In this document: one piece after another, positions 1 through 56,513 of the stretch | How positions within the stretch are numbered: position 1 is the stretch's first letter | Layout: each line of letters opens with the position of its first letter | From: Myceligenerans pegani | GTDB taxonomy: Bacteria > Actinomycetota > Actinomycetes > Actinomycetales > Cellulomonadaceae | Reading direction: 5' to 3' | Length of the DNA: 56,513 bases | Assembly: GCF_014892515.1 (NCBI RefSeq) | Contig: NZ_JADBGR010000087.1 | Coordinates: 74,430-130,942, forward strand | The notes under the pieces: model-generated | What the model was told of the DNA's origin: nothing | The model's input: only the letters and a program-made list of their open reading frames with translations | Database searches by the model: none | Program-made: the position numbers and the translations under genes

Positions 1-21
1 GAGCGGCCCCCACCACGACCG

Positions 22-1374
22 TCACTGACCGGTCTGGAAGGCCTTGCCCTCGTCGTAGAAGGCCTGCAGGTCGGTGAGATAGCCGTCGGCGTCCTGGTTG
101 CCGTTCGACATCGCCTGCATGTTCTCCTGGATGAAGTCCAGGAATCCGGGCACGGGATAGTCGGGATAGAAGGAGAACTCGTCGCCGGCGACTAGTTCGT
201 CGAACCGGGCCGTGAAGTCACGGATCAGCGGGTCGTCGATGGTGTCGGTGTCGCCCGCCAGCGGGAGCCCGCCCTTCGAGCCGATGAGGTTCTGGACCTC
301 CGGGCTCAGGGTCGTCTCGATCCAGTCGTAGGCCAGTTCCTTGTTCCGGGCGTTGGCCGGCACCCCCCAGAGGTGCCCTGAGGAGCCCATGGTCAGGTTC
401 GCGCCGGGCATCGTGAAGTAGCCCCACTCGAAGCCCGAGTCGTTGGCGATGCGGTCGAACTCGCCGTTGTTCCAGATGAGCATCGCGGCGTCGCCCTGGA
501 GGAAGTTGACGGTCGCCTGCTCGAAGTTCAGGCCGGCGAGGTCCTCTCCGACATAGCCCTTCTCGATCCACTCCTGGAACCTCTCGGTACCCGAGCGCCA
601 CGGCTCGGCGTCGAAGTCGACGTCGCCGGAGAGGAACATGAAGTCGTCGATCTGCTGCCGACTCGCCTCGGCGGACACCAGGGAGTACCAGACCCACATC
701 TGGTTGAAGCCCTGGCTCGTGGACGCCGAGCTCGAGATCGGCGTGTAGCCCGCCTCGAGGATCGCGTCCATGTCAGCTTCGAGCTCGGTCACGCTCGTGG
801 GGAGTTCGTCGATCCCGACCCCGCGGAAGATCTCCTTGTTGTAGTAGAGCATCACGTACTCCCCGATGTTCGGGACTCCGTACCACTCGCCCGAGCCGGC
901 GTTGCCGTTCTCGTCGTAGCGAGCGAACGACGCCATGGAGCCGGTGACCTTCTCGTCCCAGCCGAACTGTTCGACCTGCTCGGTCAGCGGGTCCAGCAGC
1001 CCTTGAGCGGCTAGCTGACCGCCGTCGGCGTTGCCCTTGTTGAACTCGACGACGTCGGGGACGTCGGCGCCGGACAGTGTGATCTTCGCGTTCTGCCGCA
1101 TGGCGTCGAAGCTCGTCGTCTGGAGATCGACGGTGACGCCGGGGTGCTCCTCCTCGAAGATCTCCACCGCCCGGGCCCACCCCTGACCCTGCGCGGACCG
1201 GGGGTTCTCGTACTGGAGCACTGTGAGCGTGTCACCACTGCCCGCGGAGCTCCCGGTCTGCCCACAGGCGGTAAGTGCGACGGTGAGGCCGAGTGTGAGG
1301 CCGATGGCCCCGGTGAGTGCCGAGGCGGTTCGGCGTCGTGATCGTCGTGGTCGTAGGAGTCGGGGGGAATGCAT
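22..1374 (-). CDS. ABC transporter extracellular solute-binding lipoprotein (family 1, sugar type)
   Basis: Predicted carbohydrate-binding lipoprotein of an ABC importer, 450 residues, anchored outside the membrane. The N-terminus has an arginine-rich n-region, a hydrophobic stretch (about 19-34) and a lipobox LTAC with the lipidated Cys at 37. The mature part has the family 1 pattern: a first lobe with a VPDVVEFNKG segment, then the aromatic-rich YVMLYYNKEIF stretch, and a C-terminal helix region. An AAGGAGG ribosome site lies just upstream of the ATG. It follows the LacI gene at 1447-2478 by 72 bp on the same strand, so the two may be co-transcribed. The usual permease genes would lie downstream, beyond the left window edge. 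The sugar cannot be named from sequence. Confidence 0.9.
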   Translation of the reverse strand: MHSPRLLRPRRSRRRTASALTGAIGLTLGLTVALTACGQTGSSAGSGDTLTVLQYENPRSAQGQGWARAVEIFEEEHPGVTVDLQTTSFDAMRQNAKITLSGADVPDVVEFNKGNADGGQLAAQGLLDPLTEQVEQFGWDEKVTGSMASFARYDENGNAGSGEWYGVPNIGEYVMLYYNKEIFRGVGIDELPTSVTELEADMDAILEAGYTPISSSASTSQGFNQMWVWYSLVSAEASRQQIDDFMFLSGDVDFDAEPWRSGTERFQEWIEKGYVGEDLAGLNFEQATVNFLQGDAAMLIWNNGEFDRIANDSGFEWGYFTMPGANLTMGSSGHLWGVPANARNKELAYDWIETTLSPEVQNLIGSKGGLPLAGDTDTIDDPLIRDFTARFDELVAGDEFSFYPDYPVPGFLDFIQENMQAMSNGNQDADGYLTDLQAFYDEGKAFQTGQ

Positions 1375-1421
1375 GGGTCAGCCTCCTTGCTGGTGTTCTC
1401 TGACATCTGGCGGGTGGAAGA

Positions 1422-1441
1422 CGCCGGCCGGTGGGCCGGCG
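1422..1441 (-). terminator. GC hairpin between lacI-type gene and binding-protein gene
   Basis: Perfect 8-bp stem (CGCCGGCC / GGCCGGCG) with a 4-nt loop, placed between the stop of the LacI gene and the start of the solute-binding protein gene. There is no T-tract, so it may be a weak terminator, attenuator or RNA-stability element that lets the binding protein be made at a different level from the regulator. Confidence 0.35.
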
Positions 1442-1446
1442 GGGAA

Positions 1447-2478
1447 TCAGGCGCGGTCGCGCGGTGGGGCGACGGACTCTCTCTCGACGAGTCCGCAGGG
1501 AATGCGTTCGACCGTGGTGGGCTCGTCCGCCCCACCACGGATACGTGAGATCGCGCGGCGTGCCGCCCAGGCACCCATCTCGTAGTGGGGCAGCTGCACG
1601 GTCGTCAGCCCGGGCAGCGTCGCATCGGCGACGAACTGCTGGTTGTCGAAGCCCACCACCGACAGATCGGCGGGAATGCGGATGCCCAGTGTCGCGGCGA
1701 CCTGGAACACCGCCAGGGCGATCTGGTCGGAGAAGCAGAACAGGGCGGTCGGCCGATCGGCGCTGGTGAGCACCTCCCGCACCGCCGGGATCGCGGCACG
1801 GGTCGACGGCTCGGGCACGCTGTGCACGAGTGCGGGGTCGGTGCCCACGCCGGCGTCACGCAGGGCGTCCTCGTAACCCTCGCGCCGCATGGCCGCGGCC
1901 ACGTACGTGTCGCCCTCCACGGTCAGCATCCCGACGCGACGATGCCCGGCGGCCAGAAGACGCTCCGTGGCGGTGCGACCGCCCCCGCGCTCGTCGGGCA
2001 CGACTCCGTCCGCCCTCGCGGGGTCGTCCGGCCAGCCGTCCAGGACGACCGTCGGAAGGTGGCGGGGCGTTGCCGGTACCGAGACCTCGCGATGGAAGTC
2101 GGCCGCGATGATGAGCGCTTCGACGTCGCGCTGCAGGAACGACTGCGTCGCCGGACCGTCCATGGCCCGGTTCCCGTCGGTGTCGATGACCATGAGCAGG
2201 AAGTCCAGCTCCCACGCCGCCCGCTGAGCACCGGCGAGCATGTGACCGCCGAAAGGCACCGTGGCGACCCGGTCCGCCAGGAGTCCCAGGGTGTGGGACT
2301 TCTTCGTCTTCAGACCTCGTGCCAGGACATTGGGCACGTAGCCCAGTTCCTCCGCCCGCGCGCGGACCTGATCGGCGATCTCGCGACGAACCCGGCCCCG
2401 GTCCCGGTCGTTGAGCACGAGCGAGACGGTCGACACCGACACGCCGAGTTCGTCGGCGATGTCCCGCATGGTCAGCAT
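1447..2478 (-). CDS. LacI-family transcriptional regulator
   Basis: DNA-binding repressor or activator of about 343 residues. The N-terminal LacI helix-turn-helix is clear (MRDIADELGVSVSTVSLVLN), followed by a hinge around residues 45-60 and a periplasmic-binding-protein-like effector domain (GLLADRV... to ...VVGFDNQQF). An upstream in-frame start exists at 2529, but the ATG at 2478 is preferred because it begins right before the HTH and has a GAGGGAG ribosome site. It is transcribed towards the solute-binding protein at 22-1374, so it most likely controls that transporter. LacI-type operator candidates (2520-2570) lie directly upstream, which suggests autoregulation. Confidence 0.9.
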   Translation of the reverse strand: MLTMRDIADELGVSVSTVSLVLNDRDRGRVRREIADQVRARAEELGYVPNVLARGLKTKKSHTLGLLADRVATVPFGGHMLAGAQRAAWELDFLLMVIDTDGNRAMDGPATQSFLQRDVEALIIAADFHREVSVPATPRHLPTVVLDGWPDDPARADGVVPDERGGGRTATERLLAAGHRRVGMLTVEGDTYVAAAMRREGYEDALRDAGVGTDPALVHSVPEPSTRAAIPAVREVLTSADRPTALFCFSDQIALAVFQVAATLGIRIPADLSVVGFDNQQFVADATLPGLTTVQLPHYEMGAWAARRAISRIRGGADEPTTVERIPCGLVERESVAPPRDRA

Positions 2479-2519
2479 GACGTCTCCCTCGTCGTCCTCA
2501 CGTCGTCGACGTCCAACGA

Positions 2520-2570
2520 TTGACGTCAACCGATTGATGTGGACGCTAGAAGCGTCAAACGGGTTGACGC
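2520..2570 (-). promoter_or_regulatory. LacI-type operator cluster upstream of the regulator gene
   Basis: Three overlapping or adjacent inverted repeats are visible: TTGACGTCAA (2520-2529), TCAACCGATTGA (2526-2537, four-base arms around a central CG, the typical LacI-family layout), and GCGTCAA-N5-TTGACGC (2552-2570). All share the TCAA/TTGA half-site. They sit 40-95 bp upstream of the LacI-type start at 2478, in the promoter position. Confidence 0.6.
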
Positions 2571-2709
2571 AAAGGTTGTCGTGTGAGCTGGGTCACATGC
2601 TGCCCCGAGCCAGGCCGTCCGGCCGCTGTGGACGCCGTCGCGCGACATGACGCGCCCGGTCCGTGCTGTGAGCGACGCGGGAGGGCGTGCGGCGCCGGAT
2701 CGGGTGGCG

Positions 2710-3390
2710 TCAGTCCGCGTCCATGTCGAGGTCCGTGTCGTCGGGCCGGTCGTGGCGTGGAGGGGAGATGTCGGCTTCCCAGCCGTCGTCGCCCGACCAG
2801 ACCGCGTCGTCGGCTCCTTCGGTGTCGTCCGTGATGGCCGGGGCTTCGGGTGCTACGCGGGAGCCGAGGACGACCTCGGGAACGAGGATCGTCAGTCGTG
2901 ACCGCTGACGAAGCCGGCCGGGCCCCGCTACCTTCGTGCCTGCGAAGAGGTCCAGTTCGACCGGTCCGGGGCCGAGCCGCGGGTGGCGGGTGTGCGCGGG
3001 GAATCGCACGTGTATGTAGTGGTCGTTGCTCGCGTGTTTCGCGACCACGGTGCGTACGACGGCGCCGTCGTGGACGCGGCGCTTCTCGACGGCTCGTCCG
3101 TGCAGGGTGAGCGTTGGCCTGGCAAGCGCCGCCCGCAGGTTGCGTACGCTCCACAGGGCGGCGTCGCGGGTCCCGACGACGAGGCCGCCGATCACGATGA
3201 ACGCGCACAGGGCGGCGGGGATCAGGGGGATCAGGATGAAGGCGCCACCGTCGAGTGCTGCGGTCACCCAGGCCATCGCGCCGAAGAGTCCTGTGCCGAA
3301 GATCCAGGGAGCGTACGCGCCTGCTTGCCCGCTGCGTCGGGAACGTTGCGGGTCTATTCGCTGCTCGACGTCCCACGACTCGTGCTGCAC
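2710..3390 (-). CDS. Hypothetical two-helix membrane protein
   Basis: 226-residue protein of unknown function. Two adjacent hydrophobic helices occupy roughly residues 26-75 (one begins IFGTGLFGAMAW, the second is rich in Ile/Pro/Leu/Ala), followed by a soluble region of about 150 residues with mixed charged and beta-rich character and an Asp-rich C-terminus. The start is GTG, with a weak GGTGA ribosome site. No known domain is recognised; the layout resembles small actinobacterial proteins with a PH-like cytosolic part, but that is only an impression. It stands alone, with 231 bp to the LacI gene downstream. Confidence 0.7.
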   Translation of the reverse strand: MQHESWDVEQRIDPQRSRRSGQAGAYAPWIFGTGLFGAMAWVTAALDGGAFILIPLIPAALCAFIVIGGLVVGTRDAALWSVRNLRAALARPTLTLHGRAVEKRRVHDGAVVRTVVAKHASNDHYIHVRFPAHTRHPRLGPGPVELDLFAGTKVAGPGRLRQRSRLTILVPEVVLGSRVAPEAPAITDDTEGADDAVWSGDDGWEADISPPRHDRPDDTDLDMDAD

Positions 3391-4153
3391 GGGATCACCC
3401 GACCGAGTCGCGGAGATCGCGCTTCAGAGGGCCTCCGACGCCTGGAGGTGAGATCGACGGCGCAGGTCCGAACGGGCAGGCCGAAGTAGGGCCGAGGCAG
3501 GCCGCCGCTGTGACGGGACCGGACCTGTGTGGTGACTCCGAGGTGGGCACGCGCCCATCATCGTGGGCGAAGGTGAACGCCAGGCGTCGGGACGCGGGGC
3601 GCCGCGCCGTCAGGTGAGCCCGGCGAGAAGGAGGTCGAGTCCTGGCGCCGGCGTGAGCATGCGCGAGGAGGCCGGCGCCGCCCTGGTCGAACCCCCAAGA
3701 GGCGTACGGGCGTTCGACGTCAACGATTCACCCCTGGGTTCACCCTCGCTCCCGTGGCGACTCGGGTGAATGGGGTTCACTATCGAGTTGTGGGGGCACA
3801 CCTGCGATGGCTGGCAGATCTGCTCGTCGAACGCGGGCAGGACGAGGCGCCCGGGCAACTGGACGCATGGGACAGGGGAGAGAGGTGTCCGCAGCGCGCG
3901 GCGCGCGCGACGGCGAGGAGTCCTGACATCGGGAAGCCTCGCCCGACGGGGGCGGGCGAGGCTCCGGCGTCCGCGTCCCGGAGCGGGGACGCGGCGCCAG
4001 GCGGAGAAGAAGGCTCGACGCCGGATCCGCGCCACGGCGGGCGCGGCGGCCCGCCCGTGCCGGAGGGGGTGGGGTCACGGGCGAAGCCGCGCAACATACA
4101 CAGCTGCGGCTGCGTCCCGGACCGTGACGTGAGGCTGGAGTGGTGACACCCGC
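3391..4153. other. Gene-poor interval of about 760 bp
   Basis: No convincing gene is seen here. Open frames exist on both strands, but they show Arg/Pro/Ala-rich shadow composition and no ribosome sites. The stretch holds TTCACCC/GGGTGAA inverted motifs around 3725-3770 and two strong tandem hairpins (3935-3994, annotated separately). Confidence 0.6.
3935..3994. terminator. Two tandem strong hairpins, probable terminator of the lacI-type gene
   Basis: The first hairpin has an 11-bp perfect stem (AGCCTCGCCCG and its complement, 3935-3963). Seven bases later a second one has a 9-bp perfect stem (CCGCGTCCC / GGGACGCGG, 3971-3994). Read on the minus strand the outer hairpin is followed by TTCCCG, a short pyrimidine tail. 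They lie about 160-220 bp past the stop of the LacI gene at 4154-5215, so they probably end that transcript. Confidence 0.5.
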
Positions 4154-5215
4154 CTATGGGAGGTCGGCCTGGCGGCCGGGGCGGGCCGTCGTCGTCGAAC
4201 GGCGGATCACGAGTTCCGTGGGCAGGACGACGGCCTCGGGCGCCTGCCCTGCCAGCCGCGCGACGAGCGTGGTGACCGCGGCGCGGCCCTTCGCCGCGAC
4301 GTCCTGCCGGACGGTCGTGAGCGGCGGGTTCAGCGCGGCGGCGAGTTCGGTGTCGTCGAACCCGACCACGGAGACGTCGTCGGGCACCCTCAGGCCTCGG
4401 GCGGCCGCGGTGGTCAGCACGCCGTGCGCGAAGACGTCGGAGAAGCACAGGACGGCGGTCACGCCCTGGTCCAGCAGGTCGGCGGCGACCTCGGCCGCGA
4501 CGGACCGGGGCGCCAGCGGTGCCAGCCGGGTCACGACCTCGGCGTCCGCGGCATCCAGGACCTCGCGCCAGCCGGCCATCCGTTCGGACTCCGGGTACTC
4601 GACCGACATCGTGGAGAGGTCGTCGGCGGCGCCGGGTTTCTCGGCGTCCTGCAGGGCGAGGATCCCGACGCGCCGGTGGCCGAGGTCGACCAGGTGCTGT
4701 GCGGCAGCACGGGCACCGCCGCGATCGTCGATGTTGACCGGCGGGATCCCGGGGCGCGGGTTCTCGTCGATGGTGACCATCGGGATCCCGCGTTGCTGCA
4801 GCTCCGCGAGGCCGGAGGTCTCGGCGTTGCACGAGTACACGATGGCGGCGTCGATGGCGACGTCCCGCGCGGGAAAGAACTTCTCGTCGAGCTGGGGCGT
4901 CAGCAGGGTGACCGCCATGCCGTGGGCGGACAACTCGTCGGCGACGGCCGACAGCAGCTCGAGGTCCGACGACCCGTCCGTCGCGAACGCCTCGCCGACC
5001 CGGCCGTTGATCAGCATGCCCACCGATCCGGTGCGCCCCCGGGCCAGCGCCCGCGCGGCCGGGTCCGGGCCGACGTAGCCGAGGTCGGCCGCCGTGTCCA
5101 GGATCTTCCGGCGCAGCTCGGACGAGAGCTGGTCCGGGCGCGAGAAGGCATTGGACACGGTCATGCGGCTCACGCCGACCTTGTCCGCGATCGACTGCAG
5201 GGTCACCTTGGCCAT
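4154..5215 (-). CDS. LacI-family transcriptional regulator
   Basis: 353-residue LacI/GalR-type regulator. The N-terminus carries the HTH (VTLQSIADKVGVSRMTVSN), then a hinge around residues 45-60 and a sugar-binding-like effector domain ending with VVGFDDTELAAALNPPLTTV. An open frame extends far upstream, but the ATG at 5215 starts exactly at the HTH and is the family start. A second LacI regulator of the window; similarity to the one at 1447-2478 is only family-wide. No transporter or glycosidase lies immediately beside it, so its target is unclear. The divergent LysR/MBL/ABC region about 430 bp away is one candidate. An 11-nt direct repeat lies just upstream. Confidence 0.88.
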   Translation of the reverse strand: MAKVTLQSIADKVGVSRMTVSNAFSRPDQLSSELRRKILDTAADLGYVGPDPAARALARGRTGSVGMLINGRVGEAFATDGSSDLELLSAVADELSAHGMAVTLLTPQLDEKFFPARDVAIDAAIVYSCNAETSGLAELQQRGIPMVTIDENPRPGIPPVNIDDRGGARAAAQHLVDLGHRRVGILALQDAEKPGAADDLSTMSVEYPESERMAGWREVLDAADAEVVTRLAPLAPRSVAAEVAADLLDQGVTAVLCFSDVFAHGVLTTAAARGLRVPDDVSVVGFDDTELAAALNPPLTTVRQDVAAKGRAAVTTLVARLAGQAPEAVVLPTELVIRRSTTTARPGRQADLP

Positions 5216-5225
5216 CAGAGACCAA

Positions 5226-5248
5226 GTATGACGCGAGGTATGACGCGA
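5226..5248. repeat. 11-nt direct repeat upstream of LacI-type start
   Basis: GTATGACGCGA occurs twice with a 12-bp period (5226-5236 and 5238-5248), ending 11 bp before the start codon at 5215. It could be part of an operator or of the 5' leader. It is not an inverted repeat, so it is not a classic LacI operator. Confidence 0.5.
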
Positions 5249-5262
5249 CGAGCGAGCGGCGC

Positions 5263-5466
5263 TCAGGCGCACTGCGGACGTGGCTCCCGGTTCGGCTCGA
5301 TCCACTCGGCCGCCCGGCGCAGGGCTCCGGCGGCCTTCGAGCGGGCGGCGTCGGAGCGGCGTCGAGGCCTGCGCTCGGGGACGACAGGGGCGCCCGGGCG
5401 GGCGCTGCCGACGTGCCGGCGCACGGCGTCGACGGCCAGGTGCGACATGACGGGCTCGTGGCTCAT
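5263..5466 (-). CDS. Small hypothetical protein
   Basis: Possible 67-residue basic protein upstream of, and on the same strand as, the LacI gene at 4154-5215 (gap 47 bp). It has a GAGGGG ribosome site about 9 nt before the ATG and a plausible soluble helical composition (repeated Ala/Arg, a conserved-looking AAEWIEPNREP tail). No known domain is recognised. Inverted-repeat operators at 5519-5557 lie in its promoter position. It could also be untranslated leader. Confidence 0.4.
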   Translation of the reverse strand: MSHEPVMSHLAVDAVRRHVGSARPGAPVVPERRPRRRSDAARSKAAGALRRAAEWIEPNREPRPQCA

Positions 5467-5518
5467 GGCGGTGGCTTCCCCTCGGTGCCGTGGTGTCGGT
5501 GGCTGTCCCGACGTTCTT

Positions 5519-5557
5519 CTGTACCGCTACAGTACGGCGATTGACTGTACCGGTCAA
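5519..5557. promoter_or_regulatory. Two inverted-repeat operators between divergent genes
   Basis: CTGTA-N4-TACAG (5519-5532) and TTGAC-N7-GTCAA (5541-5557) lie in the divergent region between the minus-strand small gene (start 5466) and the LysR gene (start 5642). Both contain TGTACCG. The first has the look of a TetR-family operator. TTGACT in the second could also be a -35 box reading to the right. Confidence 0.5.
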
Positions 5558-5641
5558 GAGAGATTGTCTCGGGCCCTGCAAGACTTCTCGTCACCCGGAC
5601 GTCTCCTGGCGTTCAGGGCGGTGCGCTTGCATGGCAGCGCC

Positions 5642-6544
5642 ATGGAGTTGCGCCAGCTGGAGATCTTTCGTGCCATCGCCGAAGAACTGCACTTCGGGCG
5701 GGCCGCGCAGCGTCTGTTCCTGGCACAGGCGTCCGTGAGCCAGCAGCTCCAGCGGTTGGAGGCGCACGTGGGGGTGCGGCTCGTGGACCGCAGTTCGCGC
5801 TCGGTGCGTCTGACGCCGGCGGGCAAGGTGTTCCTCGTCGAGGCCGAACGTGTCCTGTCGGCCGCCGACCGTGCGGTGGACCGGGCTCGCCAGGTCGCTG
5901 CCGGGCGCTCCGGGGCACTGCGCATCGCCACCAACTACCCGGCGAGTCGTCTCCTGCTGCTCCCTCTGCTGGAGGACCTGCGGGCGCAGGAGCCGGGCCT
6001 GACCACGATGCTCCGCGAGATGAGTTCGCCGGATCAGCTGCGCGCGCTGCGCCGGGGCGATCTCGACCTCGCGCTCGTCTACGGGCCGGTCGCGGTGCCG
6101 GGCGTCGCCAGCAGTCATCTCCTGGACGTCCCCGTGGTCGCGGTCGTGCGTCCGGGGCATCCGCTGGCCGAGCGCGACCGTCTGCGGTTCGACGAACTGC
6201 TCGGGTACCACGCCATGACCGGCTACGAGGGCGGCAGCCGGGTCATCGAGGACGCCGTCGTGGCCACCGCGGCGGTGCACGGCACGCGGCTGCCGCGGTC
6301 GCCGAGCACCACCGACCTGTCAGGCTATCTCCTGGAGCTCGAGACCAGTGACGCGATCGGGTTCTGTTCGTTGCCGCGCGCCGAGCAGAACCGCGCCAAC
6401 GGCATGCGCGTGCTCCGGCTGGTCCCCGCGGAGCCGGTCCTACCGATCCATGTCGCCTGGAACGAGTCCGCCGACGAACCTCTGGTGAACAGAGTGGTGG
6501 CGCAGCTCGTGCGTCTGGCGGAGACGGTGCGCGAGGTGGCGTAG
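5642..6544 (+). CDS. LysR-family transcriptional regulator
   Basis: 300-residue LysR-type regulator. The N-terminal winged helix is typical (MELRQLEIFRAIAEELHFGR, then AAQRLFLAQASVSQQLQRLE), with a coiled linker near residues 60-90 and a two-lobed substrate-binding domain from about residue 93. The frame is open far upstream, but this ATG gives the standard LysR N-terminus. It is followed after 128 bp by the six-gene MBL/ABC/HAD operon on the same strand, which makes that operon its most likely target. The QQLQR variant of the HTH is common in the MetR/CbbR-like branch. Confidence 0.9.
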   Translation: MELRQLEIFRAIAEELHFGRAAQRLFLAQASVSQQLQRLEAHVGVRLVDRSSRSVRLTPAGKVFLVEAERVLSAADRAVDRARQVAAGRSGALRIATNYPASRLLLLPLLEDLRAQEPGLTTMLREMSSPDQLRALRRGDLDLALVYGPVAVPGVASSHLLDVPVVAVVRPGHPLAERDRLRFDELLGYHAMTGYEGGSRVIEDAVVATAAVHGTRLPRSPSTTDLSGYLLELETSDAIGFCSLPRAEQNRANGMRVLRLVPAEPVLPIHVAWNESADEPLVNRVVAQLVRLAETVREVA

Positions 6545-6600
6545 TGCCCGCGCGCATCGATCGTTCCAGCCGATCGGTCGATAGCGAACCGGCCGTTGAT

Positions 6601-6618
6601 GCGGCGCGGAGGCGCCGC
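6601..6618 (+). terminator. GC hairpin between LysR gene and MBL operon
   Basis: Perfect 7-bp stem GCGGCGC / GCGCCGC with a GGAG loop, 57 bp after the LysR stop and 55 bp before the MBL start. It has no T-tract. It may be a partial terminator or an RNA-processing hairpin. Confidence 0.3.
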
Positions 6619-6672
6619 CGAGCATGGGTGCCGAGCGGCGCCGAGAAGGGCGCCTCCGGACGAGAGCGCCCC

Positions 6673-7506
6673 ATGGATCTGCACCCCCTCGGCATCATGG
6701 CCGGCATGCCCGACGGCGGCCGCGCGAGCAGCGGCTACCTCGTGCGCGACGGTGGCGTCACCCTGCAACTCGACGCGGGCCCGGGCACGGCGCTGCGCAT
6801 CGGCGCCGTGAGCCCAGGCCGGCTGCCGGACGCGGTGGCGATCACCCACCTGCACTCCGACCACGTGTACGACTTGCTGCCGCTGGGCAAGCTGGTGCTG
6901 CGTGGCCGCCTGCGCCGCGCCGACGAGAGCGCGGAGCTGGAGATCGACGAGTCGGTGCCACGGACCCCGCTGTTCGTGCCGCGGGGCGGGGCGGACGTGC
7001 TGGGTGCGCTGGCCGCGCTGTTCCCGGTGACGACGCATCCGCTGCTCGATCGCGCGTTCGAGCTCGCGTTCGCGGTCCACGAGTACGAGCCCGGCGAGAC
7101 GGTCGACGTCGGACACCTCACGCTCCGGTTCGAGCTGCTGCGCCATGCGGCGCCGAACTGCGGGATCCGTGTGGGGTCGCCGCAGGCGGATCTCGTCTAC
7201 ACGGGCGACACCGGCGTCACCGACGCGCTGCCCGCCCTGGCCGAAGGCGCGGGAGTGCTGCTGAGCGAGTGCACGCTGCGCGAGAGCGACCGCAGCGGAC
7301 ACGGGCACCTGAGTTCTCGGGAGGCCGGGCGCGCGGCGTCGGACGCCGGCGTCGGGGAACTCGTCCTGACCCATTTCACCTCCGCCGACCCGCTCGAGCT
7401 CGAGTGGCACCGCGAACGCGCGGCGAGCGAGTTCGGCGGACCGGTCCGGATCGCCGATCCAGGCCATCGCATCCCGGTCACCCCGACCCGAAAGGTCTCC
7501 GCATGA
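6673..7506 (+). CDS. MBL-fold metallo-hydrolase (RNase Z/phosphodiesterase-like)
   Basis: 277-residue metallo-beta-lactamase-fold hydrolase. The metal-binding motif HLHSDH is at about 59-64; further ligands are suggested by a His in the LRHAAPNCG segment, the Asp in YTGDTG and the His in LVLTHFTS. This is the arrangement of RNase Z-like phosphodiesterases and related hydrolases. An upstream in-frame start exists at 6544, but the ATG at 6673 matches the fold start. Its stop overlaps the start of the solute-binding protein (ATGA), so it is translationally coupled to the ABC transporter. A role in cleaving an imported phospho-ester or lactone is inference. Confidence 0.85.
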   Translation: MDLHPLGIMAGMPDGGRASSGYLVRDGGVTLQLDAGPGTALRIGAVSPGRLPDAVAITHLHSDHVYDLLPLGKLVLRGRLRRADESAELEIDESVPRTPLFVPRGGADVLGALAALFPVTTHPLLDRAFELAFAVHEYEPGETVDVGHLTLRFELLRHAAPNCGIRVGSPQADLVYTGDTGVTDALPALAEGAGVLLSECTLRESDRSGHGHLSSREAGRAASDAGVGELVLTHFTSADPLELEWHRERAASEFGGPVRIADPGHRIPVTPTRKVSA

Positions 7507-8810
7507 ACCGCCTCCTCCGCGCGGGCGTCGCCACGCTCGCGGCCGGCGCACTGCTCGGCCTGACCGCCTGTTCGACGTCGTCCGACGCGTCCGACGCCGA
7601 GACCGGCACGACGACCATCACGTTCAGCTCGTACAACTACGGCACCCAGGGCGCGGCGGGTGAGGGCACCCAGAAGCTGCTGGACCGGTTCGCGCAGCTG
7701 CATCCCGAGATCACCGTGCGACCGCAGGCCGTCGCCACGGCCGACGTGCTGACCAAGACGAAGGCGTCCGTCGCCGCGGGGTCGCCGCCCGACGTGGTGC
7801 AGATGGGCTACAGCAAGCTCGCCGAGTCGTTCGACACCCTGCCGGTGCAGCCCCTGGAATCCATCGCCGGCGACGAATGGGAGTCCTCGGTCGAGGGCAT
7901 CGACGAGGCGTTCCTCACCACCGGCACGTCCGACGGCGAGGTGCGCGCACTGCCCTACACCGTCTCCGTGCCGACGCTGTTCTACAACGCCGATCTCTTC
8001 CGCGACGCGGGCCTGGACCCCGATGACCCGCCGGCCACGATCGACGAGGTGCGCTCCGCGGCGGAGGCGATCGTCGAGGCCGGCCACCATGGCGTCTACT
8101 TCGGCATCGTCGACTCGGCCAAGTCCGACTACGTCACCCAGTCGGTGATCAACTCGGCCGGAGGCTCGCTCGTGACCGCCGACGGCGGGGTCGGCCTCGA
8201 CTCGCCGGAGGCCGTCGCGGGCCTGGCGGCCGTGCAGGGGCTGACGGCGGACGGACTGCAGCCCGCCGTTGGCATCGAGGACGCCCTGGCCGACTTCGCG
8301 AACGGCAACATGGGCATGTTCGTGGTCAGCACGGCGGCCTCCGGGCAGCTGGCGGCCGCCGCCGAGGGCGCGTTCGAGCTGCGCAGCGGGGGATTCCCGG
8401 CGTTCGGCACGGGTGACGCCCGCCCGACCTTCTCCGGCGCGGGCCTGGTCGTGCTGAGCGAGGACCCCGCGAAGCAGGCCGCGGCGTGGGAGTTCGTCAA
8501 GTTCCTCACCAGCAAGGAGGGATACACGATCATCACCGAGGACATCGGGTACCTGCCGCTGCGCGCCGACATCGTGGACGACCCGGAGTACCTCGGCGAC
8601 TACTTCGCGGAGCACGACCTCCTGGTCCCGCCGCTGGAGCAGCTCGACACGGTGAGCCCGTACCAGTCGTTCGACGGACCGCGCGCCAATCAGGCCGTCG
8701 TGCTGCTGCAGGACGACGCGATCGAGCCGATCGTGCTCCGCGACGCCGACGTGCGCACCACGCTCGCCGACACGGCGGACCGGCTCCGGGAACTGGTCGG
8801 CGCCGAATGA
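7503..8810 (+). CDS. ABC transporter extracellular solute-binding lipoprotein
   Basis: 435-residue binding lipoprotein (family 1, UgpB/MalE-like). The lipobox LTAC puts the lipidated Cys at 23, after a short hydrophobic signal. The mature domain begins with TTITFSSYNYGT and contains the family features SPPDVVQMGYSKL and FYNADLFRDAGLDPDD. The ATG overlaps the stop of the MBL hydrolase, and the stop overlaps the start of the first permease (ATGA at both ends). The substrate is not known. UgpB-type proteins can bind sugars or phosphorylated polyols. Confidence 0.92.
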   Translation: MNRLLRAGVATLAAGALLGLTACSTSSDASDAETGTTTITFSSYNYGTQGAAGEGTQKLLDRFAQLHPEITVRPQAVATADVLTKTKASVAAGSPPDVVQMGYSKLAESFDTLPVQPLESIAGDEWESSVEGIDEAFLTTGTSDGEVRALPYTVSVPTLFYNADLFRDAGLDPDDPPATIDEVRSAAEAIVEAGHHGVYFGIVDSAKSDYVTQSVINSAGGSLVTADGGVGLDSPEAVAGLAAVQGLTADGLQPAVGIEDALADFANGNMGMFVVSTAASGQLAAAAEGAFELRSGGFPAFGTGDARPTFSGAGLVVLSEDPAKQAAAWEFVKFLTSKEGYTIITEDIGYLPLRADIVDDPEYLGDYFAEHDLLVPPLEQLDTVSPYQSFDGPRANQAVVLLQDDAIEPIVLRDADVRTTLADTADRLRELVGAE

Positions 8811-9754
8811 CCGCCGCCACGACCACCCGGTGGGGCACCTCCATGCGGGGTGCCCCACCGCGGCGCGGCGGCAGCACACGCCGCGGCCGTGGTGGGAAGC
8901 CGGGTGGCTGGGCCTACCTCACACCGCTGCTCGCCGCCCTGGGCGTGTGGATCTACGGCCCGGCGCTGATCACCCTCGTGCTCAGCTTCACCGAGTGGAG
9001 CCTCACGGACACGCCGACATGGGCGGGACCGGACAACTTCCGGACGCTGCTCGCCGACGGCGACTTCCTGCGCTCGGCCGGCCAGACGGTCCTCTACGCG
9101 CTCGCCCTGCTGCCGTTCGCCACCTTCGTGCCGCTCGTCGTGGCCACCATGCTCTGGATGCGGCCGGGGCGCGCGGCGGTCGCCTACCGTTCGCTGCTCT
9201 TCCTGCCGGTCATGGTCGCCCCGGTCTCGGTGGCCGTGGCGTGGCGCTTCCTGCTCGACCCGCTCAACGGCCTGCTCGCGATCGGACTGCGGGCGGTGGG
9301 CCTGCCACCGGTCGACCTGCTCGGAGACCCCTCCACCGCCCTCGTCACCATCGTGCTCGTCACGGCCGCGCGCGTCACGGCGTTCAACATGCTGCTCTAC
9401 GGCGCCGCCCTGTCCGGCCTGGACCGGCGCCTGCTGGAGGCCGCGCGCCTGGAGCGGGCGACCGCCTGGGAGACCCTCCGGTTCGTGGTACTGCCGCAAC
9501 TCGTGCGGCCGACCGTCGTCCTCGCGCTGCTCAGCCTCGTCCTCGCCGGCCAGTGGACGTTCACCAACGTGGCGGTACTCACCCAGGGCGGACCCGACAA
9601 CGCCACCGACTCCGTGTACTACCGCATCTACACCCTCGGCTTCGGGTTCTTCCAGATCGGACCGGCCTCGGCCGCCGCGATGCTCGTGCTCGCCGCCCTC
9701 GCCGTGGTGGGCACGGCCGCTGTGCTCGCCCGGAGGGGACGCCGGTATGAGTGA
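8807..9754 (+). CDS. ABC transporter permease (MalF/UgpA-type)
   Basis: 315-residue inner-membrane permease with about six helices after a basic N-terminal tail of some 35 residues. The EAA loop that contacts the ATPase is visible as EAARLERATAWETLRFVVLPQL (split here: EAARLERATAW, then ETLRFVVLPQL). The start overlaps the binding protein stop, and the end overlaps the next permease by 8 bp. It forms the channel with the permease at 9747-10601. Confidence 0.92.
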   Translation: MTAATTTRWGTSMRGAPPRRGGSTRRGRGGKPGGWAYLTPLLAALGVWIYGPALITLVLSFTEWSLTDTPTWAGPDNFRTLLADGDFLRSAGQTVLYALALLPFATFVPLVVATMLWMRPGRAAVAYRSLLFLPVMVAPVSVAVAWRFLLDPLNGLLAIGLRAVGLPPVDLLGDPSTALVTIVLVTAARVTAFNMLLYGAALSGLDRRLLEAARLERATAWETLRFVVLPQLVRPTVVLALLSLVLAGQWTFTNVAVLTQGGPDNATDSVYYRIYTLGFGFFQIGPASAAAMLVLAALAVVGTAAVLARRGRRYE

Positions 9755-10601
9755 GCCGGCCGAGAACTCCACCCTGGGCCGCCGCCACCGGGTCCGTCTC
9801 GCCGTCGCAGGCTGGCACCTCACCCTGGGCACGCTGTGCGCCCTGACGGCGTTCCCCCTCCTCTGGGCGGTACTCACCTCCCTCAAGCCGGCGAACGAGG
9901 TGTTCACCACCACCCCCCTGAGCGCGCATCCCACCCTGGACAACTACGCCGACGTCCTCACCCGGTGGCCGGCCGGTGAACTGATCGGCCGCACCGCGGT
10001 GATGGCCACCGGAGTCGCCGTCGGACAGCTCGTGATCGCTGTGCTCGCGGCCTTCGCCCTCGCCTACTTCCGCCCCGGCGCCCGCCCGCTCGTGCTCGGG
10101 CTCACGACGGTCTCGCTCGCCATCCCGCCGCAGGCGCTCATCGTGCCGCAGTTCCTGCTCACCGCCCGGCTCGGCTGGCTCGACACCGAGGCGGGACTCA
10201 TCGTGCCGCAGCTCGGCTCCTCGGCGCTGGCGGTGCTCGTCCTGCTGCAGCACGTGGAGGCGCTACCACCCTCACTCATCGCGGCCGCCCGCCTCGAGGG
10301 CGCCCGCCCGGCGGAACTCCTGTGGCACGTCGTGCTGCCCGGGCTGCGCCCCGCCGTCGCCGCGCTCGGCGTGCTCGTGTTCATCACCACCTGGAACGAG
10401 TACCTCTGGCCGCTGCTCGTCACCCCCGACGCACTGCACACCACCGTGCAGGTCGGACTGGCCCAGTTCGAGACCGCCGAGGGCATCAACTACGGCGGCC
10501 TGCTGGCCGCCGCCACCCTGACGAGCCTGCCCATCGTCCTGGTCTATCTCGCCGCCTCGCGCCGGATCACCGACGCCTTCCTCACCTCGGGACTACGATG
10601 A
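9747..10601 (+). CDS. ABC transporter permease (MalG/UgpE-type)
   Basis: 284-residue second permease with six predicted helices. The N-terminal helix is followed by the periplasmic SLKPANEVFTTTPL segment typical of MalG-type proteins. The EAA loop is present (AARLEGARPAELLWHVVLPG), as is the TTWNEYLWPLLV segment near the C-terminus. It overlaps the preceding permease by 8 bp and the following ATPase by 4 bp. Confidence 0.93.
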   Translation: MSEPAENSTLGRRHRVRLAVAGWHLTLGTLCALTAFPLLWAVLTSLKPANEVFTTTPLSAHPTLDNYADVLTRWPAGELIGRTAVMATGVAVGQLVIAVLAAFALAYFRPGARPLVLGLTTVSLAIPPQALIVPQFLLTARLGWLDTEAGLIVPQLGSSALAVLVLLQHVEALPPSLIAAARLEGARPAELLWHVVLPGLRPAVAALGVLVFITTWNEYLWPLLVTPDALHTTVQVGLAQFETAEGINYGGLLAAATLTSLPIVLVYLAASRRITDAFLTSGLR

Positions 10602-11674
10602 CCGCCCTCCTGCCCTCGGCGTCCAGGCCCTCCGACCGGACGCCGGCGCCGCCGCACGTCGAGCTCGCCGGCGTCACCCGAACCTTCGGGACCACACTTG
10701 CGCTCGCAGGCGTCGACCTCGCGGTACCGGCCGGTTCACTCACCGTGATCGTCGGCCCCTCGGGCTGCGGCAAGTCGACCATCCTGCGCATGATCGCGGG
10801 CCTCGACGCCCCCGACAGCGGGACGCTGCGTATCGCCGGCGACGACGTGACCGCCCGCGCCGCCGGCGAACGCGACGTGGCCATGGTGTTCCAGGACTAC
10901 GCGCTGTTCCCGCACATGACCGTCGAGGGCAACATCTCCTTCGGCCTGCGCCTGCAGGCACGGCATCACCGCCGCTCGGGACCGGGCAGGGACGAGATCC
11001 GCGCCCGGGTCGGCGAGGTCTGTGCCCTCCTCGGTCTCGACAACCTGCTGCACAGACGCCCGGCCCAGCTCAGCGGCGGGCAACGCCAGCGCGTCGCGCT
11101 CGCGCGCGCGATCGTGCGACGGCCCGCCCTGCTGCTGCTCGACGAGCCCTTGTCCGCGCTCGACCCTCAGCTGCGCGCCTCCGCCCGTGCCGAAATCAGG
11201 CGCCTGCATCGCGAGCTCGGCACCACCCTCGTCCTCGTCACGCACGACCAGCACGAGGCGTTGTCGATGGCGACACACCTGATCGTCATGGACCAGGGCA
11301 CCGTGGCCCAGAGCGGCAACCCCGGCGAGCTCTACCGGCACCCGTGCAACGAACTCGTCGCCACGTTTCTCGGCACGCCACGCATGAACCTGCACGACCG
11401 CGACGGCGTCCGGATCGGCTGGCGCCCCGCCGACGGGCGATCGGCCACGCACCGCGACGGCGTCCCGCCGGGCGCGTTCCTCGTCGACGGCGTCGTCGAG
11501 TCGTGCGAGTTCACCGGCGACGGGCAGCACGCGCGCTGCGCCGGGCCCGACGGCACTTTCGTCCTCGTGCAGCGCGAAGGCGAGTCCTGGCTCGAACCAG
11601 GAGACACCGCGCGCGTCACGGTCCCCGCCGCGCGCCTGCACCGGTTCGGGCCCGACGGGCGGCGCCTGCCATGA
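10598..11674 (+). CDS. ABC transporter ATPase (MalK/UgpC-type)
   Basis: 358-residue ATP-binding subunit. Walker A GPSGCGKST is at about 53-61, followed by the Q-loop (VFQDYALFPHM), signature LSGGQRQR, Walker B LLLLDEPLSALD and the H-loop VTHDQ. After the nucleotide-binding domain a C-terminal part of about 110 residues resembles the OB/TOBE region of MalK/UgpC. Having a dedicated ATPase in the same operon is less common than sharing a housekeeping MsiK-like ATPase in actinobacteria, which suggests a self-contained transporter. Confidence 0.93.
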   Translation: MTALLPSASRPSDRTPAPPHVELAGVTRTFGTTLALAGVDLAVPAGSLTVIVGPSGCGKSTILRMIAGLDAPDSGTLRIAGDDVTARAAGERDVAMVFQDYALFPHMTVEGNISFGLRLQARHHRRSGPGRDEIRARVGEVCALLGLDNLLHRRPAQLSGGQRQRVALARAIVRRPALLLLDEPLSALDPQLRASARAEIRRLHRELGTTLVLVTHDQHEALSMATHLIVMDQGTVAQSGNPGELYRHPCNELVATFLGTPRMNLHDRDGVRIGWRPADGRSATHRDGVPPGAFLVDGVVESCEFTGDGQHARCAGPDGTFVLVQREGESWLEPGDTARVTVPAARLHRFGPDGRRLP

Positions 11675-12351
11675 GCGGCCACGACACGACGGGCCCCGAA
11701 ACCGGCACGGTCCCCGCCATGGGACCCGTCAGCGTCCTGTGGTGCGACTTCGGTGGTGTCCTCACACCACCCGTGACCGACGCCGCCGCCCGGGTCGCCG
11801 CGGCGAGCGGCGTCCCGTGGCCCGAACTCGCCCGGGCCGCCGACCGCGTGGCGGGCGAACTCGGCCTGCGGGGCCGCCTGGCCCCGCTCGAACTCGGAAT
11901 CCTCTCCCAGCGCGAGTGGGCCGGCCGCCTGACCACCCACCTGACGACCGTTCCGCGCGCCGACCTGGGCCGCTGGGACGAACTCTGGTACGCCGACCGG
12001 CCGCTGGACCGGGCCGTCGTCGCCGAACTGTGCCGCCTCAGCAGCCGCGGCATCCGCATCGGGCTCCTGACCAACAGCGTCGCCGAGTGGGAACCGCACC
12101 GCACCCGCATGCTCACCGGTATCGACGTCTTCGACGCCGTCGTCCGCTCCCACGAGATCGGGCTGGCCAAGCCCGACCCCGCGATCTACCGCCACGCCGA
12201 CACGATCCTCCCGGCGCCCGCGCACACCCGCACGATGCTCGTCGACGACGACCGGGACAACTGCACCGCCGCGGTCGGACACGGCTGGCTCGCACTCCGG
12301 CATCGCACGGCGGTCACGACCGTCACGAGGCTGCGGGACCTCGTTCCATGA
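11671..12351 (+). CDS. HAD-superfamily hydrolase
   Basis: 226-residue haloacid-dehalogenase-like hydrolase. Motif I WCDFGGVLT gives the nucleophile Asp at 26; the second acid of the usual DxD is Gly, as in several HAD-IA subfamilies. Motif II is LLTNS, motif III the Lys in GLAKPDPAIY, and motif IV LVDDDRDN. The start overlaps the ATPase stop (ATGA), so it is the last gene of the transport operon. A phosphatase acting on the imported, MBL-processed substrate is a reasonable inference. The loss of the second Asp makes classic phosphatase chemistry less certain. Confidence 0.88.
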   Translation: MSGHDTTGPETGTVPAMGPVSVLWCDFGGVLTPPVTDAAARVAAASGVPWPELARAADRVAGELGLRGRLAPLELGILSQREWAGRLTTHLTTVPRADLGRWDELWYADRPLDRAVVAELCRLSSRGIRIGLLTNSVAEWEPHRTRMLTGIDVFDAVVRSHEIGLAKPDPAIYRHADTILPAPAHTRTMLVDDDRDNCTAAVGHGWLALRHRTAVTTVTRLRDLVP

Positions 12352-12499
12352 CGCGGCAGGGAACCGGCGCCGGAAGGCCGTGATCGAAGCGAGCCTTCAC
12401 CTCGACCGACGGTCGGACGAACCGCTCGGCGTCCTTGACCGCGGTGAGTTCGATCGTGGAGATGGTGCCGCCTCTCGGCGTAACTTCCGCCGTCGTCAC
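12323..12499 (-). CDS. Possible small protein downstream of MFS gene
   Basis: A 58-codon frame with GTG start (12499), a GGAGG ribosome site about 9 nt upstream, GC-rich third positions and a protein-like composition in the middle (IELTAVKDAERFV, EVKARFDHG). It lies 33 bp after the MFS stop on the same strand and overlaps the 3' end of the HAD gene on the other strand. No family is recognised. It could be a real small gene, the degraded end of a larger one, or chance. Confidence 0.35.
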   Translation of the reverse strand: MTTAEVTPRGGTISTIELTAVKDAERFVRPSVEVKARFDHGLPAPVPCRVMERGPAAS

Positions 12500-12532
12500 C
12501 CGACCCTGCCTCCAGGCTGCTGACGGGACCGG

Positions 12533-14023
12533 TCAGGCGTCGGCGGTCGCCATCGTCCTCGTGTGCTCGGCCGTCTCGTCCGGCTCGGCCGGGATCTCCA
12601 GGGGGCGGGGCCTGCGGGGGATGAGGAGGGTGAGGGCGACGGCGACGAGTGCCGCGGCGGCTCCGACGACGAAACAGGTCTGGAACGCGTCGGGCGACGG
12701 GACGGCGGTCCCGCCGCCGACGGGGGTGATCGTCCGGCTGGTCAGAACGATCGCCATGACGGCTCCGGCGGTGGTGCTGCCCATCGAGCGCATGAGGGTG
12801 TTGACGCCGACGCCGGAGGAGGCCTCGTCGCGGGGAACGTTCTGCATGATGAGGCTCGGCATCGCGGCGTAGCCGATGCCGACGCCGGCCGACGCGATGC
12901 AGATCGCGAGCGTGAGCTTCCACGGCGCATCCATCATGAACACGGCCACGATGTAGCCGGCGGCGAGCACCGTGCCGCCGATCGCGAGGGTGATCCGCCC
13001 GCCCAGGCGGGTGAGCAGAGCCGAGGAGACGGGGGAGAACAGCAGCATCATGACGCCGGCGGGGGCCATCCACAGGCCCGTCTGCATGATCGACTGCCCG
13101 AGCCCGAAGCCGGTCCGTTCCGGCAACTGCAGCAGTTGCGGCACGACGATGGACTGCGCCATCATCCCGAACCCCATCGCGAGGGCGGCGAGGTTGGTGA
13201 ACAGCACCGGAAGCCGCGCGGTCGTCCGCAGGTCGACCAGGGGGTCGTCGTGGCGGATCTCGTAGTGCCCCCAGATCAGCAGCACGAGGGCACCGCCGAG
13301 GATCGCGCCCAGCGTGCCGGGGTGGCTCCATCCCCAGTCGTTGCCCTTCGTGACACCGACCAGGACGCCCACCAGGCCGACGGCGAGACCGATCGCCCCG
13401 AGCCGGTCGAGACGCGCCGGGTGCTCGCTCTTCCGGTGCGGTAGCACCGTCGCCGACAGCGCGACGACGATCACGGCGAGGACGGCCGACAGCCAGAACA
13501 GCACGCTCCAGTGGAAGCTCTCCACGATCCAGGCCGCCAGCGGCAGGCCGAGCGCGCCGCCGACGCCGAGCGTCGCGCTGACCGCGGACAGCGCGGTATT
13601 CGTCATCGTGGGCGGGGTCACTTCCCGGACCATGCTGATCGCGACCGGGATGTACCCCATGGCCATTCCCTGCAGCACCCGCCCGGCCACGACGAGCAGG
13701 AAGTGATCCGAGACCGCGCACAGCACGGATCCCGCCAGCAGCACGACGCCGGAGACGACCATGACCGGCTTCTTGCCGTGGATGTCGGCCAGCCGGCCGG
13801 CCACCGGCATCGCCACCGAGCCTCCGAGCAGCGTGGCCGTCACCACCCACGACGCGTTGCTCGCGCTCGTGCTCAGCAGCGTCGGCAGTTCGGCCTGGAT
13901 CGGGATCACCAGTGACTGCATCAGCGCCGCGCACAGGCTGGAGAAGCCCAGCACGATCACGACCAGCAGCGGGTGGGACACCGGGGCATCGGTGGTGCGA
14001 CGGGGCGGGGTTCCAGCCATCAT
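12533..14023 (-). CDS. MFS drug/efflux transporter (DHA2-like, 14 helices)
   Basis: 496-residue proton-coupled exporter of the major facilitator superfamily. About 14 hydrophobic helices are seen. Motif A is GRLADIHGKKP, in the loop between helices 2 and 3, and the motif C-like Gly/Pro-rich helix includes LGVGGALGLPLAAW. The protein ends with an acidic tail. It is divergently arranged with the MarR gene at 14129-14578, with two inverted repeats between them, so it is likely repressed by that MarR and induced by its own substrate. The substrate is unknown (drug, organic acid or toxic metabolite). A start at the second Met is equally possible. Confidence 0.9.
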   Translation of the reverse strand: MMAGTPPRRTTDAPVSHPLLVVIVLGFSSLCAALMQSLVIPIQAELPTLLSTSASNASWVVTATLLGGSVAMPVAGRLADIHGKKPVMVVSGVVLLAGSVLCAVSDHFLLVVAGRVLQGMAMGYIPVAISMVREVTPPTMTNTALSAVSATLGVGGALGLPLAAWIVESFHWSVLFWLSAVLAVIVVALSATVLPHRKSEHPARLDRLGAIGLAVGLVGVLVGVTKGNDWGWSHPGTLGAILGGALVLLIWGHYEIRHDDPLVDLRTTARLPVLFTNLAALAMGFGMMAQSIVVPQLLQLPERTGFGLGQSIMQTGLWMAPAGVMMLLFSPVSSALLTRLGGRITLAIGGTVLAAGYIVAVFMMDAPWKLTLAICIASAGVGIGYAAMPSLIMQNVPRDEASSGVGVNTLMRSMGSTTAGAVMAIVLTSRTITPVGGGTAVPSPDAFQTCFVVGAAAALVAVALTLLIPRRPRPLEIPAEPDETAEHTRTMATADA

Positions 14024-14053
14024 CGACGTCCTCTCACCCGGACGAGCCGGGTA

Positions 14054-14089
14054 TGTAAGTTACACAAGCTAGAGTATATGTAGAATACA
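14054..14089. promoter_or_regulatory. Two MarR-type operators in divergent MFS/MarR promoter
   Basis: TGTAAGTTACA (14054-14064) is a perfect 11-bp palindrome, and TGTA-N3-TACA (14079-14089) is a second inverted repeat with the same ends, 25 bp further on. Both lie in the 105-bp region between the divergent MFS and MarR starts, in an unusually AT-rich patch that should hold the promoters. This is the standard layout for a MarR regulator controlling itself and its exporter. Confidence 0.65.
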
Positions 14090-14128
14090 CAGCGGGTGGG
14101 ATCGCGACAACCAGGAGGCGACAGGACG

Positions 14129-14578
14129 ATGGCCGCATCGCGAGCGGAACGGACGGGAGACGACGCCCGGAAGCTCGCGGGCATGTTCGCCGAGCTCGAC
14201 CGGCACCGGCGTACGCTCGGTCAGCGAGCCAGCCTGGGTACCGCGGACATGAGGCTGTTGTGGCTGCTCGGTGACGGCGAGCCCCGCACGCTGCGGCAGA
14301 TCGCCGAGCGGCTCGGCCTGGAGCAGTCGACCGCGAACCGTCAGGTCAACGCCGCCCTCGCCGCGGGGTTGCTCACCCGGGAGCGCGACAGCCCCGCGAC
14401 GCCGTACCGGTTCACCGCGACCCCCCGCGGCACCGGCGAGTTCGAGCGCAACCTCGATGCGACCCTCGGCACCTACCGGCGCACGCTGGACGCGCTCGGC
14501 CCGGACCGTGAGCAGTTCCTCCACCTGTTGCGGCGTTTCCTGGACGCCTGCGACGACGTCATCGACGTCGCGCCGTGA
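14129..14578 (+). CDS. MarR-family transcriptional regulator
   Basis: About 149 residues with a winged helix-turn-helix: LGTADMRLLWLLGDGEPRTL leads into RQIAERLGLEQSTANRQVNA (recognition helix) and a wing around ERDSPATPYRF. Flanking helices form the dimer interface. An in-frame GTG start at 14096 would add 11 residues, but the ATG at 14129 has an AGGAGG site 10 nt upstream. It is divergent from, and probably represses, the MFS exporter at 12533-14023. Confidence 0.88.
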   Translation: MAASRAERTGDDARKLAGMFAELDRHRRTLGQRASLGTADMRLLWLLGDGEPRTLRQIAERLGLEQSTANRQVNAALAAGLLTRERDSPATPYRFTATPRGTGEFERNLDATLGTYRRTLDALGPDREQFLHLLRRFLDACDDVIDVAP

Positions 14579-14804
14579 TCCGTCGTCGAGCGCCGCGCGC
14601 ACCACGGTGAGCGCGCGGCCCGGTACGTCGTACGCACCCCACGGGGACGTCGAGGACGCCGTCGGGCCTGGCGCGACGGACGAGCGCCCCGGCGGCCGGG
14701 AGAGTCGCGAGATCCATGCACCATGATTTCCCGGCTGAGATGGTGGCGGACAATGGGGTCTGTCCCTCATCTCTTGCGCGTGATGATCTGAGAGGCTGGA
14801 TGGC

Positions 14805-15788
14805 ATGCGGAGGATCTCGATGCCGCTGTTCTGGCGTGTCTGCCTGATCAACGGCGCGGTGTTCCTGCTGGGGACGCTCGCCCTCGCCCTGTCGCCGGCC
14901 ACGGTCTCGGCGCAGCCGCTGTTGTCCGAACTGGTCGTGCTCCTGCTCGGGCTGACCGTGATCGTGCTCCTCAACGGCGCCCTGCTGCGCACGGTGCTCC
15001 GCCCGCTCGACCGGCTCACCGCCGTGACCGGCCAGATCGATCTGCGGCACCCCGGGCTGCGCCTGGACGAGGACGGTTCGGGCCCGGCGCGTCCTCTGGT
15101 CCGCGGGTTCAACGCGATGCTGGAACGGCTGGAGCTGGAACGCTCGACGAGCACCGCCCGCGCACTCCGGGCGCAGGAGGCGGAGCGGCAGCGCATCGCC
15201 CAGGAACTGCACGACGAGGTGGGGCAGAGCCTGACGGCGGTCCTGCTCGGTCTTCGGCACGCCATGGACAGCGCCCCGGAGCCGGTACGCGCCGAGCTCG
15301 ACGAACTGCGGGGCACGACCCGCGCGAGCCTGGAGGAGGTGCGCCGCATCGCTCAGCGCCTGCGGCCCGGCGACCTGACGGATCTGGGTCTGATCAGCGC
15401 GCTCGCCGGCCTCGCCCGCGCGACGTCGGCGCGCAACGGGCCCCGTGTCCGACGCCGGTTGCCCACCTCGGTACCGGACCTGCCCTCCGCGACCGAGCTG
15501 GTGATCTACCGTGTCGCGCAGGAGGCGCTGACCAACGTGGTGCGCCACGCGCGGGCCGAGAGCGTCGACCTCGGTCTCACCCTCTCCGACGGACGCCTGG
15601 TGCTGCGGGTCGTGGACGACGGCGTCGGCATTCCCCGGGGTGCGATGGGCGCCGGGATCCAGGGAATGCTGGAGCGCGCCCGGATGGTCGGCGGTGTGCT
15701 GGACGTGCGTGCCCGCGAGGACCGTCGCGGCGGCTCGGGTACGGAGGTGCGGCTCAGCCTTCCTCTGCCGCGGAGGGCCGAACCGTGA
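14805..15788 (+). CDS. Two-component sensor histidine kinase (NarL-partner, HPK7 type)
   Basis: 327-residue membrane kinase. Two helices (about 8-30 and 40-62) enclose only a very short outer loop, so it probably senses within or at the membrane. A HAMP-like linker follows, then the dimerisation box with the phospho-acceptor His in QELHDEVGQS, and a HATPase domain with the N-box (AQEALTNVVRHA) and G-box (VVDDGVGIP). Its stop overlaps the GTG start of the response regulator (GTGA), so the pair is co-translated. The signal is unknown. The 226 bp upstream contain GGACA-N8-TGTCC, an inverted repeat about 60 bp before the start. Confidence 0.92.
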   Translation: MRRISMPLFWRVCLINGAVFLLGTLALALSPATVSAQPLLSELVVLLLGLTVIVLLNGALLRTVLRPLDRLTAVTGQIDLRHPGLRLDEDGSGPARPLVRGFNAMLERLELERSTSTARALRAQEAERQRIAQELHDEVGQSLTAVLLGLRHAMDSAPEPVRAELDELRGTTRASLEEVRRIAQRLRPGDLTDLGLISALAGLARATSARNGPRVRRRLPTSVPDLPSATELVIYRVAQEALTNVVRHARAESVDLGLTLSDGRLVLRVVDDGVGIPRGAMGAGIQGMLERARMVGGVLDVRAREDRRGGSGTEVRLSLPLPRRAEP

Positions 15789-16432
15789 CGGTGCGCGTTC
15801 TCCTGGCCGACGATCACACGCTCGTGCGCAGTGGTGTGCGCCGGATCCTGGAGGCCGAGCCCGGCCTGGAGGTCGTGGCGGAGGCGTCCGACGGAGCCGA
15901 GGCGGTCGAGCTCACCCGCTCGGTGCGCCCGGACCTGGCCGTGCTCGATGTCTCGATGCCGCGGCTGACCGGGCTCCAGGCGGCGCGGGAGATCTCCCGT
16001 CGCGTCCCGGGCGTGCGCACGCTGATCCTGTCGATGCACGACAACGAGCAGTACTTCTTCGCCGCACTCAAAGCGGGCGCCAGCGGGTACGTGCTCAAGT
16101 CGGCCGCGGACGAGGATCTGGTGGAGGCCTGCCACGCCGCCATGCGCGGCGAACCGTTCCTGTACGCCGGGGTGACCAGCACGCTCGTGGGCGACTTCCT
16201 CGAGCGGATGCGCCGGGGGGACAGCGCGCCCCGTGCCGTGCTGACGCCGCGTGAGGAGGAGGTCATCAAGCTCATCGCGGAGGGCCACACCTCCCGTCAG
16301 ATCGCCGCCGAACTCGTGATCAGCCACAAGACGGTGGAACGTCACCGCGCCAACATCCTGACCAAGCTCGGGATGCGGGACCGGACCGAGATGACCCGGT
16401 ACGCGATCCGGGCCGGGCTCGTGGAACCGTGA
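15785..16432 (+). CDS. NarL/LuxR-family response regulator
   Basis: 215-residue response regulator. The receiver domain has the acidic pocket (ADDH), the phospho-accepting Asp in LAVLDVSMP and the conserved Lys in VLKSAAD. The C-terminal LuxR helix-turn-helix begins LTPREEEVIKLIAEGHTS and ends SHKTVERHRANILTKLG. The GTG start overlaps the stop of the kinase at 14805-15788, which is its partner. Targets are unknown; the flanking Kef remnant and MFS exporter are the nearest candidates. Confidence 0.93.
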   Translation: MTVRVLLADDHTLVRSGVRRILEAEPGLEVVAEASDGAEAVELTRSVRPDLAVLDVSMPRLTGLQAAREISRRVPGVRTLILSMHDNEQYFFAALKAGASGYVLKSAADEDLVEACHAAMRGEPFLYAGVTSTLVGDFLERMRRGDSAPRAVLTPREEEVIKLIAEGHTSRQIAAELVISHKTVERHRANILTKLGMRDRTEMTRYAIRAGLVEP

Positions 16433-16439
16433 CGGCCCG

Positions 16440-16654
16440 ATGAGCGCCGACGGCTTCCCGCTCCTCGCCGCGATCCTCGCGGTCGCCGCCCTCATCGGCC
16501 TGCTCGCGAACCACCTGCGTCAACCGCCGATCGTGGCCTTCATCGACGTGGGGATCCCGACGTCGTGGTCGAGCCGTGCGCCTCGGGAACCGACGTCCTG
16601 TTCGGCCACCTCGCCGACCAGGCCGATGACTCCGGGGAGCCGGGGCGCGCCTGA
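16440..16654 (+). pseudogene. Remnant of a Kef-type cation/proton antiporter
   Basis: The first 38 codons read as the start of a Kef-like antiporter (PLLAAILAVAALIGLLANHL, then RQPPIVAFI). Immediately after, the frame is lost, and the adjacent frame reads a plausible hydrophilic C-terminal tail (PDVVVEPCASGTDVLFGHLA, then a stop at 16652-16654). The two ends of what would normally be a protein of 400-600 residues therefore meet in about 215 bp. This indicates a large internal deletion with a frameshift. It begins 7 bp after the response-regulator stop, so the intact gene would have been the third gene of that operon. Confidence 0.6.
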
Positions 16655-16677
16655 GGAGGGCCGGGACCGAGGCGGGT

Positions 16678-18054
16678 TCACGCCGCCTCGGTGACCGTGC
16701 TGGTCGACCGGTCGCCTCGGCTCGGGTCGCGGATCCCCAGCATGCTGACGACTCCGCCCGCGACGAGCAGCGCCGCGGTCACGAGCAGCGCGCGGTGGAA
16801 GGTGAGCACGTCCAGCACGCCGCCGGTGACGACGCCTGCGAGCGCGATGACCACCAGGCCGGCGACCCGGGAGACCGCGTTGTTCACCGCCGACGCGATG
16901 CCGGCGTCGTCGGACGGCACGGCGCCGAGGATGGCGGCGGTCAGTGGCGCGACGGTGATGGCCAGCCCGAGCCCGAACACCAGCAGACCGGGAAGGACCT
17001 GGGTCACGTAGTCGGCGTCCGAGTCGATCGAGAGCATCAGCAGGTAGCCCGCGCCGGCCACGAGCGGCCCGGCCGTCATGAACCATCGTGCGCCGTACCG
17101 GGCCGCCAGGGTGCCGAACCACGTCGACAGGGACAGCATCGCGAGGGTCGCCGGCAGCTGCGCCACGCCCGCGGCGGTGGCGCTGTACCCGGCGACCTGC
17201 TGCAGGAACAGCGTCAGGATGAACCCGCCGAACGCCAGCGCGCCGTAGACCCCCACCGTCGCCAGGTTTCCCCAGGCGAAGTTCCGTGCGGCGAACAGGT
17301 GCAGGGGCAGCATCGGATCCCGCGACCGCCGCTCCCACCACAGGAACGCCGCCAGCAGCGCCGCCCCCGCCGCGACCATCCACCACATCGCCTCGATCAG
17401 CCCGAACACGGTGGCGGCGAGCCCGACAGCGGCCAGCGTGGCTCCCGGCACGTCGATGTGCCGCCCCGTCCGGGTGTCCGACGCCGCGACGCCCCGCAGC
17501 ATCGCGAGGGTCAGGACGACGACGGGCAGATTGATCCAGAACACCCAACGCCAGGAGATCAGGTCGACGAGCCCGCCGCCGATGAACGGGCCGACGATCA
17601 TCGCGGTCCCGGTCCACGCCGTCCATCGCCCGATCGCTCGGCCCTGCGCCTCGCCCTCGAAGGTCGAGATGATCAGCGCGAGCGAACTCGGCACGAGCAG
17701 GGCGCCGGCCACGCCCTGCAGTGCCCGGGCGAGCACCAGCACGGGCCCGGTCGGCGCCAGCGCGCACAGGACCGACGCGAGGGCGAAGCCCCCGAGCCCG
17801 ATGGCCAGCACCCGGCGGCGGCCGTACACGTCCGACAACGACCCCGCGACCAGGATGAACGAGCCGAGGGTGATGAGGTAGGCGTCCACCACCCACTGCT
17901 GCAGCGCCAGCCCGGCCGCGCCGGGGCCGCCGAGCTCATCCGCGATCGCGGGCAGCGCGACGTTGACGACCGTGCCGTCGAGGAACGACACGAACGACGC
18001 CAGGATGGCCACGACAAGAACTCGCCGCTGCCTGCCGGCGGAGATGGTGTGCAC
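16678..18054 (-). CDS. MFS efflux transporter (DHA2/EmrB-QacA type)
   Basis: 458-residue exporter. Helix 1 carries the family motif LASFVSFLDGTVVNVALPAI, followed by LQQWVVDAYLI. Motif A is GSLSDVYGRRR, and motif C lies around ALQGVAGALLVPSSLAL. About 14 helices are predicted. It is unrelated in detail to the MFS protein at 12533-14023 beyond family. It faces the Kef remnant and the two-component system convergently and has no dedicated regulator beside it. The substrate is unknown. Confidence 0.9.
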   Translation of the reverse strand: MHTISAGRQRRVLVVAILASFVSFLDGTVVNVALPAIADELGGPGAAGLALQQWVVDAYLITLGSFILVAGSLSDVYGRRRVLAIGLGGFALASVLCALAPTGPVLVLARALQGVAGALLVPSSLALIISTFEGEAQGRAIGRWTAWTGTAMIVGPFIGGGLVDLISWRWVFWINLPVVVLTLAMLRGVAASDTRTGRHIDVPGATLAAVGLAATVFGLIEAMWWMVAAGAALLAAFLWWERRSRDPMLPLHLFAARNFAWGNLATVGVYGALAFGGFILTLFLQQVAGYSATAAGVAQLPATLAMLSLSTWFGTLAARYGARWFMTAGPLVAGAGYLLMLSIDSDADYVTQVLPGLLVFGLGLAITVAPLTAAILGAVPSDDAGIASAVNNAVSRVAGLVVIALAGVVTGGVLDVLTFHRALLVTAALLVAGGVVSMLGIRDPSRGDRSTSTVTEAA

Positions 18055-18137
18055 GATGCCGCTCCTCTGTGCCCGTCGCCGCCGACCGAGATGGTCGATG
18101 CCTCGCCGCCGGCCTGCACCGCCGGCGCGTGTCGTGG

Positions 18138-21100
18138 TCAGCGTTCCATCGCCTTCCGGAACCTCAGGAAAAGCGTACCGAGGGCGAGCAGAAGGAAGGC
18201 CATCGCGGCGGTGCCGGTGATCATCGCTCCGGTGACGGGCAGGTTCGGGTCCGTCGGCGGTGGCCCGGTGGGAGCGGGGCCGGGCTCGGTGGGAGCGGGG
18301 CCGGGCTCCGTGGGACTCGGTGTCGGTGTGGGAGTCGGTGTCGGCCCGCTCTCGTAGGCGTTGGTGAACGTGGCGGAGTCCGAGTCGCCGACGACGGCGG
18401 TCTCGGCGTCGAGCCGGCCGTCGAGGTCCTCGTCGGTGACGGTGGCCTCGACGACGAGCGTGTGGTCGTCGTACTCGATTCCCGGTAGGGGTGTCTCAGG
18501 TCGCGTCTCGGCGACCTGGAACCGATATGTGCCCTGGACGGTGAACGTGACCGGGGCGAACGCGAACGGGGCCGACCCGTCGTCGGCCGCGTCGGACGCC
18601 GTCACGGTGACCGTGGTCGGGTCGGGCAGGATCACCGCGCCGACCTCGACCGCGGTGGCCGTCTCGTCGTCGCCCGGGGTGAGCGCGAACGTGAACTCGT
18701 CGCCCTCGGCCCAGGGACGCCCGGTGAGCACCTTGGTGCCCTCGATCACCGCGGCCCCCGGGACCGTCGGCGGCTGGTAGACGTTGACGAAGTTCTCGTC
18801 GCCGTCGTACTCGACCTGTGTCGCGAGCGTGCCGGTGCCGTCGTCGGTCACGGTGATGGTGACCTCCGCCTCGGCGGCGTCGTACTGCATGTCCTCCGCG
18901 GGCGGGTCGGGGACGACCTCGCGTACGAGGTAGACGAACTCGCCGGGTTCGGTGAACTCGATGGGCCCGAAGCCGAAGGAGCCGGCCTGGTCCTCGGCGA
19001 CGGTGACGGTCGTGCTCCCGGGCAGGGGCGCGCCCTCGGTGACCGCCTCGATCTCGAAGGTGAACGTCTCCCCGGGCAGCCAGTCACGACCGGTCACGGT
19101 CTTCGAGAACTCCGGCGTCGCGGTGCCGGGTCCGGCCGTGTACTCGTTCCGGAAGGTGATCTGCGGTGTCTCGCCGGCCAGGGCGGAGAAGGTGGTCTCC
19201 TCCTGCCCGTCGCTCACCGTCGTCACGATGTCCAGCTCGCCGGTCTCGGGGACGAAGGTCGGTACGAGCGTCACGGTCCATACGGTCGGGTCGTGGGTGA
19301 CGCCGCCGAGGTCCCCGCCGACCTCGGACACCGTGTAGGTGTATGCCTGGTCCAGGTCGTCCTGGGTGACCACGAGGCCGCGGAGCACGTGCGTCAGCCC
19401 GGGGCCGTCGGTGTCCTGGCCGTTGGTCACCGTCATGCCGCCGGACGGGATCCCTGCGAGCACTGCCGACGCCTCATCGGCAGGGATCACGGAGAACTCG
19501 AACTCGCCGAGCGCGAGCTCGCGCCCGTCGAGCACCTTGAGCAGGTCGAGGGAGGCGAACGTGATCGAGCCGGTCCACCGGTTGGTGAAGGTGGCCGAGT
19601 CCTCGCCGTCGACCGGTGTGGCCGTGGCTTCGAGCCGGCCGTCGAGATCCTCGTCGGTGACCGTCACGTCGACGACGAACCAGTGCCGGTCCGGTGCGAT
19701 GCCCGGCGGTGCCGGCAGGACCTCCTCCACGCGGAACTGGAACCTTCCCTGCTGGGTGAACGTGATCTCGTCGAAGGCGAACGGCGCCGCGTCGCCGGTG
19801 GCGTCGGTGGCGTCCACGGTGACGGTGGCCGGGTCGGGCAGTACCACTGTCCCCGCTCCGACGGCGGCCTCGGTGTCGTCCCCGCTCGGGCTGAGCCCGA
19901 AGGTGAACTCGTCGCCGTCGGTCCAGGGGCGTCCGGTGAGGACCTTGGTTCCTTCGATGTCCGCGGTCGCGGGGGCGGCATCGTACTCGTTGACGAACTC
20001 GACGTCCGAGGCGCTCAGGCCGAAGTCCGTACAGCCGCCGTCGGGGGCGTCGCCGAGGTCGGTCGCTGTCGTCCGGCACACCGCGGTGCCGACGTCGACC
20101 GCAGCCGGGTCGCCCGTGGCGGTCACGGTCAGGCGGTGGACGAACGCGGCGTCGGAGTAGGTGACACCCGGTAGGTCGCCGTCGACCTCGGTGACCACGT
20201 AGTAGTACGTGGAGCCGACGTGGTCGGGGGTGAAGGTCAGGCCAGGGGCCGTCACCTGCGAGTTGCCGGCCGTGGTCGTGACGGTCGTCTCGGGCCGTCC
20301 GTCGAAGGTCGGAGCTGGCGGCGCGTCGCCCTGGGCCCCGAGAAAGCGGAAGAGGAACGTGTGCTCGTGCTCCGGGGCGACGAGTCCGGCGTCGGGCCGG
20401 GTGAGGTCGTCCACGAGCTTCCTGGCCCCGAGAGACACGGTGGTGGCCTCGGCGGAGAAGGCGTTCGTGAAGACGGCGAGCGCGGCCTCGCCCTCGGCCT
20501 CGTCGCCCGCGTCGTCGCGCACCCTGGTCAGGGTGGGGGCCGCGGTGAGCTGCCCGGTTCCCGTGTCGGTCACCTCGACCTCCCACTCGTACTCCGCCGC
20601 GGAGTACCTGACGCCGGGAGCGCTGCCCGGCACCTCACGGATCGCGAAGGTATACGTGCCCGGGGCGTCGAACGTGCGCGATCCGAAGGATGCGCTGGGC
20701 GTCGCCGGGCCGAGCGTCACGGTCTCGCAGTCATCGGCGTCGTCGGCGGGGCAGAGCTGGACGTCGAAGGTGTCCTCTGCCAGCCAGGGGCGGCCCTCGA
20801 ACACCTTCTCCACGGTGGGCCCGTCCTCGATCCTCGCGGGTTCGGGACCGTAAACGTTGACGAACTCGGCCTCGGCCGGAGTCTCCTGCGGGATGGTGAC
20901 GGCGCCTGACTGAGGGTTGTCGGAAGCCGTGGAGTATCCCGGCGGCGGGTCGATCTCGGTGACGGTCCAGGCGGTGCCGTCGGGCAGGCCGAGCACGACC
21001 GCCGTCTGCTCGGCGAGCAGGGTCAGGGTGCCGCCGTCGGAGATCTCGCCCTCACGTACGGGGACCGTCGGGTCGTCCGTGTCGTACACGGCGTACGGGT

Positions 21101-23735
21101 ACGTCCCCTCGGCGGCAGGGCCTGCCAGGTCCACCCGGAACGTGAACGCGGTGGCGGGGTCCGGGGCGAGCCCCGCCGCGGCTTCGACGCGCTTGGTGAT
21201 GCTCAGGCTCCCGGGGACCGGGTACTCGAGGAAGCCGTTGTTGCCCAGCGCGGCGCGCACCGCGGTGGTGACCGCGCCGGAGTCGGCACCCCAGGTGGTG
21301 CGCCGCACCCAGTCGTCGGTCGCCGTGTGGTTGCCGGCGACGGCGAGCGTGGCGGCCCCGCCGTCCGGGTCGCCGCAGAAGGGCAGGTTGTCGTCGTCCC
21401 ACTGCAGGTCGTCGCATTTGACGTGGTCCAGGTTCGCGGCCCGGCCGGAGAAGTCGGGCATCCCGGTGGGCGCCGTGATCATGCCGTCGACCACGTCGGT
21501 TCCGGGGTCCAAACCTGCCAGCTCCAGGGCGGCCTTCGTCGTCGTGAGCGGAAGGAGCTCCTTGACGACGTCGTCCGGCGAGCCCTGCTGGCGGTAGACG
21601 ACGTTCTGGAACGAGAGCGTGGCGTCGTCGGCCAGGGCGTCCCACTCGGAGGCGAGGAGGGGTTGCGTGGCGCTGTCGCCGGTGTAGATCGTCGTCGGCT
21701 CGGCGAACCGGTAGAAGCGGTTGTCCTCGGCCGGGACGAACGAGGCGTGGGTCCGGGCCAGGTCCGTGCCGCCGGCGGCGGCCGCGGCGGAGTCCCAGTC
21801 GTCGGCGTAGAAGCGCACCTGGCCGTCGACGGTGTGGTCGCGGACGTACTGGGCGAGCGCGGTGCCGTCCTGCGAGCCGTCCGTGTTCAACGACAGCGGG
21901 TCGGCGAGGGCGTCGGTGACCCCCGGCTTCGGGGTGCTCGTGTAGTAGACGCTCACCGGGTGCGACATCGTCACCGACATGGTCTCGGGGTTGCCGTCCG
22001 CGTCCTCGTGGACCTGCGCGTAGCGCAGCGGCAGCAGCGCGGCGGGGATGCGGACGGTCACGAGATCGCCGACGGCGAGCTCGTCGGACCGTTTCACCGT
22101 GATGCGGATGTTCGCCAGCGGGGTCGGCGGGTGGATGCTGTTCGGCTGGTACTCGCCGGCGAACGTGTAGGTGGTGGTGTTCCCGTCCGTCGACGCCTCG
22201 TGCTGGGTGAACACCCGCGGGGTGCAGTCCCTGGGGGTCTCCGCGCCCTCGCGCACGGTGCAGAAGGTGATGCGGTCGACGTCCGTGACCTCCATGAAGG
22301 CGCCGGTCGAGTCGGTGAAGGTCACGTAGCCGGACGCCGCCGGCGACGCACCCTCGAGGTCGATCGGGTAGCTCGGCGCGGCGTCCACCATCTGCTGCGC
22401 GATCCCGGTGAAGACGTCGATGAGATCCTGCTCCGTGACAGGTGCGTAGTACTCGTCGTTGTAGCGCAGGTCGGTCGGGTCGTAGGCGGCGGCGTCACCG
22501 GTCGGGCGGGACACCTGGAAGTACTGGGTGGGGGTGGCTCCGTTGTTGGTGCCGTTGACCGCGACCGAGACGCTGCCGGACTCCGAGTAGGTCGTGAACG
22601 CACCGGCGAACCGCTGCGCCATGGGGTTCGCGGTGTCCAGCTCGTGCCGGGGATCGAGGGTCGCGACCGCCAGATCGCGGCCGTTCGTCGTCAGGGCACC
22701 CATGCCCAGGCCGACCGTGTAGACGTGGCTTCCCGCGTCGATCTCCGGGTGGGTGTCGTACACGTCGTCGATCTGGTTCTTCAGCAGCGATCCGGTCAGC
22801 GCGGCGAGGAAGCCGTTGCCGTAGAACTGGTTCTGCCCCGGAACCGTTGGCCCCTGGTTGGTGCCGCTGAGACCAGGGTTCCACCACTGCGCCTGGGCCG
22901 CGGAGAGGGTGGGCTCGCCGTCCGAGAACAGGAGGACGTTCGGGATGCGCTGGTTCTCGCCGGTCACGTCGTCCGGGTCCTGGGTCGCCAGCTGGTTCAT
23001 CCCGGCGGCGAGGCCGCGGTGGATGTTCGTGCTCTGGTACGTGCCGAGGTTGCCCTCGGTGCCGCCGACCAGCAGGGTCTGGTTGCCGACGTACAGCCTC
23101 ATCTGGCCGTTGTTCGTCCCGGTGAACCCGATGTCGACGTACCGGTCGCTGCCCGGGATCGTCCGGGCGGGTCCCAGGGGCTGCAGCACGCTGGACTGGG
23201 TGCCGAACTCCACCAGGGCGATCCTGTTCTCCTCGAAGTCCTCGGCGATGATCCGGATCGCCTCGTCCACGGCACGGGCCATCGCGAACGCGCGCGATCC
23301 CTGCCAGTTCCCTTGGTCGTTGCAGTACCCGTCGGCGGGGGCACCGGCCTGATCCGTGCACTGCACCATCGAGCGGGAGTTGTCCAGGATCAGCGAGACA
23401 TCGATCGGAACCTGCTCCTCGCCGGTGACACGCCGGGTCGAGCCGAGGGCTGACAACGCCACCGCGAACTCGTCGTCGGCAAGATCCAGCGGAGGGCCCG
23501 GGATCGACGACGTGTCGTCGCCGAACACCGACTTGTCCGTCGCGATACGACCGGTGTTCGCCGAGGACTGGAAGTAGTCCGGGCGTGCGCTGCCGGGGTA
23601 CTCCTCCCGGGTCACCGGATCGGTGACCCGGGACGTCGGCTCGACCGCGCTCGCCGCAGGGGCCGCGACAGGGGCGAGGCCGACTGCCGCCAGAACGAGC
23701 GTCAGCAGCGCGGCGGCAGGTTTCCGAGATCGCAT
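18138..23735 (-). CDS. Sortase-anchored VWA / pilin-repeat surface adhesin
   Basis: 1865-residue cell-wall-anchored protein. It has an N-terminal signal peptide (about 1-30), then a von Willebrand A-like domain (about 110-440) with an intact metal site: DNSRS at 118-122. A SpaA/prealbumin-like domain starts near 843 (SLSITKRVE). Six FctA/Spy0128-type pilin repeats follow from about 957 to 1787; each opens with a Lys (EGTKVLTGRPW or similar) and ends F-x-N-x-Y, the layout that forms Lys-Asn isopeptide bonds. A Pro/Thr linker, LPVTG at 1832-1836, a hydrophobic helix and RFRKAMER complete a sortase signal. Repeats near 1260 and 1665 are close copies, also at DNA level (18660-18750 against 19880-19965). 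Shape and composition match a pilus-tip adhesin, but no sortase or backbone pilin gene is adjacent. Confidence 0.9.
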   Translation of the reverse strand: MRSRKPAAALLTLVLAAVGLAPVAAPAASAVEPTSRVTDPVTREEYPGSARPDYFQSSANTGRIATDKSVFGDDTSSIPGPPLDLADDEFAVALSALGSTRRVTGEEQVPIDVSLILDNSRSMVQCTDQAGAPADGYCNDQGNWQGSRAFAMARAVDEAIRIIAEDFEENRIALVEFGTQSSVLQPLGPARTIPGSDRYVDIGFTGTNNGQMRLYVGNQTLLVGGTEGNLGTYQSTNIHRGLAAGMNQLATQDPDDVTGENQRIPNVLLFSDGEPTLSAAQAQWWNPGLSGTNQGPTVPGQNQFYGNGFLAALTGSLLKNQIDDVYDTHPEIDAGSHVYTVGLGMGALTTNGRDLAVATLDPRHELDTANPMAQRFAGAFTTYSESGSVSVAVNGTNNGATPTQYFQVSRPTGDAAAYDPTDLRYNDEYYAPVTEQDLIDVFTGIAQQMVDAAPSYPIDLEGASPAASGYVTFTDSTGAFMEVTDVDRITFCTVREGAETPRDCTPRVFTQHEASTDGNTTTYTFAGEYQPNSIHPPTPLANIRITVKRSDELAVGDLVTVRIPAALLPLRYAQVHEDADGNPETMSVTMSHPVSVYYTSTPKPGVTDALADPLSLNTDGSQDGTALAQYVRDHTVDGQVRFYADDWDSAAAAAGGTDLARTHASFVPAEDNRFYRFAEPTTIYTGDSATQPLLASEWDALADDATLSFQNVVYRQQGSPDDVVKELLPLTTTKAALELAGLDPGTDVVDGMITAPTGMPDFSGRAANLDHVKCDDLQWDDDNLPFCGDPDGGAATLAVAGNHTATDDWVRRTTWGADSGAVTTAVRAALGNNGFLEYPVPGSLSITKRVEAAAGLAPDPATAFTFRVDLAGPAAEGTYPYAVYDTDDPTVPVREGEISDGGTLTLLAEQTAVVLGLPDGTAWTVTEIDPPPGYSTASDNPQSGAVTIPQETPAEAEFVNVYGPEPARIEDGPTVEKVFEGRPWLAEDTFDVQLCPADDADDCETVTLGPATPSASFGSRTFDAPGTYTFAIREVPGSAPGVRYSAAEYEWEVEVTDTGTGQLTAAPTLTRVRDDAGDEAEGEAALAVFTNAFSAEATTVSLGARKLVDDLTRPDAGLVAPEHEHTFLFRFLGAQGDAPPAPTFDGRPETTVTTTAGNSQVTAPGLTFTPDHVGSTYYYVVTEVDGDLPGVTYSDAAFVHRLTVTATGDPAAVDVGTAVCRTTATDLGDAPDGGCTDFGLSASDVEFVNEYDAAPATADIEGTKVLTGRPWTDGDEFTFGLSPSGDDTEAAVGAGTVVLPDPATVTVDATDATGDAAPFAFDEITFTQQGRFQFRVEEVLPAPPGIAPDRHWFVVDVTVTDEDLDGRLEATATPVDGEDSATFTNRWTGSITFASLDLLKVLDGRELALGEFEFSVIPADEASAVLAGIPSGGMTVTNGQDTDGPGLTHVLRGLVVTQDDLDQAYTYTVSEVGGDLGGVTHDPTVWTVTLVPTFVPETGELDIVTTVSDGQEETTFSALAGETPQITFRNEYTAGPGTATPEFSKTVTGRDWLPGETFTFEIEAVTEGAPLPGSTTVTVAEDQAGSFGFGPIEFTEPGEFVYLVREVVPDPPAEDMQYDAAEAEVTITVTDDGTGTLATQVEYDGDENFVNVYQPPTVPGAAVIEGTKVLTGRPWAEGDEFTFALTPGDDETATAVEVGAVILPDPTTVTVTASDAADDGSAPFAFAPVTFTVQGTYRFQVAETRPETPLPGIEYDDHTLVVEATVTDEDLDGRLDAETAVVGDSDSATFTNAYESGPTPTPTPTPSPTEPGPAPTEPGPAPTGPPPTDPNLPVTGAMITGTAAMAFLLLALGTLFLRFRKAMER

Positions 23736-24007
23736 GATGATCGCCTTTCATCCACGATGTGGTCCTTTCCCCAAGCCAGTCTGCGGGCAGTCCTCGCCGA
23801 CCGCGACTTGACACCCGTCTGAAAGCCTGAGTCCCACCGCCGCGAGTGCGAGCGCGGATGTGGGTGCACGGTGGAGGCGGGCCGCCTCGATGGCAGGATC
23901 CGGTGTCGCCCCACGCCGGGCACCAGGGTTTACCCGGATGCGGCGTCGGCGGACATGGTCCCGTGGGGTGACGTGGGGTCGTGGCTTCGGCTGGTCGAAT
24001 TGCCGCC

Positions 24008-25105
24008 ATGAGTACAGCTTCTTCAACGACCGGCGCGGTTCCTTCGGTGGCCGGCACGGTCTCCACGCCGGCCGGCTCGCGACCGCGCTGGCAGTTCCTC
24101 GACGTGCTGCGCGGCTTCGCGGTCCTGGGCATCCTGCTGGTCAATTCGATCGACATCACGGAACTCGGCATGACGAGAGCGATGGAGGGCGCCGCCGTGG
24201 TGCCCGATCCCGTGCAGGATGCGCTCTACCTGACGGTGCAGACCCGGTTCGTGCCGATCTTCGTGTTCCTGTTCGGCGTCAGCCTGTGGATCGTGCTCGA
24301 CGGCGCCCGCGGGCGTGCCCGGTACCCGTGGCTGGTGATGGTGCGTCGGCTGGTCGGGCTGGCAGTCCTCGGCGGGATCCTCGCACTGGTCTACCCGGGC
24401 AATGTCCTCCTGGAGTACAGCGTCCTGGGCCTGGTGGTGCTGCCGGTCGTGGCGCTCGTTCCGCGCTGGGCGACTCTCGGGGCCGGCGTCCTTCTCACGG
24501 TGGTGTCGTACGCGCTCTTCGGCGGAGGGCTTGCCGCCACTCCGGGGCTCATCCTTCTCGGGGCAGGCGCCGCGGCGTACGGCCTGCCGCGTCTCCTGGA
24601 GACCTCGACCCGGGGCGTCGCGGTCGGGTTCGCCCTCGCGGCCGTGGCGACGCTGCCGGCGCTGTGGTGGCAGCTGAGTGCGCCAGGCGATCCCCGGTTC
24701 ACGACGCCGGGTGGGATCGCCGGTCTCGTGATGGCCGTGGGATACGTCACCGGCCTGGCGCTGCTGTGGCGCACGCCCGCCCGGCGGGCGATCGTGGCTG
24801 TGTTCGAGCCGCTGGGCCGCATGGCCCTGACGAACTACGTCGCCGCGGCGATCGTGATGGCGCTGGCCGCACGGGTCGTGGACTTCGGGCACATGACCAC
24901 CGTGACGCCCGTCCTGCTGTTGTCCGTCGCCGTGATCGCGGCGCAGTCCGTGCTGAGCCGTCTCTGGCTCGCACGGTTCGTCTACGGCCCGGTCGAATGG
25001 GTCTGGCGGACCGCCACCTGGCTCCGCCCGGCGGCAGTACTCCGGGAGGCGCCGCGATCCCGCGCCCGACGAACCGAGGGCACGACCCGTGCGGACGCAT
25101 CCTGA
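24008..25105 (+). CDS. DUF418-family membrane protein
   Basis: 365-residue multi-pass membrane protein. Its start (RWQFLDVLRGFAVLGILLVN, then SIDI) is the hallmark of YeiB-like DUF418 proteins. The C-terminal DUF418 part includes PLGRMALTNYVAA and ends with YGPVEWVWRTATW, also typical. About nine helices are predicted. The function of the family is not established; a transporter or acyltransferase-like role has been suggested from fold. A GTG start at 23981 would add nine residues; the ATG at 24008 is preferred. It is divergent from the adhesin, and 68 bp upstream of the next gene on the same strand. Confidence 0.85.
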   Translation: MSTASSTTGAVPSVAGTVSTPAGSRPRWQFLDVLRGFAVLGILLVNSIDITELGMTRAMEGAAVVPDPVQDALYLTVQTRFVPIFVFLFGVSLWIVLDGARGRARYPWLVMVRRLVGLAVLGGILALVYPGNVLLEYSVLGLVVLPVVALVPRWATLGAGVLLTVVSYALFGGGLAATPGLILLGAGAAAYGLPRLLETSTRGVAVGFALAAVATLPALWWQLSAPGDPRFTTPGGIAGLVMAVGYVTGLALLWRTPARRAIVAVFEPLGRMALTNYVAAAIVMALAARVVDFGHMTTVTPVLLLSVAVIAAQSVLSRLWLARFVYGPVEWVWRTATWLRPAAVLREAPRSRARRTEGTTRADAS

Positions 25106-25173
25106 GCAGCTCGCCCGCGTGCGAGCGAGGCCGATGAGGGCCACATTGGAGGAGGGGTCAGGACGGGCGACAG

Positions 25174-25677
25174 GTGAGCCGAGGTGAGCCGGTGGGTCTG
25201 GACATCGAGCAGGACGAGAGCTTCCAGCGCCGTGAGTGGAGGTGGCAGCACGGCGGCACGGTCCTGCTCGTGCTGGTCGTCGTGGCTGCCCTGGCCGGTC
25301 TGCTCGGTGCGGGGCCGCTGAGCTGGACCGAGCGAGAGAGTGCCGACGGCGTCGTGACGGTCGCGTTCGACCGGGTCACGCACCACGAGTCCGACGACAG
25401 CATGACCCTGGCGTTCGGACCGGAGGCGGTCTCGGACGGCACCGTCACCGTCGAGCTCGCCGGGACGTGGCCCGGTGGCGTCGATCTTCAGGGCATCTCG
25501 CCCCAGCCCGTGGAGCAGAGGGCCGTGCCCGGCGGGCTCGTGCTGGTGTTCGCGGCGGACGGCGCCGACCGCGTCGAGACGAACCTGCGCTTCCGCGCTC
25601 AGGAGTACGGCCCGCTGCGCGGTGAGATCACCGTCGCCGGCCGATCGGTCTCGTTCTCGCAGTTCGTCCTGCCCTGA
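25174..25677 (+). CDS. Hypothetical single-helix membrane protein
   Basis: 167 residues with one hydrophobic helix (about 28-48, LLVLVVVAALAGLLGAG) and a C-terminal outer domain of about 115 residues with alternating beta character (DGVVTVAFDRVTHHESDDS, ...). No family is recognised. It lies between DUF418 and DUF421 membrane protein genes, with only 11 bp to the latter, so it is probably made together with DUF421 and may be its partner. The start is GTG; a GTG at 25192 is an alternative. Confidence 0.7.
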   Translation: MSRGEPVGLDIEQDESFQRREWRWQHGGTVLLVLVVVAALAGLLGAGPLSWTERESADGVVTVAFDRVTHHESDDSMTLAFGPEAVSDGTVTVELAGTWPGGVDLQGISPQPVEQRAVPGGLVLVFAADGADRVETNLRFRAQEYGPLRGEITVAGRSVSFSQFVLP

Positions 25678-25688
25678 GGAGGCTCTCG

Positions 25689-26138
25689 ATGGATGCAGTG
25701 CTGCGCGCCGTGGCGATGTACGTCGTCCTGCTGGTCATCTTCCGTTTGACCGGTAAGAGATCGATGGCTCAGGTGACCACGTTCGACTTCATCATCCTGC
25801 TCATCGTCGGCGAGGCGACCCAGCAGGCGCTCCTCGGCGAGGACTTCTCCGTGACGCAGGCCGCCCTCGTCATCGCCACCCTCATCCTGCTCGAGCGACT
25901 GTTCGACTACGCCTCGTGGCGCCTGCCCCGGTTCCGGCGGATCACGGAGGGCCTGCCCGTGGTCGTCGTCGAGAACGGTCGACCGCTCCAGGACGTCATG
26001 ACCAAGGAGCAGATCACGACCGACGACGTGCTCAGCGCGGCGCGGGGGTCGCAGGGCCTGGAGCGGATGGACCAGATCAAGTGGGCCGTCCTGGAGAGTT
26101 CCGGCGGCATCAGCATCGTGCCGAAGAGCCCTGTCTGA
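25689..26138 (+). CDS. DUF421 (YetF-like) membrane protein
   Basis: 149-residue DUF421 protein. Two to three helices make up the first 80 residues, including the family motif GKRSMAQVTTFDFIILLIVG. The cytosolic YetF-like domain follows (VVVVENGRPLQDVMTKEQIT, then ...IKWAVLESSGGISIVPK). It is a little shorter than many family members but complete at both ends. A GAGGAGG site lies 8 nt before the ATG. The family is often found with stress or sporulation genes, and its function is unknown. The next gene, manganese catalase, is convergent. Confidence 0.88.
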   Translation: MDAVLRAVAMYVVLLVIFRLTGKRSMAQVTTFDFIILLIVGEATQQALLGEDFSVTQAALVIATLILLERLFDYASWRLPRFRRITEGLPVVVVENGRPLQDVMTKEQITTDDVLSAARGSQGLERMDQIKWAVLESSGGISIVPKSPV

Positions 26139-26314
26139 CGCAAGGGAACTGCCCGACCGGCATCGAGCAGTTCGCCGGCGTGCCGTACGCCCGGTGAGCC
26201 CGACTCCCGGGCCGCGGCGGAGAGCTCCAGCGCGTACGGCGCCAGGGCGGCGAGAGATGTGCCGGGTCCCGGGTCGGTCGGTACCACGTCGGTTCACCGC
26301 TCCGTTCCTGCCGG

Positions 26315-27196
26315 CTACTCCTTGTGAAGTGCGTCCTGGGCGGTGCCCATCGCCTTCTCCACCGGTCCCGGCATGCCTGTGGTGCCGTGCAGGCGCACGT
26401 CGGGCTTGGTGGGCGGCGGTGCGGGAACCCCCGCGGGAGGCTCGGCGACGTATTCGAACTCGCCCTTGCCGTCCGGGGTGCGCCCGCTCGCCCAGCTGCC
26501 CTCGCTCGCCGCCTGGCCGTCGGAGAAGTTGAGGTACTGGTAGGACGCCTCGCGGTCCTCCTTGCCGAGCGGGAACGTGCTCGGCACCGGCAGGTCCTCG
26601 ACCCCTTCCTCGCGCAGTTCCCGCGCCGCGGCGATCCACTGGTTCTGGTGCATCGTGTCGCGCGCCAGGAGGAAGGAGAGCAGGTCACGCACGCCCGCGT
26701 CGTCGGTCATGTGGTAGAGCCGCGCCACCTGGAGTCTGCCCTGCATCTCCGCGTTCGCGTTCGCCGTGAAGTCGGCCAGCAGGTTCCCGCTCGCGGTCAC
26801 GTAGTCGGCCGTCCACGGGTTCCCGTTGGAGTCCACGGGCCGGGCGCCCGCACCGGCCACGATCGCATGCTGGGGGTCGGTGCCGCCGATGATCGCGGCA
26901 ACCGCCGGGTCGTCCTGCATCGCACCCTCGGTGACGCCCAGCGGGGCCTTCTCCAGCAGCTGCGCGATCATGGTCGCGAGCATCTCGACGTGGCCCATCT
27001 CCTCGGCGCCGATGCCGTACAGCAGGTCGCGGTACTTGCCGGGCAGGTGCGCGTTCCACGACTGGAACCCGTACTGCATGGCGACGGTGATCTCGCCGTA
27101 CTGGCCACCGAGCACCTCCTGCAGTTTGCGGGCGTAGACGGCGTCGGGCTTGTCCGGCTTGGCCGCGTGCTGCAGCTCCTGGCGGTGGAAGAACAT
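26315..27196 (-). CDS. Manganese catalase
   Basis: 293-residue non-haem catalase that converts hydrogen peroxide to water and oxygen. The dimanganese ligands are all in place: Glu35 (QYGE), Glu66 and His69 (AEEMGH), Glu150 (NAEMQG) and His183 (TMHQNQ), in a four-helix bundle. The second half has the extended C-terminal region seen in this family, ending with a Pro-rich stretch and a helix. It stands alone. The 294-bp upstream region shows no clear OxyR or PerR site by eye. Confidence 0.95.
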   Translation of the reverse strand: MFFHRQELQHAAKPDKPDAVYARKLQEVLGGQYGEITVAMQYGFQSWNAHLPGKYRDLLYGIGAEEMGHVEMLATMIAQLLEKAPLGVTEGAMQDDPAVAAIIGGTDPQHAIVAGAGARPVDSNGNPWTADYVTASGNLLADFTANANAEMQGRLQVARLYHMTDDAGVRDLLSFLLARDTMHQNQWIAAARELREEGVEDLPVPSTFPLGKEDREASYQYLNFSDGQAASEGSWASGRTPDGKGEFEYVAEPPAGVPAPPPTKPDVRLHGTTGMPGPVEKAMGTAQDALHKE

Positions 27197-27490
27197 GACG
27201 GGGCTCCTTCGCGATGACTCGTCGGTGGTGGTCCGCTCGCCGGGGCCGGACGGGACCGGCCGCCTTTCGGCGAGACATCACCACTGTCGTCACCGGGTCT
27301 CGTCACTCGCATCCCAGGGCCCACGGCCGCTCGAGATCCTGCCGAGGGCCGGGCCGGGCTCCGGATGGAGGAGAGGCTTCGTCCCGAGGTGTCGGGAGAG
27401 CCGCTTCTCCGTTACGGTCGAGAGGGGTCAGGACGCGGCTCGTCGGCGCATGAAGCGACGAGGAGGCTGCGCGCATGATCGAGGTGCCCG

Positions 27491-29347
27491 ATGCGTGAAG
27501 CGAGAGCGCGGAGCGCCCCGGACGAGTCCTCCGGACGGGTGACGGTCGTGGTGGTCACCCGGAACCGCCTGCCGGACCTGCGCCGGCCCCTGCCCGAGCA
27601 CGAGGGCCCGGTGATCCTGGTGGACAACGGTTCCACGGACGGGACCCCCGACCGGGTGCGTCGGTACCGGCCCGAGGTCGACGTCGTGGAGCTGGGGGAG
27701 AACCGCGGGGTGACCGCACGCGACGTCGGCGTGCGCCGAGCGCGGACTCCCTACGTGGCCTTCGCCGCCGACGACTCGTGGTGGGAACCGGGAGCGCTCG
27801 GCGAGGCGGCCCGGCTTCTCGACGCGCACCCGCGGCTGGCGGTCCTCGCGGCGCGCGTGCTGGCGGGGGCCGACGGCGATCCCGATCCCCTCTGCGAGTC
27901 GATGGCGGCCTCGCCGCTGGGGACCGCGACGGATCTGCCCGGCCCTTCGGTTCTCGGGTTCCTGGCCTGTGGCGCGGTGATGCGCCGCTCGGCCTACGTC
28001 CTGAGCGGCGGGTTCGACGAACGACTGCCCTGCACGGCCGAGGAGAAGCTCGCCCTCGACCTCGCGACGGCCGGCTGGGGCCTGGCCTACGTCGACCGCG
28101 TCGTCGCGCACCGTCGTCCTCGAGCGGTGCGCGACGTGCCGGAGCGTCGGGTGCGCGAGGGGCGCGAACGGATCCTGACCGCGTTCATGCGTCGCCCCTG
28201 GCCGGTGGTCGCACGCACCCTGGTCGCCGGCGTCCGCGATCGCGGCGTCGGCCCGCGAGCGGTCGCCGGCGCGCTGCCGGAGCTGCCGCGCGCTCTGGCA
28301 CGACGGCGGACGCTGCCCGAGCGCGTGGAGCGTGCCCGCCTGCTGCTCGACCACCCGGGAACGGGCACCGGCGACGCGGGTACGAAGGCCGAGGCCGCCG
28401 AGGTGCGGGACACCCCGGCCCCGCGACCGCTCTCGCACGACCCGGGTGAGACGCGGGACGAACGGGTGTCGGTCGTGATGATCACCCACCAGCGATGCGC
28501 GGAGGCGGACGTGGCGTTGCAGCGCCTGCGTGCGCTGCCCGAGCGCCCCAGGATCGTCGTCGTCGACAACGGCTCCACCGACGGGACCGGTCAGATGGTG
28601 CGCACCCGGCACCCGGACGCGGTGCTGCTCCGGCCGGGGGCGAACCTCGGCGCGGTCGGCCGTAATCTCGGGGTGGCGGTCTCGGGGACGCCGTACGTCG
28701 CCTTCTGCGACGACGACACCTGGTACGAGCCCGGAGCCCTCTCCGCCGCGGCCGACCTGCTCGACGCCCATCCCACGCTGGCGGTGGTGACCGCCCGCAT
28801 CCTCGTGGAGCCGGGCGGCCGGCTCGACGCCATCTGCGAGGAGATGGCCCGGAGCCCGCTGCCCCGGCCGCCCGGACTGCCCGGCCATCCGCTGCTGAGC
28901 TTCCTCGCCGGGGTATCCGTGGTCCGGCGGTCCGCCTTCGAGCAGGTGGGCGGGTTCCACGAGCGGATCTGGCTCGGAGGGGAGGAGGAACTCCTGGCAT
29001 CGGACCTGGCCCGCGCCGGGTGGCACCTGGCCTACGTGCCCGAGATCGCGGCGCATCACCGCGCCTCCGAGCTCCGGGACCTTCACCTGCGACGCCGGCA
29101 CGGGATCCGGAACACGCTCTGGTTCACCTGGCTCCGGCGGCCGCCGTTCAGCGCGCTGCGGCGCACGGGCCGGTTCCTGGCGCGGCTGCCCCGGGACCGC
29201 GTCACCGCGCTGGGCATCGGCGAGGCCGTGCGAGGGCTGCCCTGGGTGCTGAGCGAGCGCCGGGCGGTCCCGCGAGACGTGGAGGCCGGCTACCGCCTCC
29301 TGGACGACATGCAACTCGGCACGGGAACGCGGGACTACAGCTCCTGA
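27491..29347 (+). CDS. Tandem (duplicated) family 2 glycosyltransferase
   Basis: 618-residue protein made of two full GT-A glycosyltransferase 2 domains in a row. Domain 1 starts near residue 17 (VTVVVVTRNR) with VDNGSTDGTP and a DD pair near 93 (FAADDSWW). Domain 2 starts near 326 (VSVVMITHQR) with VVDNGSTDGTG and CDDDTWY near 405. Both end with a similar helical region (GGFDER... and GGFHER...). The domains share their order throughout, so the gene arose by duplication and fusion. No signal peptide or membrane helix is seen. The sugar donor and acceptor are unknown; a role in surface polysaccharide is inference. Start by GAGG site 7 nt before the ATG. Confidence 0.88.
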   Translation: MREARARSAPDESSGRVTVVVVTRNRLPDLRRPLPEHEGPVILVDNGSTDGTPDRVRRYRPEVDVVELGENRGVTARDVGVRRARTPYVAFAADDSWWEPGALGEAARLLDAHPRLAVLAARVLAGADGDPDPLCESMAASPLGTATDLPGPSVLGFLACGAVMRRSAYVLSGGFDERLPCTAEEKLALDLATAGWGLAYVDRVVAHRRPRAVRDVPERRVREGRERILTAFMRRPWPVVARTLVAGVRDRGVGPRAVAGALPELPRALARRRTLPERVERARLLLDHPGTGTGDAGTKAEAAEVRDTPAPRPLSHDPGETRDERVSVVMITHQRCAEADVALQRLRALPERPRIVVVDNGSTDGTGQMVRTRHPDAVLLRPGANLGAVGRNLGVAVSGTPYVAFCDDDTWYEPGALSAAADLLDAHPTLAVVTARILVEPGGRLDAICEEMARSPLPRPPGLPGHPLLSFLAGVSVVRRSAFEQVGGFHERIWLGGEEELLASDLARAGWHLAYVPEIAAHHRASELRDLHLRRRHGIRNTLWFTWLRRPPFSALRRTGRFLARLPRDRVTALGIGEAVRGLPWVLSERRAVPRDVEAGYRLLDDMQLGTGTRDYSS

Positions 29348-29362
29348 TCCCGTGCCGGTGAA

Positions 29363-29401
29363 CTCACCCGTTGCGGGTGAGGCCCCGCCGGCCGCGGCGG
29401 G
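29363..29401 (+). terminator. Paired hairpins after the glycosyltransferase gene
   Basis: A perfect 8-bp stem with a 3-nt loop (CTCACCCG-TTG-CGGGTGAG, 29363-29381) is followed at once by a 7-bp stem (CCCGCCG / CGGCGGG, 29384-29401). They lie 16 bp after the stop codon. No T-run follows, as is common in high-GC actinobacteria. Confidence 0.5.
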
Positions 29402-29463
29402 CGACGCTGGTCCGGATGTTCCACGCTCCGTGGAGCACGAGGAGTGACTCGGTAGGAGGAGTC

Positions 29464-29871
29464 ATGGACGGCATGGGTGTGGGGCGCAAGGACGCGCCCG
29501 ACTCGGCTCTCGGCGGCGTTGTCCTCGCGGCCACCATCATGATCATGGTCGGGCTGTTCCAGTTCCTCGAGGGCCTGGCAGCCGTGATCAGCGACGAGTT
29601 CTTCGTGGTGCTGCCCAACTACGCGTTCGCGGTCGACGTGACGACGTGGGGCTGGATCCACCTGATCCTCGGCGTCCTGGTCGTGGTCGCGGGCTTCTTC
29701 CTGTTCGCCGGCAGCGCGGTCGCCGGAGCGGTCGCGATCGTGCTGGCAGGGGCCACCGCGGTGGCGAACTTCTTCTTCATCCCGTACTACCCGTTCTGGT
29801 CGCTCCTGATCATCGCGATCGCGGTGTACGTGATCTGGTCGATCACCCGGGCCGGGCTCTTCGACTCGTAG
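29464..29871 (+). CDS. DUF7144-like four-helix membrane protein
   Basis: 135-residue membrane protein with four helices (about 17-40, 58-80, 82-104 and 106-128). The sequence pattern (MIMVGLFQFLEGLAAV, WGWIHLILGVLVVVAGF, ANFFFIPYYPFWSLL) is that of the actinobacterial DUF7144 family, whose function is unknown. The ATG has a TAGGAGGAG site 5 nt upstream. It is separated from the glycosyltransferase by hairpins and is convergent with the monooxygenase gene. Confidence 0.82.
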   Translation: MDGMGVGRKDAPDSALGGVVLAATIMIMVGLFQFLEGLAAVISDEFFVVLPNYAFAVDVTTWGWIHLILGVLVVVAGFFLFAGSAVAGAVAIVLAGATAVANFFFIPYYPFWSLLIIAIAVYVIWSITRAGLFDS

Positions 29872-29904
29872 AGGTGGCCGCCCGGCGGACGACGGCGAGG
29901 CCGT

Positions 29905-30873
29905 TCACCCCTGGAGCGCGGCGAGGGCCTCGTCGAGGTCCGCGAGATCACCGTGATCGAAGGTGTTCGTCGTCGCGAGGACCTCGGCGGCGCCGGTCCG
30001 GGCCATCAGCTCTCCGACCTTCGCGGCCACCTGGTCCGGTGTGCCGGCGATCACCGTGTCGTAGGACTTCTCGACCGCGGCGCGCACCCTGGGGCTCCCG
30101 GACTCGTCAAGCTTCCTGCGGGCCTCGTCGACGGGCAGCAGGGCCGTGAAGGCGCCGCTCTCGCGGGAGCTCGCCAGCGCCCAGATCTCGGGGAGCAGCA
30201 GGTGTCGCGCGCGTTCGGCCGAGTCGGCGACCGCGACGTCGACGCTCGCCACCAGGTACGGGTCGGGGGCGGCCGGGCTGGGGCGGTAGTCGCGGAAGTA
30301 GGCGGCGATCGCGTCGGTGTCCACGAGGAGCGGTCCGCCGACGACCGCCGGGAGCCCCAGCTCGGCGGCGAGCGTGAGGCCGTTCTTGACGGCGAGCAGG
30401 AACACGGGTGGCGCCGCGGTGTCCGGCCGGGCGACGACCTCGTCGTCGCCGTGCAGGTAGGACCGGAGTTGTTCGACGGCGGCCGCATGCTCGTCGGCGC
30501 GGAACGTCGTCCGGCCGAGCGCCCGGCGGACGGAGGAGGTGAACCCCAGCGACGCCCCGATCCCGACGTCGATCCTGCGCGGGTGGAGCGCCTCGAGCAG
30601 CCTCACCTGTTCGGCCACGACCAGCGGATTGTGGTTGGGCAGCATGATCCCGCCGGTACCGAGGCGGATCGTGCGCGTCCGGGCGCCGATCGCGGCGAGC
30701 AGCACGGTGGGCGCCGCGCTCGCGATGCCCGGCACGGAGTGGTGCTCGGCCACCCAGAACCTGTGCAGCCCGAGGCGCTCGGCCCTCTCGGCCCGCTCGA
30801 TCGTCCGGGCGATCGCCTCGGCGTCGGACGCGCCGAGGCGGGTCCGGGAGCGATCCAGGATCGAGACGCGCAT
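29905..30873 (-). CDS. LLM-class flavin-dependent oxidoreductase
   Basis: 322-residue luciferase-like monooxygenase with a TIM-barrel fold that uses reduced flavin (FMN or F420). Typical segments include RFWVAEHHSVPGIASAAP, GTGGIMLPNHNPLVVAEQ and RIDVGIGASLG. Such proteins of the MsnO8-like branch oxidise small organics; the substrate is not known. The frame runs open far upstream, but the ATG at 30873 gives the family N-terminus (MRVSILDRS). It is divergent from the LAL regulator at 31025, with 151 bp between, so that regulator may control it. Confidence 0.9.
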   Translation of the reverse strand: MRVSILDRSRTRLGASDAEAIARTIERAERAERLGLHRFWVAEHHSVPGIASAAPTVLLAAIGARTRTIRLGTGGIMLPNHNPLVVAEQVRLLEALHPRRIDVGIGASLGFTSSVRRALGRTTFRADEHAAAVEQLRSYLHGDDEVVARPDTAAPPVFLLAVKNGLTLAAELGLPAVVGGPLLVDTDAIAAYFRDYRPSPAAPDPYLVASVDVAVADSAERARHLLLPEIWALASSRESGAFTALLPVDEARRKLDESGSPRVRAAVEKSYDTVIAGTPDQVAAKVGELMARTGAAEVLATTNTFDHGDLADLDEALAALQG

Positions 30874-31024
30874 CGGTGGAGGTCCTCCAGGCCAGGTCCG
30901 GACCCGGGAGGCAGACATCCCCGGGCTCTCCGCGTGCAAGGCGCCGGGCACCGACGGTATTCCGGGCCGATCGCGGGGCGCCGGGCTGCTTGCGTCCCGC
31001 TGCCCGGCATGGAGATGATCACGC

Positions 31025-33985
31025 ATGCCGCCCTTCCCGCCAGCCGACCACGGGGTTCCGCCGACGGTGTCCACGCCGGAGTTCGTGGGGCGGGACCGGG
31101 ACATGGAGGCACTCAGGGACGCCGCCTCCCGGCACCCGGCGATCGTCCTGATCGAGGGCGAGGCGGGCATCGGGAAGAGCCGCCTGCTGCAGGAGTGGCT
31201 CGCGACGGATGGTCCGCGGCGAGGCCCGGCCCTGCTCTCGGTGTGCCCGCCGCTCCGCGAGTCCTTGACCCTGGGCCCGATCGTCGACGCCTTCCGGGGG
31301 GTCACGATGCCGTTCGCGGACCTGGAGCTCACCGGTCTCGCCGGCGTGCTGCGACCACTGTTCCCCGAGTGGTCGGCCGACCTTCCGCCGACGCCGGAGC
31401 CCCTGGGCGACGCGCGGGCGTCCCGGCACCGGCTGTTCCGCGCACTGGACGAGCTGATCCACGCGCTCGACGTGAGTCTCCTCGTCCTGGAGGACGCGCA
31501 CTGGGCCGACGACGTGACGCTGGAGTTCCTTCTCTTCCTCACCTCACGGCTGCCGTCCGGCGGTCCGAGCGTGGTGATCTCCTACCGCCCCGACGAGGTG
31601 GACGCCGGGTCGCTGCTGCTCCGACTGACGTCGCGCCTGCCTGCGGGCGTGACGCAGGCACGGATCGCGCCGGCGCCGTTGAGCCGCGAGGACACCGCCA
31701 CGCTGGTGTCGTCGATGCTCGGCGGGAGCGCGGTGTCGACCGAGTTCACCGAGTTCCTGCAGGAGAGGACCGACGGCCTGCCCGTGGCGCTCGAAGAATC
31801 CGTGCGCCTCATGTGGGATCGCGCGGACATCACCGTCCGCGACGGGCAGTGGAGCCGGCGGGAGCTCAGCGAACTGCTCATACCGCCCACCGTGCGCGAC
31901 TGCACCCGGGAACGCGTCGGCCGGTTGTCGCCCACCGCGAGGCAGGTCCTCAGAGCCGTGGCCACCCTCGCGGAGCCGTCGTCGGACGCCACGATCGCCG
32001 CCACGGCCGACCTCGCGCCGTCGGAATGCCGGGCCGGGATCGCGGAGGCGGCCGGCGCGGCCGTCCTCCACGACGACGGACGTGACCTCTGGCGATTCCG
32101 GCACCGGCTGGCCGCGGAGGCTGTGTACGAGGAGATCGCGCGAACGGAGCGCGCGGACCTGCATCTCCGGGCAGGTCGAGCGCTGGAGAGCGTCCGCCCG
32201 CTACCCGCCGCACGCCTCGCGCACCACTTCCGTGCCGCCGGGGAGACCGAGCTGTGGACCCGATACTCCGAGCGGGCCGCGGAGCACGCGATGGCATCGG
32301 GTGACCACACGACGGCGGTCGTGCTGCTGGAGGACCTGTTGTCGGCCGCCGACCTCGCACCGCCCGACCTCGCACGTGTCGCGCGAACCGCCGGAGTCTT
32401 CGCGCTCAGCCGCCGCGAACCGCTGGACGACGTCTACCACCGGCTGATCGCCACTTTGCGCGCGGTGCTCGACTCCCCGGAACTCTCCGCCCGCCAGAAG
32501 GCCGAGATCCGCAACCCGCTCGGAAGGCTCCTCATCATCGCGGGCGAGGCGAAGGCCGCCCTGGCCGAACTCGAGCAGGCCGTGGCCAACCTCGACCACG
32601 ACCCGACCGAGGCCGCCCGCGCCATGACCTACCTCGGCTGGGCCTACGCCGGGCCGTGGCCCGCGCGGACGCACGCCCGGTGGCTGCAGCGCGCGGCCGT
32701 CATCACGGCCGCCATCACCTCGCCCGCCGACCGACTGAACCTCGCGGGCAACCGTGCCGCCGCACTGCTCATGCTGGGCGAGGAGGAAGCCTGGCAGGTC
32801 ATCGGCGGACTCCCGCTCGACGGCGCGACCTCGTCCGAACGACTCGATCTCGCCCGCATCCACACCAACATCGGCACCGGCGCACTGATCTGGGGGCGGC
32901 ACGCCGACGCGGAACGGCATCTCATCGTGGCGACCGGACTCGCCGACACCGAGCAGGCCGCCCGGCTGCGGTACAACGCCGAGATCGAACAGGCCAATCT
33001 GGCCTGGCACACCGGCAGGTGGAAAGGACTCGCGGAACGCGGCACCGCACTCGCGGCGACCGACCGGGATCGGCCGACCATCTACCTGGCCACCGTCAGG
33101 CTGGCCGCCCGGCTCGCCGCCGCGGCCGGGCGCGACCGTGCCGCCGAGGAACAGTTCCACCTGGTCCTCGAGGAAGCCAGCCGCCTGGGCGCCGTCGACG
33201 ACACCATGGAACCCGCGGCAGCCCTGGCCAGGCTACGGCTCGCGGTCGGCGACGCCGGCCAGGCGCTGCGGACGACCGACCGGCCGATGGAGACGCTGCG
33301 CGCCAAGGGCGTGTGGGTGTGGGGCACCGACCTCGTGCCCGTCCGGGTCGCGGCCTACCTCTCCGCCGGGCGTCCCGACGACGCGAGACGGCTGACCGCG
33401 CAGTTCGAGCGAGGCCTGCGCAACCGGTCCGCACCGGGGCCGCGCGCGGCACTCGCCGTGTGTCGCGCGCACCTGGTCGCGGCGGCGGGCGAGCACACGC
33501 GCGCGGCGGACGCGTACGCGCGAGCCGCCCGCGCCTGGAGCGCACTGCCCCGGCCGTACGACGCCATGCTCGCCAGGGAGCGACAGGCCGGAGAGCTTCT
33601 CGCGGCGGGACGGGCCGACGCGGGCCGGGAACTCCTGGCCGGGCAGTACGAGTCCCTGTTCCGCCTCGGCGCCCGCGGCGACGCCGACCGCGTCGCGCAG
33701 CGGCTTCGCGAGCTCGGCGCGGAGGTGCCGCGACTCTGGCGCGGCGGCCGGAAGGGCTACGGCGACCAGCTCTCCCCGCGTGAACTCGACGTCGTGCGCC
33801 TGGTCGCCACCGGGAAGACCAACCGCGAGATCAGCCGGATCCTCGCGAAGTCGCCGGCCACGGTGGACCAGCAACTGCGTGCCGCGATGCGCAAGCTGAA
33901 GGTCACCTCCCGCACGGCGCTCGCGGTCACCGCCGTCGAGACGGGCGTGCTCCCGGCAGAACGGACCGGCGCGCGCCCGACGTGA
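31025..33985 (+). CDS. LAL-type LuxR-family transcriptional regulator with AAA ATPase
   Basis: 986-residue large ATP-binding LuxR regulator. The AAA/NACHT-like ATPase carries Walker A GEAGIGKS at 45-52 and Walker [12 protein letters not shown] near 155. A long helical TPR-like middle region (about 380-900) follows, and a C-terminal LuxR helix-turn-helix ([20 protein letters not shown], then [19 protein letters not shown]). LAL proteins activate genes after binding ATP and an effector. It is followed after only 57 bp by the secreted subtilase on the same strand, and is divergent from the LLM oxidoreductase. Both are candidate targets. Confidence 0.92.
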
Positions 33986-34042
33986 TTATTGACGCATACG
34001 GGGGATAGCGACGGATCCGTCCTGCCCGGAACATGGGGCCCC

Positions 34043-37000
34043 ATGATCCGTGCCCCGATGAAACGTACCGCCGTCGTGGCGTCGCTGGCCCTCACCGTGG
34101 GCCTCGGCGTGAGCGGCCCCCTCCCCGCGCTGGCCGCGCCAGCCCCCGAACCCGCCGCGGAGTCGTCCGCGTCCGGCGACAAGATCGAGCCGGCCCTGCG
34201 CGACTCGTTCCGCGAGGATCGGACGACGGAGTTCTGGCTCCGGTTCGAGGACCGCGCGGACCTGGAGCCCGCCAGGAGCATCACCGACTGGACCGAACGC
34301 GGCCAGTTCGTCTACGACGCGCTGGTCGAGACCGCGGAGACGTCACTGGCGACGGTCTCCGCGGAGCTCGACGACGCGGGCGTGGCCTACGAGTCGTTCC
34401 CCATCGCCAACGCCGTCCTGGTCGAGGGCGGCACCGAGGACCTCGCCCTGGAGCTCGCCGCGAACCAGCAGGTGGCCGAGGTCCACGACACGCCGGAGAT
34501 CGGCCTCGTCGAACCCGTGCTGCCCGAGCCGGACGCACCCGCCGTGCGCGCCGCGGAGGCGGACGTGGACGTGGAATGGGGCCTCGACCACATCAACGCA
34601 CCCGAGGCCTGGGAGATGGGCGCCACGGGCGCGGGCATCACGGTGTCCAACCTCGATTCGGGTGTCCAGTTCGACCATCCCGCGCTGGTGGGAAGCTACC
34701 GCGGCACGAACGCCGACGGGACGTTCGACCACGACTACAACTGGTTCACCACACGCGGTGACTGCGGCGACGTCCCTTGCGACGACAACGGCCACGGCAC
34801 GCACACCATGGGCACCATGGTGGGCGACGACGGCGCCGGGAACCAGGTGGGCGTGGCCCCGGACGCGGAGTGGATCGCGACGAACGGCTGCTGCGAGGAG
34901 ACGGGGTTCCAGACGCTGCTCGACTCGGGATGGTGGCTGCTGGCCCCGACCGACCGGAACGGCGAGAACCCGGACGTCTCCCGGCGCCCGCACGTGGTGA
35001 ACAACTCGTGGGGCTCGTCGGCCGAGCACGCCTTCTCCGACTTCTTCACCGCGATCGACGAGGCCTGGACCGCCGCCGGGATCTTCAGCGTCTGGTCGTC
35101 CGGGAACACCGTGCCGGCCGCGGCCTGCGACACCGTCTCCTCGCCGGGGGCCCATCCGGACGCCTACTCGGTGGGCGCGTTCGCCTCGAACGGCGTGCTG
35201 GCCGCGTTCTCCCGCAAGGGCGAGGGCGAGGACGGCGTGATCAAGCCGGAGATCTCGGCCCCCGGCGTCGGCGTCCGGTCGGCCTGGCCCGGCAACGGCT
35301 ACAACACGATCAGCGGGACGTCGATGGCGGCCCCGCACGTCGCGGGCGCCGTCGCGGCGCTGTGGAGCTACGACCCGACCCTCGTCGGACAGATCGAGGA
35401 GACACGCCGGCTGCTCGCTGAGTCCGCGGTCGACGTCGACGACACCTCGTGCGGCGGCACCGCGGAGTTCAACAACAAGTACGGCGAGGGGCGCCTCGAC
35501 CTCGTCCGGCTGCTCCAGCTCGCGCCGCGGGAGGGCGGGACCCTCACCGGTGTCGTCACCGATGACGGGGGGCCGGTGGCCGGCGCCGAGGTGACGATCG
35601 ACGGCCCGTTCCACCGGACCGTCGGGACGACGCAGGACGGCACGTTCTCCGTACACCTGCCCGAGGGCGACTACGAGCTCACCACGACCGCCTTCGGCTA
35701 CCTGGACTCGACGACGAGCGCCACGGTCACGGTCGGCGGGAACACCGACGTCGGCATCGCGCTCGCCGTCGCGCCGACGCGCGACGTGAGCGGGACGGTG
35801 CTCGGCGAGGAGGGACAGCCGGTTCCGGAGGCGGAGGTGTCGTTGGGCAGGACGCCGCTGGACGCGGTCCGCACCGGCGACGACGGGCGGTTCACGCTCG
35901 CGGAGGTCCCCGAGGGCGAGTACGCGCTCGAGGTACGGCCGAACGCCTGCCTCGCACCCGTCACGGTCCCGCTGACGGTCGGTCCGGCGACGGAACCGGT
36001 CGAGATCACGGTCCCGCGCGTCGTGGACGAGGGCGGCTACACGTGCACGGTGTCCGAGGGCGAGTACCGCCGCGGCACCGACAAGGTCGAGTTCCCGAGC
36101 GGCGTCTGGGCGCGGGTCCCGCTGCCCTCCCCGATCGCGCTCTACAACGGGACCCACGAGACGCTCGGCATCGGCCTGCGCGGGGTCATCTCCGTCGACG
36201 ACAGCTGGGCGGGTCCCGGCACGGGCGGCGCGGGGGTCTTCCCGTTCTACACCCAGAGCCCGCTGCGGGCGCGCGGCGACGGCAGCGGCGTGTACACGGC
36301 GTCCACCACGGTGGACGGCGACGACGCCTTCGTCGTCGAGTACCGGGACATGGTCGTCTGGGGCGGCAGCAACTGGCCCCGGGAGTCGGACGGGACGGTC
36401 AGCTTCTCCACGACGTTCACCCGGTCCGGAACGGTGATCGTCGCCTACGGCGACGGCGTCGGCGGCAGCGACCCGCTGACGGCCGGCCTCGTCACGACCA
36501 CGGGCATCCAGGGCTGGGAGGGCGTGGACGGCATCCGCTTCTCGGAGAACGCCCCGGTGCTGTACGACGGGCTGGTCGTCACCTACGACCTGCCCGACTT
36601 CGGGTACGTCGACGCGACCGTCGTCGACCGGAACGACGGCCTGCCCGTGGAGGGCGCCACCGTGGCGATCTCCGACGACGACGGCCTGGTCGAGAGCCTC
36701 ACGACGACGTCGACCGGCGCCCTGCGCCGCCAGCTCCCCGTCGGGGACTACACGATGACGGTCACCGCCCCGGACTACGTGACCGAGACCCACGAGTTCT
36801 CCCTCGGCGAGCTCTACGCGGAGACGGAGGTCGACGCGCGGCTGGCGACCGGCGTCGCGGACGTCGCCACCGAGGGCCTGGACACCGTGCTCGGCACGGA
36901 CCAGCACGGCGCGGGCTCTCTGACGCTGACCAACACCGGTTCCGCGCCCGTCACGTACGAGCTGGGGGAGATGGCCCGCCACCCCGAGCTGGACGCGGAC

Positions 37001-40000
37001 GACGCCACGGCCCGCACCGGCACCGGCGCGGACAGCACGATCGACCTGACCGCCTGGAACGAGGCGGCGGCCCGCGGGCACGAGCCCTCGGCCGCCGAGG
37101 GCCGGGCGAAGCAGAACGCGGACACCGCGGCGGCGGGGGAGCCCGACGAGATCGGAACCCACGCCGGCGGCGATGTCATCACCCGGATCCCGATCCCCGG
37201 CGACGCCGACGAGAAGGAGCCCACCGGGCTCGGCTACGACGGGGACGTGTGGGTCCACGACTACGACGCACGGACCAACACCGCGTACACGGTGTCGGGC
37301 CGGAAGACCGGCAAGGAGTTCGCCGCGGAGTGGAACCCCGACTACCGGGCGTTCGACATGGCCTTCGACTCCCGGACGGGGGACATGTGCCAGATCGAGG
37401 ACAGCCCTGCGAGCCGCATCCACTGCTTCGACCCCGACACGGGGGAGAAGACCCGCGAGATCTCCGGAGCGTGGTCGAACACCCAGCTCACCGGCCTCGC
37501 CTACAACGCGGAGCGGGACGTGTTCTACGTGGGCGGGCGCGGGATCGGCGCGATCGGGACCGTCGCGGGCACCTCGCACGAGACCCCGGGGGAGTTCCTC
37601 TCCTACTGCTCCCCGCCGCTGCCCGAGGTGATGGGCCTGGCCTACAACGCCACCTCCGACACGATCTGGTACTCCGACCTCGCCGTGAACCGGCCCAGCC
37701 GGCTGCTGCAGGTGGATCCGGTCGACTGTTCGCTCGTCAACGCCTGGTGGTTCCCGGGACGGCTGCAGCGTCAGGGCGGCGGCCTCGCCACGGACGCCAC
37801 CGGCGCCTTGTGGGCGACCGACCAGATCGCCGACGAGGTGCTGCTCGTCGACGTCGAGGACGACCTGACCACGGATCTGCCCTGGCTGTCGCTGTCCGCG
37901 ACCGGCGGCACGCTCGCGCCGGGAGAGTCGGCCACCGTGGACGTCACCCTGTCGGCCGACGACGTCGAACCAGGCGTCCTCGGCGCGAACATCGTCGTGA
38001 CGTCCGACGCCGGCCGGCAGTCCAAGCAGTACGTGCCCGTCACGCTGACGACCACCGAGTTCCAGGTCGGGGTGAACGCCGGAGGGTCGGCGTACACCGA
38101 CGCGGACGGCTTCGCCTGGGAGGCCGACCGGTCGTTCGACGAGGGTTCCTGGGGCTACCGCGGCTGGACACGGCGCGCCACCACGCACCGCGCGGTGGCA
38201 GGCACCGCGGACGACGCCCTGTTCCGGTCCCAGCGCACCACGTGGCGCAAGGACCTGCACTACGAGTTCGACGACGTCCCGGAGGGCACCTACCTGGTGG
38301 AGCTCGGCTTCGCCGAGATCGAGCACGCGGCACCGGGCCGGCGGGTGTTCGACGTGCTCGTGAACGACTCGCTGGAGCACTACGCGTACGACGCGGCGCG
38401 GATGGCGGGCCGGAACACCGCGGACTGGCGCACCGCCGTCGTCGAGCATCCCGGAGGACCGCTGACCGTGGAGCTCCGAGGGTCCCTGGGGCTGCGGCCC
38501 CCGAGCCTCGCGGCGCTGCGGGTGACCCTCGACCCGCGGGCCGCCGAGGACCCGGAACCCGCGCCCGAGCAGCCGGAGCCGGAGGAGGTGCCGGTGGCAC
38601 CCGCCGACCGTGCCTACACGGTCACGGAGACGACGGGCCTGTACCGCCAGGGCACGACGGACACCGGGTGGTCCGGCCGGTTCGGCTGCGGGGTGCTGTG
38701 GTTCGGCTTCGACTTCCCGTTCTACGACACGGCCTGGGACGGGGTCTGCGTCGCGATGAACGGCATGCTCACCTTCGACCGGAGTCGCACCAACGCGACC
38801 AACACGGAGCTGCCGACGCGGTCGCCCGCCGACGCGATCTACCCGTTCTGGGACGACCTGGTCGTGGACGACGAGGCGGGCATCCACATCGGCGTGACGA
38901 CCGTCGACGGGCTCGACGCGCAGATCATCGAGTACCGCGACGTCACCTTCCATGACGAGCCGTCGGAGCGCGTGAGCTTCTCCGTGACGCTCGTGGCGGA
39001 CGGGCGCATCCAGCTGGGCTACGGCGAGGGCTTCGGCGGGGAGAACCCCCGGACGCACGGGGCCTCCGCCACGGTCGGCGTCGAGCGTCTCGACGGCCTG
39101 CGGGCACAGCAGTACTCGTTCGACCAGCCCGTCCTGACGGCCGGGACGGGGATCGAATACGTCCTGCCGGCGTCGGGCACGATCGAGGGGGAGGTCACGG
39201 ACGCCAACGACGGCGAGCCGATCGCGGGCGCGATCGTCACGCTGACGGACGACGACGGCTTTTCCCGGACCATCACCACCAACGCGCAGGGTCTCTGGAA
39301 GGCCCAGGCGCTGGTGGGCGACCACACGGTGGAGGTCCGCACACCGGACTACGAGACCGTGCGCGACACGGTGACCGTCGCCGTGAGGGGCGACGCCGAG
39401 GTGATCGACACCGCGCTCGCCACCGGCGTCGCCGAGATCTCGGGGGACGACCTCGAGTGGTTCCTCGGTCCGGACGGGAGCGCGTCCTCGGAGCTGACGG
39501 TCACGAACACGGGGTCCGCGCCGCTGGAGGTCGAGCTGACCGAGCAGGGCCGGGACGACGAGGGCGGCCGCGTACCCGCCGACCTGCCTTGGCTCGAGAT
39601 GTCCGGTGATGCGGCCGACGGCACCGTCGAACTGGGCGTGGGGGACTCCACCACGGTCACCGTGTCCGTCGACAACGCCGGCATCGATCCCGGCGTGCAG
39701 GTCGGCGACGTCCTCGTGTCCTCGACCGCCGGCCGGTCGCCCGAGCAGTACCGGCGGGCCAGGATGGCCACCTCGGCCTACTGGCTGGGGGTCGACGTCG
39801 GCGGACGCGGACTGGTCGACTCGGACGGCTTCGTGTGGTCGGCCGACCGCGCGCTCCGGCCGGGCTCCGGCGGGTGGGGATACGACGGCGGCGTCAAGCG
39901 CTCCACGAGGGCCGGCATCGACGGCACCGAGGACGACGAGCTGTTCCGTACCCAGCGGACCGGCAGGACGTTCTCCTACGTGTTCGAGGACGCCCCCGAG

Positions 40001-40261
40001 GGCGGATACCGCATCGCCCTCGGCTTCGCCGAGCTCAGCAGGATCGGGCCCGGCGCGCGGACCTTCGACGTGCTGGTGAACGGCGAGGTCGTGCTCTACG
40101 AGTACGACGCGCGGGCCGAGGCGGGCGTGCTGACCGCCGACGAGCACTCGGCCACGGTCGAGCACCCGGGAGGTGACCTGACGGTCGAGCTGATCGGCGA
40201 GACCGGCAAGCGCCACCCGATCCTCAGTTCCCTCGCGGTCCTGGAGGATCCGCGTCTCTGA
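34043..40261 (+). CDS. Giant modular secreted subtilisin-like protease
   Basis: About 2072 residues with a signal peptide (cleavage near LALAAPA). An inhibitor I9-like propeptide is followed by a peptidase S8 domain with the complete triad Asp205 (NLDSGV), His251 (NGHGTH) and Ser427 (SGTSMAAPH). Then come carboxypeptidase-regulatory-like domains (about 496-660, 853-943 and 1710-1793), beta-sandwich blocks (about 664-852 and 1523-1710 are relatives), a six-bladed-propeller-like part (about 1046-1273) and two malectin-like carbohydrate-binding domains (about 1340-1500 and 1913-2072). No sortase signal is present, so it is probably released or held by sugar binding. It resembles bacillopeptidase F-type enzymes. 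Start: ATG 34043 or 34058; an ORF start at 33989 is TTG and unlikely. The upstream neighbour is a LAL regulator. Confidence 0.88.
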   Translation: MIRAPMKRTAVVASLALTVGLGVSGPLPALAAPAPEPAAESSASGDKIEPALRDSFREDRTTEFWLRFEDRADLEPARSITDWTERGQFVYDALVETAETSLATVSAELDDAGVAYESFPIANAVLVEGGTEDLALELAANQQVAEVHDTPEIGLVEPVLPEPDAPAVRAAEADVDVEWGLDHINAPEAWEMGATGAGITVSNLDSGVQFDHPALVGSYRGTNADGTFDHDYNWFTTRGDCGDVPCDDNGHGTHTMGTMVGDDGAGNQVGVAPDAEWIATNGCCEETGFQTLLDSGWWLLAPTDRNGENPDVSRRPHVVNNSWGSSAEHAFSDFFTAIDEAWTAAGIFSVWSSGNTVPAAACDTVSSPGAHPDAYSVGAFASNGVLAAFSRKGEGEDGVIKPEISAPGVGVRSAWPGNGYNTISGTSMAAPHVAGAVAALWSYDPTLVGQIEETRRLLAESAVDVDDTSCGGTAEFNNKYGEGRLDLVRLLQLAPREGGTLTGVVTDDGGPVAGAEVTIDGPFHRTVGTTQDGTFSVHLPEGDYELTTTAFGYLDSTTSATVTVGGNTDVGIALAVAPTRDVSGTVLGEEGQPVPEAEVSLGRTPLDAVRTGDDGRFTLAEVPEGEYALEVRPNACLAPVTVPLTVGPATEPVEITVPRVVDEGGYTCTVSEGEYRRGTDKVEFPSGVWARVPLPSPIALYNGTHETLGIGLRGVISVDDSWAGPGTGGAGVFPFYTQSPLRARGDGSGVYTASTTVDGDDAFVVEYRDMVVWGGSNWPRESDGTVSFSTTFTRSGTVIVAYGDGVGGSDPLTAGLVTTTGIQGWEGVDGIRFSENAPVLYDGLVVTYDLPDFGYVDATVVDRNDGLPVEGATVAISDDDGLVESLTTTSTGALRRQLPVGDYTMTVTAPDYVTETHEFSLGELYAETEVDARLATGVADVATEGLDTVLGTDQHGAGSLTLTNTGSAPVTYELGEMARHPELDADDATARTGTGADSTIDLTAWNEAAARGHEPSAAEGRAKQNADTAAAGEPDEIGTHAGGDVITRIPIPGDADEKEPTGLGYDGDVWVHDYDARTNTAYTVSGRKTGKEFAAEWNPDYRAFDMAFDSRTGDMCQIEDSPASRIHCFDPDTGEKTREISGAWSNTQLTGLAYNAERDVFYVGGRGIGAIGTVAGTSHETPGEFLSYCSPPLPEVMGLAYNATSDTIWYSDLAVNRPSRLLQVDPVDCSLVNAWWFPGRLQRQGGGLATDATGALWATDQIADEVLLVDVEDDLTTDLPWLSLSATGGTLAPGESATVDVTLSADDVEPGVLGANIVVTSDAGRQSKQYVPVTLTTTEFQVGVNAGGSAYTDADGFAWEADRSFDEGSWGYRGWTRRATTHRAVAGTADDALFRSQRTTWRKDLHYEFDDVPEGTYLVELGFAEIEHAAPGRRVFDVLVNDSLEHYAYDAARMAGRNTADWRTAVVEHPGGPLTVELRGSLGLRPPSLAALRVTLDPRAAEDPEPAPEQPEPEEVPVAPADRAYTVTETTGLYRQGTTDTGWSGRFGCGVLWFGFDFPFYDTAWDGVCVAMNGMLTFDRSRTNATNTELPTRSPADAIYPFWDDLVVDDEAGIHIGVTTVDGLDAQIIEYRDVTFHDEPSERVSFSVTLVADGRIQLGYGEGFGGENPRTHGASATVGVERLDGLRAQQYSFDQPVLTAGTGIEYVLPASGTIEGEVTDANDGEPIAGAIVTLTDDDGFSRTITTNAQGLWKAQALVGDHTVEVRTPDYETVRDTVTVAVRGDAEVIDTALATGVAEISGDDLEWFLGPDGSASSELTVTNTGSAPLEVELTEQGRDDEGGRVPADLPWLEMSGDAADGTVELGVGDSTTVTVSVDNAGIDPGVQVGDVLVSSTAGRSPEQYRRARMATSAYWLGVDVGGRGLVDSDGFVWSADRALRPGSGGWGYDGGVKRSTRAGIDGTEDDELFRTQRTGRTFSYVFEDAPEGGYRIALGFAELSRIGPGARTFDVLVNGEVVLYEYDARAEAGVLTADEHSATVEHPGGDLTVELIGETGKRHPILSSLAVLEDPRL

Positions 40262-40323
40262 CGCGGCCGGGACGCCCGCGGCGTGGCTGCTCGCGATCCG
40301 AGCCGCCACGCCGCGGTGCGCAG

Positions 40324-40340
40324 TGGCACATCGGTGACAG
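40324..40340 (+). promoter_or_regulatory. Operator-like element upstream of I36/NlpC gene
   Basis: TGGCAC-ATCG-GTGACAG, an imperfect inverted repeat (TGxCAC / GTGxCA) about 190 bp upstream of the start at 40528. A matching element (12 of 16 positions, same spacing) lies upstream of the peptide precursor gene at 42230-42246, so the two genes may share a regulator. Confidence 0.45.
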
Positions 40341-40527
40341 GCGCGCACAATGCACCTTGCGGCCATGAATTCGACCGCTGTCCGCCGTCGTGAGCAATGA
40401 GTGATGGCACCTTTCTCCCACTTCCCGGGGTGCTCCGGGAATTGCCAGCATCTCTGTGTCCGGTCCGAAACCCGAACCGGTGGAGAAACTATCGGGCGCA
40501 CGGCGACCCGGTGGAGGGAGAATATTG

Positions 40528-42138
40528 ATGAGAAGAGCGTCTGCGCTTCTCGCGGTGATCTCGTTGGTGGCCTCGATCCTGGGGATCGCGGTCGGTGTGG
40601 CGGCGCCCGCGTCCGCCGCGGCACGTGACGGGGTCTGCGACGGCGGTGAGTTCTGCTATTACTACAACAGCAACAACGCGGGGTCCGTCTCGGACTTCAC
40701 CGCGTCCGTCAGCGACTACGGCACCACGCAGCCCTCGTGCTACGACTTCAAGGGGTCGGGCAACGGCCAGGGCGACTGCATCAAGAACAACGCGGCCTCG
40801 GTGTGGAACCGGTCCGGTGAGACGGTTCGCGTCTACTTCAACACCGGCTACGGCGGCATCTATCAGAACATCGGCCCCGGGTACAAGGGCCAGCTCATGG
40901 CCGAGTTGTACAACAACAACGCCTCGCACCAGTTCGTCGGGACCGCCGGCACCGACACCGGCGCCCGCAGCGGAACCTGTGAGAGCGGCGAGTTCTGCTA
41001 CTACTACAACAGCGGCAACGCGGGGTCCATCTCGGACTTCACCGAGTCCGCCGGCAACTACGGTGACGCGCAGCCGACGTGCTACGACTTCAAGGGCGCC
41101 GGCGCCGGTCAGGGTCAGTGCATCAAGAACAACGCGGCCTCGGTGTGGAACCGGTCCAGCAAGACGGTCCGCGTCTACTACAACAGCTACTACGGAGGCT
41201 CCTACCAGGACATCGCGCCGGGCTACAAGGGCCAGCTGAACAGCACCGTCTACAACAACAACGCCTCGCACCAGTTCATCGGGGCGCCCAGCGCCGGCAG
41301 CGGGTCGCGCAGCGGCACCTGTGAGAGCGGCGAGCTCTGCTACTACTACAACAGCGGCAACGCCGGGTCGATCTCCGACTTCACCGACTCCGTCGGCGAC
41401 TACGGCACCACGCAGCCGTCCTGCTACGACTTCAAGGGGTCGGGCAACGGCCAGGGCGAGTGCATCAAGAACAACGCCGCGTCCGTGTGGAACCGGTCCG
41501 ACCAGACGGTCTGCGTCTACTACAACAGCTACTACGGTGGTTCTTCGCAGGAGCTGGCGCCGGGCTTCAAGGGCCAGCTGAACGGCACCCTGTACAACAA
41601 CAACGCCTCCCACAAGTTCATCTCGGGCACTGAGTGCCCGGTGTCGAGCGGTGGCGGGGGCGGCGACACCGGTGGAGGCGGCACCGGCGGTGGCGACACC
41701 AGCGGGACGTACTCCGAGAAGGTCGAGCGGGTCATCGCGGCCGCGCTGTCGCAGACCGGCCAGGGCCTGAGCTATTCCTGGGACGGCGGCGACAGGTACG
41801 GCCCGGGCTACGGCGTCTGCTGCAGCCCAAGTGGCTACGATGACCGCAACCGGTGGGGCTTCGACTGCTCCGAGTTCATGAACTACGCGTTCTGGCAGGG
41901 TGCGGGCATCTACCTCGGTACGTACACCGGCGCCCAGGTCAACAAGGGCACGGTTGTCTCGATGAGCAACCTGCGGCGTGGCGACCTGATCTTCTGGGGC
42001 GGCTACTCGAGCACCTACCACGTCGCCCTGTATCTGGGCAACGGCCAGATGGTCGAGGCGGCACCGCCGCGCGGCACGAACAGCGTGCACGTGACGAACG
42101 TGTACGGCGGTGACTTCGGAATCCGGGTGAACATGTGA
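40528..42138 (+). CDS. Secreted protein with three I36-type domains and NlpC/P60 peptidase
   Basis: 536 residues: signal peptide (about 1-30), three repeats with the peptidase-inhibitor I36 (beta/gamma-crystallin-like) look, each with four or five Cys and the motifs GEFCYYYNS, YDFKGSGNGQG, KNNAASVWNRS and YNNNASH. A Gly/Ser/Thr-rich linker (about 372-395) leads to an NlpC/P60 domain with catalytic Cys447 (WGFDCSEF) and His498 (TYHVALY). NlpC/P60 enzymes cleave peptidoglycan stem peptides; the I36 parts may bind or inhibit proteases. The ATG at 40528 has a GGAGGGAG site 8 nt upstream. A strong terminator follows at once. Its upstream element is shared with the small peptide gene at 42351. Confidence 0.88.
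   Translation: MRRASALLAVISLVASILGIAVGVAAPASAAARDGVCDGGEFCYYYNSNNAGSVSDFTASVSDYGTTQPSCYDFKGSGNGQGDCIKNNAASVWNRSGETVRVYFNTGYGGIYQNIGPGYKGQLMAELYNNNASHQFVGTAGTDTGARSGTCESGEFCYYYNSGNAGSISDFTESAGNYGDAQPTCYDFKGAGAGQGQCIKNNAASVWNRSSKTVRVYYNSYYGGSYQDIAPGYKGQLNSTVYNNNASHQFIGAPSAGSGSRSGTCESGELCYYYNSGNAGSISDFTDSVGDYGTTQPSCYDFKGSGNGQGECIKNNAASVWNRSDQTVCVYYNSYYGGSSQELAPGFKGQLNGTLYNNNASHKFISGTECPVSSGGGGGDTGGGGTGGGDTSGTYSEKVERVIAAALSQTGQGLSYSWDGGDRYGPGYGVCCSPSGYDDRNRWGFDCSEFMNYAFWQGAGIYLGTYTGAQVNKGTVVSMSNLRRGDLIFWGGYSSTYHVALYLGNGQMVEAAPPRGTNSVHVTNVYGGDFGIRVNM
40627..41631 (+). repeat. Three tandem 342-bp coding repeats
   Basis: The I36-type domain is encoded three times with an exact period of 342 bp: the first cysteine codons of the units fall at 40636, 40978 and 41320. 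Units are highly similar at both DNA and protein level, a sign of recent amplification or gene conversion. Confidence 0.85.
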
Positions 42139-42160
42139 TCCGGTAACGAGGGGCGAGACC

Positions 42161-42210
42161 GGCAGGGTGCTGCCACCGAATTCGGTGGCAGCACCCTGCC
42201 ATTCCCTTTT
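42161..42210 (+). terminator. Strong rho-independent terminator
   Basis: A perfect 20-bp inverted repeat (42161-42180 and 42181-42200, centred on GAATTC) is followed by ATTCCCTTTT. It lies 22 bp after the I36/NlpC stop. The T-rich tail is rare in this GC-rich window, so this is the clearest intrinsic terminator here. It also insulates the peptide gene downstream. Confidence 0.85.
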
Positions 42211-42229
42211 ATCCGGGCAGGAATGGACA

Positions 42230-42246
42230 CGGCACTTTCGTGACAG
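42230..42246 (+). promoter_or_regulatory. Operator-like element upstream of peptide precursor gene
   Basis: CGGCAC-TTTC-GTGACAG lies about 105 bp before the GTG start of the peptide precursor. It matches the element at 40324-40340 in 12 of 16 core positions with identical spacing. The shared consensus is GGCAC-N4-GTGACAG. The regulator encoded at 42802-43794 is the natural candidate to bind it. Confidence 0.45.
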
Positions 42247-42350
42247 CCCGATTCTCTTGTTGTGCCGCCGGTGCCAGGAAATGATGGGGACAACAGCAAG
42301 GAATTCGCACGCCGAACCACGCCGAGAACCACCCCGAACGGAGAGTCATC

Positions 42351-42515
42351 GTGCAGAGGAACACCGTCCACCGCGCCGCCGCCGTCGTTCTCACCGCCGT
42401 CCTGCTCGCCGCCGCCGGCCAGGGAACCGCCGCCGCGGCCGATCCGCAGTGGGAGGCGGCCGTCGCCGCGGACCCGCAGTGGGAGGCGGCCGCCCTGGAC
42501 GCCACCCCGCGCTGA
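42351..42515 (+). CDS. Small secreted peptide precursor with internal repeat (candidate pheromone)
   Basis: A 54-residue protein that ordinary gene callers may miss. GTG start, with a GGAGAG site 7 nt upstream. A basic n-region and hydrophobic core (about 9-22) form a signal peptide. After the A-rich end comes AADPQWEAA twice (about 29-37 and 39-47) with a short spacer, then a tail LDATPR. Each DPQWEAA unit follows an A-x-A-like signal peptidase site. A tiny secreted protein with a duplicated short peptide resembles pheromone precursors. It is 6 bp upstream of the 95-residue gene and convergent with a TrmB/LuxR-like regulator. It could also be a small cell-wall peptide. Confidence 0.7.
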   Translation: MQRNTVHRAAAVVLTAVLLAAAGQGTAAAADPQWEAAVAADPQWEAAALDATPR

Positions 42516-42521
42516 CGAGCG

Positions 42522-42809
42522 ATGCGCATCGTCATCGCTACGGTCGAGACACCCGAGGCAGCGGCCTGGACCACGCCGGCGAGCATCATCGCGGCGGTCC
42601 GGGCCGCCGCCGTTCCGGAGGACGAACTGGCACACGTCTACGCCGACCTGCTGCCGGCCGGGTTCGGCGTGGTGGTCTATCTCCTGGTGCCGCGGGCGCG
42701 CGCGGCGGCGACCGGCAGCCGGCTGATCCTCGCCGCGGCGGACTCGCTGGAGCTGGCCGACTGGACGCTCGGCGAGGTCAAGGTCTGGGACCCGGCACCA
42801 TTCAGCTGA
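42522..42809 (+). CDS. Hypothetical 95-residue protein coupled to the peptide precursor
   Basis: Short soluble protein, no signal peptide. It starts 6 bp after the precursor stop, so the two are almost certainly one transcript. It has an Ala-rich helix-strand composition (MRIVIATVETPEAAAW, GFGVVVYLLVPRARAA) and ends WDPAPFS. No family is recognised. It overlaps the 3' end of the convergent regulator gene by 8 bp. A processing, sensing or immunity role for the peptide is possible but not shown. Confidence 0.6.
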   Translation: MRIVIATVETPEAAAWTTPASIIAAVRAAAVPEDELAHVYADLLPAGFGVVVYLLVPRARAAATGSRLILAAADSLELADWTLGEVKVWDPAPFS

Positions 42810-43794
42810 GGTCGGCCGGGTCCAGCCAGCCGCGGTCCAGCGCCCGCGCCCCGGCCTGGAAGCGGCTGCTCGCGTCCAGGCGTTCCATGAGGCCACTGCT
42901 CAGCCGGCGCACCGTGCGCAGCGACACGCCGAGCCGGCGGCCGGCCGCGTCGTCCGTCGCCCCCTGGGCCCAGAGCCGGAGGAGCTCGAGCTCCTGCACG
43001 GACAGGCCGTCGTCGTCGCGGCGCCGGTCCGCGCCGATCGGGGTGGCCGCGCGCCAGGCCTGCGTGAACAGCGCCACGAGTGCGGCGACGACGCCGGGTG
43101 ACGTCATCACGACGGCGCCGGAGCCGGACTCGGTGTCGGTCAGGGGGACCATCGCGTGGTCCTGGTCGATGATCTGCAGCCGGACGGGGACCGTGGCGGC
43201 CAGCCGCACCTCGGCCCCGTTGTTGCGCAGCCACGTCGCGTGCTGCCAGGTCGCCTGGTCGTTGCGGATGCTCTCCAGGTAGACGGTGCGCATCCGCACG
43301 CCACGCTCCAGCAGCGCCTGGCTCAGCGCGCGGCTCGACCGCAGCGCGCGCGACGACGTGGCCCGGGTCGGCACGAACGTGCACAACTCCTGCGTGCACT
43401 GCTCGGTCAGCGTCGCGAGGCGGTCCCTCGCCTCCTCCGCGGTCTCGAGGATCTCGACGTCGGGCCCCTTGCGGACGTTCCGCAGCTCGGAGACGAGGCG
43501 TGCGAGGGCCACCCGACCCTCCTCGATCTCCTGGTTGCGCCGTGCGACCTCCGCCTGCTCCCGCGCCAGCAGGGCGGCCAGCCCGACCTCGGGGCTGACC
43601 GGACGGTACCCGTCGTCACCTGCCCACGACTCCTCGACGAGCATCAGGCGGGACAGCTCGTCCAGCGCGTCGCGGACCTCCGTCTCGGTGATCCCGAGCG
43701 CCTCGGCGATCCGGCAGGGGCCGGCGTCGCGCTCCCTCAACATCTGCAGGTAGACCGACTCGGCCGCGCCGGACATGCCAAGGCCTTGCAACAT
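42802..43794 (-). CDS. TrmB/LuxR-like transcriptional regulator
   Basis: 330 residues. The N-terminal winged helix (about 8-60) includes RIAEALGITETEVRDALDEL. A coiled segment (about 75-115) is followed by a middle domain with the PLDc/TrmB-like look (about 130-245, RMRTVYLESIRND, RLQIIDQDHAMVPL). A C-terminal LuxR helix-turn-helix (about 262-325, LSVQELELLRLWAQGATDDA, LGVSLRTVRRL) ends the protein. An in-frame start at 43896 would add 34 poorly conserved residues. The ATG at 43794 has GGGGAG 6 nt upstream and is preferred. It is convergent with the small peptide operon and probably regulates it. Confidence 0.85.
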   Translation of the reverse strand: MLQGLGMSGAAESVYLQMLRERDAGPCRIAEALGITETEVRDALDELSRLMLVEESWAGDDGYRPVSPEVGLAALLAREQAEVARRNQEIEEGRVALARLVSELRNVRKGPDVEILETAEEARDRLATLTEQCTQELCTFVPTRATSSRALRSSRALSQALLERGVRMRTVYLESIRNDQATWQHATWLRNNGAEVRLAATVPVRLQIIDQDHAMVPLTDTESGSGAVVMTSPGVVAALVALFTQAWRAATPIGADRRRDDDGLSVQELELLRLWAQGATDDAAGRRLGVSLRTVRRLSSGLMERLDASSRFQAGARALDRGWLDPADLS

Positions 43795-44017
43795 TCTGAC
43801 TCCCCGATCGAACGGACGGAGCCCCGGGCGGCCGTCCCCGGTGTCGGATGATCGCACAGGGACTCGGGCTCGACCAGAACTTTGCCCTGATTTCACCCTC
43901 GTCGTTTCCTGTGCTTCTGACCTGCGCGTTCAGGCAACCTCCCGGCGGGATGCTGCGTCTAAGGTCGTGGCAGCCCGGTAGCGGGTAGCGACGTACATCT
44001 GAGGAGGACCTGCCCCT

Positions 44018-45835
44018 ATGAGCAGGAGATTCGTTCGTTCGTCGGCGGTTGCCGGCGCCCTGGCCGTGGTGCTCGCGAGCACCGTGGCCGCGAGCCCGGC
44101 CGGTGCCTCGGGCACCGGCTCGCCGCAGGAGCCGCCACGCGTGGCGACGTCGGTCGGGTACGGCGGGGCGGTCAGCTCGCTCGACCCGGTCGTCTCCGAG
44201 ATCGGCCTGAGGGTCCTGCGGCGAGGCGGCAACGCGACGGACGCCGCCGTCGCGATGGCGGCGGCCATCGGCGTGACCGACCCGTACAGCGCGGGGATCG
44301 GCGGCGGCGGGTTCTTCGTGCACTACGACGCCGCGACGGGCGAGGTCGAGACCATCGACGGGCGCGAGACGGCCCCGGCGGCGATGGAGCGCGACGCGTT
44401 CGTCGATCCGGAGACCGGCAGCCCGTACCCGTTCTACCCGGACCTGGTGACCGGCGGCGTCAGCGTCGGTGTCCCGGGAACCCCCGCGACGTGGGAGCGG
44501 GCGCTGGAGCGGTGGGGGACGACGACGCTCGCCCAGGCGCTGCATCCGGCGACGGTCGTGGCGGAGCGGGGCTTCGTCGTCGACCAGCTCTTCCACAACC
44601 AGACGGAGGCCAACCGCCAGCGCTTCGAGGCGTTCACCTCCTCGAGCGAGCTGTTCCTGCCGGGCGGCGAGGCGCCCGCGGTCGGGTCGGTGTTCCGCAA
44701 CCCGGACCTCGCCGCGACGTACCGGATGCTCGCCCGGGGCGGGATGGACGCGTTCTACGAGGGGCCGCTCGCGCAGGAGATCGCCGACGCCGTGCGGACG
44801 CCGCCCGTCGCGGAGGGTACCGAGCTGCCGACGCCGGCCGGGTCGATGACCGCCGAGGACCTCGCGTCGTACGAGGCCGTGGACCGGGAGCCGACGGTGA
44901 GCTCGTACCGCGGGTACGACGTCTACGGGATGGCGCCGCCGTCGTCGGGCGGGACCACGGTGGGCGAGGCGCTGAACATCCTGGAGCAGTTCGACCTGGC
45001 CGCCATGGACGACCCGGCCGCGCTGCACCACTACATCGAGGCGAGCGCGCTGGCGTACGCGGACCGCGCGGCCTACTCGGGCGACGGCGACTTCGTCGAC
45101 GTCCCCGTGGCCGGGCTGCTCGACGACGCCTTCGCACGGGAGCGGGCCTGCCTGATCGACCCGCAGGCCGCGGCGCCGAAGCCGGTGGCGGCCGGTGACG
45201 CCCGGTCGTACGACGGCGAGTGCGGCGAACCCGCCGCGCCGGCTCCCGAGCCCGAGGACACCGAGAGCACGTCGACCACCAACCTGACGGTGGCCGACCG
45301 CTGGGGCAACGTGGTCGAGTACACACTCACCATCGAGCAGATCGGCGGCTCGGGGATCGTGGTGCCCGGGCGCGGGTTCCTGCTCAACAACGAGCTCACG
45401 GACTTCAGCATCACCTACGACGCCGAAGACCCGAACCGGATCGAGCCGGGCAAGCGCCCGCGCTCGTCCATGTCGCCGACGATCGTCCTGGCCGACGGGG
45501 AGCCGGTGCTCGCGCTCGGGTCGCCCGGCGGATCGACCATCATCACCACGGTCCTGCAGATGCTGATCAACCGGATCGACCGGGGCATGACGATCCAGGA
45601 GGCGATCGCCGCGCCGCGCGCGACGCCGCGAAACGGGACCTGGACGGTGTCCGAGCAGGGGTTTATCGACAGCTACGGCGCCGACCTGAACGCGTACGGC
45701 CACAACCTGTGGCCGACCACGAACGTCGGCGCGGCCACCGCCATCGAGATCGGCCCGCGCGGCCGGCTCACCGCCGTGGCGGAGCCGACCCGCCTCGGCG
45801 GCGGATCGGCCCGGGTGGTGTGGCCGACGGAGTAG
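44018..45835 (+). CDS. ggt: Gamma-glutamyltransferase
   Basis: 605-residue secreted Ntn-hydrolase that cleaves or transfers the gamma-glutamyl group of glutathione and related peptides. A signal peptide (about 1-30) is followed by the large-subunit motifs GGNATDAAVAMA and GIGGGGFF. Self-cleavage gives the catalytic Thr at about 420 in the motif TTNLTVAD; most relatives have TTH at this point, so the His-to-Asn change is unusual. The small subunit has RPRSSMSPTI and LGSPGGSTIITTV, and the C-terminus is complete. A GAGGAGG site is 10 nt before the ATG. It follows the divergent TrmB/LuxR regulator by 223 bp, which may or may not control it. Confidence 0.93.
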   Translation: MSRRFVRSSAVAGALAVVLASTVAASPAGASGTGSPQEPPRVATSVGYGGAVSSLDPVVSEIGLRVLRRGGNATDAAVAMAAAIGVTDPYSAGIGGGGFFVHYDAATGEVETIDGRETAPAAMERDAFVDPETGSPYPFYPDLVTGGVSVGVPGTPATWERALERWGTTTLAQALHPATVVAERGFVVDQLFHNQTEANRQRFEAFTSSSELFLPGGEAPAVGSVFRNPDLAATYRMLARGGMDAFYEGPLAQEIADAVRTPPVAEGTELPTPAGSMTAEDLASYEAVDREPTVSSYRGYDVYGMAPPSSGGTTVGEALNILEQFDLAAMDDPAALHHYIEASALAYADRAAYSGDGDFVDVPVAGLLDDAFARERACLIDPQAAAPKPVAAGDARSYDGECGEPAAPAPEPEDTESTSTTNLTVADRWGNVVEYTLTIEQIGGSGIVVPGRGFLLNNELTDFSITYDAEDPNRIEPGKRPRSSMSPTIVLADGEPVLALGSPGGSTIITTVLQMLINRIDRGMTIQEAIAAPRATPRNGTWTVSEQGFIDSYGADLNAYGHNLWPTTNVGAATAIEIGPRGRLTAVAEPTRLGGGSARVVWPTE

Positions 45836-45868
45836 CGCTCACCGCGGCCGTGCGGCGACCGGTCGCGC

Positions 45869-45904
45869 GCGCCCCCGCCACCGGCTGTCCGGTGGCGGGG
45901 GCGC
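45869..45904. terminator. Bidirectional hairpin terminator
   Basis: A 16-bp perfect GC-rich stem with a CTGT loop, between the convergent ggt and acidic repeat genes. Both are 16-35 bp away, so it probably ends transcription from both sides. Confidence 0.7.
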
Positions 45905-45920
45905 GGGGAGCCGGGCCTCG

Positions 45921-46370
45921 TCAGTCGTCGGCCGAGTCGTCGGCCGAGTCGTTCGCCGAGTGGTCGTCCCCGTCGTCGTCGCGGTCGCCGGCGGAGTCGT
46001 CGTAGTTCGCGTCGTTGGGCGAGTCCGCCGACCGGGCGGAGCCCGCCGTGTCGCGGGCCGACTCGTTGGGGGAGTCCGCCGACTCCGGCGACGGATCGTA
46101 GTTGGCGTCACCCGGCGAGTCCGCCGAGCGGGCGGAGCCCGCCGTGTCCCGCGCGGACTCGTCGGGGGAGTCCGCCGACTCGGGCGAGTCGTCCGCGGGT
46201 GCGGCGGCACCGCCGTCGGCCGGCGTCCCGCCGGACAGGGCGACGGCGGCGGCCGACTCGGCACGGGGGACGGGGTCGTTCAGCGCGACGGCGGTGCCCG
46301 TGCCGGCGATTGTCATCACGGCGGCCGTCCCGATGACGGCCCAGCGCTTCTTCCCGGTCGAAGGATTCAT
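45921..46370 (-). CDS. Acidic, low-complexity membrane-anchored or secreted repeat protein
   Basis: 149 residues: a Lys/Arg N-terminus with a hydrophobic helix (about 10-30), then a long disordered region rich in Ser, Asp, Ala and Pro. Two 32-residue repeats fill 62-125 (SPESADSPDESARDTAGSAR is the start of one), followed by an Asp-rich end. No known domain; it may bind metal ions or act as a spacer at the cell surface. It lies 133 bp after the stop of the response regulator at 46504-47169, on the same strand. The GGAGG site is 8 nt before the ATG. The two-component system may control it. Confidence 0.8.
   Translation of the reverse strand: MNPSTGKKRWAVIGTAAVMTIAGTGTAVALNDPVPRAESAAAVALSGGTPADGGAAAPADDSPESADSPDESARDTAGSARSADSPGDANYDPSPESADSPNESARDTAGSARSADSPNDANYDDSAGDRDDDGDDHSANDSADDSADD
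45996..46187 (-). repeat. Two tandem 96-bp coding repeats
   Basis: The units 46092-46187 and 45996-46091 encode 32 residues each that differ at only three positions. They fall in the acidic protein gene. Confidence 0.8.
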
Positions 46371-46503
46371 GAGGGTGACCTCCCGGTGTCGTGGCACCCC
46401 CGTCGGGTACCTCGTGCCCACGAGTCTGTGCTGCCCGGATGAGGTGCCGAGGAGACCAGGATGAGACGATTCCCATGATTCTCCGGTGCCTCCCCGGGAG
46501 CCC

Positions 46504-47169
46504 TCAGCCCCGGAACCGGTAGCCCGCGCCGCGGATCGTCTCGATCCGGTCCGCGCCCAGCTTCTTGCGCAGGTACCGCACGTACACGTCCACCACGTTG
46601 GACCCGGGGTCGAAGTCGTAGCCCCACACCCGCGACAGGAGCTGCTCACGGGACAGCACCTGGCCCGGATGGCTCAGGAACACCTCGGCGAGCGCGAACT
46701 CCCGCGCCGACAACTCCGTCTCGCGCCCGTCCACGCTCACGGTGCGGGCCCGCAGGTCGAGCCCGACCCCGCCGTGCTCCAGCCGGTCCGGCGGCGCGGT
46801 CTCCGCCGTCGCGCGACGCAGCCGGAGGCGGATCCGGGCGAGCAGCTCGTCGAACCCGAACGGCTTGGACATGTAGTCGTCGGCGCCGCCCTCCAGCCCT
46901 GCGACCCGGTCCGAGAGCGAGTCCCGCGCGGTGAGGATGACGACCGGCAACGTCGAGCCGACGTCGCGCAGCCGCTGCAGCACCGTGAACCCGTCGAGCA
47001 CGGGCAGGCCGATGTCCAGCACCATGAGGTCGTAGCCGCCCGACATGGCGTGCGCGAGCGCCGAGGCGCCGTCGGGCACGACCGTGGGCTGGAACCCGTG
47101 CGCCGTGAGTCCCTTGCGCACGAACTGCGCGATGCGCTCCTCGTCCTCCGCGATCAGGATCTGGTTCAT
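46504..47169 (-). CDS. OmpR-family response regulator
   Basis: 221-residue response regulator. The receiver has the acidic pair AEDEE, the phospho-Asp in LMVLDIGLP and the Lys in YMSKPFG. The C-terminal winged helix is of the OmpR/PhoB type (LSAREFALAEVFLSHPGQVL, YVRYLRKKLG, IETIRGAGYRFRG). The ATG overlaps the stop of the kinase at 47166-48635, its partner. The acidic repeat protein downstream is a possible target. Confidence 0.94.
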   Translation of the reverse strand: MNQILIAEDEERIAQFVRKGLTAHGFQPTVVPDGASALAHAMSGGYDLMVLDIGLPVLDGFTVLQRLRDVGSTLPVVILTARDSLSDRVAGLEGGADDYMSKPFGFDELLARIRLRLRRATAETAPPDRLEHGGVGLDLRARTVSVDGRETELSAREFALAEVFLSHPGQVLSREQLLSRVWGYDFDPGSNVVDVYVRYLRKKLGADRIETIRGAGYRFRG

Positions 47170-48635
47170 CCCGCCTCCTCGCTCACCGTGTCCCTGGGCC
47201 CCTGCGGACCGCCGCCGTCCGCCGGCCACGTCATCACGAAACGCGCCCCTCCGCCGTCGGCCCGCTCCACCGTCACGTCCCCGCCGTGCCCCTGCGCGAT
47301 CGCGCGCACGATCGCGAGCCCCAGGCCGGACCCCGGGATCCCGCCCGTCGTGCTGCCCCGCGCGAACCGGTCGAAGATGCGGTCCGCCTCCTCCGGCGGC
47401 ACGCCCGGCCCGGTGTCCCGGACCCAGAGCCGCGCCCGGCGCCCGGACGGGCCGTCGAACACCTCCGTGCCGATCCCCACCTCGTCCTCGGCCCCCGTGA
47501 ACTTCACCGCGTTGTCCGCGAGCTGCAGTGCGGCCTGGGTCAGCCGGTGCGCGTCGGCGACGACGTCGGCGTCGGCGCGGGCGTCGACCACCCAGCGGCG
47601 CGGGCCCAGGGCCAGCGCCTTGTCGTGCACGTCGTCCGTGAACCGGCCCAGGTCCACGGGCGCCGGGGTGATGAAGTCGGACCGCTCGGACTTCGCGAGC
47701 AGCACGAGCTCCTCGACGATCTGCCCCATCCGGGACGTCTCGTCGAGCAGCAGCTCCCGGGTCTCCCGCACGTCCGCCGGATCGTCCGGGTCGAGCACCT
47801 CCAGGTGCCCGCGCAGCACCGTCAGCGGCGTCCGGAGCTCGTGCCCGGCGTCGTCCAGGAACTGCCGCTGCGTCTCGATGGCGGTCGACAGCCGGTCGAG
47901 CATGGTGTTGAAGGCGCCGGCGAGATCGCCGAGGTCGTCGTCGGTGGCGACGGCCGCCCGCTCGGAGAGGTCGGTCTCGGTCACCCGGGCGGCCGTGGCG
48001 CCGAGCTGCCGCAGGGGCCCGAGCAGGCGGCTCACCACGAACCACGCGAACAGCCCCAGCAGGACCAGTGCCACGGAACAGACGACGGTGTAGGTGCGCA
48101 TGACGTCCGTCTCGGGCGCGAGCGCCCGGTCGAGGGCCGCCGCCATGACGTAGGCGCCCACCTCACCGCGGTCCGCGACCGTCACGGGGACGACGACGAA
48201 CCACACGCGCCCCACCTCCGTGTCGATCTCGCGCTGGAACGTCCGGTCCGACGCCGGCGTCAGGCCAGCCACGACCTCCCGGACCACCGGGTGCTCGGCC
48301 ACCATCCCGCCCAGCGCGGGCGGGTTCGACTGCTGGTACGCGCCGTCCAGGTAGCTGACGAACGCCTCGTTCGTGCCCGGCACGTTGCGCTCCATCGCCA
48401 CGCTCATCAGCCGCCCGGCGCCGCGGAACTCCGCGCCGGTGGCCGGGTCCACGCCCGTGTCCGCCAACTGCCGGAGCTCCGCGTACTCCTGGTCGAAGTC
48501 CTCGGAGATGTCGTCGACGATCCGCTGGGTCTGGATGGCGTGGGTGAGCAGGCCCGCGCCGAGCAGGCCCAGCGCGGTCACCGCCACGACCACCGACACC
48601 ACCTTGGCCCGCACCGAGGGCCGGCGAAAGCTCAC
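47166..48635 (-). CDS. Sensor histidine kinase (OmpR partner)
   Basis: 489-residue membrane kinase with two helices (about 9-30 and 185-207) enclosing an outer sensor domain of about 150 residues. HAMP (about 208-260), HisKA with the phospho-His in DDAGHELRTPLT, and HATPase with N-box (ALQLADNAVKFTG), G1 (VRDTGPGVP), F- and G2-boxes (GSGLGLAIV) complete a classic kinase. The start is GTG at 48635, which overlaps the stop of the upstream phosphotransferase-like gene. The frame is open far upstream but that part is a shadow. Confidence 0.92.
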   Translation of the reverse strand: MSFRRPSVRAKVVSVVVAVTALGLLGAGLLTHAIQTQRIVDDISEDFDQEYAELRQLADTGVDPATGAEFRGAGRLMSVAMERNVPGTNEAFVSYLDGAYQQSNPPALGGMVAEHPVVREVVAGLTPASDRTFQREIDTEVGRVWFVVVPVTVADRGEVGAYVMAAALDRALAPETDVMRTYTVVCSVALVLLGLFAWFVVSRLLGPLRQLGATAARVTETDLSERAAVATDDDLGDLAGAFNTMLDRLSTAIETQRQFLDDAGHELRTPLTVLRGHLEVLDPDDPADVRETRELLLDETSRMGQIVEELVLLAKSERSDFITPAPVDLGRFTDDVHDKALALGPRRWVVDARADADVVADAHRLTQAALQLADNAVKFTGAEDEVGIGTEVFDGPSGRRARLWVRDTGPGVPPEEADRIFDRFARGSTTGGIPGSGLGLAIVRAIAQGHGGDVTVERADGGGARFVMTWPADGGGPQGPRDTVSEEAG

Positions 48636-49885
48636 GCCGCGCCTGCGCCGGGCAGCGGGCACCGGGTCCCGTCGAGCCACCCGGCGACGGCGTCCAGACG
48701 ACGCGACGTGGCGGCCTGCCACTCGCGCTCCTGGACCCGGTGCGGGCCCGTGGCCAGCGACAGCAGGACACCTGCGACGCGCGTGGACAGGTCTCGCGCG
48801 TCCACGCCCCGGCCTCCGGGCGCGGCCACGAATCCCGCCGCGTAGTCCGCCGCCAGCCGGCGCATCCGCGCCCCCCGGGCCGCCCGCCCCGGATCGGTAC
48901 CACCCCCGAGGGAGAGCACGTCGAGGTGCGCGACCAGGCACGCGAGATCGTCCGCACGATGGCCCGGGCCGGCCGAGTCGACGTCGAGCAGCCCGGTGAC
49001 GCGGTCGCCCGTGAGCATGATCTGTGCCTCGTACAGGTCGCCGTGCGTCGGGTCCGTCCCCGTGCCGCGCTCGGCCAGGCGCTCGCGGATCGCCCCGGCG
49101 AGATCGGCGGCGCGGCCGGCCTCGGCGGGCAGTGCCGCGCCGATCATGGCGGCGTAGTGCCTGGCCGACTCGCTCCACGCCGGACGACGAGGCAGGTCGC
49201 ACACGTCGGCGGGCAGGCGATCGAGCAGGTCCAGCAGATCCTGCGGCGACGGGACGGCCTTCCCGTCCCGGACCGCGGCGCGCATCTCGGTCCCGTGCAG
49301 CGGGGACAGCACCAGCAGGCCGTCGTCGGACCAGCCGAGGGGACGGGGGACGGGCAGCCCGGCGTCCGACAGCAACGCGTGCCGCCGGTGCAGGCCCTCG
49401 ACCCTGCGTGGACGCAGCACCTTGAGGAACATCCGCGCCGACGCCGACCTGGCCTCGATCACCGCGCGGCGCGTCGGCCGGTAGGCCCGGACCGCGAGCT
49501 CAGGAGCTGCCCGTCCGTCCGGATCCACGCCGAGGTCCGCCAGCAGCTCCTCGACCCCCTCCCGATCGAACGCGCGCGGCAGCGCCGGCAGCCCGGGATC
49601 ATCCGGGAACCGCCAGACGGCGACGGTCGTGTCGCCGTCGGACAGCGTGACCACGCCGGGCCCGCCGCCGTCACGGGTGCGGCCCACGCTCGCGCCGAGC
49701 GTCTCCGAGCGCGTCGCCCCGTTCCGGCGGACGGTCGCCCGGTACGCCACCGTCGTCGCCGCGCCCGGACGATGGTCCACCTGACGCACCCGCCAGTCCA
49801 CGAGCTCGCCGCCGGACGCCGCCACCGCGGCGCCCAGCAGCTCCGCGGCGGCGTCGCCGGTCAGGAGATCGAGGGACGCGTCCAT
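48632..49885 (-). CDS. Aminoglycoside-phosphotransferase-like kinase
   Basis: 417-residue protein of the APH/choline-kinase-like fold. An N-terminal part of about 150 residues is followed by the kinase core: Lys in MFLKVLRP, the catalytic loop THGDLYEAQ near 281-289 (the usual Asn is Gln), and the metal-binding Asp in LLDVDSAGPG near 300. Members phosphorylate antibiotics, sugars or other small molecules; nothing here singles out a substrate. Its stop overlaps the start of the sensor kinase (GTGA), so it is made in the same operon as the two-component system, which is unusual. Confidence 0.82.
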   Translation of the reverse strand: MDASLDLLTGDAAAELLGAAVAASGGELVDWRVRQVDHRPGAATTVAYRATVRRNGATRSETLGASVGRTRDGGGPGVVTLSDGDTTVAVWRFPDDPGLPALPRAFDREGVEELLADLGVDPDGRAAPELAVRAYRPTRRAVIEARSASARMFLKVLRPRRVEGLHRRHALLSDAGLPVPRPLGWSDDGLLVLSPLHGTEMRAAVRDGKAVPSPQDLLDLLDRLPADVCDLPRRPAWSESARHYAAMIGAALPAEAGRAADLAGAIRERLAERGTGTDPTHGDLYEAQIMLTGDRVTGLLDVDSAGPGHRADDLACLVAHLDVLSLGGGTDPGRAARGARMRRLAADYAAGFVAAPGGRGVDARDLSTRVAGVLLSLATGPHRVQEREWQAATSRRLDAVAGWLDGTRCPLPGAGAA

Positions 49886-49970
49886 CCCGTCATACTTGCA
49901 GCAGGAAGCCGCGGGGACCCGCCGATACGGATGAGAATCCTCTCACCGTCGGCCGGTCGCCGTGGCCCGG

Positions 49971-50819
49971 TCACCGTCGCCCGTCGGCGGCGACCTCCCG
50001 GCGGCCGAACGCCGCCAGTCCGACCGCCGCCCACTCGCGCCAGGTGGACAGCCGGCCGGCGTAGATCTCCTCGATCTCCCCGAGGGTGTGCCCGACGACG
50101 ATCCGCAGGGGCGGGTTCTCGGCGTCGGCCACCGCGAGGATCGCCTCCTTGGTGGCCTCCGGCTCCCCGAGGACCCACTCGTGGGCCGTGGCGGCGCGGA
50201 CGTCGTCGTAGGCGGGCAGCGGGTCGCTCACGCGCAGGCTCCTGCTGCCGGCGAACTCCGTGGCGTAGGGGCCGGGCTCCAGCATCGTCACGTGGATCCC
50301 GAACGACGCCACCTCCTGCGCGAGCGACTCGGACAACCCCTCGACGGCCCACTTGGACGCGTGATAGGCGCCGATCCCCGGGTAGGCGCGCACGCCGCCC
50401 TCGCTCGTGACCTGCACGACGTGCCCGGACCCCTGGGCCCGCAGCACGGGCAGCACCGCCTGGGTGACCCACAGCGTCCCGAAGAAGTTCGTCTCCAGCT
50501 CGGCGCGCACCTCGGCCTCGGTGAGCTCCTCCACCATGCCGAACTGGCCGTACCCGGCATTGTTCACCACGACGTCGAGACGCCCGAACCGCTCGACGGC
50601 GCGGCTCACCGCCTCGGACACCGCCGCGCGGTCGGTGACGTCGAGACGGAGCGGCAGGACCGCCTCGCCGAACCGGTCGGCGAGCGGGGCCAGCGCGGCC
50701 ACGTCGCGCGCGGTGGCGGCGACGCGGTCGCCGCGGTCGAGCGCGGCCTCGGCCCAGAGGCGGCCGAAGCCCCGGGACGCGCCGGTGATGAACCAGGCCT
50801 TGGGCTGGGTGGTGGTCAT
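49971..50819 (-). CDS. Short-chain dehydrogenase/reductase
   Basis: 282-residue classical-type SDR. The nucleotide-binding motif is TGASRGFG (about 13-20), NNAG follows near 86, and the catalytic Ser, Tyr and Lys are present (VTSEGG, then YHASK). The Arg after TGASRGFGR and the Asp-less strand end suggest NADP(H). Substrate unknown. It is divergent from the LysR gene at 50942, which probably regulates it. Confidence 0.92.
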   Translation of the reverse strand: MTTTQPKAWFITGASRGFGRLWAEAALDRGDRVAATARDVAALAPLADRFGEAVLPLRLDVTDRAAVSEAVSRAVERFGRLDVVVNNAGYGQFGMVEELTEAEVRAELETNFFGTLWVTQAVLPVLRAQGSGHVVQVTSEGGVRAYPGIGAYHASKWAVEGLSESLAQEVASFGIHVTMLEPGPYATEFAGSRSLRVSDPLPAYDDVRAATAHEWVLGEPEATKEAILAVADAENPPLRIVVGHTLGEIEEIYAGRLSTWREWAAVGLAAFGRREVAADGRR

Positions 50820-50909
50820 CGTGGATTCCTCACGGTTGCGTGGTGTCCTTGCCCCTCCATCGTGCGGGCCCGCGAGGCATTCCACCAGCGACTCCTCAGC
50901 ACAGAAGAC

Positions 50910-50919
50910 ATGCGCGCAT
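50910..50919. promoter_or_regulatory. Palindrome in SDR/LysR divergent promoter
   Basis: ATGCGCGCAT, a perfect 10-bp palindrome followed by CGCATGG, in the 122-bp region between the divergent SDR and LysR starts. It may be the LysR binding site. Confidence 0.35.
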
Positions 50920-50941
50920 CGCATGGCTCAGGATGGGGACC

Positions 50942-51883
50942 ATGGCAGAGCTCACCGTCACCGCACTCCGCGTCGTGCACGCCGTCGCCGGCACCGGGTC
51001 CTTCACCGCGGCCGCCGAACTGCTCGGGTACACGCAGTCGGCCGTCTCCCGGCAGGTCGCCGCCGCGGAATCGGCGACCAGGGCGGCACTGTTCGTGCGC
51101 GGCGCTCGCGGGGTCGTCCCGACGCCCGCGGGCGAGGCCGTCGCGCGACGCGCGGGGACCGTGCTCGCGGAGATCGACGCCGTCGACCGCGACCTGGCGC
51201 GGCTGGCGGACCGGCTCGCGGGACGGGTCACGCTCGGCGCCTTCCCGACGGCGATGTGGGCGCTGGTCCCGCGAGCGGTCGCGGGTCTGCGCGGCGAGCA
51301 TCCGGGCCTGCGGGTCGAGCTGCGGGAGGCGTCGACGCCGGCGCTGCTGCGCCAGCTGCGCGCCGGGAGGATCGACGTCGCCGTCCTCGCCGTCGGGCCG
51401 GACCTACCCGCCTACGACCTGGGCGACCTGACCACCACCCACCTGGTCACCGGCTCCGGCGTCCTGGCCGTGCCGCGGGGCCATCCGTTCGCCGGCCGTG
51501 CGTCCGTGCGGGTCGAGGAGCTGGCGACCGAGGACTGGGTCGCGGGCGAGGGGCTGCGTGGCGATCCCCAGTTCGGCGCCTGGCCCACCCTGCCCGAGCC
51601 GCGGATCGCCCACCGTGCCCGGGACTGGCACGCGCGGCTCGGCCTCGTCGCGGCCAGGCTCGGGATCACGACGATCCCCGAGCTCGCCGTGCCCGGCCTG
51701 CCGCCGGACGTCGTGGCGGTGGGCGTCGTCGACACGGCCTGGCAGGGGAGGACCGCCGTCGCCGCCACCCGCGCGGTGCCGAGCCCCGGCAAGAGGGCCG
51801 GTACGGGGGCCGTCACGGCGGCCCTGCGCCGGACCGCCCTCGACCTCACGCGGGCGCCCGTGTCGGGTGACGAGGCCCCGTGA
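50942..51883 (+). CDS. LysR-family transcriptional regulator
   Basis: 313-residue LysR-type regulator with an N-terminal HTH (VTALRVVHAVAGTGSFTAAA, QSAVSRQVAAAE) and a substrate-binding domain from about residue 95. It is divergent from the SDR at 49971-50819 and is likely its regulator. Two ATGs, 50933 and 50942, are in frame; the second gives the usual N-terminus. The C-terminal end (LPPDVVAVGVVD ... GAVTAALRRTALDL) is closely matched by a gene fragment at 55033-55206. Confidence 0.9.
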   Translation: MAELTVTALRVVHAVAGTGSFTAAAELLGYTQSAVSRQVAAAESATRAALFVRGARGVVPTPAGEAVARRAGTVLAEIDAVDRDLARLADRLAGRVTLGAFPTAMWALVPRAVAGLRGEHPGLRVELREASTPALLRQLRAGRIDVAVLAVGPDLPAYDLGDLTTTHLVTGSGVLAVPRGHPFAGRASVRVEELATEDWVAGEGLRGDPQFGAWPTLPEPRIAHRARDWHARLGLVAARLGITTIPELAVPGLPPDVVAVGVVDTAWQGRTAVAATRAVPSPGKRAGTGAVTAALRRTALDLTRAPVSGDEAP

Positions 51884-51901
51884 CCGCCGGTGCCGCGCAG
51901 G

Positions 51902-52585
51902 TCAGGGCACCGGGACGGTCTGGCCGTCCATGATCATCCGGCCGGCGCGCACCTTCGCGTCGCCGACGTCGACCTGCCACAGCTCCGCGAGCCGCTTCGC
52001 GTCCTCGAACGTGTACCCCGCATCGGAGAACGCGACGGCTGCTCTCACCTCGGGCTCGCCGGACGAGTTCGGCGCCACCGGAACGGTCTCGCCGTCGACG
52101 ATCATCTGGCCGGCACGCGCCTTGGCGGACGTCGCGTCGGTGCGCCAGAGGTCGGCGAGCGCGGCGACGTCGTCCCCGGTGTACCCGGCGTCCCAGAACG
52201 CCTCGTACTGCTCGCGGGTGTAGCCCGGAGGCATCGCGGACCAGTCGACGCCGACCGCGTGCGCCGCCTCCTCGACCGCCTTCGCGAAGCCGGTGTACGG
52301 GTTGGCCGCCGCGGCGGCGCCTGCACCCAGCACGCCCGCGGCCGACGCGACGACGCCGGCGATCGTTGCGGTGCTCGCGCGCCGGACGAGGGACGGCCCT
52401 GACCCGTCCCTCGCCCCGGCCGCCGCGATCAGGTGCGCGGTGATCCGCTCGGTGGCGGCCGCCACGTCCTCCTCGGCAGGATCGCGCGACCGCAGGGCCG
52501 CGGCGATGCGCTCGGCGAGATCGTCGTGCCCGGGGCCACCGTCTGATCCGGGTACCGGGGCTCGAGCGGGACGGTGCTCGTTCAT
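51902..52585 (-). CDS. Membrane-anchored repeat protein in anti-sigma position
   Basis: 227 residues. About 70 cytosolic residues (with LAERIAAALRSRDPAEE) precede one membrane helix (about 74-94), and an outer region carries two copies of a new repeat: 119-171 (MPPGYTREQYEAFWDAGYTG, ending RAGQMIVDGETVPVAP) and 182-227 (SDAGYTFEDA, ending RAGRMIMDGQTVPVP). The start overlaps the stop of the ECF sigma factor (ATGA). Sigma-adjacent, single-helix proteins with a cytosolic domain are often anti-sigma factors, though no ZAS zinc motif is seen. The same repeats occur in the secreted protein at 54283-54825. Confidence 0.75.
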   Translation of the reverse strand: MNEHRPARAPVPGSDGGPGHDDLAERIAAALRSRDPAEEDVAAATERITAHLIAAAGARDGSGPSLVRRASTATIAGVVASAAGVLGAGAAAAANPYTGFAKAVEEAAHAVGVDWSAMPPGYTREQYEAFWDAGYTGDDVAALADLWRTDATSAKARAGQMIVDGETVPVAPNSSGEPEVRAAVAFSDAGYTFEDAKRLAELWQVDVGDAKVRAGRMIMDGQTVPVP

Positions 52586-53175
52586 CGCGTCTCCTCGGTG
52601 GTGGGGTCGGTGCGCCGGAGCCTGCCCAGGGCGCGCGACGCATGGGAACGAACCGTGGCGGCCGAGGTGCCGAGCACCGCCGCGATCTCGGCGTCCTTCA
52701 GCCCTTCGTAGTAGCGCAGGACGAGCACCGTACGCTGGCGCGCCGGGAGGCGCTCCAGCCGGTGCCACATGGCGTCCTGCTCCGCGTGGTGCTCCGCGTG
52801 GTCCCGCGACGTGCCGCCGCGCTTCACCAGTTCGTCGTCGGGAGCGGGCCGGATCGTGCGCACGTGCCAGCGACGGCGCCACGACAGGTGCTCGTTGGTG
52901 ACCATCCGCCGCAGGTACAGGTCCGGACGATCCGTGCGGGCGATCCGGTGCCACCGCTGATGGGCACGCAGCAGGACCTCCTGGACCAGGTCGGCGGCGG
53001 TGTGCTGATCGCCGACGAGCGCGTTCGCGTACCGGATCAGTCCGGGCAGGTGCTCGCGCACGACGTCGTGCAGCGCGGGAGCCGAGCCGGCGGCCTCGAC
53101 GCCGGGCGCGGGTGTTCTCGCCCCCTGGTGCGTGGGAGCGCCGTGCGGCCCCGCCGTCGAGAGCCAGACCGTCAT
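52582..53175 (-). CDS. SigE-family ECF RNA polymerase sigma factor
   Basis: 197-residue ECF sigma factor. Region 2 (about 38-103, DVVREHLPGLIRYANALVG, DQHTAADLVQEVLLRAHQRW) recognises the -10 box and melts DNA. Region 4 (about 135-188, RLPARQRTVLVLRYYEGLKD, TSAATVRSHASRALGRL) binds the -35 box. A short basic tail follows. The ATG overlaps the amidoligase stop upstream, and its own stop overlaps the start of the membrane repeat protein. So it is part of a four-gene operon that may be self-regulated. The type is that of actinobacterial SigE-family sigmas. Confidence 0.9.
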   Translation of the reverse strand: MTVWLSTAGPHGAPTHQGARTPAPGVEAAGSAPALHDVVREHLPGLIRYANALVGDQHTAADLVQEVLLRAHQRWHRIARTDRPDLYLRRMVTNEHLSWRRRWHVRTIRPAPDDELVKRGGTSRDHAEHHAEQDAMWHRLERLPARQRTVLVLRYYEGLKDAEIAAVLGTSAATVRSHASRALGRLRRTDPTTEETR

Positions 53176-54278
53176 CGGCCGGCGCCCGTCGTCGCCAGGG
53201 CGAGCAGCGCCCCCGCGGGATCGGCCGGGGCGCGGCCGTCGGGACGGGGCAGCGGTTCGTCGTCGAGGCAGCGCCGTAGCAGGCGCTCGACGAGCGCGGC
53301 ACGCCGGACGATGCTCGCGCCGTCGAGCGCGCCGGGCAGGATCCGCACCTCGACCGTGTCCCGGGCCGGTCGCTCGGAGACGAGCTGGGTGAGGTTCACG
53401 TCGGCGTACTTCGTCAGGCCGAAGCCGCGCGCGGCGTCCCTCAGCGCCGTCCACGACCGGTACTCCCGCTCCACGAGCCGGCACAGCTCGTCGGGCAGGG
53501 CCCCCAGGCGGCGGCACGCGGCGTTCGTGCCCAGCGCCTCCCACAGCGGTTCGCGCCAGTGCCCGAAGAGCCGGACCAGGTTGGCGAAGGCCGCCGGCCG
53601 GCGGAAGGGCGCGCCGTCGAGGTGCAGATGGACCGCGGCCTCGACGGGCACGGTGAACCCGAGGGCCCGGGCGGGGGCGAGCAACTCCTCGAGGACCCGG
53701 CCGTGATCCCGGGAGATCGGCGGGGTGATCAGCTCGCAGGGTCGTTCGCGGCCCCCGGGCAGCGGCATCGCGACGGCGACGGTGGCGCCGGTGGTGTCGT
53801 TCACCCGCGCCGCGCCGCGCACGAGCTCGACCCGGGTGCCGAAGAGCTCGGCGACGGGACCCAGGACGTCGGGCAGCGGGGCGTCGGGGTCGGCATGCCT
53901 CTCGATCAGGCGCAGCAGGCGCGCCTCGTCGCACAGCACCCGGTACCACCCGCGGTGGCCCGGCGGGCCCGAGACGCCGTTCAGGTCGGACGTGAGCGTG
54001 ATGTCGTCCACGAGCCGCGCGACCGGTGAACCGGCGTCGTCGACGACGTCGAACGCGGGGGACAGATGCCGGAACACCCCGACGCCCGGCACCGCGGACG
54101 GCTCGCTGTCGGTGTGGAACGACCGGCGCACCCGCCCCGCGCGGCGGGCTGCAAGGGCGTCCGCGAGCTCCTGCCGGTCGGAGCCGACGGGCGCCAGCAG
54201 TTCGATCTCGAAGCCGGTGCGTAGCGTGAGGGTGTCGATGGTCGCCTCCTGGCGAGCGGTCAGCGGTGCCGGGCGCAT
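53172..54278 (-). CDS. Amidoligase-family (COOH-NH2 ligase) protein
   Basis: 368 residues with the marks of the amidoligase family: FEIELLAP at 23-30, CELITPPIS at 181-189 and HLHLDG at 217-222, plus a Lys/Asp-rich core near LTKYADVNL. Family members are related to glutamine synthetase/GCS folds and are predicted to join amino and carboxyl groups, often on peptides. It stops 4 bp inside the sigma factor start (ATGA) and lies 4 bp after the secreted repeat protein, so a link to that protein as a substrate is plausible. An AGGAGG site 5 nt before an ATC codon near 54240 is odd; the ATG at 54278 is used here. It has a normal length. Confidence 0.75.
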   Translation of the reverse strand: MRPAPLTARQEATIDTLTLRTGFEIELLAPVGSDRQELADALAARRAGRVRRSFHTDSEPSAVPGVGVFRHLSPAFDVVDDAGSPVARLVDDITLTSDLNGVSGPPGHRGWYRVLCDEARLLRLIERHADPDAPLPDVLGPVAELFGTRVELVRGAARVNDTTGATVAVAMPLPGGRERPCELITPPISRDHGRVLEELLAPARALGFTVPVEAAVHLHLDGAPFRRPAAFANLVRLFGHWREPLWEALGTNAACRRLGALPDELCRLVEREYRSWTALRDAARGFGLTKYADVNLTQLVSERPARDTVEVRILPGALDGASIVRRAALVERLLRRCLDDEPLPRPDGRAPADPAGALLALATTGAGR

Positions 54279-54282
54279 CGGA

Positions 54283-54825
54283 TCAGTCGGCCGTCGCGGC
54301 CCGGGACCCGCTCGGCTCCACGGGCAGGGTCTCCCCGTCGATCAGCATCTGGCCGGCGCGTGCCTTGGTCTCCACGTGCTCCGTGTCCCAGAGGTCGTTC
54401 AGGGCCTCGACGTCCTCGACGGTGTAGCCGGCCGCCCAGAACTCGTCGATCGCGGCCTGCTCGGCCGGCGACATCCCCGGCGAGGTGTGGGCGCCGGGCT
54501 CGAACGGGAGCTGCTCGCCGTCGAGGATCATCTGACCGGCGCGGGACTTCGCCTCCGTCTCGTCCAGCGACCAGATCGCCTGCAGTTCGAGCAGGTCCTC
54601 GGCACTGTAGCCGGAGTTCCAGTACGCCTCGTACTGCGCCTCGGTGTAGCCCTCGGGCATGAGGGACCAGTCGACGCCGGCGGCGTGGATCGCGCCGCCG
54701 ACCGCCTGGCCGAAGGCGGAGCCGGGGGCGGCGAAGGCGAGGCCGGCGCTGGCGATGCAGACGCCGGTGGCGGCCGCGCCGATCGTGAGTAGACGGATGG
54801 GCTGGGAACGGCGGGTTCTGCTCAT
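54283..54825 (-). CDS. Secreted protein with two new repeats
   Basis: 180 residues. A basic start and hydrophobic core (about 10-33, ending AFAAPGSAF) form a signal peptide. The mature protein has a short helix (GQAVGGAIHAAGVDWS) and two copies of the repeat: 56-110 (MPEGYTEAQYEAYWNSGYSA, ending RAGQMILDGEQLPFEP) and about 118-171 (AAGYTVEDVEALNDLW, ending RAGQMLIDGETLPVEP). A Ser/Ala/Asp tail ends it. The GGAGG site is 5 nt before the ATG. First gene of a four-gene operon. Paralogue of the membrane protein at 51902-52585. Function unknown. Confidence 0.8.
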   Translation of the reverse strand: MSRTRRSQPIRLLTIGAAATGVCIASAGLAFAAPGSAFGQAVGGAIHAAGVDWSLMPEGYTEAQYEAYWNSGYSAEDLLELQAIWSLDETEAKSRAGQMILDGEQLPFEPGAHTSPGMSPAEQAAIDEFWAAGYTVEDVEALNDLWDTEHVETKARAGQMLIDGETLPVEPSGSRAATAD

Positions 54826-54890
54826 GAGTGCCTCCAGGTGGACGGAAGGTGCTTGCACTTGGAGGACGCGGCTCGGGTGCCGGATGTGGA

Positions 54891-54904
54891 GTGACGGCGG
54901 TCAC
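54891..54904 (-). promoter_or_regulatory. Inverted repeat in the promoter of the repeat-protein operon
   Basis: GTGAC-GGCG-GTCAC, a perfect 5-bp-arm inverted repeat 66-79 bp upstream of the ATG at 54825. It may be an operator or part of the promoter of the sigma/amidoligase operon. Confidence 0.4.
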
Positions 54905-55032
54905 ATTGTCCGGAGCGGTAGGCGTGACCCCTCGGGCGACGCGTCGGCGTCGAAGCGCGCGGGCGCGGTCGATCGCGGGCAGCGTCGCGGTGGTCCAGGC
55001 GTAGAGGGCGTCGATGAGGTCCTGCAGGCTCG

Positions 55033-55206
55033 CTACCCCCGGATGTCGCCGCGGTCCGCGTCACCGATCCCGCCCGGCAGGTCCGGGCCGCCGTCGCCGC
55101 CACACGGCCCGGACCCGGCCCGGGCACGAGCGCCGTCACGGCGGCCCTGCGGCGGACCGCCACCGGCCTTGCGGGGCAGCCCGCGCCGCCCGACGACCCC
55201 GCGTGA
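55033..55206 (+). pseudogene. C-terminal fragment of a LysR regulator
   Basis: A 57-codon open frame ending in TGA (55204-55206) reads LPPDVAAVRVTDPARQ ... GTSAVTAALRRTATGLAGQ. It closely matches the last part of the LysR protein at 50942-51883 (LPPDVVAVGVVDTAWQ ... GTGAVTAALRRTALDL). There is no HTH or ligand domain upstream and no start. It is a decayed paralogue, or the leftover of a duplication. The rest of the 54826-55349 interval shows no gene that I can support. Confidence 0.6.
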
Positions 55207-55349
55207 CGCGAGACCGGGACTCGTTCTCCCTGGATAGATCATCCCGGGACAGAACGTCCGTGGGATGCGGTGGGCCTGGTTGCCCGACGTCGTGCACGGC
55301 ATCGTCGTCGGCATGGCGCGAGAGTGCGGCAGTGACTGCCGCGCGCGCC

Positions 55350-55622
55350 ATGGGCCTGACGGCCTTCGGATGCGGGCCCGACGAGACCGTCCTGTTCTCG
55401 TGGATCGGGCCGCTGCTCGGCGTGCGTCCGGCCGTCACGGATGTGGCACCCGCTGAAGCGAATGCCGGAATGGCGGCCGGGTATCAGCATCAGTCACCGG
55501 AGGGAGTGATCTTGCACATCGTCGCCATCAGGCTGCCCGAGAGCGCACTCCCTTTCGTGCACCGTGCGGACCCCACCCTCTCCACCGTGCCCGCCCATGA
55601 TCCACAGGAGATGATCCGTTGA
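55350..55622 (+). CDS. Possible small protein before the Tad pilus genes
   Basis: A 90-codon frame, ATG at 55350, with strongly GC-rich third positions in its first half. It ends in TGA overlapping the TTG start of the CpaB-like gene (TTGA), as expected for coupled translation. No ribosome site is clear and no family is recognised. Alternatively, this is just leader sequence, and the 206 bp before the gene (55207-55349 included) is promoter. Confidence 0.3.
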   Translation: MGLTAFGCGPDETVLFSWIGPLLGVRPAVTDVAPAEANAGMAAGYQHQSPEGVILHIVAIRLPESALPFVHRADPTLSTVPAHDPQEMIR

Positions 55623-56326
55623 ACCCCCGCCAGCGACGAGGCATGTTTCTCGTCGCCATGACCGGTGTCCTCGCCGTTGCTGTCTTCGCCGTGGTCCTGT
55701 ACTACGTGCGTTCGGTCGGCTCGCAGGTCGGCCCGATGACCACGGTCCTGCAGCTCAGCCACGCCGTCGATGCCCAGGAACCGGTCGAGCCAGAGATGCT
55801 CGAGGAGGTCCGGGTTCCCGAACGGTGGGCGCCGGCGTCGGCTCTGCAGAGCCCGGAGGACGCGGAAGGGCTGGTCGCGGCCGCCGCCTACGCGAAGGGC
55901 TCCGTGGTCCAGGCAGGCATGCTGGTCGAGCGCCCGATCGTGCGGCCCGGGTTCCGGGAAGTTGCTGTCGTCGTCGACGCCGAGGCCGGAGTAGCCGGAA
56001 AGCTCCGTCCCGGTAACCGGGTGGACGTCATCGCGACGATGAGGGGCGGTGACGGCGCGCGGAACCACTCACGGGTGTGGGTGTCGAACGTGCTCGTCGT
56101 CGAGGTAGGTATACCGCAGCAGGTCGCCGATCCGGACGACATCGCCCCCAGCCGGGGCCTCCCGGTGACGTTCGCGCTGAGCACCGAGGACGCACTCGCC
56201 CTCGCATATGTCGAGTCGTTCTCCGAGAAGATGCGTCTCGCCTTGCGCGGTGTGGGCGACAAGCAGACTCCCAAGGGTCCGCAGATCTACGACGGGACCC
56301 CGGCACAGCCCGGCAAGGTGGGCTGA
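55619..56326 (+). CDS. CpaB/RcpC-like Flp pilus assembly protein
   Basis: 235 residues with one N-terminal membrane helix (about 9-30), then a SAF-type domain (about 40-110, HAVDAQEPVEPEMLEEVRVP, YAKGSVVQAGMLVERPIV) and a RcpC-like C-terminal part (LRPGNRVDVIATM, ...FALSTEDALALAYVE). It spans the periplasmic side of a Tad/Flp pilus. The start is TTG at 55619 with AGGAG 9 nt upstream. The next gene starts 2 bp later. This is the start of a tad operon that goes on past the window. Confidence 0.88.
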   Translation: MNPRQRRGMFLVAMTGVLAVAVFAVVLYYVRSVGSQVGPMTTVLQLSHAVDAQEPVEPEMLEEVRVPERWAPASALQSPEDAEGLVAAAAYAKGSVVQAGMLVERPIVRPGFREVAVVVDAEAGVAGKLRPGNRVDVIATMRGGDGARNHSRVWVSNVLVVEVGIPQQVADPDDIAPSRGLPVTFALSTEDALALAYVESFSEKMRLALRGVGDKQTPKGPQIYDGTPAQPGKVG

Positions 56327-56328
56327 CC

Positions 56329-56513
56329 GTGGTCACCAAGGTCCTGCTCGTGACGGCGTCGCACGAGGTCTGGGATCACCTGGGACACGTGCTGTCCGAG
56401 TCGGACGGCTTCGAGCTGGCCGCGGCGGTGCCTGACACCCCCGGTGTCATGACGGCGCTGGACCGCCACCCCGATGTCGGTCTCATCGTCGTCGACGAGG
56501 CCGCCGACGACGG
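56329..56513 (+). CDS. CpaE/TadZ-like pilus assembly protein (5' part)
   Basis: The first 61 residues of a gene cut by the window edge. The GTG start is 2 bp after the CpaB stop. The visible part reads like an atypical receiver-like domain (TKVLLVTASHEVW, DVGLIVVDEAADD) that opens many CpaE/TadZ ATPases. The ATPase domain would lie beyond the window. Confidence 0.65.
   Translation, partial: MVTKVLLVTASHEVWDHLGHVLSESDGFELAAAVPDTPGVMTALDRHPDVGLIVVDEAADD

Follow-up and report, generated by a model that had tools for sequence, protein, structure and literature searches.

The window analysed here, a 56,513-nucleotide stretch of a Myceligenerans pegani contig, contains a cassette of three genes encoding a short peptide precursor, a partner protein and a regulator, with a secreted hydrolase gene as upstream neighbour (Table 1). 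The original prediction described a GTG-started, 54-residue secreted peptide carrying AADPQWEAA twice, a 95-residue partner beginning 6 bp behind it and a regulator convergent with the partner over 8 bp. Coordinates and reading frames were all found to be right, the overlap being that of the regulator stop codon with the end of the partner gene. A signal-peptidase-like A-x-A before each copy had also been proposed; it is not conserved among close relatives and had to be given up.

Table 1. Features of the cassette and its surroundings, in window coordinates.
Feature	Position	Strand	Remarks
Secreted hydrolase gene, upstream neighbour of the precursor gene	40528..42138	+	I36 repeats and NlpC/P60; probable start ATG 40528
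Perfect 40-bp palindrome followed by T-rich DNA, terminator-like	42161..42200		between hydrolase and peptide genes
Upstream region of the peptide gene, conserved blocks	42201..42350	+	eight-locus alignment; probable promoter/regulatory sites, function inferred
Peptide precursor	42351..42515	+	54 aa, GTG start, Shine-Dalgarno-like GGAGAG, N-terminal signal-like segment
DPQWE pentapeptide, copy 1	42441..42455	+	
DPQWE pentapeptide, copy 2	42471..42485	+	
Partner protein	42522..42809	+	95 aa, ATG; starts 6 bp past the peptide stop
Regulator	42802..43794	-	330 aa from ATG; TrmB-like wHTH, PLD-fold sensor without HxKx4D, LuxR-type HTH
Upstream region of the regulator gene, conserved blocks	43795..43990	-	alignment; function inferred

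The neighbouring hydrolase matches the Pfam families Inhibitor_I36 (5.7e-34) and NLPC_P60 (5.2e-19), and its gene is kept near the cassette in five relatives at 83–88% identity. By eye, five relatives also have a hairpin-like sequence at the position of the palindrome. In the eight-locus upstream alignment, L015 is partial and L019 aligns poorly. A further conserved block, GGCAC(C/T)TTTCTCCCACTTCCC, precedes the NlpC/P60 gene in the window (40406–40425) and its relatives, six sequences in all, and may be a promoter or an operator used by the window group.

Searching 150 genomes of the same family with the regulator (E ≤ 1e-20) identified an orthologue at 86–90% identity in seven genomes beyond that of the window and at 59% in an eighth. 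A precursor with DPQW(E/D) copies and a partner gene adjoin the regulator at seven of these eight other loci (six close ones and L019); at L018, the eighth, the regulator match is partial (residues 1–287) and a paired DPQW(E/D) word lies on another contig. A peptide frame not conserved beside the regulator, the outcome named beforehand as a refutation, was thus not what the relatives displayed. The DPQW[E/D] word was present at the DNA level in all nine searched genomes with an orthologous regulator, the window's included, and absent from G003, a genome without one; single matches elsewhere in G076 and G127 are probably due to chance. Among the seven close precursors, again with the window's, dN was lower than dS in 20 of 21 pairs. 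In most close relatives nothing separates the first copy from the second (SDPQWESDPQWE), so that the unit is a pentapeptide and not AADPQWEAA, which is not conserved and was rejected as the mature unit. A strict search for the DPQWE repeat in the DNA of 394 genomes of the class matched only the genome of the window. The Trp motifs of other lineages use other letters, and later searches were therefore made by regulator and partner.

Streptomyces-type and other genomes of the class encode regulators of ∼38–46% identity, often accompanied by divergent short secreted ORFs with Trp-motif ends. Signal peptides were judged throughout by hydropathy and a basic residue, without a predictor, and the precursor filter, which requires either two motifs or a Trp among the final four residues, is biased to C-terminal Trp. 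When genome contigs were scanned with the regulator alignment, the best 80 of 163 relatives were kept, nearly all named Streptomyces, Kitasatospora or related genera. A partner homologue was found at 76 of these 80 named loci (there was no partner match at L085, L105, L119 and L138), and a Trp-motif precursor at 67 of the 76. The partner HMM family occurs at 98 of 118 strong-regulator loci versus 0 of 30 loci with weaker regulators. The 20 strong-regulator loci without a partner match are mostly more distant, and L052, L054, L058 and L064 among them still have Trp peptides. At the 98 partner loci, which hold 95 distinct regulators (L042/L070, L049/L106 and L045/L107 are duplicate pairs), 75 precursors end in Trp plus 0–3 residues and 11 more have an internal motif, namely seven of the window group and L047, L055, L092 and L094. 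The filter returned no precursor at the remaining 12, three of which (L043, L046 and L117) yielded candidates on a relaxed look. Outside these loci the partner is rare, being found in 19 of 394 genomes of the class and 4 of 138 genera.

The association of Trp tails with the regulator was compared with a background. Within 1300 bp upstream of the regulator at the 80 loci, 54 of 61 secreted small ORFs, from 53 loci, end in a Trp tail (Trp plus 0–3 residues); on the divergent strand the count is 54 of 57. The same filter applied to 20 stretches of arbitrary Streptomyces-type DNA (400 kb) gave a Trp tail in 2 of 32. The far flanks (354 kb) contain 27 secreted small ORFs, 10 of them Trp-tailed; eight of the ten carry the motif on reading, most beside a partner match. 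The proposed check for conserved tails beside regulator homologues was thereby run, and short secreted ORFs with D/T-x-x-W tails, often repeated, do adjoin such homologues in several genera.

The regulator also matches 75 plasmid records. Five plasmid loci were opened; L170, L171 and L174 have a Trp precursor, and none was seen at L172 and L173. Where the plasmid loci are annotated, precursor and partner are both called 'hypothetical protein'; three precursors carry this name in RefSeq. A partner-like ORF of L171 (3514–3855, minus strand) is missing from the PLSDB gene table, in which an antisense ORF (3559–3891, plus strand) is annotated instead. As a separate observation, L021 (a divergent ORF from 2625) and L034 (from 1399) have short secreted ORFs that end in Cys-x-x-Cys and not in Trp. 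Their tails, QCVACWPTAD and QCIHCKPQPK, lie beside weaker TrmB/LuxR homologues (2 of 24 loci) and possibly represent a second peptide class.

The conserved unit of the precursors is a pentapeptide, xxxWx, usually at the C-terminus. One residue follows the last Trp before the end in 63 of 83 precursors, a figure helped by the filter, which favours C-terminal Trp. (The duplicate L106 was excluded from motif counts; L045 and L107 were both retained among the 83 and in the set of 82 below.) Trp occurs at least twice in 37 of the 83, and the entire pentapeptide is the same in 55 of 65 copy pairs. Anchored on Trp, copies within a precursor agree at 88% of positions −3, 94% at −2, 88% at −1 and 85% at +1; outside the pentapeptide agreement drops to 43% at −4, 17% at −5 and 47% at +2. 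A precursor of multiple copies of one short peptide would look like this. The window has DPQWE; other examples are DAGWQ, TTAWE (four copies, L074), NTIWD, DMGWQ and DVTWG. Across lineages the Trp is fixed and the other letters vary, with Asp commonest at the first place. Two genomes appear by eye to hold cassettes of differing motif, DSMGWQ and DGFGWG in G441 and DVTWG and DSGWG in G409.

The regulator had been predicted to combine an N-terminal wHTH, a PLDc/TrmB-like sensor and a C-terminal LuxR HTH, an architecture supported by modelling and, in part, by family searches. PF01978 matches the N-terminus below its cutoff (23.7 bits vs 25.6), and GerE and HTH_23 match the C-terminus above theirs. 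An AlphaFold2 model built with 64 sequences (pLDDT 82.9, pTM 0.65) consists of the wHTH, a long helix, a PLD-like domain and the LuxR HTH. In Foldseek it matched TrmBL2, the nuclease Nuc and the TrmB sugar domain. The TrmBL2 match has an E value of 4.7e-14 and an rmsd of 16 over 256 columns, so the likeness holds domain by domain only. HxKx4D is found in none of the 64 regulators and PxRx4D in all 64; the latter is inferred to occupy positions equivalent to HKD. The middle domain thus meets, in sequence and in the predicted model, what is expected of a PLD-like effector domain without the catalytic HKD. No TPR family and no autoinducer-binding (acyl-homoserine-lactone) domain was found in the Pfam scan of the regulator at E ≤ 1. 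In RefSeq these proteins bear names such as 'LuxR C-terminal-related transcriptional regulator' or 'helix-turn-helix transcriptional regulator'.

Sugar sensing is the known role of TrmB relatives. The co-variation of peptide motif and sensor points to a different ligand in the present regulators. Over 82 cassettes, the distance between motifs is correlated with that between sensor domains (r 0.54), also after control for both HTH domains and the partner (partial r 0.26, p 0.001); none of the others retains such a correlation. The partial r over 34 dereplicated loci, none of them from the window group, is 0.25 (p 0.002). The signal peptide served as a control. On the 34 loci it follows the wHTH (0.29, p 0.006) and not the sensor (0.04, p 0.36); on the full set of 82 it correlates with the sensor too (0.16, p 0.008), which makes the dereplicated result the fairer one. 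Because the loci share ancestry, these p values err on the optimistic side. As far as alignments can tell, divergence of the motif tracks the sensor domain more than the DNA-binding domains or the partner. This points to a peptide rather than a sugar as ligand, an inference made without binding data.

The partner and the precursor fall into no Pfam or NCBIfam family above cutoff among the proteins scanned. The partner was modelled as a small α/β protein (pLDDT 82.4), ferredoxin-like by reading; its PDB matches are only weak, none at E ≤ 0.001, and no signal peptide was seen by eye. The 3′ ends of Streptomyces-type partner genes are often overlapped by the operator of the peptide gene, leaving variable tails such as GRIGTGPFPST.

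That operator is a 16-bp palindrome, TGGMCNNWWNNGKCCA, repeated at a spacing of 16 bp to give a 32-bp tandem. The tandem lies upstream of the precursor at 54 of 61 divergent Streptomyces-type loci and between partner and regulator at 46 of 61 (at least a single site at 57 of 61). It occurred 0 times in 400 kb of random DNA and twice in 174 kb of flank beyond the regulator. The k-mers of both promoter sets were known before the consensus was written, so enrichment there is partly circular; that of unlinked sites is not. The presence of one operator at both peptide and regulator genes meets, at the level of DNA sites, the expectation for autoregulation in Streptomyces-type loci. In the window the Streptomyces half-site has 12 matches at ≤2 mismatches, no more than in shuffles. 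The window group presumably uses a different operator, none having been established there.

Fourteen genomes were scanned for the operator at 3 mismatches, which gave 53 matches vs 17 for the reversed pattern. Five regulator genomes carry it at their cassettes and elsewhere: in G480 before an NlpC/P60 gene, in G292 before two Rpf-type transglycosylase genes and one CHAP gene, in G282 before an NlpC/P60 gene adjoining its cassette, in G365 before the gene of a NarL-type regulator (identical with the L107 site) and in G441 before an orphan precursor with three TTVWE copies (L220 2591–2815), on a contig where no regulator was found at E ≤ 1e-60. Three sites in these genomes, G480:C45, G292:C13 and G365:C4, are without explanation. 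Five control genomes had no operator; G272 had one weak match, G302 a repeat array and one weak match, the DVTWG-type genome G409 one weak match and the regulator genome G417 none. By eye, L107, L110, L111 and L098 (∼4070–4240) have the tandem operator before a NarL-type response regulator gene that lies past the cassette regulator.

In 150 Streptomyces-type genomes, the operator at ≤2 mismatches gave 85 strand-counted matches in 32 genomes, vs 8 in 7 genomes for the reversed pattern. Twenty-two genomes match on both strands, and these 36 two-strand sites were analysed; one-strand sites, the sole kind in 10 genomes, were excluded. Operator and partner occur together in 14 genomes, the operator only in 8, the partner only in 16 and neither in 112 (Fisher p 1e-6, phylogeny ignored). 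Thus 16 of 30 partner genomes have no two-strand match at ≤2 mismatches, and some operator genomes without a partner match still carry a regulator and a DxxW peptide (L264, L269). A cassette gene or Trp peptide no more than 450 bp away, or a hydrolase signature no more than 1.3 kb away, accompanies 30 of the 36 sites; at random positions a hydrolase signature was met 18 times in 4000 and a Trp-tail ORF 64 times in 4000. Seven sites are associated with hydrolases and have no regulator or Trp-peptide start nearby. Six fit no category by the automatic rule, three of them lying just past the regulator 3′ end (G672, G645:115493 and G576:2591726). Several of the sites that precede hydrolases are on contigs other than that of the cassette. 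The labels of the 36 sites are sequence signatures; in a Pfam search of ten target proteins, seven had a hydrolase domain (three Transglycosylas, PF06737, which we take to be the Rpf-type domain, two CHAP and two NLPC_P60). The other three had only Tachylectin (L257, L128) or only ALF repeats (L259); in L259 the operators at 2723 and 2959 lie near the gene for a large ALF-repeat protein (2512, minus strand).

Wall hydrolases are also frequent beside the cassette. The 81 nearest ORFs beyond the peptide gene include FG-GAP_3 (14), Tachylectin (11), CHAP (10), Rpf-type Transglycosylas (8), NLPC_P60 (8), SLT (6) and BTAD (4); these categories overlap, five of the ORFs are the NlpC/P60 gene of the window group, and ORFs were chosen by a G+C rule that errs at times. 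For the 93 ORFs beyond the regulator, the 25 commonest families listed include none of these hydrolases, and two of the ORFs have Tachylectin. Cassettes of the DVTWG type (L134, L136, L140, L146 and relatives) were seen by eye to adjoin SARP/BTAD regulator genes. One of them, on a plasmid (L171 1089–3050), lies beside a SARP gene and next to ATP-grasp genes; the 9 kb shown contain no annotated hydrolase. No TGGMC site was found at ≤1 mismatch in L134, L136 or L140, and the DVTWG branch may therefore have another operator. Such cassettes may gate secondary metabolism.

We consider it likely that the cassette is an autoregulated pentapeptide-signalling circuit which in Streptomyces controls muralytic enzymes. 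The precursor would be exported by its N-terminal signal segment, as hydropathy suggests, and extracellular proteolysis would release one or more identical pentapeptides xxxWx (DPQWE in the window), cleavage being inferred. The peptide would then re-enter the cell, probably via an oligopeptide permease (import is likewise inferred, and no importer or protease was seen in the cassette), and would bind the TrmB/LuxR-type regulator at its catalytically dead PLD-like domain. In Streptomyces-type loci the regulator is proposed to act on the tandem operators that precede the peptide gene and the partner/regulator pair; the sites are seen in the sequence, and the sign of regulation is inferred. It may also act on secreted peptidoglycan hydrolases, namely Rpf-type transglycosylases, CHAP and NlpC/P60 enzymes, whose sites are seen and whose regulation is presumed. 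The partner would be a cytoplasmic modulator. The window group shares precursor, partner, regulator and adjacent hydrolase with the Streptomyces-type sets. The earlier reading of the three genes as a pheromone cassette gains support from the pentapeptide boundary, the motif-sensor co-variation and the shared Streptomyces-type operator; the pheromone role itself is inferred.

The abundance of wall hydrolases allows another reading, in which the Trp peptides act extracellularly on the wall or on the hydrolases (as inhibitor, cofactor, wall-binding or immunity factor), the regulator senses some other ligand such as a wall sugar or muropeptide, and the operator merely co-regulates. CHAP, Transglycosylas, NlpC/P60 and SLT proteins do adjoin the cassette in the numbers given above, hydrolases share its operator, and the sensor matches the TrmB sugar-binding domain as well as PLD folds. 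Such a role is harder to square with a repeated unit that is only a short pentapeptide with sharp borders, and with a motif that co-varies with the sensor domain when the other domains are controlled. The orphan precursor carries the operator, and the plasmid cassette by the SARP gene has no annotated hydrolase in the stretch shown; both also speak against it. We regard extracellular action as unlikely, though not to be dismissed.

Short precursors with conserved tails would also suit RiPP or antimicrobial peptides, for which the regulator would be a pathway switch, and L145 has a radical-SAM-like neighbour by eye. However, the 25 most frequent neighbour Pfam families listed include no modifying enzyme, the precursors bear Sec-like signals, and most end one residue after the last Trp (with the filter bias noted), so this explanation is considered improbable. 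High-G+C DNA gives rise to many spurious ORFs, and the short frames could in principle be such frames or decayed genes. Their conservation, the excess of dS over dN, the identity of the copies, the Trp tail in 54 of 61 ORFs vs 2 of 32 in the control and the RefSeq annotation of three precursors leave this explanation with hardly any credibility. The pentapeptide-signalling circuit remains the preferred reading.

More broadly, and with less assurance, we lean towards an undescribed class of signalling systems, comprising multi-copy Trp-pentapeptide pheromones, receptors with a dead PLD fold (TrmB-like) and a LuxR HTH, and a dedicated partner. Such systems would be widespread, both chromosomal and plasmid-borne, among Streptomyces and its relatives, a single genome at times having several different motifs. 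The class would set population-level expression of wall hydrolases, Rpf-type enzymes included, and in a sub-branch SARP-driven biosynthesis. If true, this would mean a new receptor fold for peptide signals and a tie between cell-cell communication and wall hydrolases, including Rpf-type enzymes. Streptomyces and relatives are the source of most clinical antibiotics, and cheap synthetic pentapeptides could then serve as elicitors of silent SARP-linked clusters. With predicted peptides, a candidate receptor, an operator and target genes in hand, every step is open to immediate testing.

Descriptions of linear peptide pheromones that act on intracellular receptors come mainly from Bacillota, and to our knowledge such signalling is hardly known in actinobacteria. 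No description of the cassette was found in the open-access PMC literature, preprints not included, and it could be in print elsewhere; the portions available of PMC13220807, PMC13118837 and PMC4748050 contain none. The combination of receptor fold, peptide, partner and operator fits no described peptide-signalling family that was found, and the cassette is on that account considered new as a system.

The logic resembles that of the RRNPPA systems (Rap-Phr and others), which, in the part of the source available, pair a short exported propeptide, in some cases holding several pheromones, with a cytoplasmic receptor that binds the peptide by TPR repeats, and are prevalent in Bacillota (PMC11343458). 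The cassette likewise has an adjacent short propeptide with its motif near the C-terminus, exported as judged by hydropathy only and a pheromone by inference, and its proposed signal is again a short linear peptide. It is not a member of RRNPPA because it lacks a TPR receptor; its candidate receptor combines a PLD-like sensor with a LuxR HTH, its motif is centred on Trp, and it adds a third conserved protein and an operator-defined gene set, in actinomycetes. With archaeal TrmB/TrmBL (PDB 5bpd, 2f5t) the regulator shares a PLD-like effector domain and possibly, its N-terminal Pfam match lying below cutoff, a TrmB-type wHTH, but differs in its extra C-terminal LuxR HTH, in the linked secreted peptide and in a ligand that is inferred to be probably a peptide rather than a sugar. 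Like other actinobacterial LuxR-type regulators it has a C-terminal GerE HTH, yet no acyl-homoserine-lactone-binding domain was seen in its Pfam scan. Gamma-butyrolactone signalling, to the extent covered by the available text of PMC13220807, is also cell-to-cell control in Streptomyces; its signals are small molecules, whereas the signal proposed here is a ribosomal pentapeptide with a regulator of its own.
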